44,793 nt of DNA from Anaerolinea sp. GTDB lineage: Bacteria > Chloroflexota > Anaerolineae > Anaerolineales > Villigracilaceae. Positions 1-44,793 of the stretch are shown here, piece by piece. The notes beneath the pieces are model-generated. The model was not told where the DNA came from and ran no database searches. It was given only the letters and a program-made list of their open reading frames with translations. Where the stretch lies: positions 1 through 44,793 of the forward strand of contig DYID01000028.1 in the NCBI GenBank assembly GCA_020723805.1, given 5' to 3'. The translations under genes and the position numbers were made by a program. Numbering within the stretch: the stretch's first letter is position 1; the number at the start of each line of letters is the position of its first letter.

Positions 1-65
1 TATCACAAGCCGCCTATGCTCAAGGGTAAAATCTCTATGCAATTACTCCTATCTGTGTAAGTACT

Positions 66-107
66 GTCACTGATGACTGATCACTGATGACTGATCATTG
101 ATGACTG
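66..107. repeat. heptanucleotide tract 1 (six units)
   Basis: Six consecutive 7-nt units in exact phase: gtcactg, atgactg, atcactg, atgactg, atcattg, atgactg. The tract begins 3 nt beyond the stop codon of the RhlE-like helicase (minus strand, stop at 110-112). The unit is shared with the tract at 1482-1530. Confidence 0.85.
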
Positions 108-109
108 AA

Positions 110-1342
110 CTACTTCCTCCTCGGCGCCAGTCTGTTTTTCGAAAAACTCTTCGGCGTGGGAGCAGGGCGCGGAGGGCGCTGTCCCTCTCGATGGTGAGGA
201 GCAGAGCGGGGCGGGGGAGGAGGCGAGTAGTCGAAGTCGGGGAGGGTGATACGTTCGAGCGGCTGTTTCATGATGCGTTCCAGAGTCCGAATCATGTCGT
301 TGTCTTCCGGCGTGACGAGCGTGAACGCGTCGCCGGTGCGCTGGGCGCGTCCCGTGCGCCCGATGCGGTGGATGTAAGCGTCGGCGGTGTCGGGCATGTC
401 GTAGTTGATGACGTGCGTGATGCTTTCGATGTCGAGACCGCGCGCCGCGATGTCGGTGGCGACCATGATGGGGAAGTGTCCGCTCTTGAAACCGCTGAGC
501 GCGTTCTGGCGTTGTCCCTGCGTGCGGTTACCGTGCAGGCTGGTGACGCGGAAACCCGCATGAGCGATTTGCCGCGCTACTTTATCGGCGCGATGTTTGG
601 TGCGCGTAAAAACCAGCACCGAATCCGAATCGATCTGCTTGAGCAGTTTGACCAGCAACGCCGACTTCAAATGCGGCGGGACGGGATAGAGCGCGTGCGT
701 CACTGTCACCGCAGGTTTGCTGATGCCCATCGAGATGCGCTGCGGCTCTCTGAGCGATTGCGCCGCGAGCAGTTCCACTTCGGGCGGGAACGTCGCCGAA
801 AATAGCATGGTTTGCCGCTCGGCGGGGACGGCTTTAATGATGCGCCGCACGTCGGGCAGGAAGCCCATGTCGAACATGCGGTCGGCTTCATCCAACACCA
901 AAATCTCGATGTGATTCGTTTTGATATGGCGCTGCTGAATGAGGTCCAGCAGACGCCCCGGCGTGGCGACCAAGATTTCGACGCCCTGGCGTAATGCCTT
1001 GATCTGACGGTCGGCTCCAACGCCGCCGTAGATGGTTGCGCTCCTCAGCCCCGTTCCCGTCGAGAGCGTCTTCGTCACTTGATGAATTTGCTCGGCGAGT
1101 TCGCGCGTTGGCGTGACGATGAGCGCGCGCGGCGTTCCGCGCGGACCCTCGAGTAACTTGTTCAGAATGGGGAGGACGAACGCGGCGGTCTTGCCGGTGC
1201 CGGTCTGCGCCGTGCCGATGATGTCCCGCCCGCGCAAGGCGGCGGGGATTGCTGCCTCCTGGATGGGAGTCGCGGTCTCATAGCCCGCGAGTTTGATTCC
1301 CTGCATGAGACGGGAATCCAGATTGAATTGTTCGAATTTCAA
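110..1342 (-). CDS. rhlE: DEAD-box ATP-dependent RNA helicase, RhlE-like
   Basis: This is an ATP-dependent RNA helicase expected to remodel RNA secondary structure in ribosome assembly or RNA decay. The 410-residue protein shows the Q motif (TPIQ, residues 25-28), Walker A AQTGTGKT (45-52), PTRELAEQ, the DEAD box in VLDEADRMFDMGF near residue 150, the SAT motif in LFSATFPP, and HRIGRTGR in the second RecA domain. The C-terminal tail is proline- and arginine-rich and probably disordered, as in RhlE-type enzymes that use basic tails for RNA binding. The ATG start gives a complete Q motif. It is last in a co-directional series, separated from the methyltransferase gene by about 190 bp containing its own possible TATAAT box and a heptamer tract. 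The exact RhlE, CsdA or DeaD subgroup is uncertain. Confidence 0.93.
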   Translation of the reverse strand: MKFEQFNLDSRLMQGIKLAGYETATPIQEAAIPAALRGRDIIGTAQTGTGKTAAFVLPILNKLLEGPRGTPRALIVTPTRELAEQIHQVTKTLSTGTGLRSATIYGGVGADRQIKALRQGVEILVATPGRLLDLIQQRHIKTNHIEILVLDEADRMFDMGFLPDVRRIIKAVPAERQTMLFSATFPPEVELLAAQSLREPQRISMGISKPAVTVTHALYPVPPHLKSALLVKLLKQIDSDSVLVFTRTKHRADKVARQIAHAGFRVTSLHGNRTQGQRQNALSGFKSGHFPIMVATDIAARGLDIESITHVINYDMPDTADAYIHRIGRTGRAQRTGDAFTLVTPEDNDMIRTLERIMKQPLERITLPDFDYSPPPPPRSAPHHREGQRPPRPAPTPKSFSKNRLAPRRK

Positions 1343-1439
1343 AACTTTTCCTGTTCTTCAGAAGTCGTGCCTGGTAAAGAATGAGTTTCCCTCAAACGAA
1401 CACAGCGGTGGACTGCTGATATAGATGATTGATAACCAG

Positions 1440-1445
1440 ATTATA
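1440..1445 (-). promoter_or_regulatory. possible -10 box for the helicase gene
   Basis: A perfect TATAAT on the minus strand lies about 97 nt upstream of the helicase start, preceded by GGG. No good -35 hexamer is seen 17 nt further upstream, so the call is weak. Confidence 0.4.
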
Positions 1446-1481
1446 CCCTGCTTCTCCCCAACGAAGCCACGAATTTCTTCC

Positions 1482-1530
1482 CTCACTGATAACTGATAAC
1501 CGATAACTGATGACTGATGACTGATAACTC
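1482..1530. repeat. heptanucleotide tract 2 (seven units)
   Basis: Units in phase: ctcactg, ataactg, ataaccg, ataactg, atgactg, atgactg, ataactc. It ends 2 nt before the stop codon of the methyltransferase gene (1533-1535, minus strand). It shares the atgactg unit with tract 1, although the two lie 1.4 kb apart. Confidence 0.85.
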
Positions 1531-1532
1531 GA

Positions 1533-2411
1533 TCACCGTTTCACCAAAAAATCCATCTGATGGGCGATGTACACCAACTCGCCGCGTTCGATTTGCGCCC
1601 GGCGTTCCCGCAGCCATTTTGCAAACGCTCCCGAGTCCATTTCGGGGTGACCCGTCAATGACTGCTCGACAAAATGCAAGATGAAATGCAAGAAATACGC
1701 CTCGTCATCGGGATACTTTCCATCCCTCGCGTACACCACCCAATCCGACGCGCCCGCCGCAAGAATCTCCGCGCCCGCCTCTTGCAAATGCCCGAACAAA
1801 TGCCGCCCGCTGCGGCTGTCGCCGCCCGTTGCCCGCCTGTCCATTGTCTCGTGATACAGCCGCTCGACCTGCGCGTCCAGCCCCGCGTCAATCGTTGGCT
1901 CGAAGGTCGTCACGCCGTCGAAATTGAGCGTCAGCCACGCCAGCCCCTTCGTCAGCGAAAGCAACTTCGTCAACGACTCGGGCATCGGCAGTAAATCCAA
2001 AAACGCATGTGCGATCAACAAATCGGCGGGCTCTTGATTTTTCTGGATGAAATCGAAGACATCTGCCTGCTCGAAACGGATGCGGACATCATGAGCCTTA
2101 TCGAACACTCGCGCCTGATTCTCCCCGCTTCTCTCCACGCTCAAGCCTGTCTCCTCCGCCCAAACCTTCACCCACTCTGACGCATATTCGATGTTCTCCG
2201 TCATCTCGTCCACCATCACGTACTCGGCACGCCGAATTACATCCCACCGCACCAGCCGCCTGACCATCGTCCCAACCCCCGCGCCGACCTCGACGATGCG
2301 AAACGGCTCCTGCGGCAGGTTCGCTCTCAACGCCGAGAGCACATCCTTGTTGAGCGAGCGGTCGTCAACGGATTGTTTGGAAAGCAGATAGCGGGGAAAG
2401 GAATAGTCCAT
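1533..2411 (-). CDS. class I SAM-dependent methyltransferase, substrate unknown
   Basis: The 292-residue protein has a Rossmann-type SAM-binding motif [10 protein letters not shown], at residues 40-48, followed by an acidic strand end (VMVDEMTEN) matching motif II. It is therefore probably a soluble class I methyltransferase. The substrate cannot be read from the sequence. It lies downstream, in the same direction, of glycosyltransferase, PTPS-like and MDR genes, so it could modify the product of that cluster. A repeat element and about 200 bp separate it from the glycosyltransferase, so it may have its own promoter. The ATG start places motif I at the usual distance from the N-terminus. Confidence 0.8.
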
Positions 2412-2460
2412 GTCGTTTACTCATTGTTCTATTGCAAGGTTGGTTTTTCAAGCGTACTGG

Positions 2461-2494
2461 GCGTTCTCTAACGCCCAGTTGCGCTAGAGAACGC
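2461..2494. repeat. 10-bp perfect inverted repeat
   Basis: gcgttctcta and its exact complement tagagaacgc are separated by 14 nt that themselves include half of a second hairpin (ctgggcgt/acgcccag). The tagagaacg core resembles the stem at 16007-16026. It lies upstream of the methyltransferase gene, and no U-run marks it as a terminator. Confidence 0.6.
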
Positions 2495-2514
2495 AGAATA
2501 TGCACGATTTTTTT

Positions 2515-2611
2515 GAATAACTCACCTTACGCGAAACGTCCCGAAGGTTCTCGCAAATTTCGCCTATTTTCCAGCCAAACCTTCGGGACGGTGCGTAACA
2601 TCAGTGAATAA
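2515..2611. repeat. palindromic repeat element, copy A (type 1)
   Basis: The element is about 97 bp. Its ends are imperfect inverted repeats (AATAACTCACCTTACGCG against the complement of the other end, ending GCGTAACATCAGTGAATA), and it has an internal hairpin CGTCCCGAAGGTT/AACCTTCGGGACG. The complement matches 30436-30533 almost base for base. It sits about 15 bp beyond the glycosyltransferase stop codon. Confidence 0.8.
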
Positions 2612-2625
2612 TTGCGCCGGAGCAT

Positions 2626-3705
2626 TTACATATTCGAACGGAGCGCATTCGAAGCGCCTGCCATTCGATATAAAAATTCTCGTATTCTTTTTGCCGTCTC
2701 TTCCCACCTCGGCTGTGACTTGTACCTCTTTACCGCATTCAAAGACAGCCTCACGAGCGCCTCGCGGTCATTCGTCAACTCATCGAGAATTTCCGCCAGC
2801 CTCGCATCGTCGTCTGGTTCGATTAGATAGCCGTCTTCCCCATGTGCGATGACCTCGCCCGCCGCGCCCGCCGTCGTCCCAATGGCGGGCAGACCGAAGC
2901 CCATCCCTTCGAGATAGACGATGCCAAAGCCTTCGTAACTCGACGGCACGACCATGAGATGTGCTTGCCGGTACATCTCGATTAGGGGCTGATGATCGAG
3001 GGGACCGTGAAGAAAGACGAAAGATGAAAGCCCGTTCGCCGCGATGAATTCCTGCATTTGTTTTGCATACTTCGGTTCAGCCGTCAGCCCTCCCACCACA
3101 TCCACCTTGACTTTCGACCTGCGCCGTTCGACGGCTTTTAGCAGTGTATGCAGTCCCTTGCGGTAAATCACGTTCCCCAAAAACAAAATCCGCAACTCGT
3201 TCAACTTTGCCCGCTCTCGAATTTCCTCCTCTGAAATCACATGATTGTAAAACCTGTCCGTTGGCGGATAGGCGACAAGGGACGGTTTCCTGCTCTCTAT
3301 GATCTCAGAAACTACTCTCGCCGTCGTGTTCGAGTTGAAGATGAAGCCGTCCACGCTTTGCAGGTATTTCTTTTCGACCATGCGATACAAAGCGTTCTGC
3401 CACTGTGGTCGCAGTTCCGAACAGCGCAGATGATGGACAAGGCTGATCACAGGGCAGGGATGCGGCAGGCGGTTGGCAAACAGCAGGGAGGGGTGATTCA
3501 ATTCGTCTTCGATGATCAGGTCAAAGTCAGGCGGGAGGCGGAAGCGCAGGTTGTCGGTCAGGTGCGAAGCGTAATTTCGCCATGGCAGTGAGATGACCTC
3601 CACCGTATCGCCCTGCCTGCGCAGGTACTCCACCAGTTTACGGTCGTACAAATACCCGCCGCTGACGGTATCGAGCGAGCCGTAAATGACAAGTCCGAGT
3701 TTCAT
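2626..3705 (-). CDS. GT4-family glycosyltransferase (GT-B fold)
   Basis: The 359-residue protein matches the GT4 (glycosyl transferases group 1) pattern. The N-terminal acceptor domain starts MKLGLVIYGS with a glycine-rich loop (TVSGGYLYDR). The C-terminal nucleotide-sugar domain contains RILFLGNVIYRKG and, around residues 255-275, SYEGFGIVYLEGMGFGLPA, which carries the EX7E-type donor-binding signature. It should transfer a sugar from an activated donor in the cytoplasm; donor and acceptor are unknown. The start lies 36 bp downstream of the PTPS-like gene stop, across a heptamer tract. The neighbourhood raises the possibility that the acceptor is a pterin or another small metabolite rather than cell-surface polysaccharide, which is inference only. 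Confidence 0.85.
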   Translation of the reverse strand: MKLGLVIYGSLDTVSGGYLYDRKLVEYLRRQGDTVEVISLPWRNYASHLTDNLRFRLPPDFDLIIEDELNHPSLLFANRLPHPCPVISLVHHLRCSELRPQWQNALYRMVEKKYLQSVDGFIFNSNTTARVVSEIIESRKPSLVAYPPTDRFYNHVISEEEIRERAKLNELRILFLGNVIYRKGLHTLLKAVERRRSKVKVDVVGGLTAEPKYAKQMQEFIAANGLSSFVFLHGPLDHQPLIEMYRQAHLMVVPSSYEGFGIVYLEGMGFGLPAIGTTAGAAGEVIAHGEDGYLIEPDDDARLAEILDELTNDREALVRLSLNAVKRYKSQPRWEETAKRIREFLYRMAGASNALRSNM

Positions 3706-3717
3706 GAGGAAGGTTAA

Positions 3718-3766
3718 AGGTCACAAGTCGCAAGTCGAATGTCAGACGTTCGACCTTCGGCGTTCG
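3718..3766. repeat. heptanucleotide tract 3 (seven units), overlapping a CDS end
   Basis: Units: aggtcac, aagtcgc, aagtcga, atgtcag, acgttcg, accttcg, gcgttcg. The tract covers the stop codon (3742-3744) and encodes the last residues (about VERRRSNV) of the PTPS-like protein, so the repeat has contributed the C-terminus of that gene. Confidence 0.75.
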
Positions 3767-4134
3767 ACCCGATATGCCGCCCACGCCGACTCGTTCTCCC
3801 ACAATACCACCTTGAGCGCAGAGATATTCTCAGCCTGAATGCGTTCGCTCAGCGCCGTTGCCAAAATCCGCGCGAAATGCTCGATGGACGGGTTCAAGCC
3901 TGCGAATTCGGGCTTGTCGTTCAACATTTGCTCCTTGTAGTAGCACACGACCTCGTCGAGATGCTTTTCCACCTCCACGATGTCAACGAGGTAACCGTGC
4001 TGGTCGAGTTCCGTCCCTTCGAGCTGCAATTCAAGGACATAATGATGCGAGTTGGGGAAATTCTCCGCCCCCCAATCTCCGCCGATGAGGAAATGTCTGG
4101 CGATGAAATCTCTTCTGACTCCGAGTGTGTACAT
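3742..4134 (-). CDS. 6-pyruvoyl-tetrahydropterin synthase/QueD-family protein, catalytic residues altered
   Basis: The 130-residue protein has T-fold PTPS features: RDFIARHFL with the first zinc-type His (H14), a second-strand block NSHHYVLELQL, the GYLVDIVEVEKHLDEVV helix block, MLNDKPEFAGLNPSIE and a C-terminal LWENESAWAAY carrying the pterin-anchoring Glu. Aligned by eye to E. coli QueD, the HxH zinc pair reads NxH (N28, H30), the catalytic Cys position is E24, and LDHHYLND reads YKEQMLND. Key zinc and proton-transfer residues therefore appear replaced. It may bind a pterin without the classical reaction, or do different chemistry. The ATG at 4132-4134 was chosen because upstream sequence in this frame only shadows the antiporter gene, which ends 10 bp upstream. 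Confidence 0.8.
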   Translation of the reverse strand: MYTLGVRRDFIARHFLIGGDWGAENFPNSHHYVLELQLEGTELDQHGYLVDIVEVEKHLDEVVCYYKEQMLNDKPEFAGLNPSIEHFARILATALSERIQAENISALKVVLWENESAWAAYRVERRRSNV

Positions 4135-4144
4135 GTTGGCTCCA

Positions 4145-5620
4145 TTATGTGGTTTCGGGAAGGACTGGATTTGCGCTGGCTTCCACTTCTGCGAAAGTTT
4201 CTTTGTCCGCAAGGACGATGAGTGTGTCGCCCTCGCGCAGTTCGATGCCGCCGCTGGGCATGATGAACTCCTGGTTGCGGGCGATGAGGACGATGAGAAA
4301 CTCAGCGGGCAGTCCCAATTCGACGATGGCTTTCCCTGCAAACGGCGAGTTCGGACGGATGGGCAGTTCCTTGAGTTCGTTTTTGAACCCGCTGACGGGC
4401 GTGAATTCGATGGGGTAAATCGGCTTGCTTTCGATGGGCGCGTCCACTTTGAGCCATTTGGCAACATAAGGCAGAGACGCTCCCTGCAAAAGGGTGGAGG
4501 TCAAAACGACGAAGAAAACGATATTGAAAATCGAATCAGCCTCGGGCAGTCCGGAAAGAAGCGGGAACGTCGCCAGGATGATCGGCACCGCGCCGCGCAG
4601 TCCCACCCATGCGACGAAGGTTTTCTCCCGCAGGTCGAATTTGGAAAACGCCAAACCGAGAAAGATACTGACGGGTCTCGCCAGAAAAATCAGCGCCGCG
4701 GCGACAAGCAGTCCCGTGCCGATGATGGGGACGAGGCGGGACGGGAAGACGAGCAAACCGAGCGTCAGGAACATGGCGATTTGCATCAACCATGCCATAC
4801 CGTTGTGAAAGCGGATGAGACTGCGGCGATGGACGAAATCCTGATGACCCGCCACGATGCCTGCCAGATAAACGGCAAGGAATCCGTTACCGTATGCCGC
4901 GCTGGTCAGGCTGTAGGTCAGGAACATCACGGAGAGAGTCAGCACAGGATACAGCCCCTCAAAACCGAGTTGCAGGCGGTTGGCAAGGAAGGCAATTACT
5001 TTGCCGAAGACGAAGCCCATGGCAACGCCCACAATGACTTGAAGGACGAACGAGACGATCAGATTGTTGAACCGAAAATCGGGCTGGGTGAGAAGTTGAA
5101 TCAGGCCAACGGTCAGAAAGACCGCCATCGGGTCGTTGCTCCCCGATTCGAGTTCGAGCAGGGGGCGCAGTTTTCCCTTCAACCCCAAACTCTTCGAGCG
5201 CAAAATCGAAAACACCGCCGCCGCATCGGTGGAGGAAACGATTGCGCCGAGCAGAAGTCCCTGCAAGATGGTAAAGCCGAGCAGGATTTGCGCGGTCAAG
5301 CCAACGATAAGCGCCGTTAGAAAAACGCCCAAAGAGGAGAGAATGATGCCCTCTTTCAGCACGGGGCGAATGTCTTCCCAATCGGTTTCCAATCCGCCCG
5401 CGAACAGGATGAGGTTCAGGGCGACGATGCCGATGAACTGCGCCAATGCCGCATCGTCGAAATAGATTCCCCCGGGACCGTCTGACCCTGCCAGCATGCC
5501 GAGCGCCAAAAACAACAGCAAGGCAGGGATGCCGAAGCGGTCCGCGACCTTGCTGGCAAGCACGCTCAACAAGAGCAGGCTGGCAACGCTGACGAGGATC
5601 AGTTCAGTGGATAGGTTCAT
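4145..5620 (-). CDS. K+/H+ (CPA1) antiporter, NhaP2/CvrA-like, with RCK_C domain
   Basis: This inner-membrane cation/proton antiporter should exchange K+ or Na+ for H+ in pH and ion homeostasis. Of its 491 residues, the first 390 or so form about 12 hydrophobic segments of the Na+/H+ exchanger family; ESGSNDPMAVFLTVG carries the ND-type ion-binding motif and FVAWVGLRGAVPIILA is a typical late helix. Residues about 400-480 form a cytoplasmic TrkA_C-like domain (FAGKAIVELGLPAEFLIVLI, then GGIELREGDTLIVLADKETF), as in NhaP2/CvrA. Its ATG overlaps the stop of the MDR dehydrogenase gene by 4 bp, so the two are probably translationally coupled. An antiporter inside a metabolic-looking cluster is odd and may be coincidental. 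Confidence 0.9.
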   Translation of the reverse strand: MNLSTELILVSVASLLLLSVLASKVADRFGIPALLLFLALGMLAGSDGPGGIYFDDAALAQFIGIVALNLILFAGGLETDWEDIRPVLKEGIILSSLGVFLTALIVGLTAQILLGFTILQGLLLGAIVSSTDAAAVFSILRSKSLGLKGKLRPLLELESGSNDPMAVFLTVGLIQLLTQPDFRFNNLIVSFVLQVIVGVAMGFVFGKVIAFLANRLQLGFEGLYPVLTLSVMFLTYSLTSAAYGNGFLAVYLAGIVAGHQDFVHRRSLIRFHNGMAWLMQIAMFLTLGLLVFPSRLVPIIGTGLLVAAALIFLARPVSIFLGLAFSKFDLREKTFVAWVGLRGAVPIILATFPLLSGLPEADSIFNIVFFVVLTSTLLQGASLPYVAKWLKVDAPIESKPIYPIEFTPVSGFKNELKELPIRPNSPFAGKAIVELGLPAEFLIVLIARNQEFIMPSGGIELREGDTLIVLADKETFAEVEASANPVLPETT

Positions 5621-6636
5621 TGGTAATTGAAAATCACCTGGATCGTCTCCTGCGGATTTTCATCGAGCAGACGATACGCCTTTTCCGCCTCCTCGATGGG
5701 AAAACGGTGCGTGATCCACTTCTGCGGCTGGATGCGTTTCAGCGCCTCCCACACGACCCGGAACCTGCGTGCCTTGTCCCAGCGCCCGCTCAACGCTGGA
5801 GCAATGGTGCTGACCTGCGAGGAGACCAACTGAATCCGCGAGCGATGGAACGCGCCACCGAGGTCAATCGGCGCTTTTTTCGCTCCATACCACGAGCCGA
5901 TGACGATGCGCCCGCTGAAGGCGGTGAGTGCGATGGCGTCGTTTAGCGCGGAGGGAGAGCCGCTGAGTTCGAAGGTCAGGTCGAAGTTTTGCGTGTAGCC
6001 AATTTGGTAGTTAGATGAGTTGAGATTGGGATTTTTGCCCAACATTTCAGGGTCAAACGAATCATCCACCCCAATTTCCAGCGACGCTTTGCGCCGCAGG
6101 GGGTAGCAATCGGATGTGACCAGTGTTTGCAATGGAAATTCACGCAGCAAGGAGGCGGTCAGCAAGCCGACGATGCCTTGTCCCAGCACCAGCACGCGCT
6201 CTCCCAGAATCGGCACGCCGTCCTGAACCAGGTTTACGGCGGTTTCCATGTTGGGGAGGAAGGAGCAGGTTTCGGCGGGGAGAGAAGCGGGGGGAAAAAT
6301 CAGGGATGAAGGATGAGCGATGAAGGAGGAAGCGTGTGGATGAAATCCAAAGACGAGTTTGTCGCGCAATCCCTTGTCCACGTCCCTGCCTGTTTCGCGG
6401 ATGATTCCCACGCACGCATAGCCATATTTCAGCGGATACTGCAAGTTACTGCTGAGGCGGTCGTGCGTATCTGCAAGGTGCGGAAACTCACCGCGATAGA
6501 CGAGCATCTCGGTACCCGCGCTGATGGCGGAGCAGACGGTTTCCACGAGCACTTCATCGTCTTTCAACGGCGGCAGAGGCGTTTCCCGAACTTCTATCTG
6601 TTTAGGGGCGGTAAAAAACAGCGAACGCGCTTTCAT
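5617..6636 (-). CDS. medium-chain dehydrogenase/reductase (zinc-type ADH superfamily) without the catalytic zinc Cys
   Basis: The 339-residue protein has the MDR architecture: a GroES-like N-terminal half and a nucleotide-binding half with VLVLGQGIVGLL near residues 148-158. The block that normally holds the catalytic zinc Cys reads SAISAGTEMLVYRG, so that ligand is absent; a similar S-x-I-S-x-GTE block occurs in BchC-type dehydrogenases. It probably oxidises or reduces a small substrate with NAD(P)H. Residues 101-114 form a peptide repeat, HASSFIA then HPSSLIF, encoded by a heptanucleotide DNA tract (6303-6344), an apparent in-frame expansion. The gene heads a co-directional series and has TACAAT only 6 nt before its ATG, suggesting a leaderless transcript. 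Confidence 0.82.
   Translation of the reverse strand: MKARSLFFTAPKQIEVRETPLPPLKDDEVLVETVCSAISAGTEMLVYRGEFPHLADTHDRLSSNLQYPLKYGYACVGIIRETGRDVDKGLRDKLVFGFHPHASSFIAHPSSLIFPPASLPAETCSFLPNMETAVNLVQDGVPILGERVLVLGQGIVGLLTASLLREFPLQTLVTSDCYPLRRKASLEIGVDDSFDPEMLGKNPNLNSSNYQIGYTQNFDLTFELSGSPSALNDAIALTAFSGRIVIGSWYGAKKAPIDLGGAFHRSRIQLVSSQVSTIAPALSGRWDKARRFRVVWEALKRIQPQKWITHRFPIEEAEKAYRLLDENPQETIQVIFNYQ
6303..6344. repeat. heptanucleotide tract 4 (six units) inside a CDS
   Basis: Units: gggatga, aggatga, gcgatga, aggagga, agcgtgt, ggatgaa. Three units make 21 nt, so translation on the minus strand gives a 7-residue peptide repeat (HASSFIA, HPSSLIF) inside the MDR dehydrogenase. This is the only tract here lying wholly inside a reading frame. 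Confidence 0.75.
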
Positions 6637-6642
6637 GGTTCC

Positions 6643-6648
6643 ATTGTA
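6643..6648 (-). promoter_or_regulatory. -10-like box, leaderless start of the MDR dehydrogenase gene
   Basis: TACAAT on the minus strand ends 6 nt before the ATG, so transcription would begin at or near the start codon. No Shine-Dalgarno site fits between them. Confidence 0.5.
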
Positions 6649-6683
6649 TCTTTGATTTTGGGGTGTGCGGCGGTGAAGTTATG

Positions 6684-6760
6684 TACTGATGTCATGCAGT
6701 TTGTTTGTGCCGCCTGAAAGCACGAGATAAATCTCACGTTACGGCGTAAAGTGAGTCACT
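6684..6760. repeat. palindromic repeat element, degenerate copy D
   Basis: A worn relative of the elements at 30345 and 36564: it starts TACTGATGTCATGC, contains GCCGCCTGAAAG and GAGATAAATCTCACG, and ends GGCGTAAAGTGAGTCACT. Its end provides the TGA stop codon (6756-6758, minus strand) of the acyltransferase gene. Confidence 0.6.
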
Positions 6761-7649
6761 CGAGAGCGGATATGCCTGCGCCTTCGGGTTTGTTGAGAAG
6801 CAGTCCCCGCATTCGCTCGATGATTTTGGCGTGGATGGCATCCGAATCGGTTGACCCCACTTCGTCCAGCGTGATTGGTTTCGCAAACTGCACATGGACA
6901 GTCGTTGGGCGGGCATCGCGCGTGATGATGGCGAGCAGCTGCAACGCGGCGGCGAGTTTTTCGCGTTCGAGGCGGGTGTGCTTGAGGCGCGTCAGCCAGT
7001 GACGCGCGGTCCGCTCCCAGATGACGCCGCTGACGAGGATGGGGACAATTCTCACGTCACGTGCGAAGCGAAGGAAGACACCGGCGGAGTCAGTCCAGTT
7101 GGAAAGGGCGTCCAATGCGCCGGGGTACACGAGCGGGTCGGGTTCGATTTCGCCGGCGGGGAAAGTGAGAACCGCGCCGCCGTTCCGCAGATGGTTCGAA
7201 ACCTGCCGCACGGCGTTCATGCGTCTGGCGGGGTCGTCGTCTATGAAAAACAGTTGACGTGTGGTGTTTGCCAGCGCCTCCAAAAACGGACGATGCAGGG
7301 CGATGATTTTCAGGTCGGCGCGGCGGATGGCGGCAAACAGGCTGATGGTATCTGCCATGCCGGGATGATTGGAGAGGAAGAGCGCAGGTCCCGGCGAGGG
7401 AACGTGTTCATGTCCATACACCCGAACATCCCGCACATATTGTCTTTGCATGATGGTGCGTGAGGCTTCGGCAAGGCTGGTTCGCCCAACGAGGTCGTCA
7501 AAGTCCACCATTTGACGGGCGAACTTGCGCGCCGGGCGGATGAAGGCACGCCGAACCAGCGATGCAAGCAAAGGTTTATCCTGCCAGCCGAAGGAGGCAA
7601 CGAGGTCGTCGAGGTTGATGCGGGTGAGGGTGTCAAGGGGGGAGGGCAT
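6756..7649 (-). CDS. PlsC-like 1-acyl-sn-glycerol-3-phosphate acyltransferase family protein
   Basis: The 297-residue protein contains the HX4D acyltransferase signature as HPGMAD (residues 95-100), preceded by ALFLSN, with LHRPFLEALANTTRQLFFIDDD after it. The downstream TFPAGEIEPDPLVYPGALD block corresponds to the substrate-binding FPEGT-type motif. It should transfer an acyl chain to a glycerolipid or similar acceptor at the inner face of the membrane; no long hydrophobic anchor is evident. It is longer than minimal PlsC and has about 75 N-terminal residues before the core. It lies downstream of clpS in the same direction, separated by a long heptamer tract, and a repeat element supplies its stop codon. 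Substrate is uncertain. Confidence 0.85.
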   Translation of the reverse strand: MPSPLDTLTRINLDDLVASFGWQDKPLLASLVRRAFIRPARKFARQMVDFDDLVGRTSLAEASRTIMQRQYVRDVRVYGHEHVPSPGPALFLSNHPGMADTISLFAAIRRADLKIIALHRPFLEALANTTRQLFFIDDDPARRMNAVRQVSNHLRNGGAVLTFPAGEIEPDPLVYPGALDALSNWTDSAGVFLRFARDVRIVPILVSGVIWERTARHWLTRLKHTRLEREKLAAALQLLAIITRDARPTTVHVQFAKPITLDEVGSTDSDAIHAKIIERMRGLLLNKPEGAGISALE

Positions 7650-7650
7650 G

Positions 7651-7761
7651 GAGGAGGAAAGAAGAAAGAGGAAAGAGGAGAGTGGGGGGTGGGAAGTAGA
7701 AAGTGGGGAGTAGAGAGTGGGGAGTAGAGAGTGGGGAGTAGAGAGTGGGGAGTGGAAAGTG
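7651..7761. repeat. heptanucleotide tract 5 (about fifteen units)
   Basis: This is the longest clean array. Purine-only units such as aggagga, aagaaga and aagagga run into twelve units alternating gggagta and gagagtg from 7678 to 7761, all in one 7-nt phase. It fills the gap between the clpS stop (7773) and the acyltransferase start (7649), both on the minus strand. Confidence 0.9.
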
Positions 7762-7772
7762 GAGGGGATTAG

Positions 7773-8084
7773 TTATTCGGGTTCGATGGTAAATTTCAAG
7801 GGGTAGCCTGCGTTGTTTGCTTCAGTGTGCGCCCGGTTGACACGCCTCTCGGCTTCGGATTTGGCAAGGGTTTGCACGTATGCCGTTCCGTAAAAATGTG
7901 CGGTCAACATGATGTCGGTGGCGCGGTCGGTGGCGAGGTAAAAGACTGTTGTCAGGATATGCACGACAAAGCCCATCGGTGTGACGTGGTCGTTGTGGAT
8001 GATGACGCGGTAGAGCGGTTCGAGTTCGGTCTCGGTTTCTTCGAGTATCTCGATTTCAGGGACGACTTGCAGGTTCATGCCCAT
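7773..8084 (-). CDS. clpS: ATP-dependent Clp protease adaptor protein ClpS
   Basis: The 103-residue protein matches ClpS, which delivers N-degron substrates to a Clp unfoldase. The core is YRVIIHNDHVTPMGFVVHIL; N31 and D32 match the residues that hold the substrate N-terminal amino group, and H63 in TAHFYGTAYV matches the second pocket residue. TLAKSEAERRVNRAHTEANN matches the helix before the last strand. The first 20 residues are acidic and variable, as expected for the flexible tail. Translation could start at M1 or M3; M1 is annotated. No ClpA or ClpC gene lies in the window. The gene ends 12 bp before the heptamer tract and 124 bp before the acyltransferase start. Confidence 0.92.
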   Translation of the reverse strand: MGMNLQVVPEIEILEETETELEPLYRVIIHNDHVTPMGFVVHILTTVFYLATDRATDIMLTAHFYGTAYVQTLAKSEAERRVNRAHTEANNAGYPLKFTIEPE

Positions 8085-8096
8085 ACCACAAACTGC

Positions 8097-8918
8097 TTAC
8101 CATTCATCCGCAAGCTGCGACATTTCCCTGTCGGTGAGTTCGATGTTTACCGCTTCAAAGTTTTCCCTGATGTGCTGCGGCTTGAACGACATGGGTATCG
8201 TAATGACTCGCGGCTGCATGACCAGCCATGCCAGCGCAATCTGGAACGGTGTGGCAGCGTGCGCCTCCGCGATTTGATTGAGTGTGCGGTTGACGCGCAG
8301 GCTCCTGAACTTGACGGGCGAATACGCCGTGACGAGAATGTTGTTTTGTTGGCAGTATTCGATTACGCCGTTGGCAACATAAGACTTGTCCGGCAGGCGG
8401 TAGGGGATTTGGTCGGTGAGGATGGGCGTTTCGGAAAGTTCCTGCGCGCGCTTCAGCCATTTGAGGTTGAAGTTGCTTACGCCCAGATGCCTGACTTTAC
8501 CGTCACGCACGAGTTTGTTCAGCGCCGGAAACGCCTCATCGAGTGTCGAAATGGAACGGGGGGGCCAGTGGATAAGATACAGGTCAATATAGTCCATGTT
8601 CAGGCGGCGCAGCGACCCCTCACACGCTTTGATCACATCGTTATAAGAAAGATGCTCCGCCGCGACCTTGGTTGTGATGAACAAGTCTTCACGCTTTTTC
8701 CCCGATTCGCGTATTGCCCTGCCAACCAGTTCTTCACAGTGACCTGCCGCATAGGCTTCCGCCGTGTCGAAGTGGGTGTAGCCAACCTCCAGGGCGGTGT
8801 GCAGCGCAGTGAGCGATGCTTCATCCAGCTTGGGGTCGGGCGAACTTTCGCCGCCGATTCTCCAGGTGCCAAATCCGATTTTGGGAAGTCGAACGCTGTG
8901 GACGGTTTCGTATTTCAT
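8097..8918 (-). CDS. aldo/keto reductase
   Basis: The 273-residue protein has the AKR catalytic tetrad: D51 and Y56 in HFDTAEAY, K84 in ITTKVAAE and H117 in IDLYLIHWP. The early GFGTWRIGGE and the closing FKPQHIRENFEAV block (NADPH-binding end) also match. It should reduce a carbonyl substrate with NADPH in the cytoplasm; the substrate is unknown. The start was set at the ATG at 8916-8918, giving a normal AKR N-terminus (MKYETVHSVRLPKIGFGTWR). Longer in-frame reading would run into the terminator hairpin at 8942-8970. A TATAAT lies 7 nt upstream of this ATG, supporting a leaderless transcript. clpS follows 12 bp after its stop, so the two may be co-transcribed. Confidence 0.9.
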   Translation of the reverse strand: MKYETVHSVRLPKIGFGTWRIGGESSPDPKLDEASLTALHTALEVGYTHFDTAEAYAAGHCEELVGRAIRESGKKREDLFITTKVAAEHLSYNDVIKACEGSLRRLNMDYIDLYLIHWPPRSISTLDEAFPALNKLVRDGKVRHLGVSNFNLKWLKRAQELSETPILTDQIPYRLPDKSYVANGVIEYCQQNNILVTAYSPVKFRSLRVNRTLNQIAEAHAATPFQIALAWLVMQPRVITIPMSFKPQHIRENFEAVNIELTDREMSQLADEW

Positions 8919-8925
8919 GGCAGAA

Positions 8926-8931
8926 ATTATA
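8926..8931 (-). promoter_or_regulatory. TATAAT -10 box, leaderless start of the aldo/keto reductase gene
   Basis: A perfect TATAAT on the minus strand is separated by 7 nt from the ATG. Transcription should start at the start codon itself. It lies just past the terminator of the upstream operon, as expected for a new transcription unit. Confidence 0.6.
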
Positions 8932-8941
8932 CACTTGGTGA

Positions 8942-8970
8942 AACAAAAACCCGCCTCTTGCGAGACGGGT
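8942..8970 (-). terminator. intrinsic terminator of the 2-oxoacid oxidoreductase operon
   Basis: On the minus strand, ACCCGTCTC, a 4-nt loop and GAGGCGGGT form a 9-bp stem with one mismatch, followed by TTTTTGTTT. It lies about 30 nt after the stop codon of the gamma subunit gene. Confidence 0.88.
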
Positions 8971-8998
8971 GCCTGTTTGCCGATCACTAATTACTGAC

Positions 8999-9547
8999 CT
9001 ACGCTGTGACTTTCTGCGCGGCTTCGTAGCCTCTTTTCAACGCCTCATAGTTCTTCGGTAAGAGATGCTTGTGTCTGGCGGGCAGATGCGCCTCCAGCGC
9101 CTTCTCCACATCCTGCAAGGTCAATTCGGGCAGGGCTGTCAGCAGTGCGCCGACCGCCACCATGTTGAGTAATTTTCTGTCGCCTATCTCTTCGGCGATC
9201 TCGTTGCACGGCACAAAAATGACGTGAATGTCGGTTCGTTTCGCGCCGCGGTCCACCATGGACTGGTTGACGATCAGCGTGCCGCCGGGGGCGAGCAGTT
9301 CTTCGTATTTGTCGAAGGAGGGCAAGTTCAGGGCAATTGCCAGCGGCGGATGTTTTACCAGCGGGGAGCCGATTTCATCGTCTGCGATGATGACCGTGCA
9401 GTTCGCCGTCCCGCCGCGCATTTCGGGACCGTAGGAAGGAATCCACGTCACCTGCCAGCCCGTGTCCATGGCAGCGTATGCCAGTACCTGCCCGCCGAAT
9501 AGGACACCTTGTCCGCCAAAACCTGCGATGATGATTTCTTTTTGCAT
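8999..9547 (-). CDS. 2-oxoacid:ferredoxin oxidoreductase, gamma subunit
   Basis: The 182-residue protein starts [20 protein letters not shown], the hallmark of the gamma (PorG/KorC/VorC) subunit, and continues with [22 protein letters not shown], also typical. The complex oxidatively decarboxylates a 2-oxoacid to acyl-CoA, reducing ferredoxin; the gamma domain contributes to CoA binding and complex structure. It is the last gene of the order ferredoxin, alpha, beta, gamma and is followed by a strong terminator. A 109-bp gap filled by a heptamer tract separates it from beta, whereas alpha and beta are 2 bp apart. Whether the substrate is 2-oxoglutarate, a branched-chain 2-oxoacid or pyruvate cannot be decided from this subunit. 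Confidence 0.92.
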
Positions 9548-9561
9548 GATTCACTCCGTGA

Positions 9562-9659
9562 AGATAGACAGGTACACACGTAAACAGGTACACAGGGAAA
9601 GGTCACTCGTATCCCGTAACGTGTATCGCCTATCTCCTAACTCGTATCTCACAACGTCA
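9562..9659. repeat. heptanucleotide tract 6 (fourteen units, degenerate)
   Basis: Units in phase include caggtac, acacgta, aacaggt, atcccgt, aacgtgt, atcgcct, atctcct, aactcgt, atctcac and aacgtca. It fills the gap between the beta stop codon (9657-9659) and the gamma start codon inside the oxidoreductase operon. Confidence 0.75.
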
Positions 9660-10427
9660 AACCTTAATTTGCACGACTCCCGCCGCGACCTTGTAATCGC
9701 CGAGCGGATACGCCGGGACCATGTGCTCCTCCACGAATTTCAGCGACTGTACCGGCGTCATGCCCCAGTTGGTCGGGCAGGTGGAAAGCAGCTCGACCAT
9801 CGAGAAGCCCAATCCGCGCACCTGCGTTTCGAACGCCAGTCGGATGGCTTTTTTGGCGAGGCGGATGTTCTTCGGATCGTGCAGCGACCTGCGGACGACA
9901 TACCCTGTTCCATCGAGCGTGGCAAGCATCTCTGCCATGCGGATGGGAAAGCCCTGTGTCTCCACGTCGCGCCCGTTCGGGGAGGAAGTGGTTTTCATGC
10001 CGGGCAGAGTGGTGGGCGCCATCTGTCCGCCGGTCATGCCATAGTTGGCATTGTTGATGAAGATGACGGTGATATTTTCGCCGCGCGCCGCCGCGTGGAC
10101 GATTTCGCCCATGCCAATCGAGGCAAGGTCGCCATCTCCCTGGTAGGTGAAGACAACACGGTCCGGCAGGACGCGCTTGATGCCGGTTGCCATGGCGGGC
10201 GCGCGTCCGTGCGGGGCTTCCACGAAATCGGTGTCGAAATAGTTATAGGCAAAGACCGAGCAGCCGACCGGCGCCACGCCGATGGTGCGGGAAATCAAAT
10301 TCATTTCCTCCAGCACTTCCGCAATCAGGCGGTGCGCTACGCCGTGCGTGCACCCTGGACAATAATGGGTGGGGGTATCGGTAAACGCTTCGGGACGTTC
10401 GTAAACCAGATTGGTGGGAGCAGTCAT
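9657..10427 (-). CDS. 2-oxoacid:ferredoxin oxidoreductase, beta subunit (thiamine diphosphate-binding)
   Basis: The 256-residue protein carries the TPP-binding signature GDGD ([15 protein letters not shown]) with the downstream [17 protein letters not shown], which ends the TPP/Mg motif. N-terminal HYCPGCTHG is characteristic of KorB/VorB-type beta subunits. It hosts the TPP cofactor that forms the hydroxyalkyl intermediate. No extra ferredoxin-type Cys clusters are visible, consistent with electrons leaving through the separate ferredoxin subunit. Its start is 2 bp from the alpha stop, implying tight coupling. The C-terminus abuts the heptamer tract. The family is clear; substrate specificity is open between 2-oxoglutarate and branched-chain 2-oxoacids. 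Confidence 0.93.
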
Positions 10428-10429
10428 TT

Positions 10430-11548
10430 TTACCTCTCAAGAACGGATGCCATGCGTGTCAGCCAGATGTCGCGGGGATCGTGATTGGTTGACCATTGAC
10501 CGGCGGCAATGCGGTGAATCTCCGCCAGAATTTCATCGGGAAATGGAACCACGCCTCCCGTCCGCCCATAAAAGTCCACGGGAACGCGCCCGCGCACAGC
10601 GAGGCGGACATCATCGAACATCTGCCCCATGTTCATCTCAGTCACCAGGAAGCCGCTCACACGTTCCGCCAGTTGGTCAATGACCTGATATGGATACGGA
10701 CTGACGGTGATCGGGCGCAGCAGCCCCACCTTGATCCCCTCCGCCCGCGCCGCGCGCACAGCCGAAAGCGCCACGCGTCCCGCCGTGCCAAAACCCACGA
10801 CGACAAACTCGGCGTCGTCCAGATAGTATTCTTTGTAGCGCACTTCGTTTGCCTGAACTTCCCTCCAGCGTTTGCCCAGGCGGATGTTGGCAACCTCCTC
10901 GGCGGGTGGATCAATATAAATCGAGGAGAGGACGCGTCGTTCGCGGTTGATTGCGCCGTTGGTCGCCCAGTCGAAGTTGCGATCAATGATGGGTTTCATC
11001 TCGGGCATCTCCGCCGGTTCCATCATCTGACCGATGGAGCCATCGAGGATGACCATGCATATCATGCGGTATTTCTCCGCCAGGTCGAATGAAAGCCCCA
11101 TCAAGTCAATGGCTTCCTGCACCGAAGAGGGCGCCAGTACAATGCGCGGATAATCGCCATGACCGCCGCCGTGAACCGCCTGGTTGTAGTCTGATTGCGC
11201 AGGGGCGATGTTGCCGAGCCCGGGTCCGCCGCGCATCACATTGACAACCACTGCCGGCACTTCTGTCCCTGCGATGTATGAAAGCCCTTCCATCATCAGG
11301 CTTATCCCTGGGCTGGAGGAGGTGGTCATCACTCGTGCGCCTGTACACGCCGCGCCATAGACCATGTTGATGGCGCCCAGCTCCGACTCGGCTTGCACAA
11401 AGGCGCGTCCCAGTTCGGGCATGCGCCGCGAGAGATATTCAAGAATTTCGGTTTGCGGGGTGATAGGGTAACCAAAGTAAGCCTGCAATCCCGCACGCAC
11501 AGCGGCTTCGGCGATGGCTTCGTTGCCTTTCCATAATTCTTTGGGCAT
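10430..11548 (-). CDS. 2-oxoacid:ferredoxin oxidoreductase, alpha subunit (KorA/VorA-like)
   Basis: The 372-residue protein matches the alpha subunit: [20 protein letters not shown], the [20 protein letters not shown] block, then [41 protein letters not shown], and a transketolase C-like domain ([31 protein letters not shown]). These regions contact substrate and TPP across the alpha/beta interface. The size fits the four-subunit KorABCD/VorABCD form rather than fused pyruvate:ferredoxin oxidoreductases. It lies between the ferredoxin gene (85 bp upstream, gap partly filled by a heptamer tract) and the beta gene. The complex supplies low-potential electrons and acyl-CoA; the divergent thiolase next to it hints at acyl-CoA metabolism. 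Confidence 0.92.
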
Positions 11549-11592
11549 TTGGTTTTCTCCGTTATTGTTCCTTGTAAAAAGTCATGTCATGG

Positions 11593-11641
11593 AAAAGAAA
11601 GAAGAAAGACGAAAGAGATCCTCTTTTCCTCTTTCATCCTT
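11593..11641. repeat. heptanucleotide tract 7 (seven units)
   Basis: Units: aaaagaa, agaagaa, agacgaa, agagatc, ctctttt, cctcttt, catcctt. It begins at the stop codon (11634-11636, minus strand) of the ferredoxin subunit and runs toward the alpha gene. The purine half and pyrimidine half are roughly complementary and could pair. Confidence 0.65.
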
Positions 11642-11879
11642 GCACTGCCGCCGGCGCCTTTGTCACCTCGCGATACACCGTGATCGCCGCATCCGGGCAG
11701 ACCAGCGCACAAATAGCGCACCCCGTGCAGCCGTCCTTGAACGTGTGCGCGGGGTGGTAGCCCTTGGGGGTCAGTCTCGACATGTCCAATTCCATCACCC
11801 CTTGCGGACATGCGTTGATGCACAACTCGCATCCTTTGCAGTACGTGTCGCTTACTTCAATCCAACCTCTGGCAGGCAT
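11634..11879 (-). CDS. 2-oxoacid:ferredoxin oxidoreductase, 2x[4Fe-4S] ferredoxin (delta) subunit
   Basis: The 81-residue protein holds two CX2CX2CX3C motifs at C14/C17/C20/C24 and C51/C54/C57/C61, so two [4Fe-4S] clusters. It is the electron-exit subunit of the oxidoreductase encoded by the next three genes. The start ATG (11877-11879) has GGAGA about 5 nt upstream on the minus strand. It is the first gene of the operon, and the 199 bp upstream form a divergent intergenic region shared with the thiolase gene. The last dozen residues (KAPAAVQG end) lie beyond the cluster domain and are probably flexible. Confidence 0.93.
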   Translation of the reverse strand: MPARGWIEVSDTYCKGCELCINACPQGVMELDMSRLTPKGYHPAHTFKDGCTGCAICALVCPDAAITVYREVTKAPAAVQG

Positions 11880-12078
11880 TGGGTCTCCTTTTTGTGTTGG
11901 GCGTGTTTTGCGCCCTTCGGATATGAGAAGTTTGACAATAATTAGCGAGATTCAACCGCTTTGATTATGGCTTTTTCTCTGCCAAGGGTGTAGTGCCATG
12001 CGTCACACGCTGCATGTACGAAAATCATCCGTTTTGGAGATGGTAGAATCACTTCATCAATAAATCTTGGAGGATGAA
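11880..12078. promoter_or_regulatory. divergent intergenic region between oxidoreductase operon and thiolase
   Basis: About 199 bp separate the two divergent start codons, so both promoters must be here. A TAGAAT at 12043-12048 (plus) could be the thiolase -10 and TTGACA occurs at 11932-11937, but they are not at a usable distance from each other. No convincing operator was found. Confidence 0.4.
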
Positions 12079-13290
12079 ATGACAGACGTTGTCATTGTGG
12101 ATGCAATCCGCACGCCCGTCGGTGCTTTGGGAGGGAGTCTCGCTTCGGTTCGCCCCGACGATATGGCGGCTTTGGTGATCAAGGAAATTGTCCAACGCTC
12201 GAACCTGGATCCCGCCTTCGTGGAAGAGGTCTTCTTCGGTTGTGCCAATCAGGCAGGCGAAGACAACCGCAACGTGGCGCGGATGGCGGCGCTGCTTGCC
12301 GGCTTGCCTGTGGAAGTGGGCGGCGTGACGGTCAACCGGCTGTGCGCTTCGGGGCTGAACGCCATCAATCAAGCCGCGCGGGCAATCAAAGTGGGTGAAG
12401 GTGATGTGTACATTGCCGGCGGTGTCGAATCCATGAGCCGCGCGCCCTACTCGCTCCCCAAAGCGGAGGCTGGCTACTCCTTTGGCAACCTCACCGCCTG
12501 GGATACGGCGCTGGGCTGGCGTTACCCCAACCCCCGCATGAAAGAGATGTATGGCACCGAGTCCATGGGCGAGACCGCCGAAAACATCGCCCGCGAACGT
12601 CCGCACATCACCCGCGAAAAGCAGGATGCCTTTGCTCTGCGCTCACATCAGCGTGCCATCGCCGCCATTGACTCGGGACGCTTCAAAGAGGAGATTGTCC
12701 CGGTGCGCATTCCACAGAAAAAAGGCGACCCGTTGATTGTTGATACTGACGAACGCCCGCGCCGCGACACTTCGATGGAATCGCTTGCCAAACTCAAACC
12801 TGCCTTCGCCAAGGAAGGGGGAACCGTGACGGCGGGAAATTCGTCTGGGTTGAATGATGGGGCTGCCGCCCTGCTCATGATGAGCGCAGAACGGGCGAAG
12901 TCGCTTGGGCTGAAGCCGCTGGTTCGGGTGGTGGCATCCGCCTCCGCCGGAGTCCCGCCGCGGGTGATGGGGTTGGGTCCCGTGCCGGCGACGAGAAAAG
13001 CGCTCCAGCGGGCAGGTCTGCAAATGAAAGACATCGGTCTGGTCGAACTCAACGAAGCCTTTGCCGTGCAGTCTTTGGCGGTGATGGAAGATTTGGACCT
13101 CGACCCCGAGATCGTCAACGTCAACGGCGGCGCAATTGCCATCGGGCATCCGCTGGGTTGTTCGGGCGCGCGGCTGATGACCACCCTCGTTCACGAAATG
13201 CGCCTGCGCGGAAATGTGAGATACGGCTTGGCGACGCTGTGCGTGGGCGTCGGTCAGGGCGAAGCGACGATTGTCGAGTTTATTGGTTGA
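12079..13290 (+). CDS. thiolase family protein (acetyl-CoA C-acyltransferase)
   Basis: The 403-residue protein is a type II thiolase that cleaves 3-ketoacyl-CoA to acetyl-CoA and a shortened acyl-CoA, or condenses two acetyl-CoA. The nucleophile is C89 in [11 protein letters not shown]; the other active-site blocks are [23 protein letters not shown] (catalytic His) and [10 protein letters not shown] (second Cys). The ATG at 12079 was chosen because GGAGG lies 5 nt upstream; a TTG 12 nt earlier is in frame but lies within that site. It is divergent from the oxidoreductase operon. Biosynthetic and degradative members cannot be separated by eye, and the length and VNRLCASG form also suit beta-ketoadipyl-CoA-type thiolases. 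Confidence 0.92.
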
Positions 13291-13297
13291 GCAGAAA

Positions 13298-13328
13298 TGG
13301 TCGAAGGTCGAAACTTGACCTTCGACCC
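13298..13328. repeat. heptanucleotide tract 8 forming an 11-bp hairpin
   Basis: Units tggtcga, aggtcga, aacttga, ccttcga follow the thiolase stop codon. GGTCGAAGGTC and GACCTTCGACC are perfect complements around a 7-nt loop. The hairpin is followed by CCTAAAC rather than a U-run, so it is not a classical terminator but could mark or stabilise the mRNA 3' end. Confidence 0.7.
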
Positions 13329-13352
13329 CTAAACATTCAATTGAGATGTTTC

Positions 13353-14507
13353 ATGAAAAAAAACTTATCTTTCCTCTTTCTTCTTTCTTTACTGGTAACT
13401 GCGTGCAGCGCCTCGCCGCAACCTTCGCAGGAAGCGACGCCTGCTCCATACTCACCTGATACCCCCTCACCCTCGCAAATTGACGCGCCCCTGGTTGACT
13501 CGCTGACGTTGATCTCCGTCCAATTCCTCAACTCGCTGGACGGCTGGGGCGTAACCGAAACTCAAATCGTCCGCACCAACGACGGCGGCATCACCTGGTA
13601 CAACGTCACACCGCCCGCTGTGACCGAAACCGGCTACGCGGCAGTCCTTTCGTTGACCGACAACAACCACGCCTGGCTGCTTCTGCCCGACTTTGAAACT
13701 TCTCCGCATAGCGGAATACTCCACCGCACCGCCGATGGCGGGCTTTCATGGAACTCGATTGCAGTTCCCTTTTCCATCGCCGACCTGCACTTCCTCGATG
13801 CAAACAACGGCTGGGCGCTTGCCGATCTCGGCGTGGGAGCCGGCTCCCAGGCTGTTGCCGTCTATCAAACCACCGACGGCGGCGCGGCATGGACACAGAA
13901 ATTCGCCAACGACCCCAACGGCGGCGCAGGCGATTCCCTTCCGCTGGGCGGCTTGAAGGCGGGCATCGCCCCTGTGACCATGCAGACGGCGTTCGTTTAC
14001 GGCGTTACATACGCATCGGGCGCACCCTATCTCTTCCGCACCGATGACGGCGGCGCGAGTTGGAGTCCCGTTTCCCTGCCCCTGCCGAAGGGCGCAGAAT
14101 CTGCCGAGTTGAGTATCGAACGCGGGCAGATGAAGTTCCTCTCGCCAACCGACGGCTTCATTGCCATGCGCCTCACCAGCGAAAATTACCAACTTGCCAT
14201 TTACACCACGCGCGACGGCGGGAACACCTGGACGCTCACGCCCAACATCCTGCCCGGCAGCGGCACGGCTGATTTTGTTTCAGTGGAGGATGCAGTTGTT
14301 TTCAGCGGCGACCAGTTTTACGTCACGCGTGACGCGGCGCGCACCTGGAGCATCGTCCTGCCCGATGTCAAATTTGGCGATATCTTTGCCGGCATGGATT
14401 TCGCCAATACCACGACCGGCTGGGTGGTCACAATGACGCCCACCGGTCAACGCGCCGTGTATCGAAGCGGCGATGGAGGTCTGACATGGTTTCCCATCGT
14501 TCCCTGA
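13353..14507 (+). CDS. lipoprotein with YCF48/BNR-like beta-propeller repeats
   Basis: The 384-residue protein begins with a lipoprotein signal peptide (MKKNLSFLFLLSLLVTAC, lipobox Cys at residue 18) and a Pro/Ser/Thr-rich linker. The rest is a series of blades marked by recurring DGG-x-(S/T/A)W motifs (NDGGITWYN, ADGGLSWNS, TDGGAAWTQ, DDGGASWSP, RDGGNTWTL, GDGGLTWFP) and GWG/GWA turns, as in the YCF48/BNR repeat families. It should be anchored outside the cytoplasmic membrane. Relatives include photosystem II assembly factors, but in non-phototrophs the role is unknown. The ATG at 13353 was chosen because it starts the signal peptide. Its 3' end overlaps the next lipoprotein gene by 22 bp, so the two are probably coupled. 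Confidence 0.85.
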   Translation: MKKNLSFLFLLSLLVTACSASPQPSQEATPAPYSPDTPSPSQIDAPLVDSLTLISVQFLNSLDGWGVTETQIVRTNDGGITWYNVTPPAVTETGYAAVLSLTDNNHAWLLLPDFETSPHSGILHRTADGGLSWNSIAVPFSIADLHFLDANNGWALADLGVGAGSQAVAVYQTTDGGAAWTQKFANDPNGGAGDSLPLGGLKAGIAPVTMQTAFVYGVTYASGAPYLFRTDDGGASWSPVSLPLPKGAESAELSIERGQMKFLSPTDGFIAMRLTSENYQLAIYTTRDGGNTWTLTPNILPGSGTADFVSVEDAVVFSGDQFYVTRDAARTWSIVLPDVKFGDIFAGMDFANTTTGWVVTMTPTGQRAVYRSGDGGLTWFPIVP

Positions 14508-15409
14508 TTTGGACGTTGATTGCCAGCCTGATCCTGACCTCCTGCCGCACTTTCGCTTCTCCCGCCCCGACGCCTGATTCGGCTTCCGAACCAACCTCTC
14601 TCCCCGTAACCGTTACGCCCGCCCCCGATTACGTGACCCGCCTCCGCAACGCCGAATACCAGCTTGGCTTGTCGGACGGTCTGCGCGTCGTGCAGTTGAG
14701 CGACGGCGTGTTTTCGCAAGGGGAAGCCGGCGGCGTGGACTTTACCTCCGTGACCATGACCGACTTCATCGCGCGCGGCGACCTGAACGGCGACGGCGTG
14801 GATGAATATGCCGCAATGGTGGCGGAGAACTACGGCGGGACCGGCACATTCGTCTTTTTGGCGGTGTTTATCGAGGCGGGCGAAAAATTCAAGTTTCAAA
14901 CTTCCGTGCTGGTGGATGACCGCCCATTGGTGAATGAACTCTCGATTAGCGGCGGCGAAATTTTCCTCGACGCTACCATCCACGCCGCGAATGACCCGAT
15001 GTGCTGTCCCACCCTGCGGACGGAGCGGCATTACCGCCTGACCCACAACTACCTGCGTATGTCCGATTACGTCACCTTCACGCCCGACGGCAGACCGCGC
15101 ACGATTACTATTGACTTTCCAGCCAACCGTGCCGAAGTCTTTCGGTCCATTCCCCTCAAAGGCAGTGTGGCAATCGCTCCTTTTGAAAACAACCTCGTGT
15201 ATCGCATCTACGACCTGGGCGGCGTGGAACTTGCCATTGGCTCAATCACGGTTACCGCCGCAGACCCGGGCGCGCCCGGCACCTTCGACCAAACGATTTC
15301 ACTGGGGAATATCCTCTCCGGCGCCGTCATCCGCCTGGAAGTGCAGGATGTCAACGCCGAAGATGGATCGCTTTTTGCGATGGATTCGGTCGAATTGGTT
15401 GTAAAATAA
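14486..15409 (+). CDS. lipoprotein with C-terminal Gmad2-like immunoglobulin-type domain
   Basis: The 307-residue protein has a short lipoprotein signal (SLIWTLIASLILTSC, lipobox Cys near residue 20) followed by a Pro/Ser/Thr linker typical of exported proteins. The middle contains RGDLNGDGVDEYAAMVAENYGG, a calcium-loop-like integrin/FG-GAP-type turn. Residues about 215-307 (VFRSIPLKGSVAIAPFENNL..., YDLGGVELAIGSITV, then a closing strand DSVELVV) resemble the Gmad2 domain found in spore-germination and Chloroflexota surface proteins. It is probably displayed on the outer face of the membrane and may bind a ligand or polymer; function unknown. It overlaps the preceding propeller lipoprotein gene by 22 bp, suggesting a joint role. 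Confidence 0.78.
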   Translation: MVSHRSLIWTLIASLILTSCRTFASPAPTPDSASEPTSLPVTVTPAPDYVTRLRNAEYQLGLSDGLRVVQLSDGVFSQGEAGGVDFTSVTMTDFIARGDLNGDGVDEYAAMVAENYGGTGTFVFLAVFIEAGEKFKFQTSVLVDDRPLVNELSISGGEIFLDATIHAANDPMCCPTLRTERHYRLTHNYLRMSDYVTFTPDGRPRTITIDFPANRAEVFRSIPLKGSVAIAPFENNLVYRIYDLGGVELAIGSITVTAADPGAPGTFDQTISLGNILSGAVIRLEVQDVNAEDGSLFAMDSVELVVK

Positions 15410-15413
15410 GAGT

Positions 15414-15483
15414 GTGATGCGTGGTGCGTAGTACATCTATTCAACCGCAAATCGTAAATCGCAAATCTTCAATCGTAAATCGG
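15414..15483. repeat. heptanucleotide tract 9 (ten units)
   Basis: Units in phase: gtgatgc, gtggtgc, gtagtac, atctatt, caaccgc, aaatcgt, aaatcgc, aaatctt, caatcgt, aaatcgg. It starts 4 nt after the lipoprotein stop and ends at the Shine-Dalgarno of the CBS gene. The aaatcgc unit is shared with tract 10. Confidence 0.85.
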
Positions 15484-15491
15484 AGGAGAGT

Positions 15492-15899
15492 ATGCCCCAC
15501 ACAGTCCGCGATTGGATGTCCAGCCCGGTGGTCGTTGTGGACCCGGATTCGAGCGTGTCCTACGCCCTCACGTTGATGCGCCGCCGCAAAATCCACAGCG
15601 TGGTGGTGGACATCAGCGACAAAAACCCCGCCTACGGAATCGTCACCACTACCGACATCCGCGACAAGATCGTGGCGGCAGACCGCAACCCTGCCGAGAC
15701 GACCGTGCGCGAAATTATGTCGGGTCCCATCATCACGGCAAAACCCGAATGGACGCTCAAGGAATGTTCGCAGGTGATGCAGGAACACCACATTCATCAC
15801 CTCCCTGTGGCAGATGAAAGCGGCACGCTGATTGGGATCATTTCCGCCACCGATATTTTCATGGCGGTGGAGGAAACCGGCTGGAAAGACCGGGGCTGA
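15492..15899 (+). CDS. CBS-domain protein (paired CBS, signalling module)
   Basis: The 135-residue protein is almost entirely one Bateman module made of two CBS repeats: VRDWMSSPVVVVDPDSSVSYALTLM through YGIVTTTDIRDKIV, and VREIMSGPIITAKPEWTLKECSQVM through GIISATDIFMAV. Such stand-alone pairs usually bind adenosine nucleotides and regulate a partner; none is fused here. GGAGGAG sits about 6 nt before the ATG. It is followed by a strong terminator, so it ends the transcription unit. A heptamer tract separates it from the lipoprotein gene. Confidence 0.9.
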   Translation: MPHTVRDWMSSPVVVVDPDSSVSYALTLMRRRKIHSVVVDISDKNPAYGIVTTTDIRDKIVAADRNPAETTVREIMSGPIITAKPEWTLKECSQVMQEHHIHHLPVADESGTLIGIISATDIFMAVEETGWKDRG

Positions 15900-15906
15900 A
15901 TTTGAC

Positions 15907-15933
15907 AGCCGGGAGTTTTACTCCCGGCTTTTT
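15907..15933 (+). terminator. intrinsic terminator after the CBS gene
   Basis: AGCCGGGAGT and ACTCCCGGCT form a perfect 10-bp stem around a TTT loop, followed by TTTT. It begins 8 nt past the CBS stop codon. Confidence 0.92.
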
Positions 15934-15943
15934 CTTCTTAGAA

Positions 15944-16054
15944 AGTGTCTGAAAAGAGATTCCCATTGCTCCGAAAATGCGTAGGATGCGCTCTCTTGCG
16001 CATCCAGCGACGTTAGAGAACGTCGCTTACGCAAAATATCAGTTTTCAGACACT
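15944..16054. repeat. MITE-like element with 12-bp terminal inverted repeats
   Basis: AGTGTCTGAAAA at 15944-15955 and its exact complement TTTTCAGACACT at 16043-16054 enclose two more hairpins (GGATGCGC/GCGCATCC and GCGACGTT/AACGTCGC). No reading frame is supported. A related end, AGACACTCTCTA, occurs at 32082-32093. Confidence 0.7.
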
Positions 16055-16102
16055 CTCTTAGAGAGTATTTTAAAACTGCTGTTTTGCGCGTAAACGACGT
16101 TC

Positions 16103-16172
16103 GCTAGTCCGAAGGACTTCCATTAACTGAGCAGGTGGCTTCAGCCCCGCTCACCCAGTTGGTCTGAGTAGT
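16103..16172. repeat. dispersed repeat, copy 1
   Basis: About 70 bp whose complement matches 31843-31931 closely; that copy has about 20 extra bases in the middle. Shared cores are TGGAAGTCCTTCGGACT and GGGTGAGCGGGGCTG. The rest of the 321-bp gap between the CBS and RNase H genes holds the terminator and the MITE-like element and no further gene. Confidence 0.7.
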
Positions 16173-16208
16173 CCATAAAAAGTATAAGCCCGCACGTCAA
16201 TTTACAGA

Positions 16209-16214
16209 TACAAT
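16209..16214 (+). promoter_or_regulatory. -10-like box, leaderless start of the RNase H gene
   Basis: TACAAT ends 6 nt before the ATG at 16221, so the start codon would be at the transcript's 5' end. Confidence 0.5.
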
Positions 16215-16220
16215 TGGAGC

Positions 16221-16844
16221 ATGCCAAAGGAGAAATACTACGTCGTTTGGAAGGGACGCAAGACCGGCATTTTCAAATCCTGGGCGGAGTGCGAGAAGCA
16301 GGTGAAGGGGTTTGCCGGGGCGAAATTCAAGGCGTTTGACACGCTCAAAGAGGCGGAAACAGCCCTGCGGTCCGGGTATGAAGCGTACAAGGGCAAAGCC
16401 TCCTCTTCGGGCAGGTGGAAGGACGCCAGCGTCCAGCCAATCCTTCCCTCCATCTGTGTGGATGCGGCGTGCAACGGCTCGCCGGGCAAAATGGAGTATC
16501 GCGGCGTCTTTCTGGAAACGGGAGATGAGTTTTTTCGTTTCGGACCGTTCCCCGACGGGACAAATAATGTAGGCGAGTTTCTGGCGATTGTCCATGCGCT
16601 GACCTGGCTGTCGAAGCATAAAAAGTCTATGCCTGTGTACTCCGACTCGGAAAATGCCATCTCATGGGTGTACACGGGAGAATGTCGGACGCAACTAAAG
16701 CATACCCCCCGCAATGCCGCCATCTTTACGCTGATTCGCGCCGCCGAAAACTGGCTTGCTGAAAACGAACTCCGCGATGACGCGGTCTTGAAATGGGATA
16801 CCGAATTGTGGGGGGAGAACCCGGCAGATTTTGGGAGGAAGTGA
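16221..16844 (+). CDS. ribonuclease H with N-terminal viroplasmin (caulimovirus-type) domain
   Basis: The 207-residue protein has a viroplasmin RNA/DNA-hybrid-binding domain at residues 5-52 (YYVVWKGRKTGIFKSWAECE, then VKGFAGAKFKAFDTLKEAE) followed by an RNase H domain. Catalytic acidic residues are D81 (SICVDAACNG), E119 (VGEFLAI), D142 (VYSDSENAI) and D203 near the end (PADFGRK). It should cut the RNA strand of RNA-DNA hybrids, for example primers and R-loops. The ATG follows a TACAAT box by 6 nt. The next gene begins 23 bp after its stop, across three or four short purine heptamers, so they probably form an operon. Confidence 0.92.
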   Translation: MPKEKYYVVWKGRKTGIFKSWAECEKQVKGFAGAKFKAFDTLKEAETALRSGYEAYKGKASSSGRWKDASVQPILPSICVDAACNGSPGKMEYRGVFLETGDEFFRFGPFPDGTNNVGEFLAIVHALTWLSKHKKSMPVYSDSENAISWVYTGECRTQLKHTPRNAAIFTLIRAAENWLAENELRDDAVLKWDTELWGENPADFGRK

Positions 16845-16867
16845 GTGCAAGAAAAGAAAGAGGAAAG

Positions 16868-17431
16868 ATGAAAACGGCACTGTTGATTGTTGACATTCAA
16901 AACGATTATTTCCCCGGCGGGAAGTTTCCGCTGGTGAACCCGGAAGAAGCCGCCAAAAAGGCATATCAATTGCTCCAGTGCTTTCGTGAACACGGCGGTC
17001 ATCACGTTCATATTCAGCACATTTCCCTCAAGCCTGATGCGGCGTTCTTCGTCAAAGGTGACAGCGGTTCCGACATCCACGACTTGGCGGCGCATTTCGA
17101 AGGCGAGCCGATTGTGTACAAGCATTATCCTAATGCCTTTCGTGAGACGAACTTGTTGGATATGCTCAAGGCTTGGGAGGTGGAGCGCGTCGTCATCTGC
17201 GGCATGATGACCCACATGTGCGTAGATGCCACCGCCCGCGCTGCGGCTGACCTCGGCTTCCAAGTCATCATTGCGGAGGATGCCTGCGCCACCCGCGACC
17301 TGACCTATGGCGAAACCGTCATCCCGGCTGACCTCGTCCATAAAGCCTTCCTCGCCGCGCTCAAATCCTATGGCAAGGTGATGAAAGCCGAAGAAATCCT
17401 TGCGCTGCTGGCAGAGGAGCAGGTGAAGTAA
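16868..17431 (+). CDS. isochorismatase-family cysteine hydrolase
   Basis: The 187-residue protein carries the catalytic triad of this fold: D9 in LLIVDIQNDYF, K85 in IVYKHYPNAF and C118 in THMCVDATARAA. The cis-peptide region preceding the Cys (VVICGMMTHMCVD) is also typical. Members hydrolyse isochorismate, nicotinamide, ureidoacrylate or related amides; metal-binding His residues of nicotinamidases are not obvious, so substrate is left open. The ATG at 16868 was chosen because it starts the first beta-strand; longer in-frame reading overlaps the RNase H gene. It lies between the RNase H and M48 protease genes, all co-directional. Confidence 0.9.
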   Translation: MKTALLIVDIQNDYFPGGKFPLVNPEEAAKKAYQLLQCFREHGGHHVHIQHISLKPDAAFFVKGDSGSDIHDLAAHFEGEPIVYKHYPNAFRETNLLDMLKAWEVERVVICGMMTHMCVDATARAAADLGFQVIIAEDACATRDLTYGETVIPADLVHKAFLAALKSYGKVMKAEEILALLAEEQVK

Positions 17432-17455
17432 CCCCGCTGTTCACCACAGGCTTCC

Positions 17456-17497
17456 AAATCGCAAATCGTCAATCGCAAATCGCAAATCATAAATCCC
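17456..17497. repeat. heptanucleotide tract 10 (six units)
   Basis: Units: aaatcgc, aaatcgt, caatcgc, aaatcgc, aaatcat, aaatccc. The tract runs directly into the ATG of the M48 protease gene at 17498, leaving no Shine-Dalgarno site. The unit is the same as in tract 9, 2 kb away. Confidence 0.88.
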
Positions 17498-18622
17498 ATG
17501 TCCACCCTCGACCCCGAACGACAAAAACAAGCCAAAGAATATGCCCGCATCCGCCGCCGTTTGTGGCTGGTGGATAATGCCTTCAGCGCCGTGTATGCCC
17601 TCGCTTGGTTGTTCCTTGGCTGGGCGGTCTCGCTCCGTGAATGGCTGACCGCGCTGACAACCAATGAGTGGCTGCTCGTCCCCGCGTTCGTGGTAGTCTT
17701 TGGCGGGATTTCCTTTCTCATCAAACTTCCCCTCGCTTACTACAGCGGATTTATCCTCCCGCACCGCTTCGACCAATCCACCCAGACGCTCAAAGACTGG
17801 ATTGTTGACCAACTCAAAGGACTGGCGGTCGGGACTTCCCTCGGCTTGCTCCTGCTCGAATTGCTGTATCTTGCCCTGCGCCTGACCGGCGACCTGTGGT
17901 GGCTGTGGGCGGCGGCCGGCTTGCTGGTCTTCAACGTCCTGCTCATCAACCTTGCGCCGATTCTCATCATGCCGCTGTTTAACAAATTTGTCCCGCTGGG
18001 TGACGAACACAAAGAACTGGCTGACCGTCTGCTGACACTCGCCGAACGCGCCAACACGAAGGTGCGCGGCGTATTCAAGTTCGACATGTCCCGGCGGACG
18101 AAATCCGCCACCGCGGCGTTGACCGGTCTCGGCAACACCCGCCGCATCGTGCTGGGCGATACGCTCATCAATGAGTTCTCCGTGGACGAGGTGGAGACCG
18201 TCCTTGCCCACGAATTGGGACACCACGTCAACCGTGACATCCCGCTGCTGATAATCATGGGCACGCTCAGCACCATGGTTGGACTGTACCTCGCCTCGCT
18301 GGGATTGAATTGGGCGATAGGCTACTTTGGCTTCAACGGCGTGGCGGATGTGGCGGCGTTTCCAGCATTGATGCTCATCCTCGGCGCGTATGGGCTGGTG
18401 ACCATGCCGCTCGAAAACGCCCTCTCCCGCTGGAGGGAGGCAAAGGCTGACGATTACGCGCTGCAGGTTACGGGTAAGGGCGAAGCGTTCGCGTCCGCTT
18501 TGACGCGGCTGGCAAATCAAAATCTCGAGGAGGTCGATCCTGAGAAATGGGTGGTCTTGCTGTTCTATTCACATCCCCCGCTGGGCGAGCGGATTGCCAA
18601 AGCCCGGCAGTGGCGAGGCTAA
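17498..18622 (+). CDS. M48-family zinc metalloprotease (Ste24-like membrane peptidase)
   Basis: The 374-residue protein combines an M48 N-terminal membrane region (several hydrophobic segments between residues 30 and 165) with a catalytic domain containing HELGHH near residue 238 and the third zinc ligand in NALSRWREAKADDYAL near residue 313. The layout matches CAAX prenyl protease 1/Ste24 relatives more than short HtpX. In bacteria these enzymes degrade or process membrane proteins. SHPPLGERIAKA close to the C-terminus is another family hallmark. Its stop codon overlaps the stop of the convergent small membrane protein gene by 4 bp. Confidence 0.9.
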   Translation: MSTLDPERQKQAKEYARIRRRLWLVDNAFSAVYALAWLFLGWAVSLREWLTALTTNEWLLVPAFVVVFGGISFLIKLPLAYYSGFILPHRFDQSTQTLKDWIVDQLKGLAVGTSLGLLLLELLYLALRLTGDLWWLWAAAGLLVFNVLLINLAPILIMPLFNKFVPLGDEHKELADRLLTLAERANTKVRGVFKFDMSRRTKSATAALTGLGNTRRIVLGDTLINEFSVDEVETVLAHELGHHVNRDIPLLIIMGTLSTMVGLYLASLGLNWAIGYFGFNGVADVAAFPALMLILGAYGLVTMPLENALSRWREAKADDYALQVTGKGEAFASALTRLANQNLEEVDPEKWVVLLFYSHPPLGERIAKARQWRG

Positions 18623-18891
18623 TCGCTCGGCGCCCACGCTTTCCAGCGCAGGAGAATCGGAATCAGGACGACAAGCGCAATCACACCGCCCATGACCACG
18701 ATGCCGTCGGTGGAGCCGATTACAGAGCGGTCTTCCTCGACGGGCGGCGTGGGGGTGACTTGCAGGAAGTAGGCGGCGGTCGTCGAAAGGGCGGAGCCGG
18801 GACGCCTTGCCGTGTAGGTGACTGCCGTGCTGAACAGCGCAATCAACAGGCTGATGAGAAGGAAAATGGCGGGACGGTAGAGGCGTTTCAT
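18619..18891 (-). CDS. hypothetical small membrane protein (two hydrophobic segments)
   Basis: The 90-residue protein is not recognised. It has an N-terminal hydrophobic segment (AIFLLISLLIALFSTAV), a middle outside-facing stretch (YFLQVTPTPPVEEDRSV) and a second segment (GIVVMGGVIALVVLIPILL) before a short basic tail. This suggests two membrane passes with a periplasmic loop. The ATG at 18891 starts the hydrophobic segment; an ATG 21 nt upstream (18912) is possible. A minus-strand TATACT lies 11 nt before 18891, favouring that start. It converges with the M48 protease gene with overlapping stop codons. Reality rests on the clean hydrophobicity pattern only. Confidence 0.6.
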   Translation of the reverse strand: MKRLYRPAIFLLISLLIALFSTAVTYTARRPGSALSTTAAYFLQVTPTPPVEEDRSVIGSTDGIVVMGGVIALVVLIPILLRWKAWAPSD

Positions 18892-18950
18892 AGTGCGGCT
18901 GAAGTATAACATGCGGCGGCGCACTGTTGCGCCCGGCGGTTTTTTTGCAG

Positions 18951-18956
18951 TATAAT
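18951..18956 (+). promoter_or_regulatory. TATAAT -10 box for the leader/small RNA
   Basis: A perfect TATAAT preceded by TTTTTTTGCAG; TTGCGC about 18 nt upstream could be the -35. Transcription would start near 18963 and reach the terminator at 19033 after about 70 nt. Confidence 0.55.
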
Positions 18957-18962
18957 CGCCCC

Positions 18963-19070
18963 GTTGCTGGCGGGGTTCAGTGACACCGAGGAGATGAGTT
19001 GAAACCCACTCATTCAAAATCTGCCCGTTTTGCCCGCACCGATGCCCTGGGGCACCGGTCGGGACTTTTT
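18963..19070 (+). ncRNA. candidate structured small RNA or attenuator leader upstream of alternative complex III
   Basis: Between a TATAAT box and a strong terminator lie about 108 nt with no plausible gene. It contains a 6-bp hairpin (ATGAGT/ACTCAT, 8-nt loop) after GACACCGAGGAG, a linker, then a long terminator stem. I do not recognise a known riboswitch class in it. It may be an independent sRNA or an attenuator for the operon starting at 19212. Confidence 0.45.
19033..19070 (+). terminator. intrinsic terminator, first of two ahead of the actA gene
   Basis: CCCG-ACCG-TGCC pairs with GGCA-CCGGT-CGGG around a CTGG loop (about 13 bp with small bulges), followed by ACTTTTT. Confidence 0.82.
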
Positions 19071-19082
19071 CTTGTGTAAGTT

Positions 19083-19125
19083 CTGCACTTCGCAAAGTGA
19101 CGTTGTTTTGGAAGGTGCAGTTTTT
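19083..19125 (+). terminator. second terminator-like hairpin ahead of actA
   Basis: CTGCACTT pairs with AAGGTGCAG (one bulge) around a 21-nt loop and is followed directly by TTTTT. Its long loop makes it weaker than the first. The actA start codon is 87 nt further on, with a possible TAATAT -10 near 19136. Confidence 0.55.
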
Positions 19126-19211
19126 ATTGGCTGTGTAATATTCACATTTTAGATGGAATTTCTTCGATTACCTACTTCGCTTTGTGAAATCAATCAATCA
19201 CAGGAGACTGC

Positions 19212-19769
19212 ATGGTCAAACGATTTTTTGAATGGGTGATAAGCCCCATGGGGCGGATTGCCGTGGTCATTGCGGGGATGTTCGTCTTCAGCCTCGCCGC
19301 CTTCGGTATCTATCAGTCACAGCAGAACCCCAAACCGCAGCCGATCCAGTTCCCGCACAACCTGCACGTGGGATTTGGCATCCAGTGTCTCTACTGCCAC
19401 CCCGGCGCATCCAAGGGACCTTCGGCGGGACTGCCAACCATCAGCAAGTGCTGGGGATGCCATCAGCAGATTGCCAAAACACAGACCAGTCCCAAACTCA
19501 AGCCAATGCTCGACGCGATGACCAACGGCACAAACTTCGTCTGGGTGCCGGTGGCAAAAGTGCCCGAATTTGTGCACTTCAACCACCGCCCGCACATCGC
19601 CGCCGGCTTGAACTGCGAAAACTGTCACGGCGACATGAGCAAGGTGGAAATTGCCGAAAACCCGCAGGTGATGAACATGGGCTGGTGTTTGAACTGTCAC
19701 CGCGAGCGGGCAGGCGACGATGAGGCGAAACTCACCAAACTCACCGACTGCGGCACCTGTCACTACTAA
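19212..19769 (+). CDS. actA: alternative complex III subunit ActA, pentahaem cytochrome c
   Basis: The 185-residue protein has an N-terminal membrane anchor (residues 13-33) and five CXXCH haem sites at C59, C80, C135, C159 and C180, the number known for ActA. It receives electrons from the iron-sulfur subunit of the quinol:electron-acceptor complex and relays them to other cytochromes outside the cytoplasmic membrane. AGGAG lies about 6 nt before the ATG. It is the first gene of a seven-gene operon with gaps of 0-25 bp. Some HXXXXH-like His residues (for example H49, H122, H125) could be distal ligands. The haem spacing and context distinguish it from NapC/NirT cytochromes. Confidence 0.93.
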   Translation: MVKRFFEWVISPMGRIAVVIAGMFVFSLAAFGIYQSQQNPKPQPIQFPHNLHVGFGIQCLYCHPGASKGPSAGLPTISKCWGCHQQIAKTQTSPKLKPMLDAMTNGTNFVWVPVAKVPEFVHFNHRPHIAAGLNCENCHGDMSKVEIAENPQVMNMGWCLNCHRERAGDDEAKLTKLTDCGTCHY

Positions 19770-19792
19770 TCCCGGGTGAAAAGGAAGAAATC

Positions 19793-21973
19793 ATGAGCAA
19801 ACAAATTTCCCGGCGCGATTTTCTCAAACTCGCCACCGCCGGCGCGGCGACCACCGCCGTGCTGACCGGGTGCGGTCCCACTTCCCGTTTTGTGGACCGC
19901 GAACCCTATCGCAAGATGCCGGAATACACCTACAACGGCATCAGCACCTACTACGCCACCACATGCCGCGAATGCGCTGCGGCGTGCGGGCTGGTCGTCC
20001 GCACCATGCAGGGACGCGCCATCAAAGTGGAGGGCAACCCCAACAACCCCGTCAACCTCGGCAAGACCTGCGCGCGCGGTCAAGCCACCCTGCAGGGGCT
20101 TTACAACCCCGACCGCGTCGAAAACCCCGTCAAACAGGCGCGCGGCGCTCAACTCTCGCAGGAGACCCTTGACTGGAACGCCGCAACTCAAATCGTTGCC
20201 GACGCGCTGACCAACACCAACCCCTCCGAAATTGCCTTCCTGATGGGCATGGCGCCCGATCACCTCTTCGACCTGGTCTCCGACCTGGCAAAAGCCATCG
20301 GCGCGCCTGCTCCCATCCGCTTTGGCGCGCTGGGCATGTTCGAAGCTCGCGCCACCCTCAGCAAAGCCGCCGAAGACCTCTTTGGCAGCGCCTCCATGCC
20401 GTTCTTCGACTTGGAGAACGCCGATGTCGTGGTCTCCTTTGGCGCAAACTTCCTCGAAACCTGGCTCTCGCCCGTCGCCTTCACGCGCGGATTTGCCAGG
20501 ATGCGCCGCGGCAACCCCGAACGACGCGGCTACTTCGTCCAATTCGAGCCTCGGATGTCGCAAACCGCCTCCAAAGCCGACGCATGGATTCCGCTTCGCC
20601 CTGGGACCGAGAACCTGGTCGCCCTTGCCCTGGGCAGACTCATCGCTGAAGCCAAAGGCGGTGCCATCCCCGCTGCATTTGCTTCCGTTGACCCGGTTGC
20701 CGCCGCTGCGGAAGCCGATGTAATCTTCGAAACCCTCGAACGCCTCGCCCAAACGCTGACCAATGCCGGACGTCCGCTCGTCATCCCCGGCGGCGCGGCG
20801 CTTGGACAAAGCAACGGGCTTGCCACAGCCGAAGCCGTGCTGGCGTTGAACGCCTTGCTCGGCAACTTCGGTCTGCCCGGCGGCGTGTTCATCTCGCCGC
20901 TTGCGCCCGCGCAGGACGCCTATCACCGCCCTGCCAGCGCCAAAGAAATGACCGACTTCATCGCAAAGATGAAGAGCGGCGGCGTGAAAGTGCTGTTCGT
21001 GCATGGCGTCAACCCGCTGTTCGAACTGCCCAAGCAGCTCGGTTTTGCCGAGGCGCTCGCCGCCGTCCCGCAGGTCATCTCCTTTGCCACCTTCCCGGAT
21101 GAAACCGCCCTCGCCTCCGACTACATCTTCCCCGACCATCACGGGCTGGAATCGTGGGGCTACCAGCGGGCGGTGGTATCGGCGAAGCCTGTCCTTTCGG
21201 GGGCGCAGCCGGTGGTGGTGCCGTACTTCAACACCCGCGCCACGGCAGATGTCTTCCTTGCCGCCGCCGCGCTGACAGGCGGAACCCTTGCCCAAGCCAT
21301 GCCCTTCGCCGACGAGGTCGCCTTCATCCAGAGCAAACTGACAAAATTGGTCGGCGAGGAAGGCTTCTTTGCCGCGCCGGAAATCAACTCTTTCACCGCT
21401 TACTTCCAGCAATACGGCGGATGGTGGACACTCGACCCGTCGCTGGCAACCCCCTCGGCGGCAAACGCCATTGCCAAACGCTTCAACGCCTCTGCCGCCG
21501 AATTTGCCGGCGAAGGTGAGTTCTTCTTCCTCCCGTTCGTCTCCCCGACGCTGGGCGAGGCGGGCGCGAACAAACCCTGGCTTCAGGAATTGGCAGACCC
21601 CACCACCACCGTCATGTGGAACACTTGGGTGGAGATGAATCCCGCTACCGCTCACGAACTCGGCATCGAAAACGACGATGTCATCGAAATCGTGAGCGAA
21701 GCGGGGAGCGTGGAAGCGCCCGTTTACTTGTACCCCGCTATCCGTCCGGATGTGATCGCCATGCCGTTCGGGCAGGGGCACACCGCCTACGGTCGGTTTG
21801 CGGCGGGGCGGGGCGTGAATCCCGCCGATGTCCTGGGCGTTCACTTCAATGAAGCGGGCGACTTGGCGTTTGCGGGCATGAAAGTCACCGTGAAGAAGAC
21901 CGGCAAGATAAAGGTGCTGTCCCGCCTGGAAAGCCGCATCGGCGTTTACGGCGAGGGACTTGAGAAAGAGTAG
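19793..21973 (+). CDS. actB: alternative complex III subunit ActB1, molybdopterin-oxidoreductase-like protein
   Basis: The 726-residue protein has a Tat signal (SRRDFLK, residues 6-12) ending in a lipobox-like LTGC (C27), so it should be exported folded and possibly lipidated. It resembles MopB catalytic subunits, including LEMNPATAHELGIENDDVIEI-type beta-barrel sequence in the last quarter. In characterised ACIII this domain is described as carrying no molybdenum and being fused to the iron-sulfur domain; here the two are separate genes 11 bp apart. It keeps C58, C61, C65 and C93 in the spacing CX2CX3CX27C, the pattern that binds a [4Fe-4S] cluster in true MopB enzymes. ACIII context makes ActB the best call, but the cluster and cofactor status deserve checking. 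Confidence 0.88.
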   Translation: MSKQISRRDFLKLATAGAATTAVLTGCGPTSRFVDREPYRKMPEYTYNGISTYYATTCRECAAACGLVVRTMQGRAIKVEGNPNNPVNLGKTCARGQATLQGLYNPDRVENPVKQARGAQLSQETLDWNAATQIVADALTNTNPSEIAFLMGMAPDHLFDLVSDLAKAIGAPAPIRFGALGMFEARATLSKAAEDLFGSASMPFFDLENADVVVSFGANFLETWLSPVAFTRGFARMRRGNPERRGYFVQFEPRMSQTASKADAWIPLRPGTENLVALALGRLIAEAKGGAIPAAFASVDPVAAAAEADVIFETLERLAQTLTNAGRPLVIPGGAALGQSNGLATAEAVLALNALLGNFGLPGGVFISPLAPAQDAYHRPASAKEMTDFIAKMKSGGVKVLFVHGVNPLFELPKQLGFAEALAAVPQVISFATFPDETALASDYIFPDHHGLESWGYQRAVVSAKPVLSGAQPVVVPYFNTRATADVFLAAAALTGGTLAQAMPFADEVAFIQSKLTKLVGEEGFFAAPEINSFTAYFQQYGGWWTLDPSLATPSAANAIAKRFNASAAEFAGEGEFFFLPFVSPTLGEAGANKPWLQELADPTTTVMWNTWVEMNPATAHELGIENDDVIEIVSEAGSVEAPVYLYPAIRPDVIAMPFGQGHTAYGRFAAGRGVNPADVLGVHFNEAGDLAFAGMKVTVKKTGKIKVLSRLESRIGVYGEGLEKE

Positions 21974-21984
21974 AGGAGCAATTT

Positions 21985-22743
21985 ATGACTGTGGATTTGA
22001 ACAAACTGCACGCAGTGGGAGCCATCGCTGAAGAGGCGGAAGGCAAATGGGGCATGGTCATTGACATGGACCTCTGTACGGGGTGCCAGGCTTGCGTTGC
22101 CGCCTGCGCGATGGAAAACAACATCCCCTATGTCGAAGAGGTGGACGCGGGCTACGGACGTTCGATGCACTGGATCCGCACGGAACGTTTCTGGGAGGGC
22201 GAATACCCCGAGGTAAAGATGTCCGCCTATCAGCCGATGCTCTGCCAGCAGTGCGGGAAGGCGCCCTGCGAGCCGGTCTGCCCGGCGTTTGCCACGGTGC
22301 ACAGCCAGGCGGAGCAGATCAACCTGCAGGTGTATAACCGCTGTGTCGGCACACGCTACTGCGCGAACAACTGCCCGTATCAGGTGCGCTCGTTCAACTG
22401 GCGCGACTATCAGGACAGCCGCGTCCGTCCCGAAATCACCATCCTCGCCAACCAGTTCAACCCGGATGTCACCGTCCGCCGCCGCGGTGTGATGGAAAAA
22501 TGCACGTTCTGCATCCAACGCATTCACAAGGCACAAGACAAGGCGAAATCGGAGGGGCGCGAGGTGGAAGACGGCGAATTCACCACCGCTTGCGCCCAAG
22601 CCTGCCCCGCCAATGCCATCACTTTTGGGCGCATTGACCACCCCGAAAGTCTGGTTGCACAACTGGCGCGTTCGCCTCGCGCGGCACATCACCTGGAAGA
22701 ATTGGGAACGCTTCCGCGCGTGACCTATCTCAAGGAAGGCTAA
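21985..22743 (+). CDS. actB2: alternative complex III subunit ActB2, four-cluster iron-sulfur protein
   Basis: The 252-residue protein has four cysteine groups: C31/C34/C37/C41, C87/C90/C95/C99, C120/T123/C126/C130 and C173/C176/C203/C207. The third group has Thr at the position of the usual second Cys (CVGTRYC), which predicts one [3Fe-4S] and three [4Fe-4S] clusters, the content reported for ActB. It should carry electrons from quinol oxidation at ActC toward ActA. It has no signal peptide, so it probably travels with Tat-exported ActB1. GAGGAG lies before its ATG, 11 bp after actB1. In studied ACIII this sequence is the C-terminal part of a single ActB. Confidence 0.92.
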   Translation: MTVDLNKLHAVGAIAEEAEGKWGMVIDMDLCTGCQACVAACAMENNIPYVEEVDAGYGRSMHWIRTERFWEGEYPEVKMSAYQPMLCQQCGKAPCEPVCPAFATVHSQAEQINLQVYNRCVGTRYCANNCPYQVRSFNWRDYQDSRVRPEITILANQFNPDVTVRRRGVMEKCTFCIQRIHKAQDKAKSEGREVEDGEFTTACAQACPANAITFGRIDHPESLVAQLARSPRAAHHLEELGTLPRVTYLKEG

Positions 22744-22746
22744 ACC

Positions 22747-24171
22747 ATGGCTGACCACAAACCTCATACCTCCCACGAAGAGCATCTGCGCGAACAGCAC
22801 CTGATGCTCGACCCCATGCCGCGCGGCAAAATGAACGAGATGGTTATGGAATCCATGCACACCACCTCGTGGAAGTTCTGGCTGGTCTTTGGGCTTCTTT
22901 CGGCGCTGGTGGCGTATGCCCTGTTCTACAAATGGGGCGTAATGATCCTCGAAGGTCTGGGCGTGGCTGGCGTCAACCGCCCGTCTTACTGGGGTATCTT
23001 CCTCGTCAACACCGTCTTCTGGATCGGCATCAGCCACGCCGGGACGTTCATCTCCGCCATCCTGCGCGTGTTCAAGGCGGAGTTCCGCCGTCCGTTCACG
23101 CGCGCGGCGGAGTTGATGACCACCTTCGGGTTGATTCAGGCGGGCTTCAGCATTTTCATGCACATGGGGCGCGTCTGGCTTTCGTATTGGCTGATGCCCA
23201 TTCCGAACGAGCGGCAGTTGTGGCCCAATTTCCACTCGCCTCTTTCCTGGGACCTGCTGGCGATTACCACCTATCTGCTTTCGTCCACCATGTACCTGTT
23301 CCTGCCGCTCATCCCCGACCTGGCGATGGCGCGTGACCGCACTCCCGACGGTACCTGGCAGAAGGTTTTCTACCGCGTGCTGGCGCTGGGCTTTCGCGGT
23401 ACAGAGGGCGAATGGACGCACCTGCGCAACGCCTTGAACATCTTCGCCTTCGCCATCATCCCGGTCATGTTCTCCGTCCACACCATCGTTTCCTGGGACT
23501 TTGCCATGGCGACCCGCCCCGGCTGGAACTCCACCATCTTTGGTCCCTACTTTGTCATCGGCGCGCTGCACTCCGGCATGGGCGCGGTGGTGATGGTGCT
23601 GGCGGTGGTGCGCGGCACAATGAAGAACATGAAGTACTTCATCCGCCCGGAGCATTTCGAAGCCATCGGCAAACTCATGCTCATCATTTCGATGAGTTGG
23701 GCATACTTTTTCTTCAACGATTACATCGTGCAGTGGTACGGCGGCGATAAGTGGACGAAAGAACTACTCCACTGGCACGAAGCCGGTCCCATGGGCTGGA
23801 TGTGGTTTGGGATGCTCATCTGCAATGTTGCCATCCCGTGGGCGATCCTGTGGAATAAGAAATGGCGCTCCACCCCCTGGTTGATCTTCATCGTGGGTCT
23901 GCTGATCAACGTGGGCATGTGGTTCGAGCGTTATATCATTGTTCCCATCTCGCTGACCATCAACCGTATGCCGTTCACCTGGCGGCTGTATCAGCCTGGC
24001 ATCGAGGTCTGGCTGGGAATCGGCACACTGGCGTTCTTCATCTTGCTGTATATGGCGGCATCGAGATTAATTCCGCTCATCCCGGTCTGGGAAGTGCAGG
24101 AGGGTCAGATGGCGCACTCCCTCAGGAAGTACGGACGCGAGACGGTGGTGACCGTCAGCGAATTGGAATAG
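22747..24171 (+). CDS. actC: alternative complex III subunit ActC, NrfD-like polytopic quinol-oxidising protein
   Basis: The 474-residue protein is hydrophobic throughout, with roughly ten membrane segments of the NrfD/PsrC type starting at about residue 37 (TTSWKFWLVFGLLSALVAY). Conserved-looking polar blocks include GISHAGTFISAILRVF, FMHMGRVWLSYWL and PFTWRLYQPGIEVWLGIGT. It should bind menaquinol and may support proton movement, as inferred for ACIII. It starts 3 bp after actB2 and is followed by actD 10 bp after its stop. No second NrfD-like gene (ActF) follows, so the window encodes a form with one polytopic quinol subunit. Confidence 0.93.
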   Translation: MADHKPHTSHEEHLREQHLMLDPMPRGKMNEMVMESMHTTSWKFWLVFGLLSALVAYALFYKWGVMILEGLGVAGVNRPSYWGIFLVNTVFWIGISHAGTFISAILRVFKAEFRRPFTRAAELMTTFGLIQAGFSIFMHMGRVWLSYWLMPIPNERQLWPNFHSPLSWDLLAITTYLLSSTMYLFLPLIPDLAMARDRTPDGTWQKVFYRVLALGFRGTEGEWTHLRNALNIFAFAIIPVMFSVHTIVSWDFAMATRPGWNSTIFGPYFVIGALHSGMGAVVMVLAVVRGTMKNMKYFIRPEHFEAIGKLMLIISMSWAYFFFNDYIVQWYGGDKWTKELLHWHEAGPMGWMWFGMLICNVAIPWAILWNKKWRSTPWLIFIVGLLINVGMWFERYIIVPISLTINRMPFTWRLYQPGIEVWLGIGTLAFFILLYMAASRLIPLIPVWEVQEGQMAHSLRKYGRETVVTVSELE

Positions 24172-24181
24172 GAGTCGAAAC

Positions 24182-24706
24182 ATGGCTGAAGAAAAAGCTC
24201 TTCTGGCGGTCTTTTCGGACATTGATCCTGCCGCCGATGCCATCGAGCAGTTGCGCATCCTGGGCGTTCACGATGACTGCATGAATGTCATTTCCGGTAT
24301 CCCGGTCACAGAGGCGATGCTCGGTCGTCCCAGCCAGTGGACCAACGTCCCGCGCCTGGCGCTGGGCGGCGCGATTGCCGGCTTTTTGGTGGGGTTGTTC
24401 CTGGCGTTCATCACGCCGAACATGTACACCATCATGGTGGGCGGGCAGCCCTTCACGCCGGTCCCGCCGGCGGTCATCGTGTTGTTCGAAATGACCATGC
24501 TGGGCATGCTCATTTCCACCTTCGTGGGCGTGTTTTTGGATAGTTTGTTCCCGAATTACCGCCCCATGCACTACGTTCCCGAAATCAGCGACGGCAAGAT
24601 TGCCATCCTCATCGAATGTCCGCCGCCCGATGCACAGAAAATTACCGATGTTCTGAAAAAACTGGGCGCCGAGTCTGTGAAGGAAGCGGAGGCGCAGCAC
24701 CTATGA
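24182..24706 (+). CDS. actD: alternative complex III subunit ActD (DUF3341)
   Basis: The 174-residue protein has an N-terminal soluble part (LAVFSDIDPAADAIEQLRILGV, ferredoxin-like fold in DUF3341), then two membrane helices around residues 60-80 (LALGGAIAGFLVGLFLAFITP) and 98-122, and a second soluble part (DGKIAILIECPPPDAQKITDVL). This matches ActD, which packs beside ActC. The C-terminus overlaps the actE start by 4 bp (ATGA), a coupling signal. Its precise role in the complex is not established. Confidence 0.9.
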   Translation: MAEEKALLAVFSDIDPAADAIEQLRILGVHDDCMNVISGIPVTEAMLGRPSQWTNVPRLALGGAIAGFLVGLFLAFITPNMYTIMVGGQPFTPVPPAVIVLFEMTMLGMLISTFVGVFLDSLFPNYRPMHYVPEISDGKIAILIECPPPDAQKITDVLKKLGAESVKEAEAQHL

Positions 24707-25218
24707 GACTCCTACGACAATTGTTCTTCATCTTCCTGGCGGTTGGTCTGCTGGGCGGCATCATGATGCTGTTCACCTATGATGTGATCAAAGTGGAGTG
24801 GCTCTCCTTCATGGAGATTCAGCCCTCCTTCCGCCCGATGGAAAAGCCGCTTCCGATTCCCGAACGCTCGATTCCCATCGAGGGACCTGTTGCCATCCCC
24901 GGCTTAGGCGCGCCGGAAAATCCCGTCCCGGCGGATGAAATCTCGGTGGCGCGCGGCGCGCAGCTGTTTGCCATTCATTGTCAGATGTGTCACGGTCCCG
25001 CCGGCGAGGGCAATGGACAGATTGCGCCGTTCCTGGTCAACTTCAAGCCCGCCAATTTAACCCTGCCGGTGGTGCAGGATAAAAGCGACGGCGCGCTCTT
25101 CCTGACCATCACCAACGGCGTGACTGACCGTATGCCCGCCCTCAACGAGAACCTCACCGTCCGCGAGCGCTGGGACCTCGTCAACTTTATCCGCACGCTC
25201 AAAGCGGCGACACCTTAG
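24703..25218 (+). CDS. actE: alternative complex III subunit ActE, monohaem cytochrome c
   Basis: The 171-residue protein has an N-terminal hydrophobic segment (residues 5-24), a proline-rich spacer and a class I cytochrome c domain with the haem site C93-Q-M-C96-H97 followed by GPAGEGNG; a likely axial Met is in DRMPALN. It should take electrons from ActA and hand them to a periplasmic carrier or oxidase. The ATG at 24703 was chosen because it overlaps the actD stop codon and starts a normal signal/anchor; upstream in-frame sequence only shadows actD. Next gene is 14 bp downstream. Confidence 0.92.
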   Translation: MRLLRQLFFIFLAVGLLGGIMMLFTYDVIKVEWLSFMEIQPSFRPMEKPLPIPERSIPIEGPVAIPGLGAPENPVPADEISVARGAQLFAIHCQMCHGPAGEGNGQIAPFLVNFKPANLTLPVVQDKSDGALFLTITNGVTDRMPALNENLTVRERWDLVNFIRTLKAATP

Positions 25219-25232
25219 GGGAGGAGTCTGTC

Positions 25233-25928
25233 ATGAATGACGTTCGAAAAATGATTTACGGAACCATCATTGGTTTCTTCCTGATGTTGGGGTTCTGGTT
25301 CAGCATTGTGTATGTCTCTGCTTGCGGATTCACCTTCACCTGTAACCGCGGTCAGCCGCTGGTGGACCGTACCCCCATCCCCACCCTCATCCCTGCCACC
25401 ATGCCGGTTCAGGTGGGGGGCAGCGAAGCCGGTGCGTTCAACAAGTGCCAGATCGCGGCGGCGGATTTGATCGGCGCGTGGGTGAACGCCGGCGTCCCTG
25501 AGACGGAGAAATTTGGGTTCACCGATGTCAACGGTCAGGCTTGCGAAGCGGTGTTTGCGCGGGATGTCCTGCCGTTGTTCACCGAGTCCAATGTATGGTA
25601 TCCCGGCTCCCTCTCGTGTTCGTCCTGCCACCATTCCAATCTGGCGACCGCGCTTCAAAACATGGACTTGAGCAGTTACGCCGGCATTTTGGCGGGGTCG
25701 GGGCGCGCCAATGGCGAGCCGAAAGGCAAGGATATCCTTGGCGGCGGCGTGTGGGAGCAATCGCTGTTGTACCAAATGCTGCACGCCGAAAACGGCGTCT
25801 CGACCATCAATCGCCCGTTGATGCCGCTGGGGCGCCCTGCCGACGTGCCGGATAACGGTCCGCTCATCTTTGCGGGCAGGGTGGTGACGGCAGATGCGGC
25901 GAACGTATCCACCACTCCTTCGCCGTAG
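25233..25928 (+). CDS. extra monohaem c-type cytochrome of the ACIII operon
   Basis: The 231-residue protein starts with a membrane anchor (residues 9-30), then a Pro/Thr spacer and a domain with one haem site, C129-S-S-C132-H133, and a likely axial Met in NRPLMPLG (M197). Cysteines at 31, 37, 72 and 104 are also present. It is the last gene of the operon, 14 bp after actE and about 45 bp before a terminator. It does not look like ActE: the haem site is far from the N-terminus and the flanks differ. It may be an additional electron-transfer subunit or the physiological acceptor of this ACIII; I do not know a named family. Confidence 0.75.
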   Translation: MNDVRKMIYGTIIGFFLMLGFWFSIVYVSACGFTFTCNRGQPLVDRTPIPTLIPATMPVQVGGSEAGAFNKCQIAAADLIGAWVNAGVPETEKFGFTDVNGQACEAVFARDVLPLFTESNVWYPGSLSCSSCHHSNLATALQNMDLSSYAGILAGSGRANGEPKGKDILGGGVWEQSLLYQMLHAENGVSTINRPLMPLGRPADVPDNGPLIFAGRVVTADAANVSTTPSP

Positions 25929-25973
25929 AAGACATTGCAGATTTCGCTGTTGAAATTGTAGGTTGTCATGAAC

Positions 25974-26004
25974 AAAAGCCAGTCCGTCAACAGGGCTGGC
26001 TTTT
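25974..26004. terminator. terminator at the end of the ACIII operon (both strands)
   Basis: AAAAGCCAG and CTGGCTTTT form a 9-bp stem around a 13-nt loop; the T-run at one end and the A-run at the other allow it to act on the plus-strand operon and on the convergent regulator gene. Confidence 0.85.
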
Positions 26005-26054
26005 GTCGTTCGTTCGGGCGTCTTCACGATGCAGGTTTTTGGAAGATAATTGGT

Positions 26055-26396
26055 TCACGTTTCTGGGGTAGGCGTATCGTTTTCCCACGCCTCGGCATTC
26101 TTACGAATGGCATCGAGGCGTTCCCAGTGGCGCTGGACCGCCTCGAGCCCCTTCGCCGAAATCTGGACGTGCGTATTCGGCTTTTTTCCCACGAACTGTT
26201 TTTTCGTTTTGATTAACCCAGCCTCTTCCAGCTTGGACAACTGCACCGAAAGGTTCCCGTCGCTCAACCCTGTCAGACGGCGCAAGGCGGTGAAGTCTGC
26301 GCTTTCACAAGCAGAGAGAGCCGTCAGGATAGCGAGCCGCGCCGGTTCGTGGATTAACTTGTCGAGGTTGGCGAGTTGCTCAAAGGGCGATGTCAT
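26055..26396 (-). CDS. winged-helix transcriptional regulator (ArsR/MarR-like)
   Basis: The 113-residue protein is a compact winged helix: HEPARLAILTALSACESADF, the recognition region FTALRRLTGLSDGNLSVQLSKLEEAGLI, and a wing (KTKKQFVGKKPNTHVQISAKG), followed by a C-terminal helix. It probably binds DNA as a dimer. The ATG at 26396 was chosen because it gives a normal N-terminus; the longer frame mostly shadows the upstream gene. It overlaps the end of the upstream membrane protein gene by 17 bp, so they are coupled. The perfect 25-bp palindrome ahead of that gene (27023-27047) is the obvious candidate for its operator, implying autoregulation. The signal sensed is unknown. Confidence 0.85.
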   Translation of the reverse strand: MTSPFEQLANLDKLIHEPARLAILTALSACESADFTALRRLTGLSDGNLSVQLSKLEEAGLIKTKKQFVGKKPNTHVQISAKGLEAVQRHWERLDAIRKNAEAWENDTPTPET

Positions 26397-27006
26397 TCGA
26401 TTTTGCCTCCCCAGCCGAAAGGTTCCGCCTGATGCGAAGATGTCCCCACATTCCCGCCACGATGAGAACGATCCCATCGAATGCCAGCATCCCTTCCACT
26501 TGAGCCTTGAAACCGAATGCCTCCCACCAGGTAATGCCGAAGATGGGCAGGATGCTCACGATGAAGATGACAATGGCTGATACCAACATTTCGGGAAAGA
26601 GTGCAAACGCTTCGCCCCGAACCGATCGCGTCGCCTGCCAAAAATCCACAGCCAACGCTCCAGCCAATGTCACCCCAAGCATGCTGATCGGCAGGATCTT
26701 TGCCGAATCAAGCACGAAAGACAATATCGCCAAGATGCTGAAAGTGATTGACACGATTAGTTCCACCTTATGTTGTGCAGGAGTCGGGGTTACCCGCCCG
26801 AAAACCTGGTTGTAGTAAAGGTCTATCAGCCAGTACAAGGCGGCGATTCCAACAAACGACAAGATTGGACCACTGAGGTCACCCTGCCGGGAATTGTTCC
26901 AGATGCCTGTGAACAATACCAGCAAACCAATGGGAACCATCCTTAATCCTTGAAGTCTCAGATAATTGGCGGCAATAAACTGGATTTGTGCGTAGCGGTC
27001 TTTCAT
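26380..27006 (-). CDS. hypothetical multi-pass membrane protein paired with a winged-helix regulator
   Basis: The 208-residue protein is not recognised as a named family. It has about five hydrophobic segments (for example LRMVPIGLLVLFTGIW, GPILSFVGIAALYWLIDLYY, IVSITFSILAILSFVL, MLGVTLAGALAVDF and SAIVIFIVSILPIFGI), consistent with an integral membrane protein. The pair with a short winged-helix protein resembles small regulator/membrane-protein operons that sense envelope or stress signals, but that is a guess. The ATG at 27006 has AGGAGA about 6 nt upstream on the minus strand. It lies just downstream of a strong palindrome. Confidence 0.8.
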   Translation of the reverse strand: MKDRYAQIQFIAANYLRLQGLRMVPIGLLVLFTGIWNNSRQGDLSGPILSFVGIAALYWLIDLYYNQVFGRVTPTPAQHKVELIVSITFSILAILSFVLDSAKILPISMLGVTLAGALAVDFWQATRSVRGEAFALFPEMLVSAIVIFIVSILPIFGITWWEAFGFKAQVEGMLAFDGIVLIVAGMWGHLRIRRNLSAGEAKSNDIAL

Positions 27007-27022
27007 GGTTTCTCCTTTTGTT

Positions 27023-27047
27023 AAGTACTTTATAGTATAAAGTACTT
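27023..27047. promoter_or_regulatory. perfect 25-bp palindrome, probable operator
   Basis: AAGTACTTTATA and its exact complement flank a single central G. It lies 17-41 nt upstream of the membrane-protein start codon, where the promoter should be; minus-strand TATACT falls inside it. A repressor dimer bound here would block transcription of its own operon. Confidence 0.75.
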
Positions 27048-27087
27048 TTTTATTTTACACACTTTTGAAAACTTGTCAAGTCCAGAA

Positions 27088-27120
27088 AACAAAAATGGAC
27101 GCCCTTTTAGGGCGTCCATT
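27088..27120 (-). terminator. intrinsic terminator of the P-type ATPase operon
   Basis: On the minus strand AATGGACGCCC and GGGCGTCCATT form an 11-bp perfect stem (short loop) followed by TTTGTTTT. It lies about 35 nt after the ATPase stop codon. Confidence 0.92.
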
Positions 27121-27154
27121 GCGGTTTGCCTTAGTTTGGTTAACCAAATTAAAC

Positions 27155-29848
27155 CTATGCCTCCATTTCGCCGAACCATCCCTTGCGCTCCATCCACTTC
27201 ACGAATTCGAGCACAGGGGAAATGGTCAGCGAGAGCGCGCCAATGATCAGCCAGTCCACGAGCGGCAGGCTGAAGGTGCCAAATGGTTCATGCAGAACGG
27301 GAACATACACAATGAGGAGGAGCAGAACCGCCTCCCAGAGAATCGCCATATTCAACCATTTGTTCTCGAACGGACGGTTGAAGATCGAGTGGCGGTCGGA
27401 GCGGAAGTTATACGCTTTGAAGAACTGCACCAGCACCAGCGAGACGAAGGTCATCGTCATCGCTTCTTCGATGCTGCGACCCGAGTTCAGCGCCCAAATG
27501 AACAGCCCCAGGTTGATGAGCGTGGACCAAAGCCCGCCGGCAACCATGAGCGCCACCACCGGGCGGGTGAAGATGCCGGTGCGCGGATTGCGCGGCTTGC
27601 GCTTCATCAGGTCCTTTTCGGGCGGGTCCACCGAGAGCGCCAGCGCGGGTAGACCGTCGGTGGCGAGGTTGACATAGAGAATTTGCACAGCGGTCAGCGG
27701 CAGAGGTAAGCCCAGCAGAGCGGAGCCAGCCATCAGACCGATCTCGCCGATGTTCGAGGAAAGCAGGTACATCAGGTATTTCTTGATGTTGCCGAACACG
27801 CCGCGCCCTTCTTCCACCGCCGCGACGATGGAGGCAAAGTTGTCGTCGGTCAGGGTCATGGCGGCGGCTTCTTTGGTCACGTCGGTGCCGGTGATACCCA
27901 TGGCGATGCCGATGTCGGCTTTCTTGAGGGCGGGGGCGTCGTTCACGCCGTCACCCGTCATGGCGACGATGTGTTCGTTTGCCTGCAACGCCGTGACCAC
28001 CCGTAGTTTGTGAGCGGGGGAGACGCGCGCGTACACGTCAATGGTTTCCACCTCGCGTTTGAAGTCCTCATCGGAGATGGCGTCGAGCTCCGCGCCGGTG
28101 ACCACGCGCCCGGTTTTGAGCAAGCCCAGTTCGCGCGCCACCGCCTCCGCCGTAACGGGATGGTCGCCCGTGATCATCACAGGGCGGATACCCGCCTCTT
28201 CGCACACGGCAATCGCCGCTTTTGCTTCGGGGCGCGGCGGGTCAATCATGCCGGTCAGCCCGAGGAAAGTCATGCCCGTTTGGGCAGTTTCAAGCGTGGC
28301 GTCGGGTTTTGAAGCGACGGCAAGCACACGCAGCGCCTGGCTGGCGAAATCCTTTGCCGTGTCCAGCACTTGCCGGCGGGTTGCTTCATCCAGTTTTTTC
28401 ACACCGTCGGCGGTGAGGATGAAGTCGCAGTTTTCCAGAATAATCTCGGGTGCGCCTTTGGTGTATGCGACGACGCCCTTGTCCGTTTTGTGGAGGGTCG
28501 TCATGCGCTTGGATTCGGACGTAAACGGAATCTCCTGCACGCGCGGATAGATTTGATCCAACGCTTCTTTCTGGACCCCTGCCTTGGCGGCGGCAACGAC
28601 CAGCGCTCCCTCCGTTGGGTCGCCTTTGATATCCCAATTGCCGCTCGAACCGTTGTTGCCATTCCTGACAAGTTTGGCGTCCGAGGCGAGCGCGGCGGCG
28701 GTGAGCAGTTGTTTGAGTTCGGCGCTGATTTCAGCAGGAGCGCCGCCGTTGACGGAAAAATGACCTTCGGGCGCATACCCCGATCCGCTCACGGTATAGA
28801 CCCGCCCCGCCACATAAATCTTGCGCACGGTCATCTCGTCCTTGGTGAGCGTGCCGGTTTTATCGGAACAAATCACCGACGTACTGCCGAGCGTCTCAAC
28901 GGCGGGCAGGCGGCGGATGAGCGCATTGCGTTTGACCATCTTCTGCACGCCGATGGCAAGCGAGATGGTCACCACCGCAGGCAGCGCCTCCGGCACAACC
29001 GCCACCGCCAGCGCAATGCCGAAGATGAGCATTTCGATGAAGGGCTGTCCGCGCAGGAGACCGAGCGCCACGATGATGGCAACCACGACGAACGCCGCGC
29101 GCGCCAGCGTTGCGCCGACCTTATCGAGATTCTGCTGAAGAGGGGTCTTGCTGGTTTCCACCGTTTGCAGAAGTTGCGCGATCTTGCCGAATTCGGTCTG
29201 CATGCCCGTTGCGACGATGAGGGCGCGTCCGCGCCCATAGGTGACGGCGGTTCCGGCGTAGACCATGTTCCTGCGGTCGCCCACAGGCAGGTCCTGAGTT
29301 GGAAGCGGGGCGGTATGTTTTTCCACCGGCACGGATTCACCCGTCAGCGCCGCCTCTTCAACTTGCAAATTGACCGATTCGATGACACGTCCATCCGCCG
29401 GGATGCGGTCACCCATGTGCAGGATGACCACGTCGCCGGGTACCACGTCGCGGGCGGGTATTTTCACCTCCTCGCCGTCGCGCAAGACCGTCGCAGTAGG
29501 CGCTGCCATTTGGCGTAACGCGTCAATGGCACGTTCGGCACGGTATTCCTGGATGAAACCAAGCAATACGGCAAACAGTACAATGACTGCGATGACGATG
29601 GACTCGACGCCGTGTCCGAGAAAGAACGAAATGGCAGTGGCACCGAGCAGGATGAGGATGAGCACGTTCTTGAACTGCTCGAGCAGGATTTCCCACGGCG
29701 AGACGCGATGCGCGGCTTGAATCTCGTTCGGTCCATGCTTTGCGAGCCGCACCTCCGCTTCTTTTTGACTTAGACCTGCTTCCCCGCTATCGAGCTCGGC
29801 AAACGCCTCGTCTTTGGTTTTGGTGTGCCAGTAATTACTTTGTTTCAT
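27155..29848 (-). CDS. P2-type cation-transporting ATPase, probable Mn2+/Ca2+ exporter
   Basis: The 897-residue protein is a complete P2A-like pump. It has an N-terminal cation-ATPase segment, the actuator motif LTGESVPV, the M4 ion-binding PEALP near residue 287, the phosphorylation site DKTGTLT near 330, the hinge motif TGDGVNDAPALKKADIGIAMG near 622, and M5-M6 with NIGEIG and NLATDGLPALALSVDPPEKD. The last sequence is typical of Ca2+-type pumps. A probable yybP-ykoY Mn2+ riboswitch controls the transcript, as for the Lactococcus YoaB P-type ATPase, so Mn2+ export is more likely than plain Ca2+ export. Its ATG overlaps the small upstream membrane protein gene by 14 bp. A terminator follows. 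Confidence 0.92.
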   Translation of the reverse strand: MKQSNYWHTKTKDEAFAELDSGEAGLSQKEAEVRLAKHGPNEIQAAHRVSPWEILLEQFKNVLILILLGATAISFFLGHGVESIVIAVIVLFAVLLGFIQEYRAERAIDALRQMAAPTATVLRDGEEVKIPARDVVPGDVVILHMGDRIPADGRVIESVNLQVEEAALTGESVPVEKHTAPLPTQDLPVGDRRNMVYAGTAVTYGRGRALIVATGMQTEFGKIAQLLQTVETSKTPLQQNLDKVGATLARAAFVVVAIIVALGLLRGQPFIEMLIFGIALAVAVVPEALPAVVTISLAIGVQKMVKRNALIRRLPAVETLGSTSVICSDKTGTLTKDEMTVRKIYVAGRVYTVSGSGYAPEGHFSVNGGAPAEISAELKQLLTAAALASDAKLVRNGNNGSSGNWDIKGDPTEGALVVAAAKAGVQKEALDQIYPRVQEIPFTSESKRMTTLHKTDKGVVAYTKGAPEIILENCDFILTADGVKKLDEATRRQVLDTAKDFASQALRVLAVASKPDATLETAQTGMTFLGLTGMIDPPRPEAKAAIAVCEEAGIRPVMITGDHPVTAEAVARELGLLKTGRVVTGAELDAISDEDFKREVETIDVYARVSPAHKLRVVTALQANEHIVAMTGDGVNDAPALKKADIGIAMGITGTDVTKEAAAMTLTDDNFASIVAAVEEGRGVFGNIKKYLMYLLSSNIGEIGLMAGSALLGLPLPLTAVQILYVNLATDGLPALALSVDPPEKDLMKRKPRNPRTGIFTRPVVALMVAGGLWSTLINLGLFIWALNSGRSIEEAMTMTFVSLVLVQFFKAYNFRSDRHSIFNRPFENKWLNMAILWEAVLLLLIVYVPVLHEPFGTFSLPLVDWLIIGALSLTISPVLEFVKWMERKGWFGEMEA

Positions 29849-30080
29849 GGTTAAGGTTGAACTCCTGTTTGTTTATGTCTTCTTTTCTGGGTGTGGCAGA
29901 TTTGAACACGAAATGGTTGAACAGCAGGATGGGACCCGCTACGAGAAGCACCGCCAGCAGGGAGAGGATATCCAGCCAGATGGCGAGAATTTCCTCGAGC
30001 CAGATGAAAATGGTTGTGCCTCCCGCGCCCGTGGCGAGGGCGGGCTTCCAATACCTTCGCAGGGCAGACTTGGCGGACAT
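29835..30080 (-). CDS. small membrane protein cotranscribed with the P-type ATPase
   Basis: The 81-residue protein has a basic N-terminus (SAKSALRRYWKP), a long hydrophobic region about residues 15-60 that can make two membrane helices (TIFIWLEEILAIWLDILSLL, then VLLVAGPILLFNHFVF) and a polar tail. No family is recognised. The ATG at 30080 has GGAG 7 nt upstream; a TTG one codon earlier is a weaker start. It overlaps the ATPase gene by 14 bp and is the first gene after the riboswitch terminator. It could be a small regulatory or stabilising partner of the pump, as seen for other P-type ATPases, but this is inference. Confidence 0.75.
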   Translation of the reverse strand: MSAKSALRRYWKPALATGAGGTTIFIWLEEILAIWLDILSLLAVLLVAGPILLFNHFVFKSATPRKEDINKQEFNLNHETK

Positions 30081-30111
30081 CAACTTGCTCCTTTCTCGTT
30101 ATGAGGCGGGG

Positions 30112-30148
30112 AAAAGAAAAAGACCACCGCCTTGAAGGTGATGGTCTT
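30112..30148 (-). terminator. riboswitch-associated intrinsic terminator
   Basis: On the minus strand AAGACCATCACC and GGCGGTGGTCTT pair (one mismatch, one G-U) around TTCAA, followed by TTTTCTTTT. It lies between the aptamer and the first gene and about 30 nt before its start codon. Confidence 0.88.
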
Positions 30149-30240
30149 GCACTTTCATCCTGACAGCCGGTGGCATTTTGCGCCACGTCATGACGACTAC
30201 CAGGCCCGAAACCGGTTCGGGGGCTACTCCCCATCGGAGT
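30120..30240 (-). promoter_or_regulatory. probable yybP-ykoY (Mn2+) riboswitch
   Basis: The minus-strand leader begins near the predicted transcription start and contains the family hallmark GGGGAGTAG (complement of 30224-30232), then a second paired arm (TGGCG/TGCCA region followed by GGCTGTCAGGATGA) resembling the second loop domain, and finally a terminator. Known members bind Mn2+ and turn on efflux genes by preventing terminator formation. The position ahead of a P2-type ATPase fits. Assigned by eye, not by covariance model. Confidence 0.75.
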
Positions 30241-30246
30241 GATTAG

Positions 30247-30275
30247 AGTTTACAGTGGAACTGCGCTTGTGTCAA
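30247..30275 (-). promoter_or_regulatory. sigma-70-type promoter of the riboswitch/ATPase operon
   Basis: TTGACA (complement of 30270-30275) and TAAACT (complement of 30247-30252) are separated by exactly 17 nt. The predicted start near 30240 lies just before the riboswitch. Confidence 0.8.
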
Positions 30276-30344
30276 TTACAAAATCGCAAGTCGTTATCTG
30301 CCATGCCCGCTTGAGGCGCCAGGAGGAGGGAATTGTCAGGCTAA

Positions 30345-30440
30345 ATTATTAACTCACCTTGCGCAGTTCCTTCGTAGCGCGACATTTATGTCGCCTGAAA
30401 TCGCGAGATGAATCTCGCGCTACCGCGTAACATCAATTAT
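30345..30440. repeat. palindromic repeat element, copy B1 (type 2)
   Basis: Ends ATTATTAACTCACCTTGCGC and GCGTAACATCAATTATTAA are imperfect inverted repeats. The interior has GTAGCGCGACATTTATGTCGC and GCGAGATGAATCTCGC hairpins. Its complement matches copy C at 36564-36681. It is joined head to head with copy B2. With the promoter and riboswitch, B1 and B2 fill the 471-bp gap between the small membrane protein and the DUF2817 gene. Confidence 0.8.
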
Positions 30441-30533
30441 TAACTGATGTTACGTACCGTCCCGAAGGTTTAGCTGAAAAATAGACGCAATTTGAGAGAA
30501 CCTTCGGGACGTTTCGCGTAAGGTGAGTTATTG
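30436..30533. repeat. palindromic repeat element, copy B2 (type 1)
   Basis: The complement of copy A (2515-2611) with only a few differences: same terminal sequences, same GTCCCGAAGGTT/AACCTTCGGGAC hairpin arms. It ends about 18 bp before the stop codon of the DUF2817 gene on the minus strand. Confidence 0.85.
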
Positions 30534-30551
30534 ATCTGCAATAGACTTGTC

Positions 30552-31679
30552 CTACAAATATCCTTCCGCCGATAGGATGCCGTTGAAGGCTTGGTCGGCG
30601 TCGGCGAGGGCTTTTTCCTTCCAATCTACGGCTTCGGGATTGAAGAGTTCCTCGAAGCCGTGTTTGGCTTGGGCAAGTAGTTTTTCGTTTTTTGCGCCGT
30701 GCCAATAAGCGCGATTCTCGTGCACCATCACGCGCGGACTGTGGAACAAGCCGTACAGCGTGTTGCCCAGCGTGCCAAACTCGAAGGCGGTGGCGAAGAA
30801 CCGCTTTTCGGGGAACTCATTCTGCCAGAGGGCGTATTCGTAGTCCACCATGTCGCCGCGGATGGCGTAGAACTCGTCGGCAGTTGCGGCAACGACAAGG
30901 GGGTAATTGAAGCGTTGTTCGTAATGCGCCGAGGGATTTTTATCCAGCGCCGAATTGACCAGGCTCATCTGGTAGCGCGGACCGTAGCCGGTGTGCATAT
31001 CCAGGTGCAGAATTTGGTCGTAGGAACGCATCGTCTGCTTGTAGAGGTCCATCAATACCTGGGTTTCTTCGGGGCGTTCTTTCCCGCCGTAGTACAGCCC
31101 CTGATGATGGCGGTATTGTCCGAGCAGGAGGGCGTAGCGGAAGTTCTTCATGCCCATGCGTGCGATGTGCCAGAATAACTGGATGAGGTAGGCGATGTTG
31201 GCGAGAAACAAATTGGCGAGAGGCTTGCCGGGATCGAGGAACCCGGCGATTTTGTCGTATGCGGGGTTGAAGTCGGGGTCATGTTCAACGTTGTAGAGGA
31301 ACGTGCGGTTGAGGTCAACGTTGTCGCGGTTGCCGCGGCGGTGATATTTCATCCCCCATGGATTGATGGCATGGACGAGCAGGATGCCCGTCGTGCGCGG
31401 GTCGAGGCGCGGCAGATGTTTTTCGATGAAAAGTTGCATCATTGCCGAGCCGACGTAACCCTCCACGCCGTGTTCGCCGGTGGACAGGATGAAAACCTTC
31501 TGGTTGGTTTCTGCCGCGTCGGAATAAATCCAGTCAATGGTCAGGTCTTCTTCGCCGGAGAGTTTGTGTTGGAACAGGTTCGCCTTGCTCCACCTGGACT
31601 GCACAACGGAGAGGTTCTTCCGAAATCGCTCGCGCGAGGCTTCGTAGGTTTCAGGGAAGAGGGATTGGATGTCGGTCAT
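30552..31679 (-). CDS. DUF2817 protein, M14-type zinc carboxypeptidase-like
   Basis: The 375-residue protein matches the DUF2817 branch of the M14 carboxypeptidase fold. The zinc site is suggested by TGEHGVEGYVG (HxxE) and LHLDMHTGYG (later His), with HAINPWGMKYHRRGNRDNVDLNRTF between them. It would hydrolyse a C-terminal or amide bond of an unknown substrate. The ATG at 31679 was chosen because upstream in-frame codons (VQILRFAQNDKQ) are the translation of a dispersed repeat at 31690-31767, not protein. A type 1 repeat element lies just downstream of its stop codon. No signal peptide is visible, so it is probably cytoplasmic. Confidence 0.82.
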   Translation of the reverse strand: MTDIQSLFPETYEASRERFRKNLSVVQSRWSKANLFQHKLSGEEDLTIDWIYSDAAETNQKVFILSTGEHGVEGYVGSAMMQLFIEKHLPRLDPRTTGILLVHAINPWGMKYHRRGNRDNVDLNRTFLYNVEHDPDFNPAYDKIAGFLDPGKPLANLFLANIAYLIQLFWHIARMGMKNFRYALLLGQYRHHQGLYYGGKERPEETQVLMDLYKQTMRSYDQILHLDMHTGYGPRYQMSLVNSALDKNPSAHYEQRFNYPLVVAATADEFYAIRGDMVDYEYALWQNEFPEKRFFATAFEFGTLGNTLYGLFHSPRVMVHENRAYWHGAKNEKLLAQAKHGFEELFNPEAVDWKEKALADADQAFNGILSAEGYL

Positions 31680-31689
31680 GGCTTTTTGT

Positions 31690-31767
31690 TTGTCATTCTG
31701 AGCGAAGCGAAGAATCTGCACCACGATGAGCGAGACTCTTCGCCGCTATCGCGGCTCAGAGTGACAT
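31690..31767. repeat. dispersed repeat with TGTCATTCTGAGCG-type inverted ends
   Basis: Left end TTGTCATTCTGAGCG and right end GGCTCAGAGTGACAT are imperfect inverted repeats over 78 bp. In one frame it reads LRFAQND, a peptide often seen when this kind of intergenic repeat is mistranslated. It lies 11 bp upstream of the DUF2817 start codon and may carry its promoter. Confidence 0.75.
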
Positions 31768-31805
31768 GGTATACGGCTCGGGGAGTGTCCAATGTCGTGG
31801 GGTTA

Positions 31806-32056
31806 GCCACAGAGAGCGCAGAGATTTTGAGATTTTTCGTAACTACTCAGACCGACTGGGTGAGCGGGGCTGCCCTAAAGGGTGCTTCGCGAAAGCCGCC
31901 TGCTCAGTTTATGGAAGTCCTTCGGACTGGCGCAACGAGTCGGTTTCAACCGACTTTTATGCGCTGAGGCAGGACTTTAGTCCGCCGAAACAGGGCACAG
32001 AACGATATGGCTGAGCAGTTACGATTTTTCTCAGAGATCTCTGTGATCTCTGTGGC
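31806..32056. repeat. MITE-like element with about 45-bp terminal inverted repeats
   Basis: 31806-31850 and the complement of 32011-32056 agree over most of their length (both start GCCACAGAGA and end at CTCAG). Inside is a second copy (31843-31931) of the repeat at 16103-16172 and an AGTCGGTTT/CAACCGACT hairpin. No transposase is present. Together with the 31690 repeat it fills the 411-bp gap between the DUF2817 and C45 genes; no gene was seen there. Confidence 0.75.
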
Positions 32057-32090
32057 AGAAAAATCTTTAGCCCATTCTTTTAGACACTCT

Positions 32091-33131
32091 CTACGGCTCA
32101 AGTTGATATTCGGTATATTCCGTCTCGCAGGGATGCCCGCGCCCAATCCACGACTTGAGCGTTTCCACCTGAATAATCATGCTAAAAACGGTCTGTGTCT
32201 CCGTGCCGTGTTTGCAGATGGAGGTTGGGTAGCCGGCGTGGTCTGCCAGCAGGGCGCGGAAGAGTTCGGGCGTCAGTTTGCCGTAGTTCTGGCGGAGCAG
32301 GTATTCGGCGCGGTTGTGGCGGATGATCGAGTTGGCGATCACACTCCGGTCCCGTTCGAAGCGGCGCATGGACGGGGCGACGTAATGGTTGGCGTGCGCC
32401 ATCACATCGTCCTTGATGTAAATTGCCTCCATGTCGGTCGCTGAGCCTTCCATCGAATAGACCTCGCCGCTGCCGTCGGCGATGACGTTGTTGTAACTGG
32501 AGGCGCGGTTCGGAAGCAGGCAGTGCGTCATGGCTTCGCTCAGGGTACGCGAGCCAAGAATGGCGCGGACGACCAGCAGACGCGGCACGCCGGGGCGCAC
32601 GTCGTTGCTGTCGAGTTGGTTGCCGGTCAGGCTGATTTTGGCGGCGTTGTATCCGGCGCTAATGGCGATGCCGCCCGCCGAAACGCCGAGGTACTCCGGC
32701 TCATCACCGGCTTGAACCTTGAGCAGGACCAGCATCGCTTCGGTCTTTGGCAGCAGGTCGTTGGTGTGCGCGATGAGGGTCGTGCCGTCGGCGGTGGCTT
32801 TGCCGCGCGCCGCCATGTCGGTGCAGCCGTGCCAGGCGAAACTTTCCCAGAGTTCCTCGCACATGGTGAGGAAGACTTCGTCGAACGAAACCTGCGCTCC
32901 CTCGGCGATGCCTTCCAGTTCCTCGATGTATTGCGGATATACGGCGCGGCTGTGCGCGAGATAGACGCGGCTCTGGTTGAGCATGGCTTCCCATGTCACA
33001 CCGGGCGGAAGTTCGTGCCGCAAACTCGCAAACATGCTCTGAATGCGTTCGCGGCACTGCTCGCCGATCTGACGCCCGACCTCGCGGTGCGTGCCGCGCG
33101 CTTCAATGAGGGGGAGAGGAGTATGGGACAT
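32091..33131 (-). CDS. C45-family autoproteolytic acyltransferase/hydrolase
   Basis: The 346-residue protein resembles the C45 (acyl-CoA:6-aminopenicillanate acyltransferase-like) Ntn hydrolases. After an N-terminal helical part (GTHREVGRQIGEQCRERI, VYPQYIEELEGIAEGAQVSFDEVFL) the likely nucleophile is the Cys near residue 102 in WHGCTDMAARG, which would become the new N-terminus after self-cleavage; LIAHTNDL and SAGYNAAKISLTGNQL follow as in the family. It should hydrolyse or transfer an amide-linked acyl group; the natural substrate is unknown. The stop codon abuts repeat sequence. It is 22 bp upstream of the thiolase stop, both on the minus strand. Confidence 0.82.
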   Translation of the reverse strand: MSHTPLPLIEARGTHREVGRQIGEQCRERIQSMFASLRHELPPGVTWEAMLNQSRVYLAHSRAVYPQYIEELEGIAEGAQVSFDEVFLTMCEELWESFAWHGCTDMAARGKATADGTTLIAHTNDLLPKTEAMLVLLKVQAGDEPEYLGVSAGGIAISAGYNAAKISLTGNQLDSNDVRPGVPRLLVVRAILGSRTLSEAMTHCLLPNRASSYNNVIADGSGEVYSMEGSATDMEAIYIKDDVMAHANHYVAPSMRRFERDRSVIANSIIRHNRAEYLLRQNYGKLTPELFRALLADHAGYPTSICKHGTETQTVFSMIIQVETLKSWIGRGHPCETEYTEYQLEP

Positions 33132-33153
33132 TGTAAAAAAGAAAATGCCCCGG

Positions 33154-34350
33154 CTATTCGACCTCCACCGCCATTGCCACCGCCTCGCCGCCGCCCAGAC
33201 AGAGCGCCGCGATACCGCGCTTCAACCCGCGATTCTTCAGGGCGTGGATCAACGTGACCAGCACGCGCGTCCCGCTTGCGCCCAGCGGGTGACCGATGGC
33301 AATCGCACCGCCGTTGACGTTGACCTTGTTCCAGTCCCAACCGTCGTTGGCGAGGGCGTAGCCGTCTGCCAGCACCTGCGCGGCAAAGGCTTCGTTGAGC
33401 TCGATCAGGTCCACGTCGGCGAAGGTCCAGCCAATTTTCTTCAGCAGTTTAGGCATGGCATAGGCGGGCGCGGCGAACAGATATTTCGGCTCGACCGCCG
33501 CCTGAGCATAGCCCACAATGCGCGCCAGCGGCTTGAGACCATGCTTTTCGGCATAGGCGCGGGATGCAATGACCACCGCCGCCGCGCCGTCGCTCATTTG
33601 CGACGAGTTGCCGGGGCTGACCTTGCCGTCTGCTTTGAAGGCGGGCTTGAGTTTGGAGAGCGCCTCCAGCGTCGTATCCTTGCGCGGACCTTCATCCTGC
33701 GTCACCTCGACGACGCCTTTGCGCCCCGCAATTTGGACGGGGACGATTTCAGCGTTGAACCAGCCTTTTTCTTGAGCCTCCACAGCCCGTTCGTGAGAGC
33801 GAAGCGCGTATTCATCCATCGCTTCACGCGTGACCTCGTACTCGTCTGCGATGAATTCAGCCGCCATTCCCATCCCCCAGTTCTCGAACGGGTCCCACAA
33901 GCCGTCATTGAGCAGGGCATCGGTAAGGGTCTGATTGCCGAACTTCAACTCGCCCGAACGACCCGAGACGAGATACGGGGCGCGGCTCATGGACTCGAAG
34001 CCGCCTGCCACGAACAAATCGGCGTCGCCCGCTCGAATTGCCTGCGCCGAAAGCATGGCGGCTTTCAGCCCCGACCCGCAGACTTTGTTGATGGTGCTGG
34101 CTCCAACCGTCGCCGGGACGCCGCCGTGAATGCCCGCCTGCCGGGCAGGAGCCTGCCCCAGCCCTGCCGAAACGACGTTGCCCATGATGACTTCTTCGAT
34201 TTCTTCAGGGTTGATGCCTGCCCGTTCCACTGCGGCTTTGACCGCAATCGCCCCCAACTGCGGGGCAGGAATTCCGCTCAGCACCCCCTGAAACTTGCCA
34301 ATCGGTGTGCGCACCGCACTCAAAATGACGGCTTCGTTTTCCTGGCTCAT
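33154..34350 (-). CDS. acetyl-CoA C-acetyltransferase (thiolase)
   Basis: The 398-residue protein is a type II thiolase. The nucleophilic Cys is in [11 protein letters not shown], with [24 protein letters not shown] (catalytic His) and [14 protein letters not shown] (second Cys) following. It probably condenses two acetyl-CoA or cleaves acetoacetyl-CoA. It differs clearly from the thiolase at 12079 (VCGSG versus LCASG, LCLGGG versus LCVGVG), so the two are not a recent duplication and may have different chain-length roles. The ATG at 34350 has GGAGGA 5 nt upstream on the minus strand. A TATAAT lies at 34410-34415, about 60 nt upstream. Its downstream neighbour is the C45 hydrolase gene. Confidence 0.93.
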
Positions 34351-34409
34351 GGAGTCCTCCATTGTGTTTTTAGCGCTTCTCAAGTGAGCGCATCCGACGC
34401 GCTAAAGAC

Positions 34410-34415
34410 ATTATA
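34410..34415 (-). promoter_or_regulatory. possible -10 box for the second thiolase gene
   Basis: A perfect TATAAT on the minus strand 59 nt before the thiolase ATG. No good -35 is seen at 17 nt. Confidence 0.45.
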
Positions 34416-34445
34416 AAGCAAACATGCCCAACCTCGATTCGATTC

Positions 34446-36188
34446 TCAAGCGGCGATGATGGCTTTCTGTATTCCTCTCACCGAGTTGACACGGAATACT
34501 TCGGTGCAGACGCTCAATTCCTCCCGCAGAATGACCCTTTCTTCGGCTCCTCCCGTTTCCAGCAGATGCGCCCGGAAGGTGCCGGGCAGCAGTCCGCACG
34601 AGACGGGCGGGGTGTAGAGTTTGCCGCCGATTCTGACGAGCAGGTTGCCGAGGGTGAACTCGGTCAGTTCGCCGCGTTCGTTATAGAGGAGAACGTCGTC
34701 CAAGCCGGGGAAGCTTTGCAGGGCGGTTTCGTACACGCCCCGCTGGGTGGTCTTGTGAAAGAGAAACACGTCGCTGGAGTGAACGGGTTGTTTTGCAAGC
34801 GCAACTCTCAGCGGCTGATGCTGACCTGTTGGCAGGAGTGATTGCGCCTCGAAACTCAAGTTGCCGTTTTGGGCAAGCAAAACCCTGATGCGCTGTGGGG
34901 ATGTGAAGCGGGATGCCATGTCATCCAAATATGCCTCGAGCGCAGAATGGGACGGCGCGGGGAAGCCGAAATATTCAGCCGAATCGAGCAGGCGGGCAAT
35001 GTGCTTCTCGCACAAAAAGAAGCCTTCTTCGGGCGTCCAGCGCATGGTTTCGAGCAGGGAGAAGACTGGCGGCGCTTCGGTCAGGACGCGGGTTTTGAGC
35101 AGGGCTTCGGCATATTCATCCGCGCTGGTGGAATCCCAGACGATGCCGCCGCCGGCGCCGTATTCGGCGGTTTGGGTTTCGCGGTCAATCCAGACGGTGC
35201 GTATCGCGACGTTGAACGAAGCCTTACGCCCCGGAGCGAGATAGCCGATACTGCCGGTGTAGATATGACGCGGCGTGGTTTCGAGCGCGGCGATGATTTT
35301 CATGGTGCTGACCTTCGGCGCGCCGGTGATGGAAGCACAGGGGAAGAGCGCTTCGAAGATTTCCGTCAGCGGGGCGCTGGTTTGGGCGGTGACGGTGGAG
35401 GTCATTTGCCAGAGGGTGGGATATTTTTCAACCGCAAACAATTCAGGCACGCGGACGCTTCCCAGCCGCGCAATGCGGCTGAGGTCGTTGCGGATCATGT
35501 CCACAATCATGACGTTTTCGGCGCGGTTCTTTTCCGAGTCTTTCAGCCATTGCGCCTGTTCCCGGTCTTCGAGTGTTGTGCGTCCGCGGCGCGCCGTGCC
35601 TTTCATGGGGCGGCAGGTGATGGTCTCGCCTTCGAGCGAGAAGAACAGTTCCGGCGATGCGGAAGCGATGACGTGCCGTCCCGTGTCAATGTAGGCGGCG
35701 TGGTTGTTCTGACTTTGTGCGAGGTGGAGAAAGAAATTCCAGGGATCGGCGCTGAAATTGGCGCGCAGGCGCATGGTGTAGTTGACCTGATAGGTGCGTC
35801 CGTGAGCGATGTGGTCTTTGATTTGTGCGATGGCTTCGGTGTAAGTCTGGCGGTCAACGGTGGGGGACCAGCCTAAAGCCGGTTTGGGCGAGACAGGCTG
35901 AGGCAGGGAGACGAGGCGGGGCGGGGGGTAGAGTCCAAACCAGAGGAGGGGGAAGCCGGTCGGAGGTCGGGTTTGAAGCGCGTTGTCGAAGGCTGGCGCG
36001 GCTTCGTAACTGAGAAAGCCCGCCGCGTGCCACTTTCTACTTTCCACCAAGTCCTCGATTTGACGCAGGGCGGGGATGACCTCCTGCAAAGCCTGCGCTT
36101 GAATTACTCGATGCGGTTGAGTGAAGTACAGCCAGCGGTCGTTTCCCCTGAGCAGGGTTTCATCTTTTTGTGGTTCAATTGGGCGCAT
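34446..36188 (-). CDS. pabBC: aminodeoxychorismate synthase component I fused to 4-amino-4-deoxychorismate lyase (PabB-PabC)
   Basis: The 580-residue protein has two parts. Residues 1-350 are PabB/TrpE-like: YTEAIAQIKDHIAHGRTYQVNYT, ASASPELFF, ITCRPMKGTARRG, NVMIVDMIRNDLSRIA, and SITGAPKVSTMKII, then the GSIGYL and GAGGGIVWDS blocks. The rest is a PLP-dependent lyase (FLLCEKHIARLLDSAEYFGF-like start; LLYNERGELTEFTLGNLLV; PVSCGLLPGTFRAHLL). Together they convert chorismate plus ammonia to p-aminobenzoate for folate; the glutaminase PabA is not in the window. The ATG at 36188 was chosen because sequence before it shadows VanZ; this start overlaps the divergent VanZ start (CATG). Confidence 0.9.
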   Translation of the reverse strand: MRPIEPQKDETLLRGNDRWLYFTQPHRVIQAQALQEVIPALRQIEDLVESRKWHAAGFLSYEAAPAFDNALQTRPPTGFPLLWFGLYPPPRLVSLPQPVSPKPALGWSPTVDRQTYTEAIAQIKDHIAHGRTYQVNYTMRLRANFSADPWNFFLHLAQSQNNHAAYIDTGRHVIASASPELFFSLEGETITCRPMKGTARRGRTTLEDREQAQWLKDSEKNRAENVMIVDMIRNDLSRIARLGSVRVPELFAVEKYPTLWQMTSTVTAQTSAPLTEIFEALFPCASITGAPKVSTMKIIAALETTPRHIYTGSIGYLAPGRKASFNVAIRTVWIDRETQTAEYGAGGGIVWDSTSADEYAEALLKTRVLTEAPPVFSLLETMRWTPEEGFFLCEKHIARLLDSAEYFGFPAPSHSALEAYLDDMASRFTSPQRIRVLLAQNGNLSFEAQSLLPTGQHQPLRVALAKQPVHSSDVFLFHKTTQRGVYETALQSFPGLDDVLLYNERGELTEFTLGNLLVRIGGKLYTPPVSCGLLPGTFRAHLLETGGAEERVILREELSVCTEVFRVNSVRGIQKAIIAA

Positions 36189-36204
36189 GTCGAAAGGAAT
36201 TGTA
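36174..36204. promoter_or_regulatory. overlapping divergent leaderless promoters of pabBC and vanZ
   Basis: TTCAAT (36174-36179, plus) lies 7 nt before the vanZ ATG at 36187, and TACAAT (complement of 36199-36204) lies 10 nt before the pabBC ATG at 36188. The two start codons share the CATG at 36186-36189, so each promoter lies inside the other gene's first codons. Confidence 0.45.
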
Positions 36205-36567
36205 CACCGTTGGCTTCCCGCCTTGTTGGTGATGCTGGTCATTTTTGCGTTTTCCGCCCAGCCTTCGGAACACTTGCCGGATTTCAACCGCCTGGACCGC
36301 CTGGTGAAAAAGGGCGGTCACATGCTGGGATATGCCCTGCTGGCGGTCTCGTACTGGCGCGGGCTGGAATGGGATGGGCGGCGGCGTCCCATGGCATGGC
36401 TGTTCGCTGTGCTGTATGCGGCGACCGATGAATTTCATCAGTCGTTTGTGCCGGGGCGCAACGCTTCGCTCTGGGATGTGGTTATTTTCGACAGCCTGGG
36501 GGCTGTGGCGGGGATTTGGCTGGCAGGTGAGTTTTTCAAATTGAAGAGGCGAAATATTGTGGATTAA
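36187..36567 (+). CDS. VanZ-like family membrane protein
   Basis: The 126-residue protein is VanZ-like: a first helix (LPALLVMLVIFAFSAQPS), KKGGHMLGYALLAVSYWRGL with the conserved His, FAVLYAATDEFHQSFVPGRNASLWDVVIFDSLGAVAGIWLAG with the ATDEFHQ-x-PGR hallmark, and a short basic tail. About four membrane segments are expected. VanZ itself alters teicoplanin resistance, but most relatives have no known role. Its start overlaps that of pabBC on the other strand. A repeat element lies immediately after its stop codon. Confidence 0.88.
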   Translation: MSKGIVHRWLPALLVMLVIFAFSAQPSEHLPDFNRLDRLVKKGGHMLGYALLAVSYWRGLEWDGRRRPMAWLFAVLYAATDEFHQSFVPGRNASLWDVVIFDSLGAVAGIWLAGEFFKLKRRNIVD

Positions 36568-36681
36568 TAACTGATGTTATGCGGTAGCGCGAGATTCCTG
36601 TCCTGAGCCTGCCGAAGGGTATCTCGCGTTTTCAGGCGACATAAATGTCGCACTACGAGAAAACCGCGTAAGGCGCGTTAC
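36564..36681. repeat. palindromic repeat element, copy C (type 2)
   Basis: The complement of copy B1 (30345-30440) with an insertion of about 24 bp (CCTGTCCTGAGCCTGCC...). It keeps the TTAATAACTGATGTTA and CGCGTAAGGCGCGTTACT ends and the AGGCGACATAAATGTCGC arm. The end supplies the TAA stop codon of scpA (36678-36680, minus strand). Confidence 0.82.
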
Positions 36682-37448
36682 TCGAATTCGATTTCGATTT
36701 CTTCGTCTTCCGACCAGTCCTCCAGACGGTCGAGTTCGATGTCGCCGAACAGACCTTCCTGATGCGCCTGGATGCGGTAGCGTTTGATGAGTTCGAGCAT
36801 CGCCAGAAACGTGACGACGATTTCGAGGCGCGACGTGCTGTCTTTGATGAGCGCACTAAAGGCGGTGCGCTGAACAGCCTTTAGTGTCTTGGTGATCAAT
36901 TCGATTTTCTCGCGGATGGTCACGCGCGGCGGAGCGATGACCGTTCCCAGCGGTTGGCGGGCTTTTTCGCGGGCGAACACTTCTTCCGCCGCGGCGACCA
37001 GTTTTTCCAGCGTGATGTTCGAGAGGTCGAGTTTCGGCTCCACCTTGGGCGGCGGGGCGACGCGCAGATACGTCCGCAGGTTGGCTTGCTGGCGGGCGTT
37101 GAGCCATTCGCCGATTTCCTTGAAGCGCTTGTACAGTTTGAGTTGATCCACCAGCGCCTGTCCGGCGTCTTCTTCGCCGGGTTCGCGGGCGGGCGGGCGC
37201 GGCAGCAATGCTTCAGACTTGATCTGGATGAGTTTCGCGGCAATCACCAGAAACGCGGAGATTTCGTCTGCGTTCATTTGCTCCAGGCTGTGAATGTGCG
37301 CCAGGTACTGGTCGGTGACCGAGGCGAGCGAAACGGCGGTAATATCCAGCTCGGCGCGTTCGATCAGGCTGAGGAGCAGGTCGAGCGGTCCCTCATAGAC
37401 GGGTGTTTGCACTTTGTAGTTCAACTGGCGTCCCAGCAGATTTTCCAT
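36678..37448 (-). CDS. scpA: segregation and condensation protein A (ScpA kleisin)
   Basis: The 256-residue protein is the kleisin subunit of bacterial SMC condensin. The N-terminus (YKVQTPVYEGPLDLLLSLIERAELDITAVSLASVTDQYLAHI) and DEISAFLVIAAKLIQIKSEALLP are hallmarks of the SMC-binding region, and the C-terminal winged helix (VVTFLAMLELIKRYRIQAHQEGLFGDIEL) binds the SMC head. No ScpB gene follows in this window. The stop codon is provided by the end of a repeat element, and the acidic tail just before it (WSEDEEIEIEFE) is normal for the family. The start is 9 nt after a TATAAT box, so the transcript is probably leaderless; it diverges from moaC. Confidence 0.93.
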   Translation of the reverse strand: MENLLGRQLNYKVQTPVYEGPLDLLLSLIERAELDITAVSLASVTDQYLAHIHSLEQMNADEISAFLVIAAKLIQIKSEALLPRPPAREPGEEDAGQALVDQLKLYKRFKEIGEWLNARQQANLRTYLRVAPPPKVEPKLDLSNITLEKLVAAAEEVFAREKARQPLGTVIAPPRVTIREKIELITKTLKAVQRTAFSALIKDSTSRLEIVVTFLAMLELIKRYRIQAHQEGLFGDIELDRLEDWSEDEEIEIEFE

Positions 37449-37457
37449 AGGCGGGGA

Positions 37458-37463
37458 ATTATA
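37458..37463 (-). promoter_or_regulatory. TATAAT -10 box of scpA
   Basis: A perfect TATAAT on the minus strand 9 nt before the scpA ATG (37448). A leaderless or nearly leaderless transcript is expected. Confidence 0.6.
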
Positions 37464-37469
37464 ACCCGT

Positions 37470-37489
37470 GTCACGACTTCAGTCGTGAC
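37470..37489. promoter_or_regulatory. 9-bp palindrome between divergent scpA and moaC promoters
   Basis: GTCACGACT and AGTCGTGAC flank a 2-nt spacer. The site sits where the -35 elements of both divergent promoters should be, so a bound protein could regulate both. It might also be a fragment of a dispersed intergenic repeat. Confidence 0.5.
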
Positions 37490-37494
37490 TACGA

Positions 37495-37500
37495 TATAAT
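37495..37500 (+). promoter_or_regulatory. TATAAT -10 box of moaC, leaderless
   Basis: A perfect TATAAT separated by 7 nt from the moaC ATG at 37508, with no room for a Shine-Dalgarno site. Confidence 0.65.
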
Positions 37501-37507
37501 TTGCCGC

Positions 37508-37987
37508 ATGTCCAACCAATTGACTCATCTCGACGAACACGGGCGCGCCCGCATGGTGGATGTCGGTCACAAGGCGGAGACCGAACGGACGGCAGTGGCG
37601 CGCGGCGAAGTGCACATGAAGCGCGAGACGCTGGAATTGATTCGCGCCGGGCAGATGAAAAAAGGCGACGTGCTGACTGTGGCGCAGATTGCCGGCATTG
37701 CCGCTTCCAAACGGACCTCGGACCTGATCCCGCTCTGTCATCCTCTCCCGCTCTCCAAAGTGGACGTGGACCTCACGCTGGACGATTCGCTGCCCGGCGT
37801 GGTCATCACCGCCACCGTCAAAGTGACCGGCAAGACCGGCGTCGAAATGGAGGCGCTGACGGCGGTCTCGGTGGCGGCGCTGACGGTTTACGATATGGCA
37901 AAAGCCGCCGAAAAAACCATGCGCATCCAGAACATTCGCCTCATCGAAAAACACGGCGGGCAAAGCGGAGACATCCTCAATGAATAA
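37508..37987 (+). CDS. moaC: cyclic pyranopterin monophosphate synthase MoaC
   Basis: The 159-residue protein carries out the second step of molybdenum cofactor synthesis, converting the MoaA product to cyclic pyranopterin monophosphate. Family blocks include [36 protein letters not shown] (conserved catalytic His), and [23 protein letters not shown]. It starts 7 nt after a TATAAT box and overlaps moaD by 8 bp. moaA is not in the window. The cluster moaC-moaD-moaE makes the pterin and its sulfur carrier. Confidence 0.96.
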
Positions 37988-38228
37988 GATACGCTTGTTA
38001 TTTTTTGCCACCCTCCGCGAGCGGGCGGGGACCAAAGCGCTGGACTTGGAAATCCCGGCGGATATGACCGTGCGGGGGCTGAAGGAGAAACTTGCCGCCG
38101 AGTATCCCAATCTGCGCGAATCCATGAAAAGCGTGTTGATTACCATCAACCGCGAATATGCCTTCGATGAAGCGGTCATCCCGCCGAATGCCGAGATGGC
38201 GCTCTTTCCGCCGGTCAGTGGAGGGTGA
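37980..38228 (+). CDS. moaD: molybdopterin synthase small subunit MoaD (sulfur carrier)
   Basis: The 82-residue ubiquitin-like protein ends in the required GG (PPVSGG), which is activated and carries the thiocarboxylate. It contains the usual [12 protein letters not shown] first strand and [10 protein letters not shown] end. Its start overlaps moaC by 8 bp, and its stop overlaps or abuts the beginning of moaE, indicating one operon with fixed stoichiometry. Confidence 0.95.
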
Positions 38229-38236
38229 TTTTTCTC

Positions 38237-38701
38237 ATGTCTGAAAACTTTCCCACCATTTTTTCCATCACCGAAGACGAAATTGACCTGAACGACCTGC
38301 TGGCAAAGATTACGCTCACCTCCACCGGCGCGGCGGCGATCTTCGCCGGCATGGTGCGCGGCGAGACGAAGCGGGGCGATGCCCATCAGACGGAATATCT
38401 CGAATACGAGGCATATATCCCGATGGCGGAAGCGAAGATGAAGCAGGTGGCAGATGAGATTCGCGCACGCTGGGAAAGCATCGAGGGCATTGCCATCGTC
38501 CAGCGCATCGGTAAACTCTATCCCAAAACGCCGACGGTTCTCATCGCCTGCACGGCGGCGCACCGCGATACCGGCGTCTTCGAGGCGGCGCGTTACGGCA
38601 TTGACCGCCTGAAGGAGATTGTGCCGATTTGGAAGAAGGAGGTCGGACCGAACGGCGAAGAGTGGGTGGAAGGGGAGTACATTCCGAAGGCGGGGGAGTA
38701 G
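38237..38701 (+). CDS. moaE: molybdopterin synthase large subunit MoaE
   Basis: The 154-residue protein has the MoaE core: AAAIFAGMVRGETKRG, LEYEAYIPMAEAKM, VQRIGKLYPKTPTVLIACTAAHRDTGVFEAARYGIDRLKEIVPIWKKEVG with the active-site Lys and the Arg/His patch. It inserts two sulfurs from MoaD into cyclic pyranopterin monophosphate. The ATG at 38237 was chosen; GGAGGG ends 11 nt upstream, inside the moaD stop region. A GTG at 38225 is an alternative that adds four residues. It is followed by about 140 bp without a gene before fabF, holding only a phrase (GAGCCTGTCCTGAGCG) found in intergenic repeats. Confidence 0.94.
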   Translation: MSENFPTIFSITEDEIDLNDLLAKITLTSTGAAAIFAGMVRGETKRGDAHQTEYLEYEAYIPMAEAKMKQVADEIRARWESIEGIAIVQRIGKLYPKTPTVLIACTAAHRDTGVFEAARYGIDRLKEIVPIWKKEVGPNGEEWVEGEYIPKAGE

Positions 38702-38840
38702 GAGAGGCATCGGGGAGAAAAGGCTTTTTACGCGGCGGCAGGCACCGGCTAGGGATGAGGCGGAGCCTGTCCTGAGCGTGACTTGCTTTGCCTTATGGGG
38801 TTTTACTAGTGCGCAAGTCAAATCGAAATGCGAGGTTTGA

Positions 38841-40076
38841 ATGGAAAAAGTTGTCATTACCGGCATGGGGACGGTCAACCCGCTGGGGTTGACGGTGCAA
38901 GAGAGTTGGCAGAATGCGGTCAACGGCGTTTCGGGCGTGGGGCGGATTACTCACTTCGACCCGTCGGCGCTCAATGTGCATATTGCCGCCGAGGTGAAAA
39001 ATTTCGCCCCCGAACATTATATGGATGCGAAGGAGGCGCGCCGCCGTGACCGTTTTGAGCAGTTGGCGGTTGCCGCGGCAAAGGATGCCATCGCCAGTTC
39101 CGGGCTGGAGATTACCGAGGAAAACTCCGGGCGGATCGGCGTACTGGTCTCCTCTGCCATCGGCGGCATCAAGTCGTTGAGCGATGCGGTGATTACCAAC
39201 TACACGGAAGGACCGCGCCGCGTCAGTCCGTTTCTTATTCCCATGCTGATGCCGAACGGCGCAGCGGGCATGATTGCGATTGATTTTCAAATCAAGGGTC
39301 CGTGTTTTTCGGTGGCGTCGGCGTGCGCTTCCGGCGCGGATGGGATTGGCACGGCGTTCCTGATGCTGAAGGCAGGGATGATTGACGCCGCTCTGGCAGG
39401 CGCAACGGAGGCGACCATCTGCCCGGTGGGGGTGGCGGCGTTCGACCGCGTGGGGGCGATGTCGCGCCGCAATGACGATTTTTCGATGACGCCCCAACCG
39501 TTCGATAAGAATCGCGACGGGCTGGTGATGGGTGAGGGTGCGGCGGTGCTGGTGCTGGAACGCGAGTCTCATGCGAGAAAGCGCGGCGCAACCATCCTGG
39601 CGGAACTGGCAGGGTACGGCGCGACAGCGGACGCCTTCCACGTCACTGCGCCGCATGAGACCGGGGCGGGCGGTGCGGCAGCGATGCAGATGGCGCTCGA
39701 CTCGGCAGGTGCGAACGTGGATGAACTCGGCTATATCAATGCGCATGGAACCGGCACACCTCTGAATGATGTGTCGGAAACGCGGGCGGTCAAAGCCGCA
39801 TTTGGCGAGCGGGCGTATCAGATTCCGATTTCTTCGACCAAATCCATGACCGGTCACATGATGGGTGCCACCGGCGCGCTGGAAGCCATTTTCTGCGTGC
39901 AGGCGGTACGAGAGGGAATCCTGCCGCCGACCATTCATTACCAAACGCCCGACCCCGAATGCGACCTGGATTACATCCCCAATCAGGCGCGCGAGAAGAA
40001 AATCACGCTGGCGCTCAGCAACGCTTTTGGTTTTGGCGGGCATAACGCTGTGCTGGCGATACGAAAGTACGCATAA
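38841..40076 (+). CDS. fabF: beta-ketoacyl-ACP synthase II
   Basis: The 411-residue protein is a condensing enzyme of type II fatty acid synthesis that extends acyl-ACP with malonyl-ACP. The nucleophile Cys is in VASACASGADGIGTAF near residue 163; the two catalytic His residues are in YINAHGTGTPLNDVSET and KSMTGHMMGATGALEA; NAFGFGGHNAVLAI is the family C-terminal block. Size and motifs fit FabF rather than FabH. No acpP, fabD or fabG is in the window, so it is detached from the usual fab cluster. Its stop is immediately followed by the ATG of the phosphatase gene. Confidence 0.95.
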   Translation: MEKVVITGMGTVNPLGLTVQESWQNAVNGVSGVGRITHFDPSALNVHIAAEVKNFAPEHYMDAKEARRRDRFEQLAVAAAKDAIASSGLEITEENSGRIGVLVSSAIGGIKSLSDAVITNYTEGPRRVSPFLIPMLMPNGAAGMIAIDFQIKGPCFSVASACASGADGIGTAFLMLKAGMIDAALAGATEATICPVGVAAFDRVGAMSRRNDDFSMTPQPFDKNRDGLVMGEGAAVLVLERESHARKRGATILAELAGYGATADAFHVTAPHETGAGGAAAMQMALDSAGANVDELGYINAHGTGTPLNDVSETRAVKAAFGERAYQIPISSTKSMTGHMMGATGALEAIFCVQAVREGILPPTIHYQTPDPECDLDYIPNQAREKKITLALSNAFGFGGHNAVLAIRKYA

Positions 40077-40691
40077 ATGGCGGGGGAAATTTTCGTCCAT
40101 TTCATGCGCCACGGACGCTCGCGGGCGGACGACGAAGGCGTGCATGAAGGCAGGTACGATAGTCCGCTCACCGAGGTAGGGCGGGCGCAGGTGCGGGCGC
40201 GAGGCGAGGCTTGGAAGGCGCAGGGCGTTCGATTTGACCTCATCATTGCCAGCACGCTGGTCCGTGCGCGTGAATCGGCAGAAATCATCGGCGGCTTGCT
40301 CGAAGCGCCCGTAGAAGCGGATGATGTTTGGATGGAAATGGACAACCGTCCGCTGGCGGGAATGCCGATAGAGGAGGCAAAGGTGCGGTATCCGCGCCCC
40401 CGGTTTCGAGGTCCGTATGAGGCGTTTCATGGGATTGGAGAAAGCGATTGGGACCTCCACTGCCGGGCGGTCTTTGCCGTCCAAAAACTTGTCCGGCGCG
40501 GGGCAGGGCAGTATCTTGTCGTTTCGCATGGCGGCATGTTGAATGCGGTTTTGCGGGGCATCGTTGGCGCCCAGCCGCCCATCAACGGGCATGGTATCTG
40601 GTTTGCATTTGGTGATACGGGCTTCGTCCGCTGCCGATACCTGCCTGCCGGGCATGAGTGGACTTTTTTGGAGTTTCAGCCGGGAGAGTAA
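40077..40691 (+). CDS. histidine phosphatase family protein (phosphoglycerate mutase-like)
   Basis: The 204-residue protein has the RHG phosphohistidine motif (VHFMRHGRSRADD), a second Arg (STLVRARESAEIIGGLL) and the second catalytic His in YLVVSHGGMLNAVLRG, so a functional branch-1 histidine phosphatase is expected. Substrate is unknown; family members act on sugar phosphates, cobalamin intermediates, nucleotides or proteins. Its ATG directly follows the fabF stop codon with no gap, implying coupling. A promoter for rplS follows. Confidence 0.9.
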   Translation: MAGEIFVHFMRHGRSRADDEGVHEGRYDSPLTEVGRAQVRARGEAWKAQGVRFDLIIASTLVRARESAEIIGGLLEAPVEADDVWMEMDNRPLAGMPIEEAKVRYPRPRFRGPYEAFHGIGESDWDLHCRAVFAVQKLVRRGAGQYLVVSHGGMLNAVLRGIVGAQPPINGHGIWFAFGDTGFVRCRYLPAGHEWTFLEFQPGE

Positions 40692-40710
40692 ATTTTCGAC
40701 AACAAATTGC

Positions 40711-40739
40711 TTGTAAAGCCCGAAAAGGCGTGCTATAAT
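40711..40739 (+). promoter_or_regulatory. sigma-70-type promoter of rplS
   Basis: TTGTAA (40711-40716) and TATAAT (40734-40739) are separated by exactly 17 nt, with an extended TGC before the -10. The rplS ATG is 43 nt past the -10, with a GAAGGAAG ribosome site. Confidence 0.82.
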
Positions 40740-40781
40740 CCGCCCGCTCTGAAAACGAAATCATACGAAGGAAGAACGACA

Positions 40782-41132
40782 ATGGCAGACATCATCAAGG
40801 CTTTAGAAGCCAAGAAAAACGAAAATATTCCCGCAATTCGGTCCGGCGACAGCGTGAGCGTGCACGTCAAAATCAAGGAAGGCAACCGCGAGCGCATCCA
40901 GGAATTCAAAGGCACGGTCATCCGCGCTCGCAAAGGCGGCAACGATGAGTCCATCACCGTGCGCCGCGTGGCATCCAACGGCATTGGCGTGGAACGCACC
41001 TTCCTGCTTCGCTCTCCGCGCATTGACAAGATCGTGGTGGAGCGTCACGGCGAAGTCCGCCGCGCGCAGCTCTACTTTATGCGCGAGCGCACCGGTAAAT
41101 CTGCCCGCCTCAAGCAGAAGTTCGACAAATAA
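40782..41132 (+). CDS. rplS: 50S ribosomal protein L19
   Basis: The 116-residue protein matches L19: IPAIRSGDSVSVHVKIKEGNRERIQEFKGTVIRARKGG, then TFLLRSPRIDKIVVERHGEVRRAQLYFMRERTGKSAR. L19 sits at the 30S-50S interface. The ATG at 40782 was chosen because it starts the standard N-terminal sequence (MADIIKALE); upstream in-frame sequence includes the promoter. It stands alone with its own promoter and terminator, away from rpsP-rimM-trmD, which is the common neighbour set. Confidence 0.97.
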   Translation: MADIIKALEAKKNENIPAIRSGDSVSVHVKIKEGNRERIQEFKGTVIRARKGGNDESITVRRVASNGIGVERTFLLRSPRIDKIVVERHGEVRRAQLYFMRERTGKSARLKQKFDK

Positions 41133-41137
41133 CCATC

Positions 41138-41172
41138 AGACCCCAAGGTTTTCAAAAACCCTGGGGTCTTTT
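41138..41172 (+). terminator. intrinsic terminator of rplS
   Basis: AGACCCCAAGG pairs with CCTGGGGTCT (one bulge) around an A/T-rich loop and is followed by TTTT. It begins 5 nt past the rplS stop codon. Confidence 0.88.
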
Positions 41173-41177
41173 ACAAT
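41172..41177 (+). promoter_or_regulatory. -10-like box, leaderless start of the glutaminase-fold hydrolase gene
   Basis: TACAAT lies 7 nt before the ATG at 41185 and directly after the rplS terminator, so a new transcript starting at the ATG is likely. The GGGGG between them could also serve as a weak ribosome site. Confidence 0.5.
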
Positions 41178-41184
41178 TGGGGGC

Positions 41185-41898
41185 ATGAAACCACTCATCG
41201 GTATCACAACCAATCAGTCCGTCAATGTCAACGGTCATCCGACCGTCATGCTCATGCAGTCGTATATCAACGCCGTCATGCAGGCGGGCGGCGTGCCGGT
41301 GCTCATCCCTTCGATGCTTCATGCAGACGGATGGGATGCGCTCTATGCCCGCCTCGATGGGATTCTCTTCTCCGGCGGCGGCGACATCGCCATCGAACAG
41401 TTTGGCGGCATGCCGCATCCCCGCGTCTATGACGTGGAGCCGGAGCGGGATGCCCTCGAACTGAAACTGCTCCAAGCCTCCGCCGCCGACGGCAAGCCCT
41501 TCCTCGGCATCTGCCGCGGATGCCAACTGGTCAATGTCGGTTTGGGCGGGACCTTATACACCCATCTCCCCGATCAATTGCCTGGCGCGCTCGACCATGC
41601 TTACCCCGGTCACCTGCGGACGACGCTGGTGCATCAGGTCAAGATCGAGGAGGGGACGCAGGTGGCAGACATCCTCGGCGAGCCGATTGTCCGCGTCAAC
41701 AGCCTGCATCATCAAGGCATCAAGGATGTTGCTCCTTCGCTCCGCGTCGCTGGATATGCGCCGGATGGATTGGTCGAGGCGGTGGAATTGCCCGGTCATC
41801 CCTTCGGCATTGCCGTGCAGTGGCATCCCGAATGGCTGACCGACCAGCAGCCCACACGAAATTTATTCCTAAAGTTTGTGGAAGCGGCGACAAAGTGA
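41185..41898 (+). CDS. gamma-glutamyl-gamma-aminobutyrate hydrolase family protein (class I glutamine amidotransferase fold)
   Basis: The 237-residue protein shows the nucleophile elbow FLGICRGCQLVNVGLGG and the catalytic His/Glu in AVQWHPEWLTDQQ, matching the PuuD/peptidase C26 group. It would hydrolyse a gamma-glutamyl amide such as gamma-glutamyl-GABA; substrate is not certain. GITTNQSV at the N-terminus and SLHHQGIKDVAP are also typical. The ATG at 41185 follows the rplS terminator. No polyamine (puu) genes are nearby. Confidence 0.9.
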   Translation: MKPLIGITTNQSVNVNGHPTVMLMQSYINAVMQAGGVPVLIPSMLHADGWDALYARLDGILFSGGGDIAIEQFGGMPHPRVYDVEPERDALELKLLQASAADGKPFLGICRGCQLVNVGLGGTLYTHLPDQLPGALDHAYPGHLRTTLVHQVKIEEGTQVADILGEPIVRVNSLHHQGIKDVAPSLRVAGYAPDGLVEAVELPGHPFGIAVQWHPEWLTDQQPTRNLFLKFVEAATK

Positions 41899-41912
41899 AA
41901 AGACTTCCGCTG

Positions 41913-41918
41913 TATAAT
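41913..41918 (+). promoter_or_regulatory. TATAAT -10 box of the MNT-HEPN pair
   Basis: A perfect TATAAT 14 nt before the MNT start codon at 41933; no -35 consensus is clear at 17 nt. Confidence 0.5.
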
Positions 41919-41932
41919 CGAAGTCAAGGCAT

Positions 41933-42268
41933 ATGACTGTACCCGTTATAACGCTCTCGAACAAGAAACTCCTAAAGGAGGTCACGCGGCGGATTGTGGC
42001 TCTTGCCAATCCAAGACGCGTGATTTTATTTGGTTCTGCAGCACGCGGACAAATGGATAAGGACAGCGACTTTGATTTATTGGTTGTCGTTGGAAAATCC
42101 GTTCATCGCCGGCAGATGGCGCAGAAAATTTATCGCGGTTTACGAGGCGTTGGAATTTCGGTAGATGTAATCGTGGCTACCGAAGATGATTTGAAAAAAT
42201 ATGGCTCAAAAAACGGAACAGTGATAAAACCTGCGTTGCAAGAAGGGCGCGTGGTCTATGAGGCATAA
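41933..42268 (+). CDS. MNT-type minimal nucleotidyltransferase (putative antitoxin)
   Basis: The 111-residue protein is a minimal nucleotidyltransferase with the GSX10DXD signature (FGSAARGQMDKDSDFDLLVVV) and a later acidic residue in VDVIVATEDD that can complete the metal site. In known HEPN-MNT systems the MNT protein inactivates the HEPN toxin by adding AMP. It is followed by the HEPN gene with an 11-bp overlap, so both are translated together. The codon and base composition is slightly more AT-rich than neighbouring genes, consistent with horizontal gain. Antitoxin function is inference from pairing. Confidence 0.88.
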   Translation: MTVPVITLSNKKLLKEVTRRIVALANPRRVILFGSAARGQMDKDSDFDLLVVVGKSVHRRQMAQKIYRGLRGVGISVDVIVATEDDLKKYGSKNGTVIKPALQEGRVVYEA

Positions 42269-42650
42269 AGACCCTACCAATCCCCATGTCTGGTTGTTGC
42301 GCGCCAAAGCCAATCTTACGCTGGCTGAGAAGGGCGGACGACTGAAGGGTGTGGCATACGAAGATTTATGTTTTAATGCGCAGCAGGCGGCAGAAAAAGC
42401 ACTTAAAGCAGTTTGTCTTGCGTATGAACTGGAGTTTCCCAAAACCCATTCATTGGTGCATTTGATAGACATCCTTGCGGCGGGAGGGGTGGAAATTCCT
42501 GAAACTGTGCGGGATGCAGACATTCTTACGCAGTATGCCGTGCAATCCAGATATCCAAGCGTGACTGAAGATATTACAAAAGATGAATATCGAGATGCAC
42601 TGAAACTTGCGTCAAAAGTGGTTTTTTGGGCGGAGAAAGCCATCAAGTAA
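42258..42650 (+). CDS. HEPN-domain protein (putative toxin partner of MNT)
   Basis: The 130-residue all-helical protein matches the HEPN family: HVWLLRAKANLTLAEKGG, CFNAQQAAEKALKAVCLAYELEFPKTHSLVHLIDIL and a final YRDALKLASKVVFWAEKAI helix. No RX4-6H RNase motif is seen in it, so it may not be an active RNase, unlike HepT-type toxins. The order nucleotidyltransferase then HEPN with an 11-bp overlap is common for MNT-HEPN modules. It precedes murI by 16 bp. Confidence 0.88.
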   Translation: MRHKDPTNPHVWLLRAKANLTLAEKGGRLKGVAYEDLCFNAQQAAEKALKAVCLAYELEFPKTHSLVHLIDILAAGGVEIPETVRDADILTQYAVQSRYPSVTEDITKDEYRDALKLASKVVFWAEKAIK

Positions 42651-42666
42651 CATCCAGTTTCCTCGA

Positions 42667-43506
42667 ATGATATTTAACTCGACCTCTCCCATCGGCATCT
42701 TTGACTCCGGCGTAGGCGGGCTTTCGGTGTTACGGGCGATTCGGGCGCAGATGCCGGAAGAAGCGGTGTTATATTTCGGCGACCAGGGACACATCCCCTA
42801 TGGTCCGCGCCCGATGGAGCAGATACGCGGCTTTTCTGAAACGATTACGCGCTTTTTGCTCGAGCGCGGCGCGAAGATCATCGTCGTTGCCTGCAACACG
42901 GCGTCTGCGGCGGCGTTGAAGTACTTGCGTGAAAAGTTCCCCCATGTGCAATTTGTGGGCATGGAGCCGGCGGTCAAACCTGCGGCGGAGACGACGCAAA
43001 CGGGCAGGGTTGGCGTCCTTGCCACGCCGGCGACCTTTCAGGGTGCTTTATACGCCTCGGTGGTGGAGCGGTTTGCCAATGGCGTGGAATTGTTTCAGGA
43101 TACCTGTCCCGGCTTGGTTCAGCAAATCGAGCAGGGAAACCTGAACGGCGGCGAGACCCGCCGCATCCTGGAGAATGCCCTTCGCCCGATGCTCGCAAAG
43201 AACATTGATACCGTCGTGCTGGGATGCACGCATTATCCGTTCGTGATTCCGCTCATTCAGGAGATTGCGGGGGAAAAAGTTCGAGTGATTGACCCAGCCC
43301 CGGCGGTGGCGAGACAGGTCAAACGTCTGCTGGAGGCGGGAGGGGTGAGGAACGCTTCGACGGAGCGGGGAGAAGCCCGCTTTTATACGTCGGGCAGTCC
43401 CGAGGCGTTGAAGTCCCTGCTGCCTGTGCTGTTGGGGGAGAGCGGTGCGGTGGAAAGCGTGGAGTGGGTGGATGACGTTTCCGTCAAAGCGCCCACGCCA
43501 GCATGA
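42667..43506 (+). CDS. murI: glutamate racemase
   Basis: The 279-residue protein interconverts L- and D-glutamate for peptidoglycan. It has the phosphate/substrate loop GIFDSGVGGLSVLRAI, the two catalytic cysteines in VVACNTASAAALKYL and VVLGCTHYPFVIPLIQ, and GDQGHIPYGPRP. The ATG at 42667 gives a normal start to the first strand (SPIGIFDSG). No Shine-Dalgarno site is clear. Its 3' end overlaps the convergent small membrane protein gene by 23 bp. Confidence 0.95.
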   Translation: MIFNSTSPIGIFDSGVGGLSVLRAIRAQMPEEAVLYFGDQGHIPYGPRPMEQIRGFSETITRFLLERGAKIIVVACNTASAAALKYLREKFPHVQFVGMEPAVKPAAETTQTGRVGVLATPATFQGALYASVVERFANGVELFQDTCPGLVQQIEQGNLNGGETRRILENALRPMLAKNIDTVVLGCTHYPFVIPLIQEIAGEKVRVIDPAPAVARQVKRLLEAGGVRNASTERGEARFYTSGSPEALKSLLPVLLGESGAVESVEWVDDVSVKAPTPA

Positions 43507-43696
43507 AACCGAAGATGGCAACAATCACACCCAGATGCAGAAACAAGTGAGTTCCCGTGATGATGTTGTAAGGTCCGAGGACGAACAGCAGAATGTAATT
43601 GAGAATGACCAGTAGAATACCCAGCATGGGCAATAAGCCCTTGCGGTGCGCAAAAAAAGTCGAGGCACGGTCAATGAGTTTGGAAAGCCATTTCAT
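43484..43696 (-). CDS. hypothetical small membrane protein, coupled to hflX
   Basis: The 70-residue protein has a basic amphipathic N-terminus (MKWLSKLIDRASTFFAHRKG) and two hydrophobic segments (LPMLGILLVILNYILLFVLG and HLFLHLGVIVAIFGFMLAWAL), so it is probably a two-pass membrane protein with both ends inside. No family is recognised. Its ATG overlaps the hflX stop (ATGA, 43693-43696), which strongly supports it as a real, co-translated gene. Its 3' end overlaps murI by 23 bp on the opposite strand. Confidence 0.72.
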   Translation of the reverse strand: MKWLSKLIDRASTFFAHRKGLLPMLGILLVILNYILLFVLGPYNIITGTHLFLHLGVIVAIFGFMLAWAL

Positions 43697-44793
43697 ATTT
43701 CTTCATCCTCCTCGATGTGATTGCCCGAAACCTGCCATTCGCTGAACTGCGCCAGGAGCCGCCCGGGGATGCGCCCCTGCATATAGACGCCGCCGCGTCC
43801 GTGTTCGACCAGTTCCACCTGCCCCGCTTCATGGAAGAGCGAGATGAGCGCGCCCTGCTGGTAGGGAAGTTTGACGCGGATGGGGGTGTAGGTCTCGTAT
43901 AACTCCTCCTGCAAGACTCGCAGCAGGTCGCGCAGACCGGTTCCTTCCACGGCGGAAATTGCCACCGCCTTCGGGAAGTTTTTGACCACCTCCTGCGCAG
44001 ACTCGGGATTCCGCAGGAGGTCAATCTTGTTCAGCGCGGTCACGGTGGGGATGTGGTGCGCTTCGATTTTGCTCAGCGTCTCCTGCACGGCTTCGAATTG
44101 GTTCATGGCGTTTGGGTGGGAAATATCCACCACATGCAGGAGCAGGTCGGCTTCGGCGATTTCCTCCAGCGTGGCGTGAAAGGCTTCGATGAGCGTGGTG
44201 GGTAATTTTTGGATGAAGCCGACGGTGTCGGTGAAGAGCGCCTGATAGCCGCCGGGTAGTTCCACGCGGCGGGTGGTGGGGTCGAGCGTAGCAAAGAGTT
44301 GATCCGCCGCATAGACGCCGGCTTTGGCGATGCGGTTGAGGAGGGTGGACTTGCCGGCGTTGGTGTAGCCGACCAGGGCAACCGTGGGGATGCGCGAACG
44401 CCGCCGCTGAGCACGATAGCGCTGACGGTGGGCGCGAATCTTCTCCAGTTCCTTTTTGAGGTGGGTGATGCGCTTGCGGATGGCGCGTTTGTCCACTTCC
44501 AACTGGGTTTCGCCGGGACCGCGCAAGCCCACGCCGCCCGTCGAACCGGCGCGTCCGCCTCCGCCGCCCGCCTGACGCTCGAGGTGTGTCCATTGACCGG
44601 TCAGGCGCGGCAGGTAGTATTCGTATTGGGCAAGTTCCACCTGCAACATGCCTTCGCTGGTATGCGCGTGCTGGGCGAAGATGTCCAGAATCAGCGCGGT
44701 GCGGTCGAGTACACGGACGTTTTTGCCGATTGCCAGTTGCAGTTCACGCTGGTGACGCGGGGAGAGTTCGTCGTCGAAGATGACCACCTGTGC
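43693..44793 (-). CDS. hflX: GTPase HflX, 5' end outside the window
   Basis: The reading frame is open to the window edge, so about 367 residues of a roughly 430-residue protein are present. HflX is a GTPase that splits or rescues stalled 70S ribosomes. It shows the HflX N-terminal domain end (VIFDDELSPRHQRELQLAIG, then GRAGSTGGVGLRGPGETQLEVDKR), the G1 loop GYTNAGKSTLLN, G3 DTVGFIQKLP, G4 NKID and G5 SAVEG. The valine GTG at 44785 is not a true start, because the frame continues with A-Q before it. The stop overlaps the small membrane protein start. Confidence 0.95.
   Translation of the reverse strand, partial: AQVVIFDDELSPRHQRELQLAIGKNVRVLDRTALILDIFAQHAHTSEGMLQVELAQYEYYLPRLTGQWTHLERQAGGGGGRAGSTGGVGLRGPGETQLEVDKRAIRKRITHLKKELEKIRAHRQRYRAQRRRSRIPTVALVGYTNAGKSTLLNRIAKAGVYAADQLFATLDPTTRRVELPGGYQALFTDTVGFIQKLPTTLIEAFHATLEEIAEADLLLHVVDISHPNAMNQFEAVQETLSKIEAHHIPTVTALNKIDLLRNPESAQEVVKNFPKAVAISAVEGTGLRDLLRVLQEELYETYTPIRVKLPYQQGALISLFHEAGQVELVEHGRGGVYMQGRIPGRLLAQFSEWQVSGNHIEEDEEI

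Follow-up and report, generated by a model that had tools for sequence, protein, structure and literature searches.

The yoaB gene of Lactococcus lactis encodes a P-type ATPase, and in Escherichia coli the exporters encoded behind the leaders of alx and mntP are of the TerC and MntP types, not P-type ATPases. Small membrane proteins that regulate P-type ATPases comprise sarcolipin and phospholamban, which act on SERCA, as well as KdpF and MgtR, and MntS may be named along with them. L. lactis is the species of a crystallised member of the yybP-ykoY family (4Y1I; PMC9190785, PMC11087558), in whose aptamer the invariant adenosine A41 binds Mn2+ (PMC9190785), and a precedent for the mechanism of such a riboswitch has been described (PMC6754395, PMC11087558). 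The mntP switch of E. coli has been termed translational (PMC11647493). In Streptococcus pneumoniae, a Mn-sensing riboswitch controls mgtA, which codes for a Mn2+/Ca2+ ATPase (Martin et al., 2019, as cited in PMC9331361 and PMC11434433), and the exporter MgtA, which is tied to both Mn2+ and Ca2+, is labelled as P1B-type in one paper (PMC11434433). Here, we analyze a gene unit within a 44,793-nt stretch of DNA from Anaerolinea sp. (the window). With a probability of about 0.8, we read it as a riboswitch-controlled Mn2+ export operon of which a small membrane protein is a functional part.

Anatomy of the Locus and Conservation of Its Leader

An earlier note on this DNA had joined a promoter with 17-nt spacing, a leader, a terminator, an ORF of 81 residues, and a P2A ATPase into one unit, and every one of these elements is found, all on the minus strand. 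The sigma-70-type promoter TTGACA-17-TAAACT (30247..30275) agrees with the consensus at 10 of 12 positions and is followed by the predicted yybP-ykoY-type Mn2+ riboswitch aptamer (30138..30239). The aptamer contains the conserved L1 element GGGGAGTAG (30224..30232), invariant in all 30 related leaders, the P1 switch helix, in which GATGG (30231..30235) pairs with CCATC (30140..30144), the P2 hairpin CCCGAA...TTCGGG (30205..30221), and the P3 arm with its conserved GTCGTCA loop side (30160..30203); a further leader element is GCAAGACC (30150-30143). The 3' strand of P1 is common to the 5' arm of an intrinsic terminator with a T run (30117..30148, hairpin 30148-30120), so that P1 and terminator are mutually exclusive. 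The Shine-Dalgarno sequence AAAGGAG (30088..30094) precedes the gene for the 81-aa membrane protein (29835..30080, with the ATG at 30080 and the stop codon ending at 29835), which displays the pattern WKPx3TGAGG...WxEE...FK...P. The ORF of the P2A-type cation ATPase (27155..29848, ATG at 29848, 897 aa) overlaps the small ORF by 14 nt.

Taken as patterns in a single sequence, promoter and terminator are close to chance (one of each was found, where 0.5 and 0.8, respectively, are expected per region). They are lifted above chance because they are conserved in related leaders, with compensatory changes in P3 and the terminator. At least nine of the 12 consensus positions are matched in 29 of the 30 related leaders, and in 25 of them the distance from the end of the -10 box to GGGGAGTAG is 14 nt.

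These 30 leaders were gathered using the pattern GGRGAGTA...GCAAGAC. In their alignment, the P1 and P3 helices are paired in 98.5% of cells, changes on both sides occur in 8 of 18 pairs, all eight belonging to P3, and the covariation score of both helices was equalled by none of 500 shuffles. The alternative fold containing the terminator is paired in 99.0% of cells, and terminator pairing is kept with compensatory changes. P1 is without compensatory changes, as four of its six pairs are invariant and the other two deviate by unpaired cells only. In the window copy, a single base accounts for the loss of a pair in P1 and of another in the terminator, and the terminator has one A.C mismatch. 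Two features by which members of the yybP-ykoY family are recognized are present: the P1.1 switch helix has a strand in common with the terminator, and L1 GGGGAGUAG as well as the presumed Mn-coordinating adenosine of L3 are identical across all 30 leaders. Conservation of L1 is in part a selection artefact, because the gathering pattern included part of L1; conservation of the adenosine is free of this effect. The adenosine in question (30191) was equated with the L. lactis A41 on the basis of the motif rather than of a structure.

Affiliation of the Leader With the yybP-ykoY Family

A hit of the Rfam family RF00080, for which the earlier note had asked, was not obtained at the gathering score of 45 bits in the whole window; the leader gives a sub-cut-off match (30249-30098) that spans the full model at 20.8 bits (271 bases searched, E = 5e-4). 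None of 101 genomes, i.e., that of the window and those of 100 relatives, attains this cut-off, the best score among the relatives being 36.2, and an L. lactis control genome yields no RF00080 match at E ≤ 0.01 (with stricter filters; strain not shown). The RF00080 cut-off is thus a poor exclusion test, and the idea that a miss amounts to refutation was rejected, as all 101 genomes, the window's own included, stay below the cut-off.

Our own model R1, built from the 30 related leaders, recognizes the window leader over its full length (87.3 bits, E 3e-17, with the window sequence in the training set). It finds the leader in 60 of the 101 genomes and matches 52 of 301 genomes in an even phylum-wide sample. 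A search of 45,002 bases from E. coli K-12 gives only two R1 matches at E ≤ 10, and these are the alx and mntP leaders. Their E-values are modest (0.083 and 0.073, respectively) and the match to the mntP leader spans the two ends of the model only; proven members of the family are nevertheless recognized in the reciprocal direction. The leader at locus L018 scores 32.5 bits with the streptococcal RNA family RF02617 (cut-off 56), which seems to be the Mn-sensing riboswitch of the mgtA kind.

R1 gives 94 matches in the 101 genomes, and 70 of the 94 are followed within 4 kb by a P2A ATPase gene on their own strand. Among 18 other downstream regions that were read, TerC genes follow the leader in eight, and Pfam confirmed the assignment in all six of these that were tested. 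Leaders of this type are hence linked to genes of Mn2+ homeostasis (P2A ATPases, TerC), as members of the yybP-ykoY family are. Three of the eight TerC proteins are near-identical. VTT/DedA membrane genes share these operons, and no paper found in the open-access literature brings DedA and yybP-ykoY together. In genome G046, the ORF behind such a leader encodes a different membrane protein of 42 aa (L129).

The window leader is most probably a yybP-ykoY Mn2+ ON-switch, predicted to bind Mn2+ and to switch in response. Recognition of the alx and mntP leaders by R1, the adenosine kept in 30 of 30 leaders, and the sister leaders in front of TerC genes all speak for the Mn2+ riboswitch that had been suggested.

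The Small Membrane Protein and Its Association With the Pump

Neither Pfam nor NCBIfam holds a family for the 81-aa protein, and no earlier description of it was found in the titles and abstract beginnings of the open-access literature. What is new here would be this predicted membrane protein, whose family appears to be undescribed. Its predicted fold (pTM 0.36) consists of one long helix (residues 19-62) and flanking helices, with a topology that is not settled.

For the scan of the genome collection, a profile from a smaller alignment was used, the first small-protein profile being too loose. Of 400 genomes sampled from the order, 38 carry the small gene, and in 36 of these 38 it is located directly upstream of a close relative of the window ATPase. 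At the 26 named loci with the small gene, the ATPase is present downstream in 25 and the leader upstream in 25, both misses occurring at contig ends. In genome G070, the small protein is fused in frame to the ATPase (one contig, with a sequencing indel as a possible cause). In genome G662, the small gene is intact and stands by itself behind a leader copy of its own, apart from the ATPase; such an ATPase is also encoded in this genome, under another leader. The conserved adjacency, the fusion, and the stand-alone copy favor the proposal that the small protein belongs to the system. That it always accompanies riboswitch-linked ATPases does not hold, since nine of the 25 close ATPases lack it, as does the second unit of riboswitch and ATPase in the window's genome. 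The nine ATPases without the small gene and its separation in G662 indicate that such a pump can dispense with the small gene in cis. A tree of the ATPases (quick search, LG+G4), which took in eight of these nine, requires at least four changes in presence of the small gene, among which gains and losses are indistinguishable. In the even phylum sample the small gene occurs in 4 of 301 genomes; the family is therefore narrow and we claim no wide distribution for it.

With regard to its origin, a single profile-profile comparison finds a match of 47 columns between the small protein and the C-terminal segment of DUF4126 (PF13548), with a probability of 86 and an E-value of 5e-6. The DUF4126 profile match scores 37.2, compared with 24.8 for the reversed profile and 18.4 for the best of 100 shuffles. 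Weak matches of the small protein (E 0.003 to 0.1) include DUF4126 proteins at five loci (L024, L028, L029, L032, and L034), of which two were tested by Pfam; weak matches in ABC-transporter-like frames, two of which were read, were taken as chance. Membership in DUF4126 is not claimed, because PF13548 is absent from the families matched by the 26 small-protein members at E ≤ 10.

The small protein might instead be a membrane protein of the Mn regulon that has a task of its own, for example in metalation or membrane protection, and is not a subunit of the ATPase, the remainder of our reading being unaffected. We consider this rather unlikely. It would agree with the stand-alone copy in G662, with the further membrane genes (VTT/DedA, and the 42-aa ORF of G046) behind such leaders, and with the similarity to a segment of DUF4126, five proteins of which are encoded at loci without such an ATPase. 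Against it stand the position of the small gene upstream of a close ATPase relative in 36 of 38 genomes, its fusion to the ATPase in one further genome, and the fact that G662 retains such an ATPase under another leader. With odds a little over even, we prefer the small protein as a subunit that would bind to the ATPase.

Ion Specificity of the ATPase

Judged by its sequence, the ATPase is a P2A enzyme that lies above the cut-off of neither named subtype: P-type domains, the DKTGTLT motif, and the ion ligands of M4, M5, and M6 are present, and scores amount to 754.3 bits with TIGR01522 (PMR1-type, cut-off 798.3) and 693.6 bits with TIGR01116 (SERCA-type, cut-off 703.4). Residues E287, N699, E702, N727, T730, and D731 match ion ligands of the SERCA type and occur in all 36 sequences of the close group, that of the window among them. 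The ATPase family is annotated as Ca2+-transporting.

From its regulation, the ATPase is probably a Mn2+ exporter, possibly for Mn2+ and Ca2+. Alternatively, the leader could be a relative of yybP-ykoY that responds to a different divalent ion, such as Ca2+, and the ATPase a Ca2+ pump as annotated. The closest PDB relatives of the ATPase, LMCA1 of Listeria (lmo0841) and SPCA1, as well as its SERCA-like ligands, are in line with this possibility, the existence of yybP variants that prefer other metals is considered likely (PMC7266159), and the pneumococcal mgtA leader has been termed Mn/Ca2+-sensing (PMC11434433). However, SPCA1 is itself a Ca2+/Mn2+ pump (PMC5143377), the presumed Mn-binding adenosine and L1 do not vary among the 30 leaders, and one and the same model finds the leaders of alx, mntP, and TerC genes, all of which makes this alternative improbable.

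Proposed Mechanism and Implications

That the small ORF merely feeds ribosomes to the ATPase start, its protein being functionless, would suit the overlap or short spacing between both genes at most loci and the lack of the small gene at 9 of 25 close ATPases, but is very improbable given 11 invariant positions among 26 sequences, 57% of the differences in the small gene at third codon positions, the in-frame fusion in G070, the intact solitary copy in G662, and gaps of 175 to 489 nt at L048, L049, L063, and L066, because of which translational coupling is unlikely at these four loci.

In the Mn2+ export operon that we propose, transcription would start near 30240, just ahead of the aptamer, as judged from the promoter. 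When Mn2+ is scarce, the RNA would fold the terminator and transcription would stop at about 30117, so that the leader would act as a Mn2+ ON-switch for the small gene and the ATPase. The P2A ATPase would then pump Mn2+, possibly Ca2+ too, out of the cell, direction and substrate both being predicted. The 81-aa membrane protein, whose synthesis would immediately precede that of the pump, is more likely than not its dedicated subunit, which would bind the ATPase in the membrane and tune or assist it. More tentatively, and with less confidence than in the subunit role itself, the 81-aa family might constitute a dedicated regulatory subunit of a bacterial P2A Mn2+ exporter, a bacterial counterpart of sarcolipin or phospholamban whose supply is tied to Mn2+ by the riboswitch that also governs the pump, and which descends from the C-terminal segment of DUF4126 membrane proteins or has a common ancestor with it.

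From the proposed operon, P2A ATPases annotated as calcium pumps, mostly from uncultured Chloroflexota, gain a substrate prediction. The Rfam cut-off for the Mn2+ riboswitch is reached by none of the 101 genomes of the group, whereas a model from close relatives detects a leader in 60. An undescribed small membrane protein also becomes a candidate subunit of a bacterial P-type ATPase, as suggested by adjacency, one fusion, and riboswitch control, and since it is kept beside such pumps in dozens of Chloroflexota, it is a testable candidate partner of the Mn2+ exporter.

Comparison With Known Systems

The mgtA unit of S. pneumoniae resembles that of the window in having a riboswitch, a P-type ATPase, and a role in Mn2+ export, which is predicted in the case of the window. 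It belongs to another phylum, and the cited passages on it (PMC9331361, PMC11434433) mention no small partner. The DUF4126 proteins at the five loci are 180 to 193 aa long, and such an ATPase is encoded beside none of them within the locus sequences analyzed; the sole paper found in the open-access literature that names the domain gives, in the parts available, no function for it. The alx and mntP leaders of E. coli are recognized by R1, as is the window leader. Like sarcolipin, phospholamban, KdpF, MgtR, and MntS, the 81-aa protein is short, with one clear hydrophobic helix, and has a connection to a pump or to the control of Mn. It differs from them in that its gene is situated in the riboswitch operon of the pump and is conserved together with a P2A pump.

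The yoaB leader of L. lactis, like that of the window, possesses L1 and L3 elements and a P1 switch helix that overlaps the terminator, functions as an ON switch (PMC9190785, PMC11087558), and precedes a gene of Mn2+ homeostasis. In contrast to yoaB, the window unit occurs in another phylum and has a gene for a small membrane protein inserted between switch and pump.

Layout of the Unit

All elements of the unit that the earlier note had put together, i.e., promoter, leader, terminator, the gene for an 81-residue protein, and a P2A-type ATPase gene, are present on the minus strand of the window. A pattern scan locates the promoter TTGACA-17-TAAACT at 30275-30247, and the sequence reads on into a leader with CTCCGATGGGGAGTAGC at its 5' end and the elements GGGGAGTAG (30232-30224) and GCAAGACC (30150-30143). 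The terminator hairpin AAGACCATCACC/GGCGGTGGTCTT, followed by a T tract, occupies 30148-30120. The small ORF (81 amino acyl residues) extends from the ATG at 30080 to a stop ending at 29835 and overlaps by 14 nt with the ATPase gene (897 residues, ATG at 29848 to 27155). In single-sequence scans the statistics are weak for promoter (1 found versus 0.5 expected) and terminator (1 versus 0.8), and the leader fold beats 199 of 200 shuffles (z -2.44). Nested inverted repeats with arms of 14 to 21 nt occupy the gap upstream of the promoter (30374-30535).

Leader and Mn2+ Riboswitch Class

At gathering cut-offs, Rfam gives no match anywhere in the whole window, and RF00080, the yybP-ykoY Mn2+ riboswitch family to which the earlier note had pointed as a check, yields at a permissive threshold an end-to-end match (30249-30098, minus strand) of only 20.8 bits versus a cut-off of 45. 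Among the window's genome and 100 relatives, this cut-off is reached in none of the 101 genomes and a match at E ≤ 0.01 exists in 15. In order to tell chance from divergence behind the weak match, related leaders were gathered. A search with the small protein gave 15 good loci in 101 genomes, the window's included, and also 26 named GTDB loci. The complete GGGGAGTAG...GCAAGAC leader is found in 13 of the 15 good loci. When 15 of the loci collected were scanned with Rfam, two matched RF00080 (29.0 and 19.9 bits) and two others the streptococcal family RF02617 (32.5 and 24.0 bits), none of them reaching the cut-off.

An alignment was made of 30 distinct leaders. As they were collected by the pattern GGRGAGTA...GCAAGAC, conservation of those letters is partly due to selection, the remaining positions being unaffected. 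Helices P1 and P3 together are paired in 98.5% of cells, with changes on both sides in 8 of 18 pairs, all eight in P3, and their covariation score is equalled by none of 500 shuffles; P1 alone is almost invariant and shows no covariation in these leaders. The alternative fold with the terminator is paired in 99.0% of cells, with changes on both sides in 10 of 23 pairs, and since the same strand is used by both, P1 and the terminator are mutually exclusive. Adenosine 30191, which by motif corresponds to the Mn2+-binding adenosine in loop L3, is invariant in 30/30 leaders. Excerpts of published work describe that Mn2+ bound by the invariant L3 adenosine stabilises P1.1 and prevents the terminator (PMC6754395, PMC11087558, PMC9190785). 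Consensus-fold prediction suggests that CTCC/GGAG at the leader 5' end (30228-30240, minus strand) could form an alternative hairpin competing with P1. Upstream of 29 of the 30 leaders the best promoter site matches at 9 or more of 12 positions, a 17-nt spacer likewise occurs in 29, and in 25 there are 14 nt between the end of the -10 box and GGGGAGTAG, a distance that would place the transcript start beside the 5' strand of P1.

R1, a 98-position covariance model for the aptamer portion of these 30 leaders, was run against two stretches of E. coli K-12 (L127 and L128, 45,002 bases in total), picked for alx and mntP, which are known Mn2+ riboswitch genes. Exactly two matches at E ≤ 10 are obtained, namely the leaders of alx (L127 13373-13464, 117 nt before the gene, E 0.083) and mntP (L128 10463-10492, 197 nt before the gene, E 0.073, spanning only both ends of the model); these E-values are modest. 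At E ≤ 0.01, R1 has 94 matches in 60 of the 101 genomes. At least 70 are followed by a P2A ATPase within 4 kb on the same strand, a lower bound as part of the listed ATPases was used, and at least 45 of these have it within 250 nt. The following genes were read for 18 of the remaining 24 matches. Eight leaders precede a TerC-like gene, three of these genes being near-identical, and all six of the eight proteins put to Pfam match TerC (E 9e-57 to 3e-53); TerC and MntP genes are classical neighbours of the yybP-ykoY riboswitch. Behind two more an ATPase was found after all, in L130 past a VTT/DedA gene and in L138 truncated where the contig stops. Five (L134, L135, L136, L140, and L142) precede ABC-transporter-like genes (ATPase plus permease, as read from the sequence), which are not known to accompany this riboswitch.

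Based on structure, reciprocal recognition by R1, and genomic context, we regard the leader as belonging to the yybP-ykoY Mn2+ riboswitch class, with a score that fails the library cut-off, in agreement with the type assigned by the earlier note.

Several other arrangements were encountered. The highest R1 score among the 94 matches (110.7 bits) belongs to a leader in L129:259-513 (G046:C318), one of the 18 regions read, after which neither ATPase nor small family is found; it is followed by a short ORF that over its final 42 residues, counted from a methionine, resembles a single-helix membrane protein, and next comes a gene of opposite orientation. VTT/DedA-family genes lie behind Mn-type leaders in L130, L131, L013, L010, L012, L015, and L019, mostly before the ATPase unit (assignment put to Pfam for three loci); leader and small gene are in some relatives separated by such a gene together with short ORFs. 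In three genomes (L147, L148; G007:C54) a tandem pair of leaders is located upstream of a close ATPase, with a glucose-1-phosphate-adenylyltransferase-like gene between them in both regions read.

The ATPase

Nearest in the PDB to this P2A-type ATPase are Listeria LMCA1 (lmo0841, E 3e-186) and SPCA1 (ATPase type 2C member 1); by NCBIfam, it reaches the cut-off of neither PMR1-type nor SERCA-type pumps. The protein was also aligned with LMCA1. E287 (M4), N699 and E702 (M5), and N727, T730, and D731 (M6) align with SERCA ligands and are kept in all 36 close-group sequences, the window's included, as well as in all five of the more distant sequences compared; at the site of SERCA E908, 34 of the 36 have Q, one has E, and one has a gap. 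Sequence alone does not discriminate between Ca2+ and Mn2+ as substrate. The window's own genome (G000) contains a second Mn-type leader (C13:198380-198482, plus strand, R1 E 0.02; regions L155 and L209) preceding another P2A ATPase, which is encoded in a 973-aa frame and shares 49% identity with that of the window; no small gene lies in between.

The Small Membrane Protein

The small protein has one clear hydrophobic helix (about 31-59); WKPALATGAGG and the residues W27, E29, and E30 lie ahead of it, and a basic stretch follows. Third codon positions hold 1964 of 3454 nucleotide differences in 67 close, mutually non-independent pairs. AlphaFold predicts a single long helix with low global confidence (pTM 0.36). 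Pfam and NCBIfam give no match above noise. In one profile comparison the family resembles the C-terminal 47 columns of DUF4126 (E 5e-6, probability 86), scoring 37.2 versus 24.8 for the reversed profile and 18.4 for the best of 100 composition-keeping shuffles, which is suggestive, not proof, of common ancestry. DUF4126 proteins resembling the family in this segment occur in L024, L028, L029, L032, and L034.

In an even sample of the order, 38 of 400 genomes carry the small gene, and it is rare phylum-wide (4/301 genomes). In 36 of the 38 it lies upstream of a close relative of the window ATPase. Among 36 loci examined together, 35 precede the ATPase within 700 nt, 32 of them within 70 nt (G095, which completes the 36 carriers, comes from a separate locus set), and a leader is visible in 30 of the 36 within the flanks available. 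The other two carriers are G070, in which the small gene is fused in frame to the ATPase, and G662, in which it stands alone behind a leader of its own; there, the next gene is unrelated and of opposite orientation, and the closest ATPase (70% identical) is located at another site under a different leader. Of the 26 named loci, several of which lie on contigs that also supplied loci of the genome set, so that both sets are non-independent, 25 have the ATPase downstream and 25 the leader upstream; L051 ends before the ATPase and L050 begins after the leader. In G056 (L016 / L171), small gene and ATPase share one frame, with a TGA stop and a few further codons in between. The conserved adjacency, the fusion, and the stand-alone copy favour the proposal that the small protein is part of the system. 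The expectation that it always accompanies riboswitch-linked ATPases does not hold: in the 101 genomes, 25 of the ATPases listed share at least 70% identity with that of the window, and the gene accompanies 15 of them, is fused to one, and is absent from nine, as it is from the second unit of G000. On the ATPase tree its presence requires at least four changes, and the small protein is not an obligatory partner of close ATPases.

Proposed Mechanism and Comparison With Known Systems

At high Mn2+ the aptamer would close, and P1 formation would block the terminator, so that small protein and pump would be produced together and Mn2+ would exit the cell through the pump. Judging from genomic evidence, the small protein is probably a membrane neighbour of the pump and tunes its activity.

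Within the open-access literature searched, there is no description of the small family, of its fusion, of the copy that stands alone under an own riboswitch, or of the failing of the Rfam cut-off in this clade. The combination of Mn2+ riboswitch and P-type ATPase is already known; in excerpts of the published work, a streptococcal P-type ATPase under the same riboswitch family is described as a Mn2+ exporter that is also linked to Ca2+ (PMC9331361, PMC11434433).
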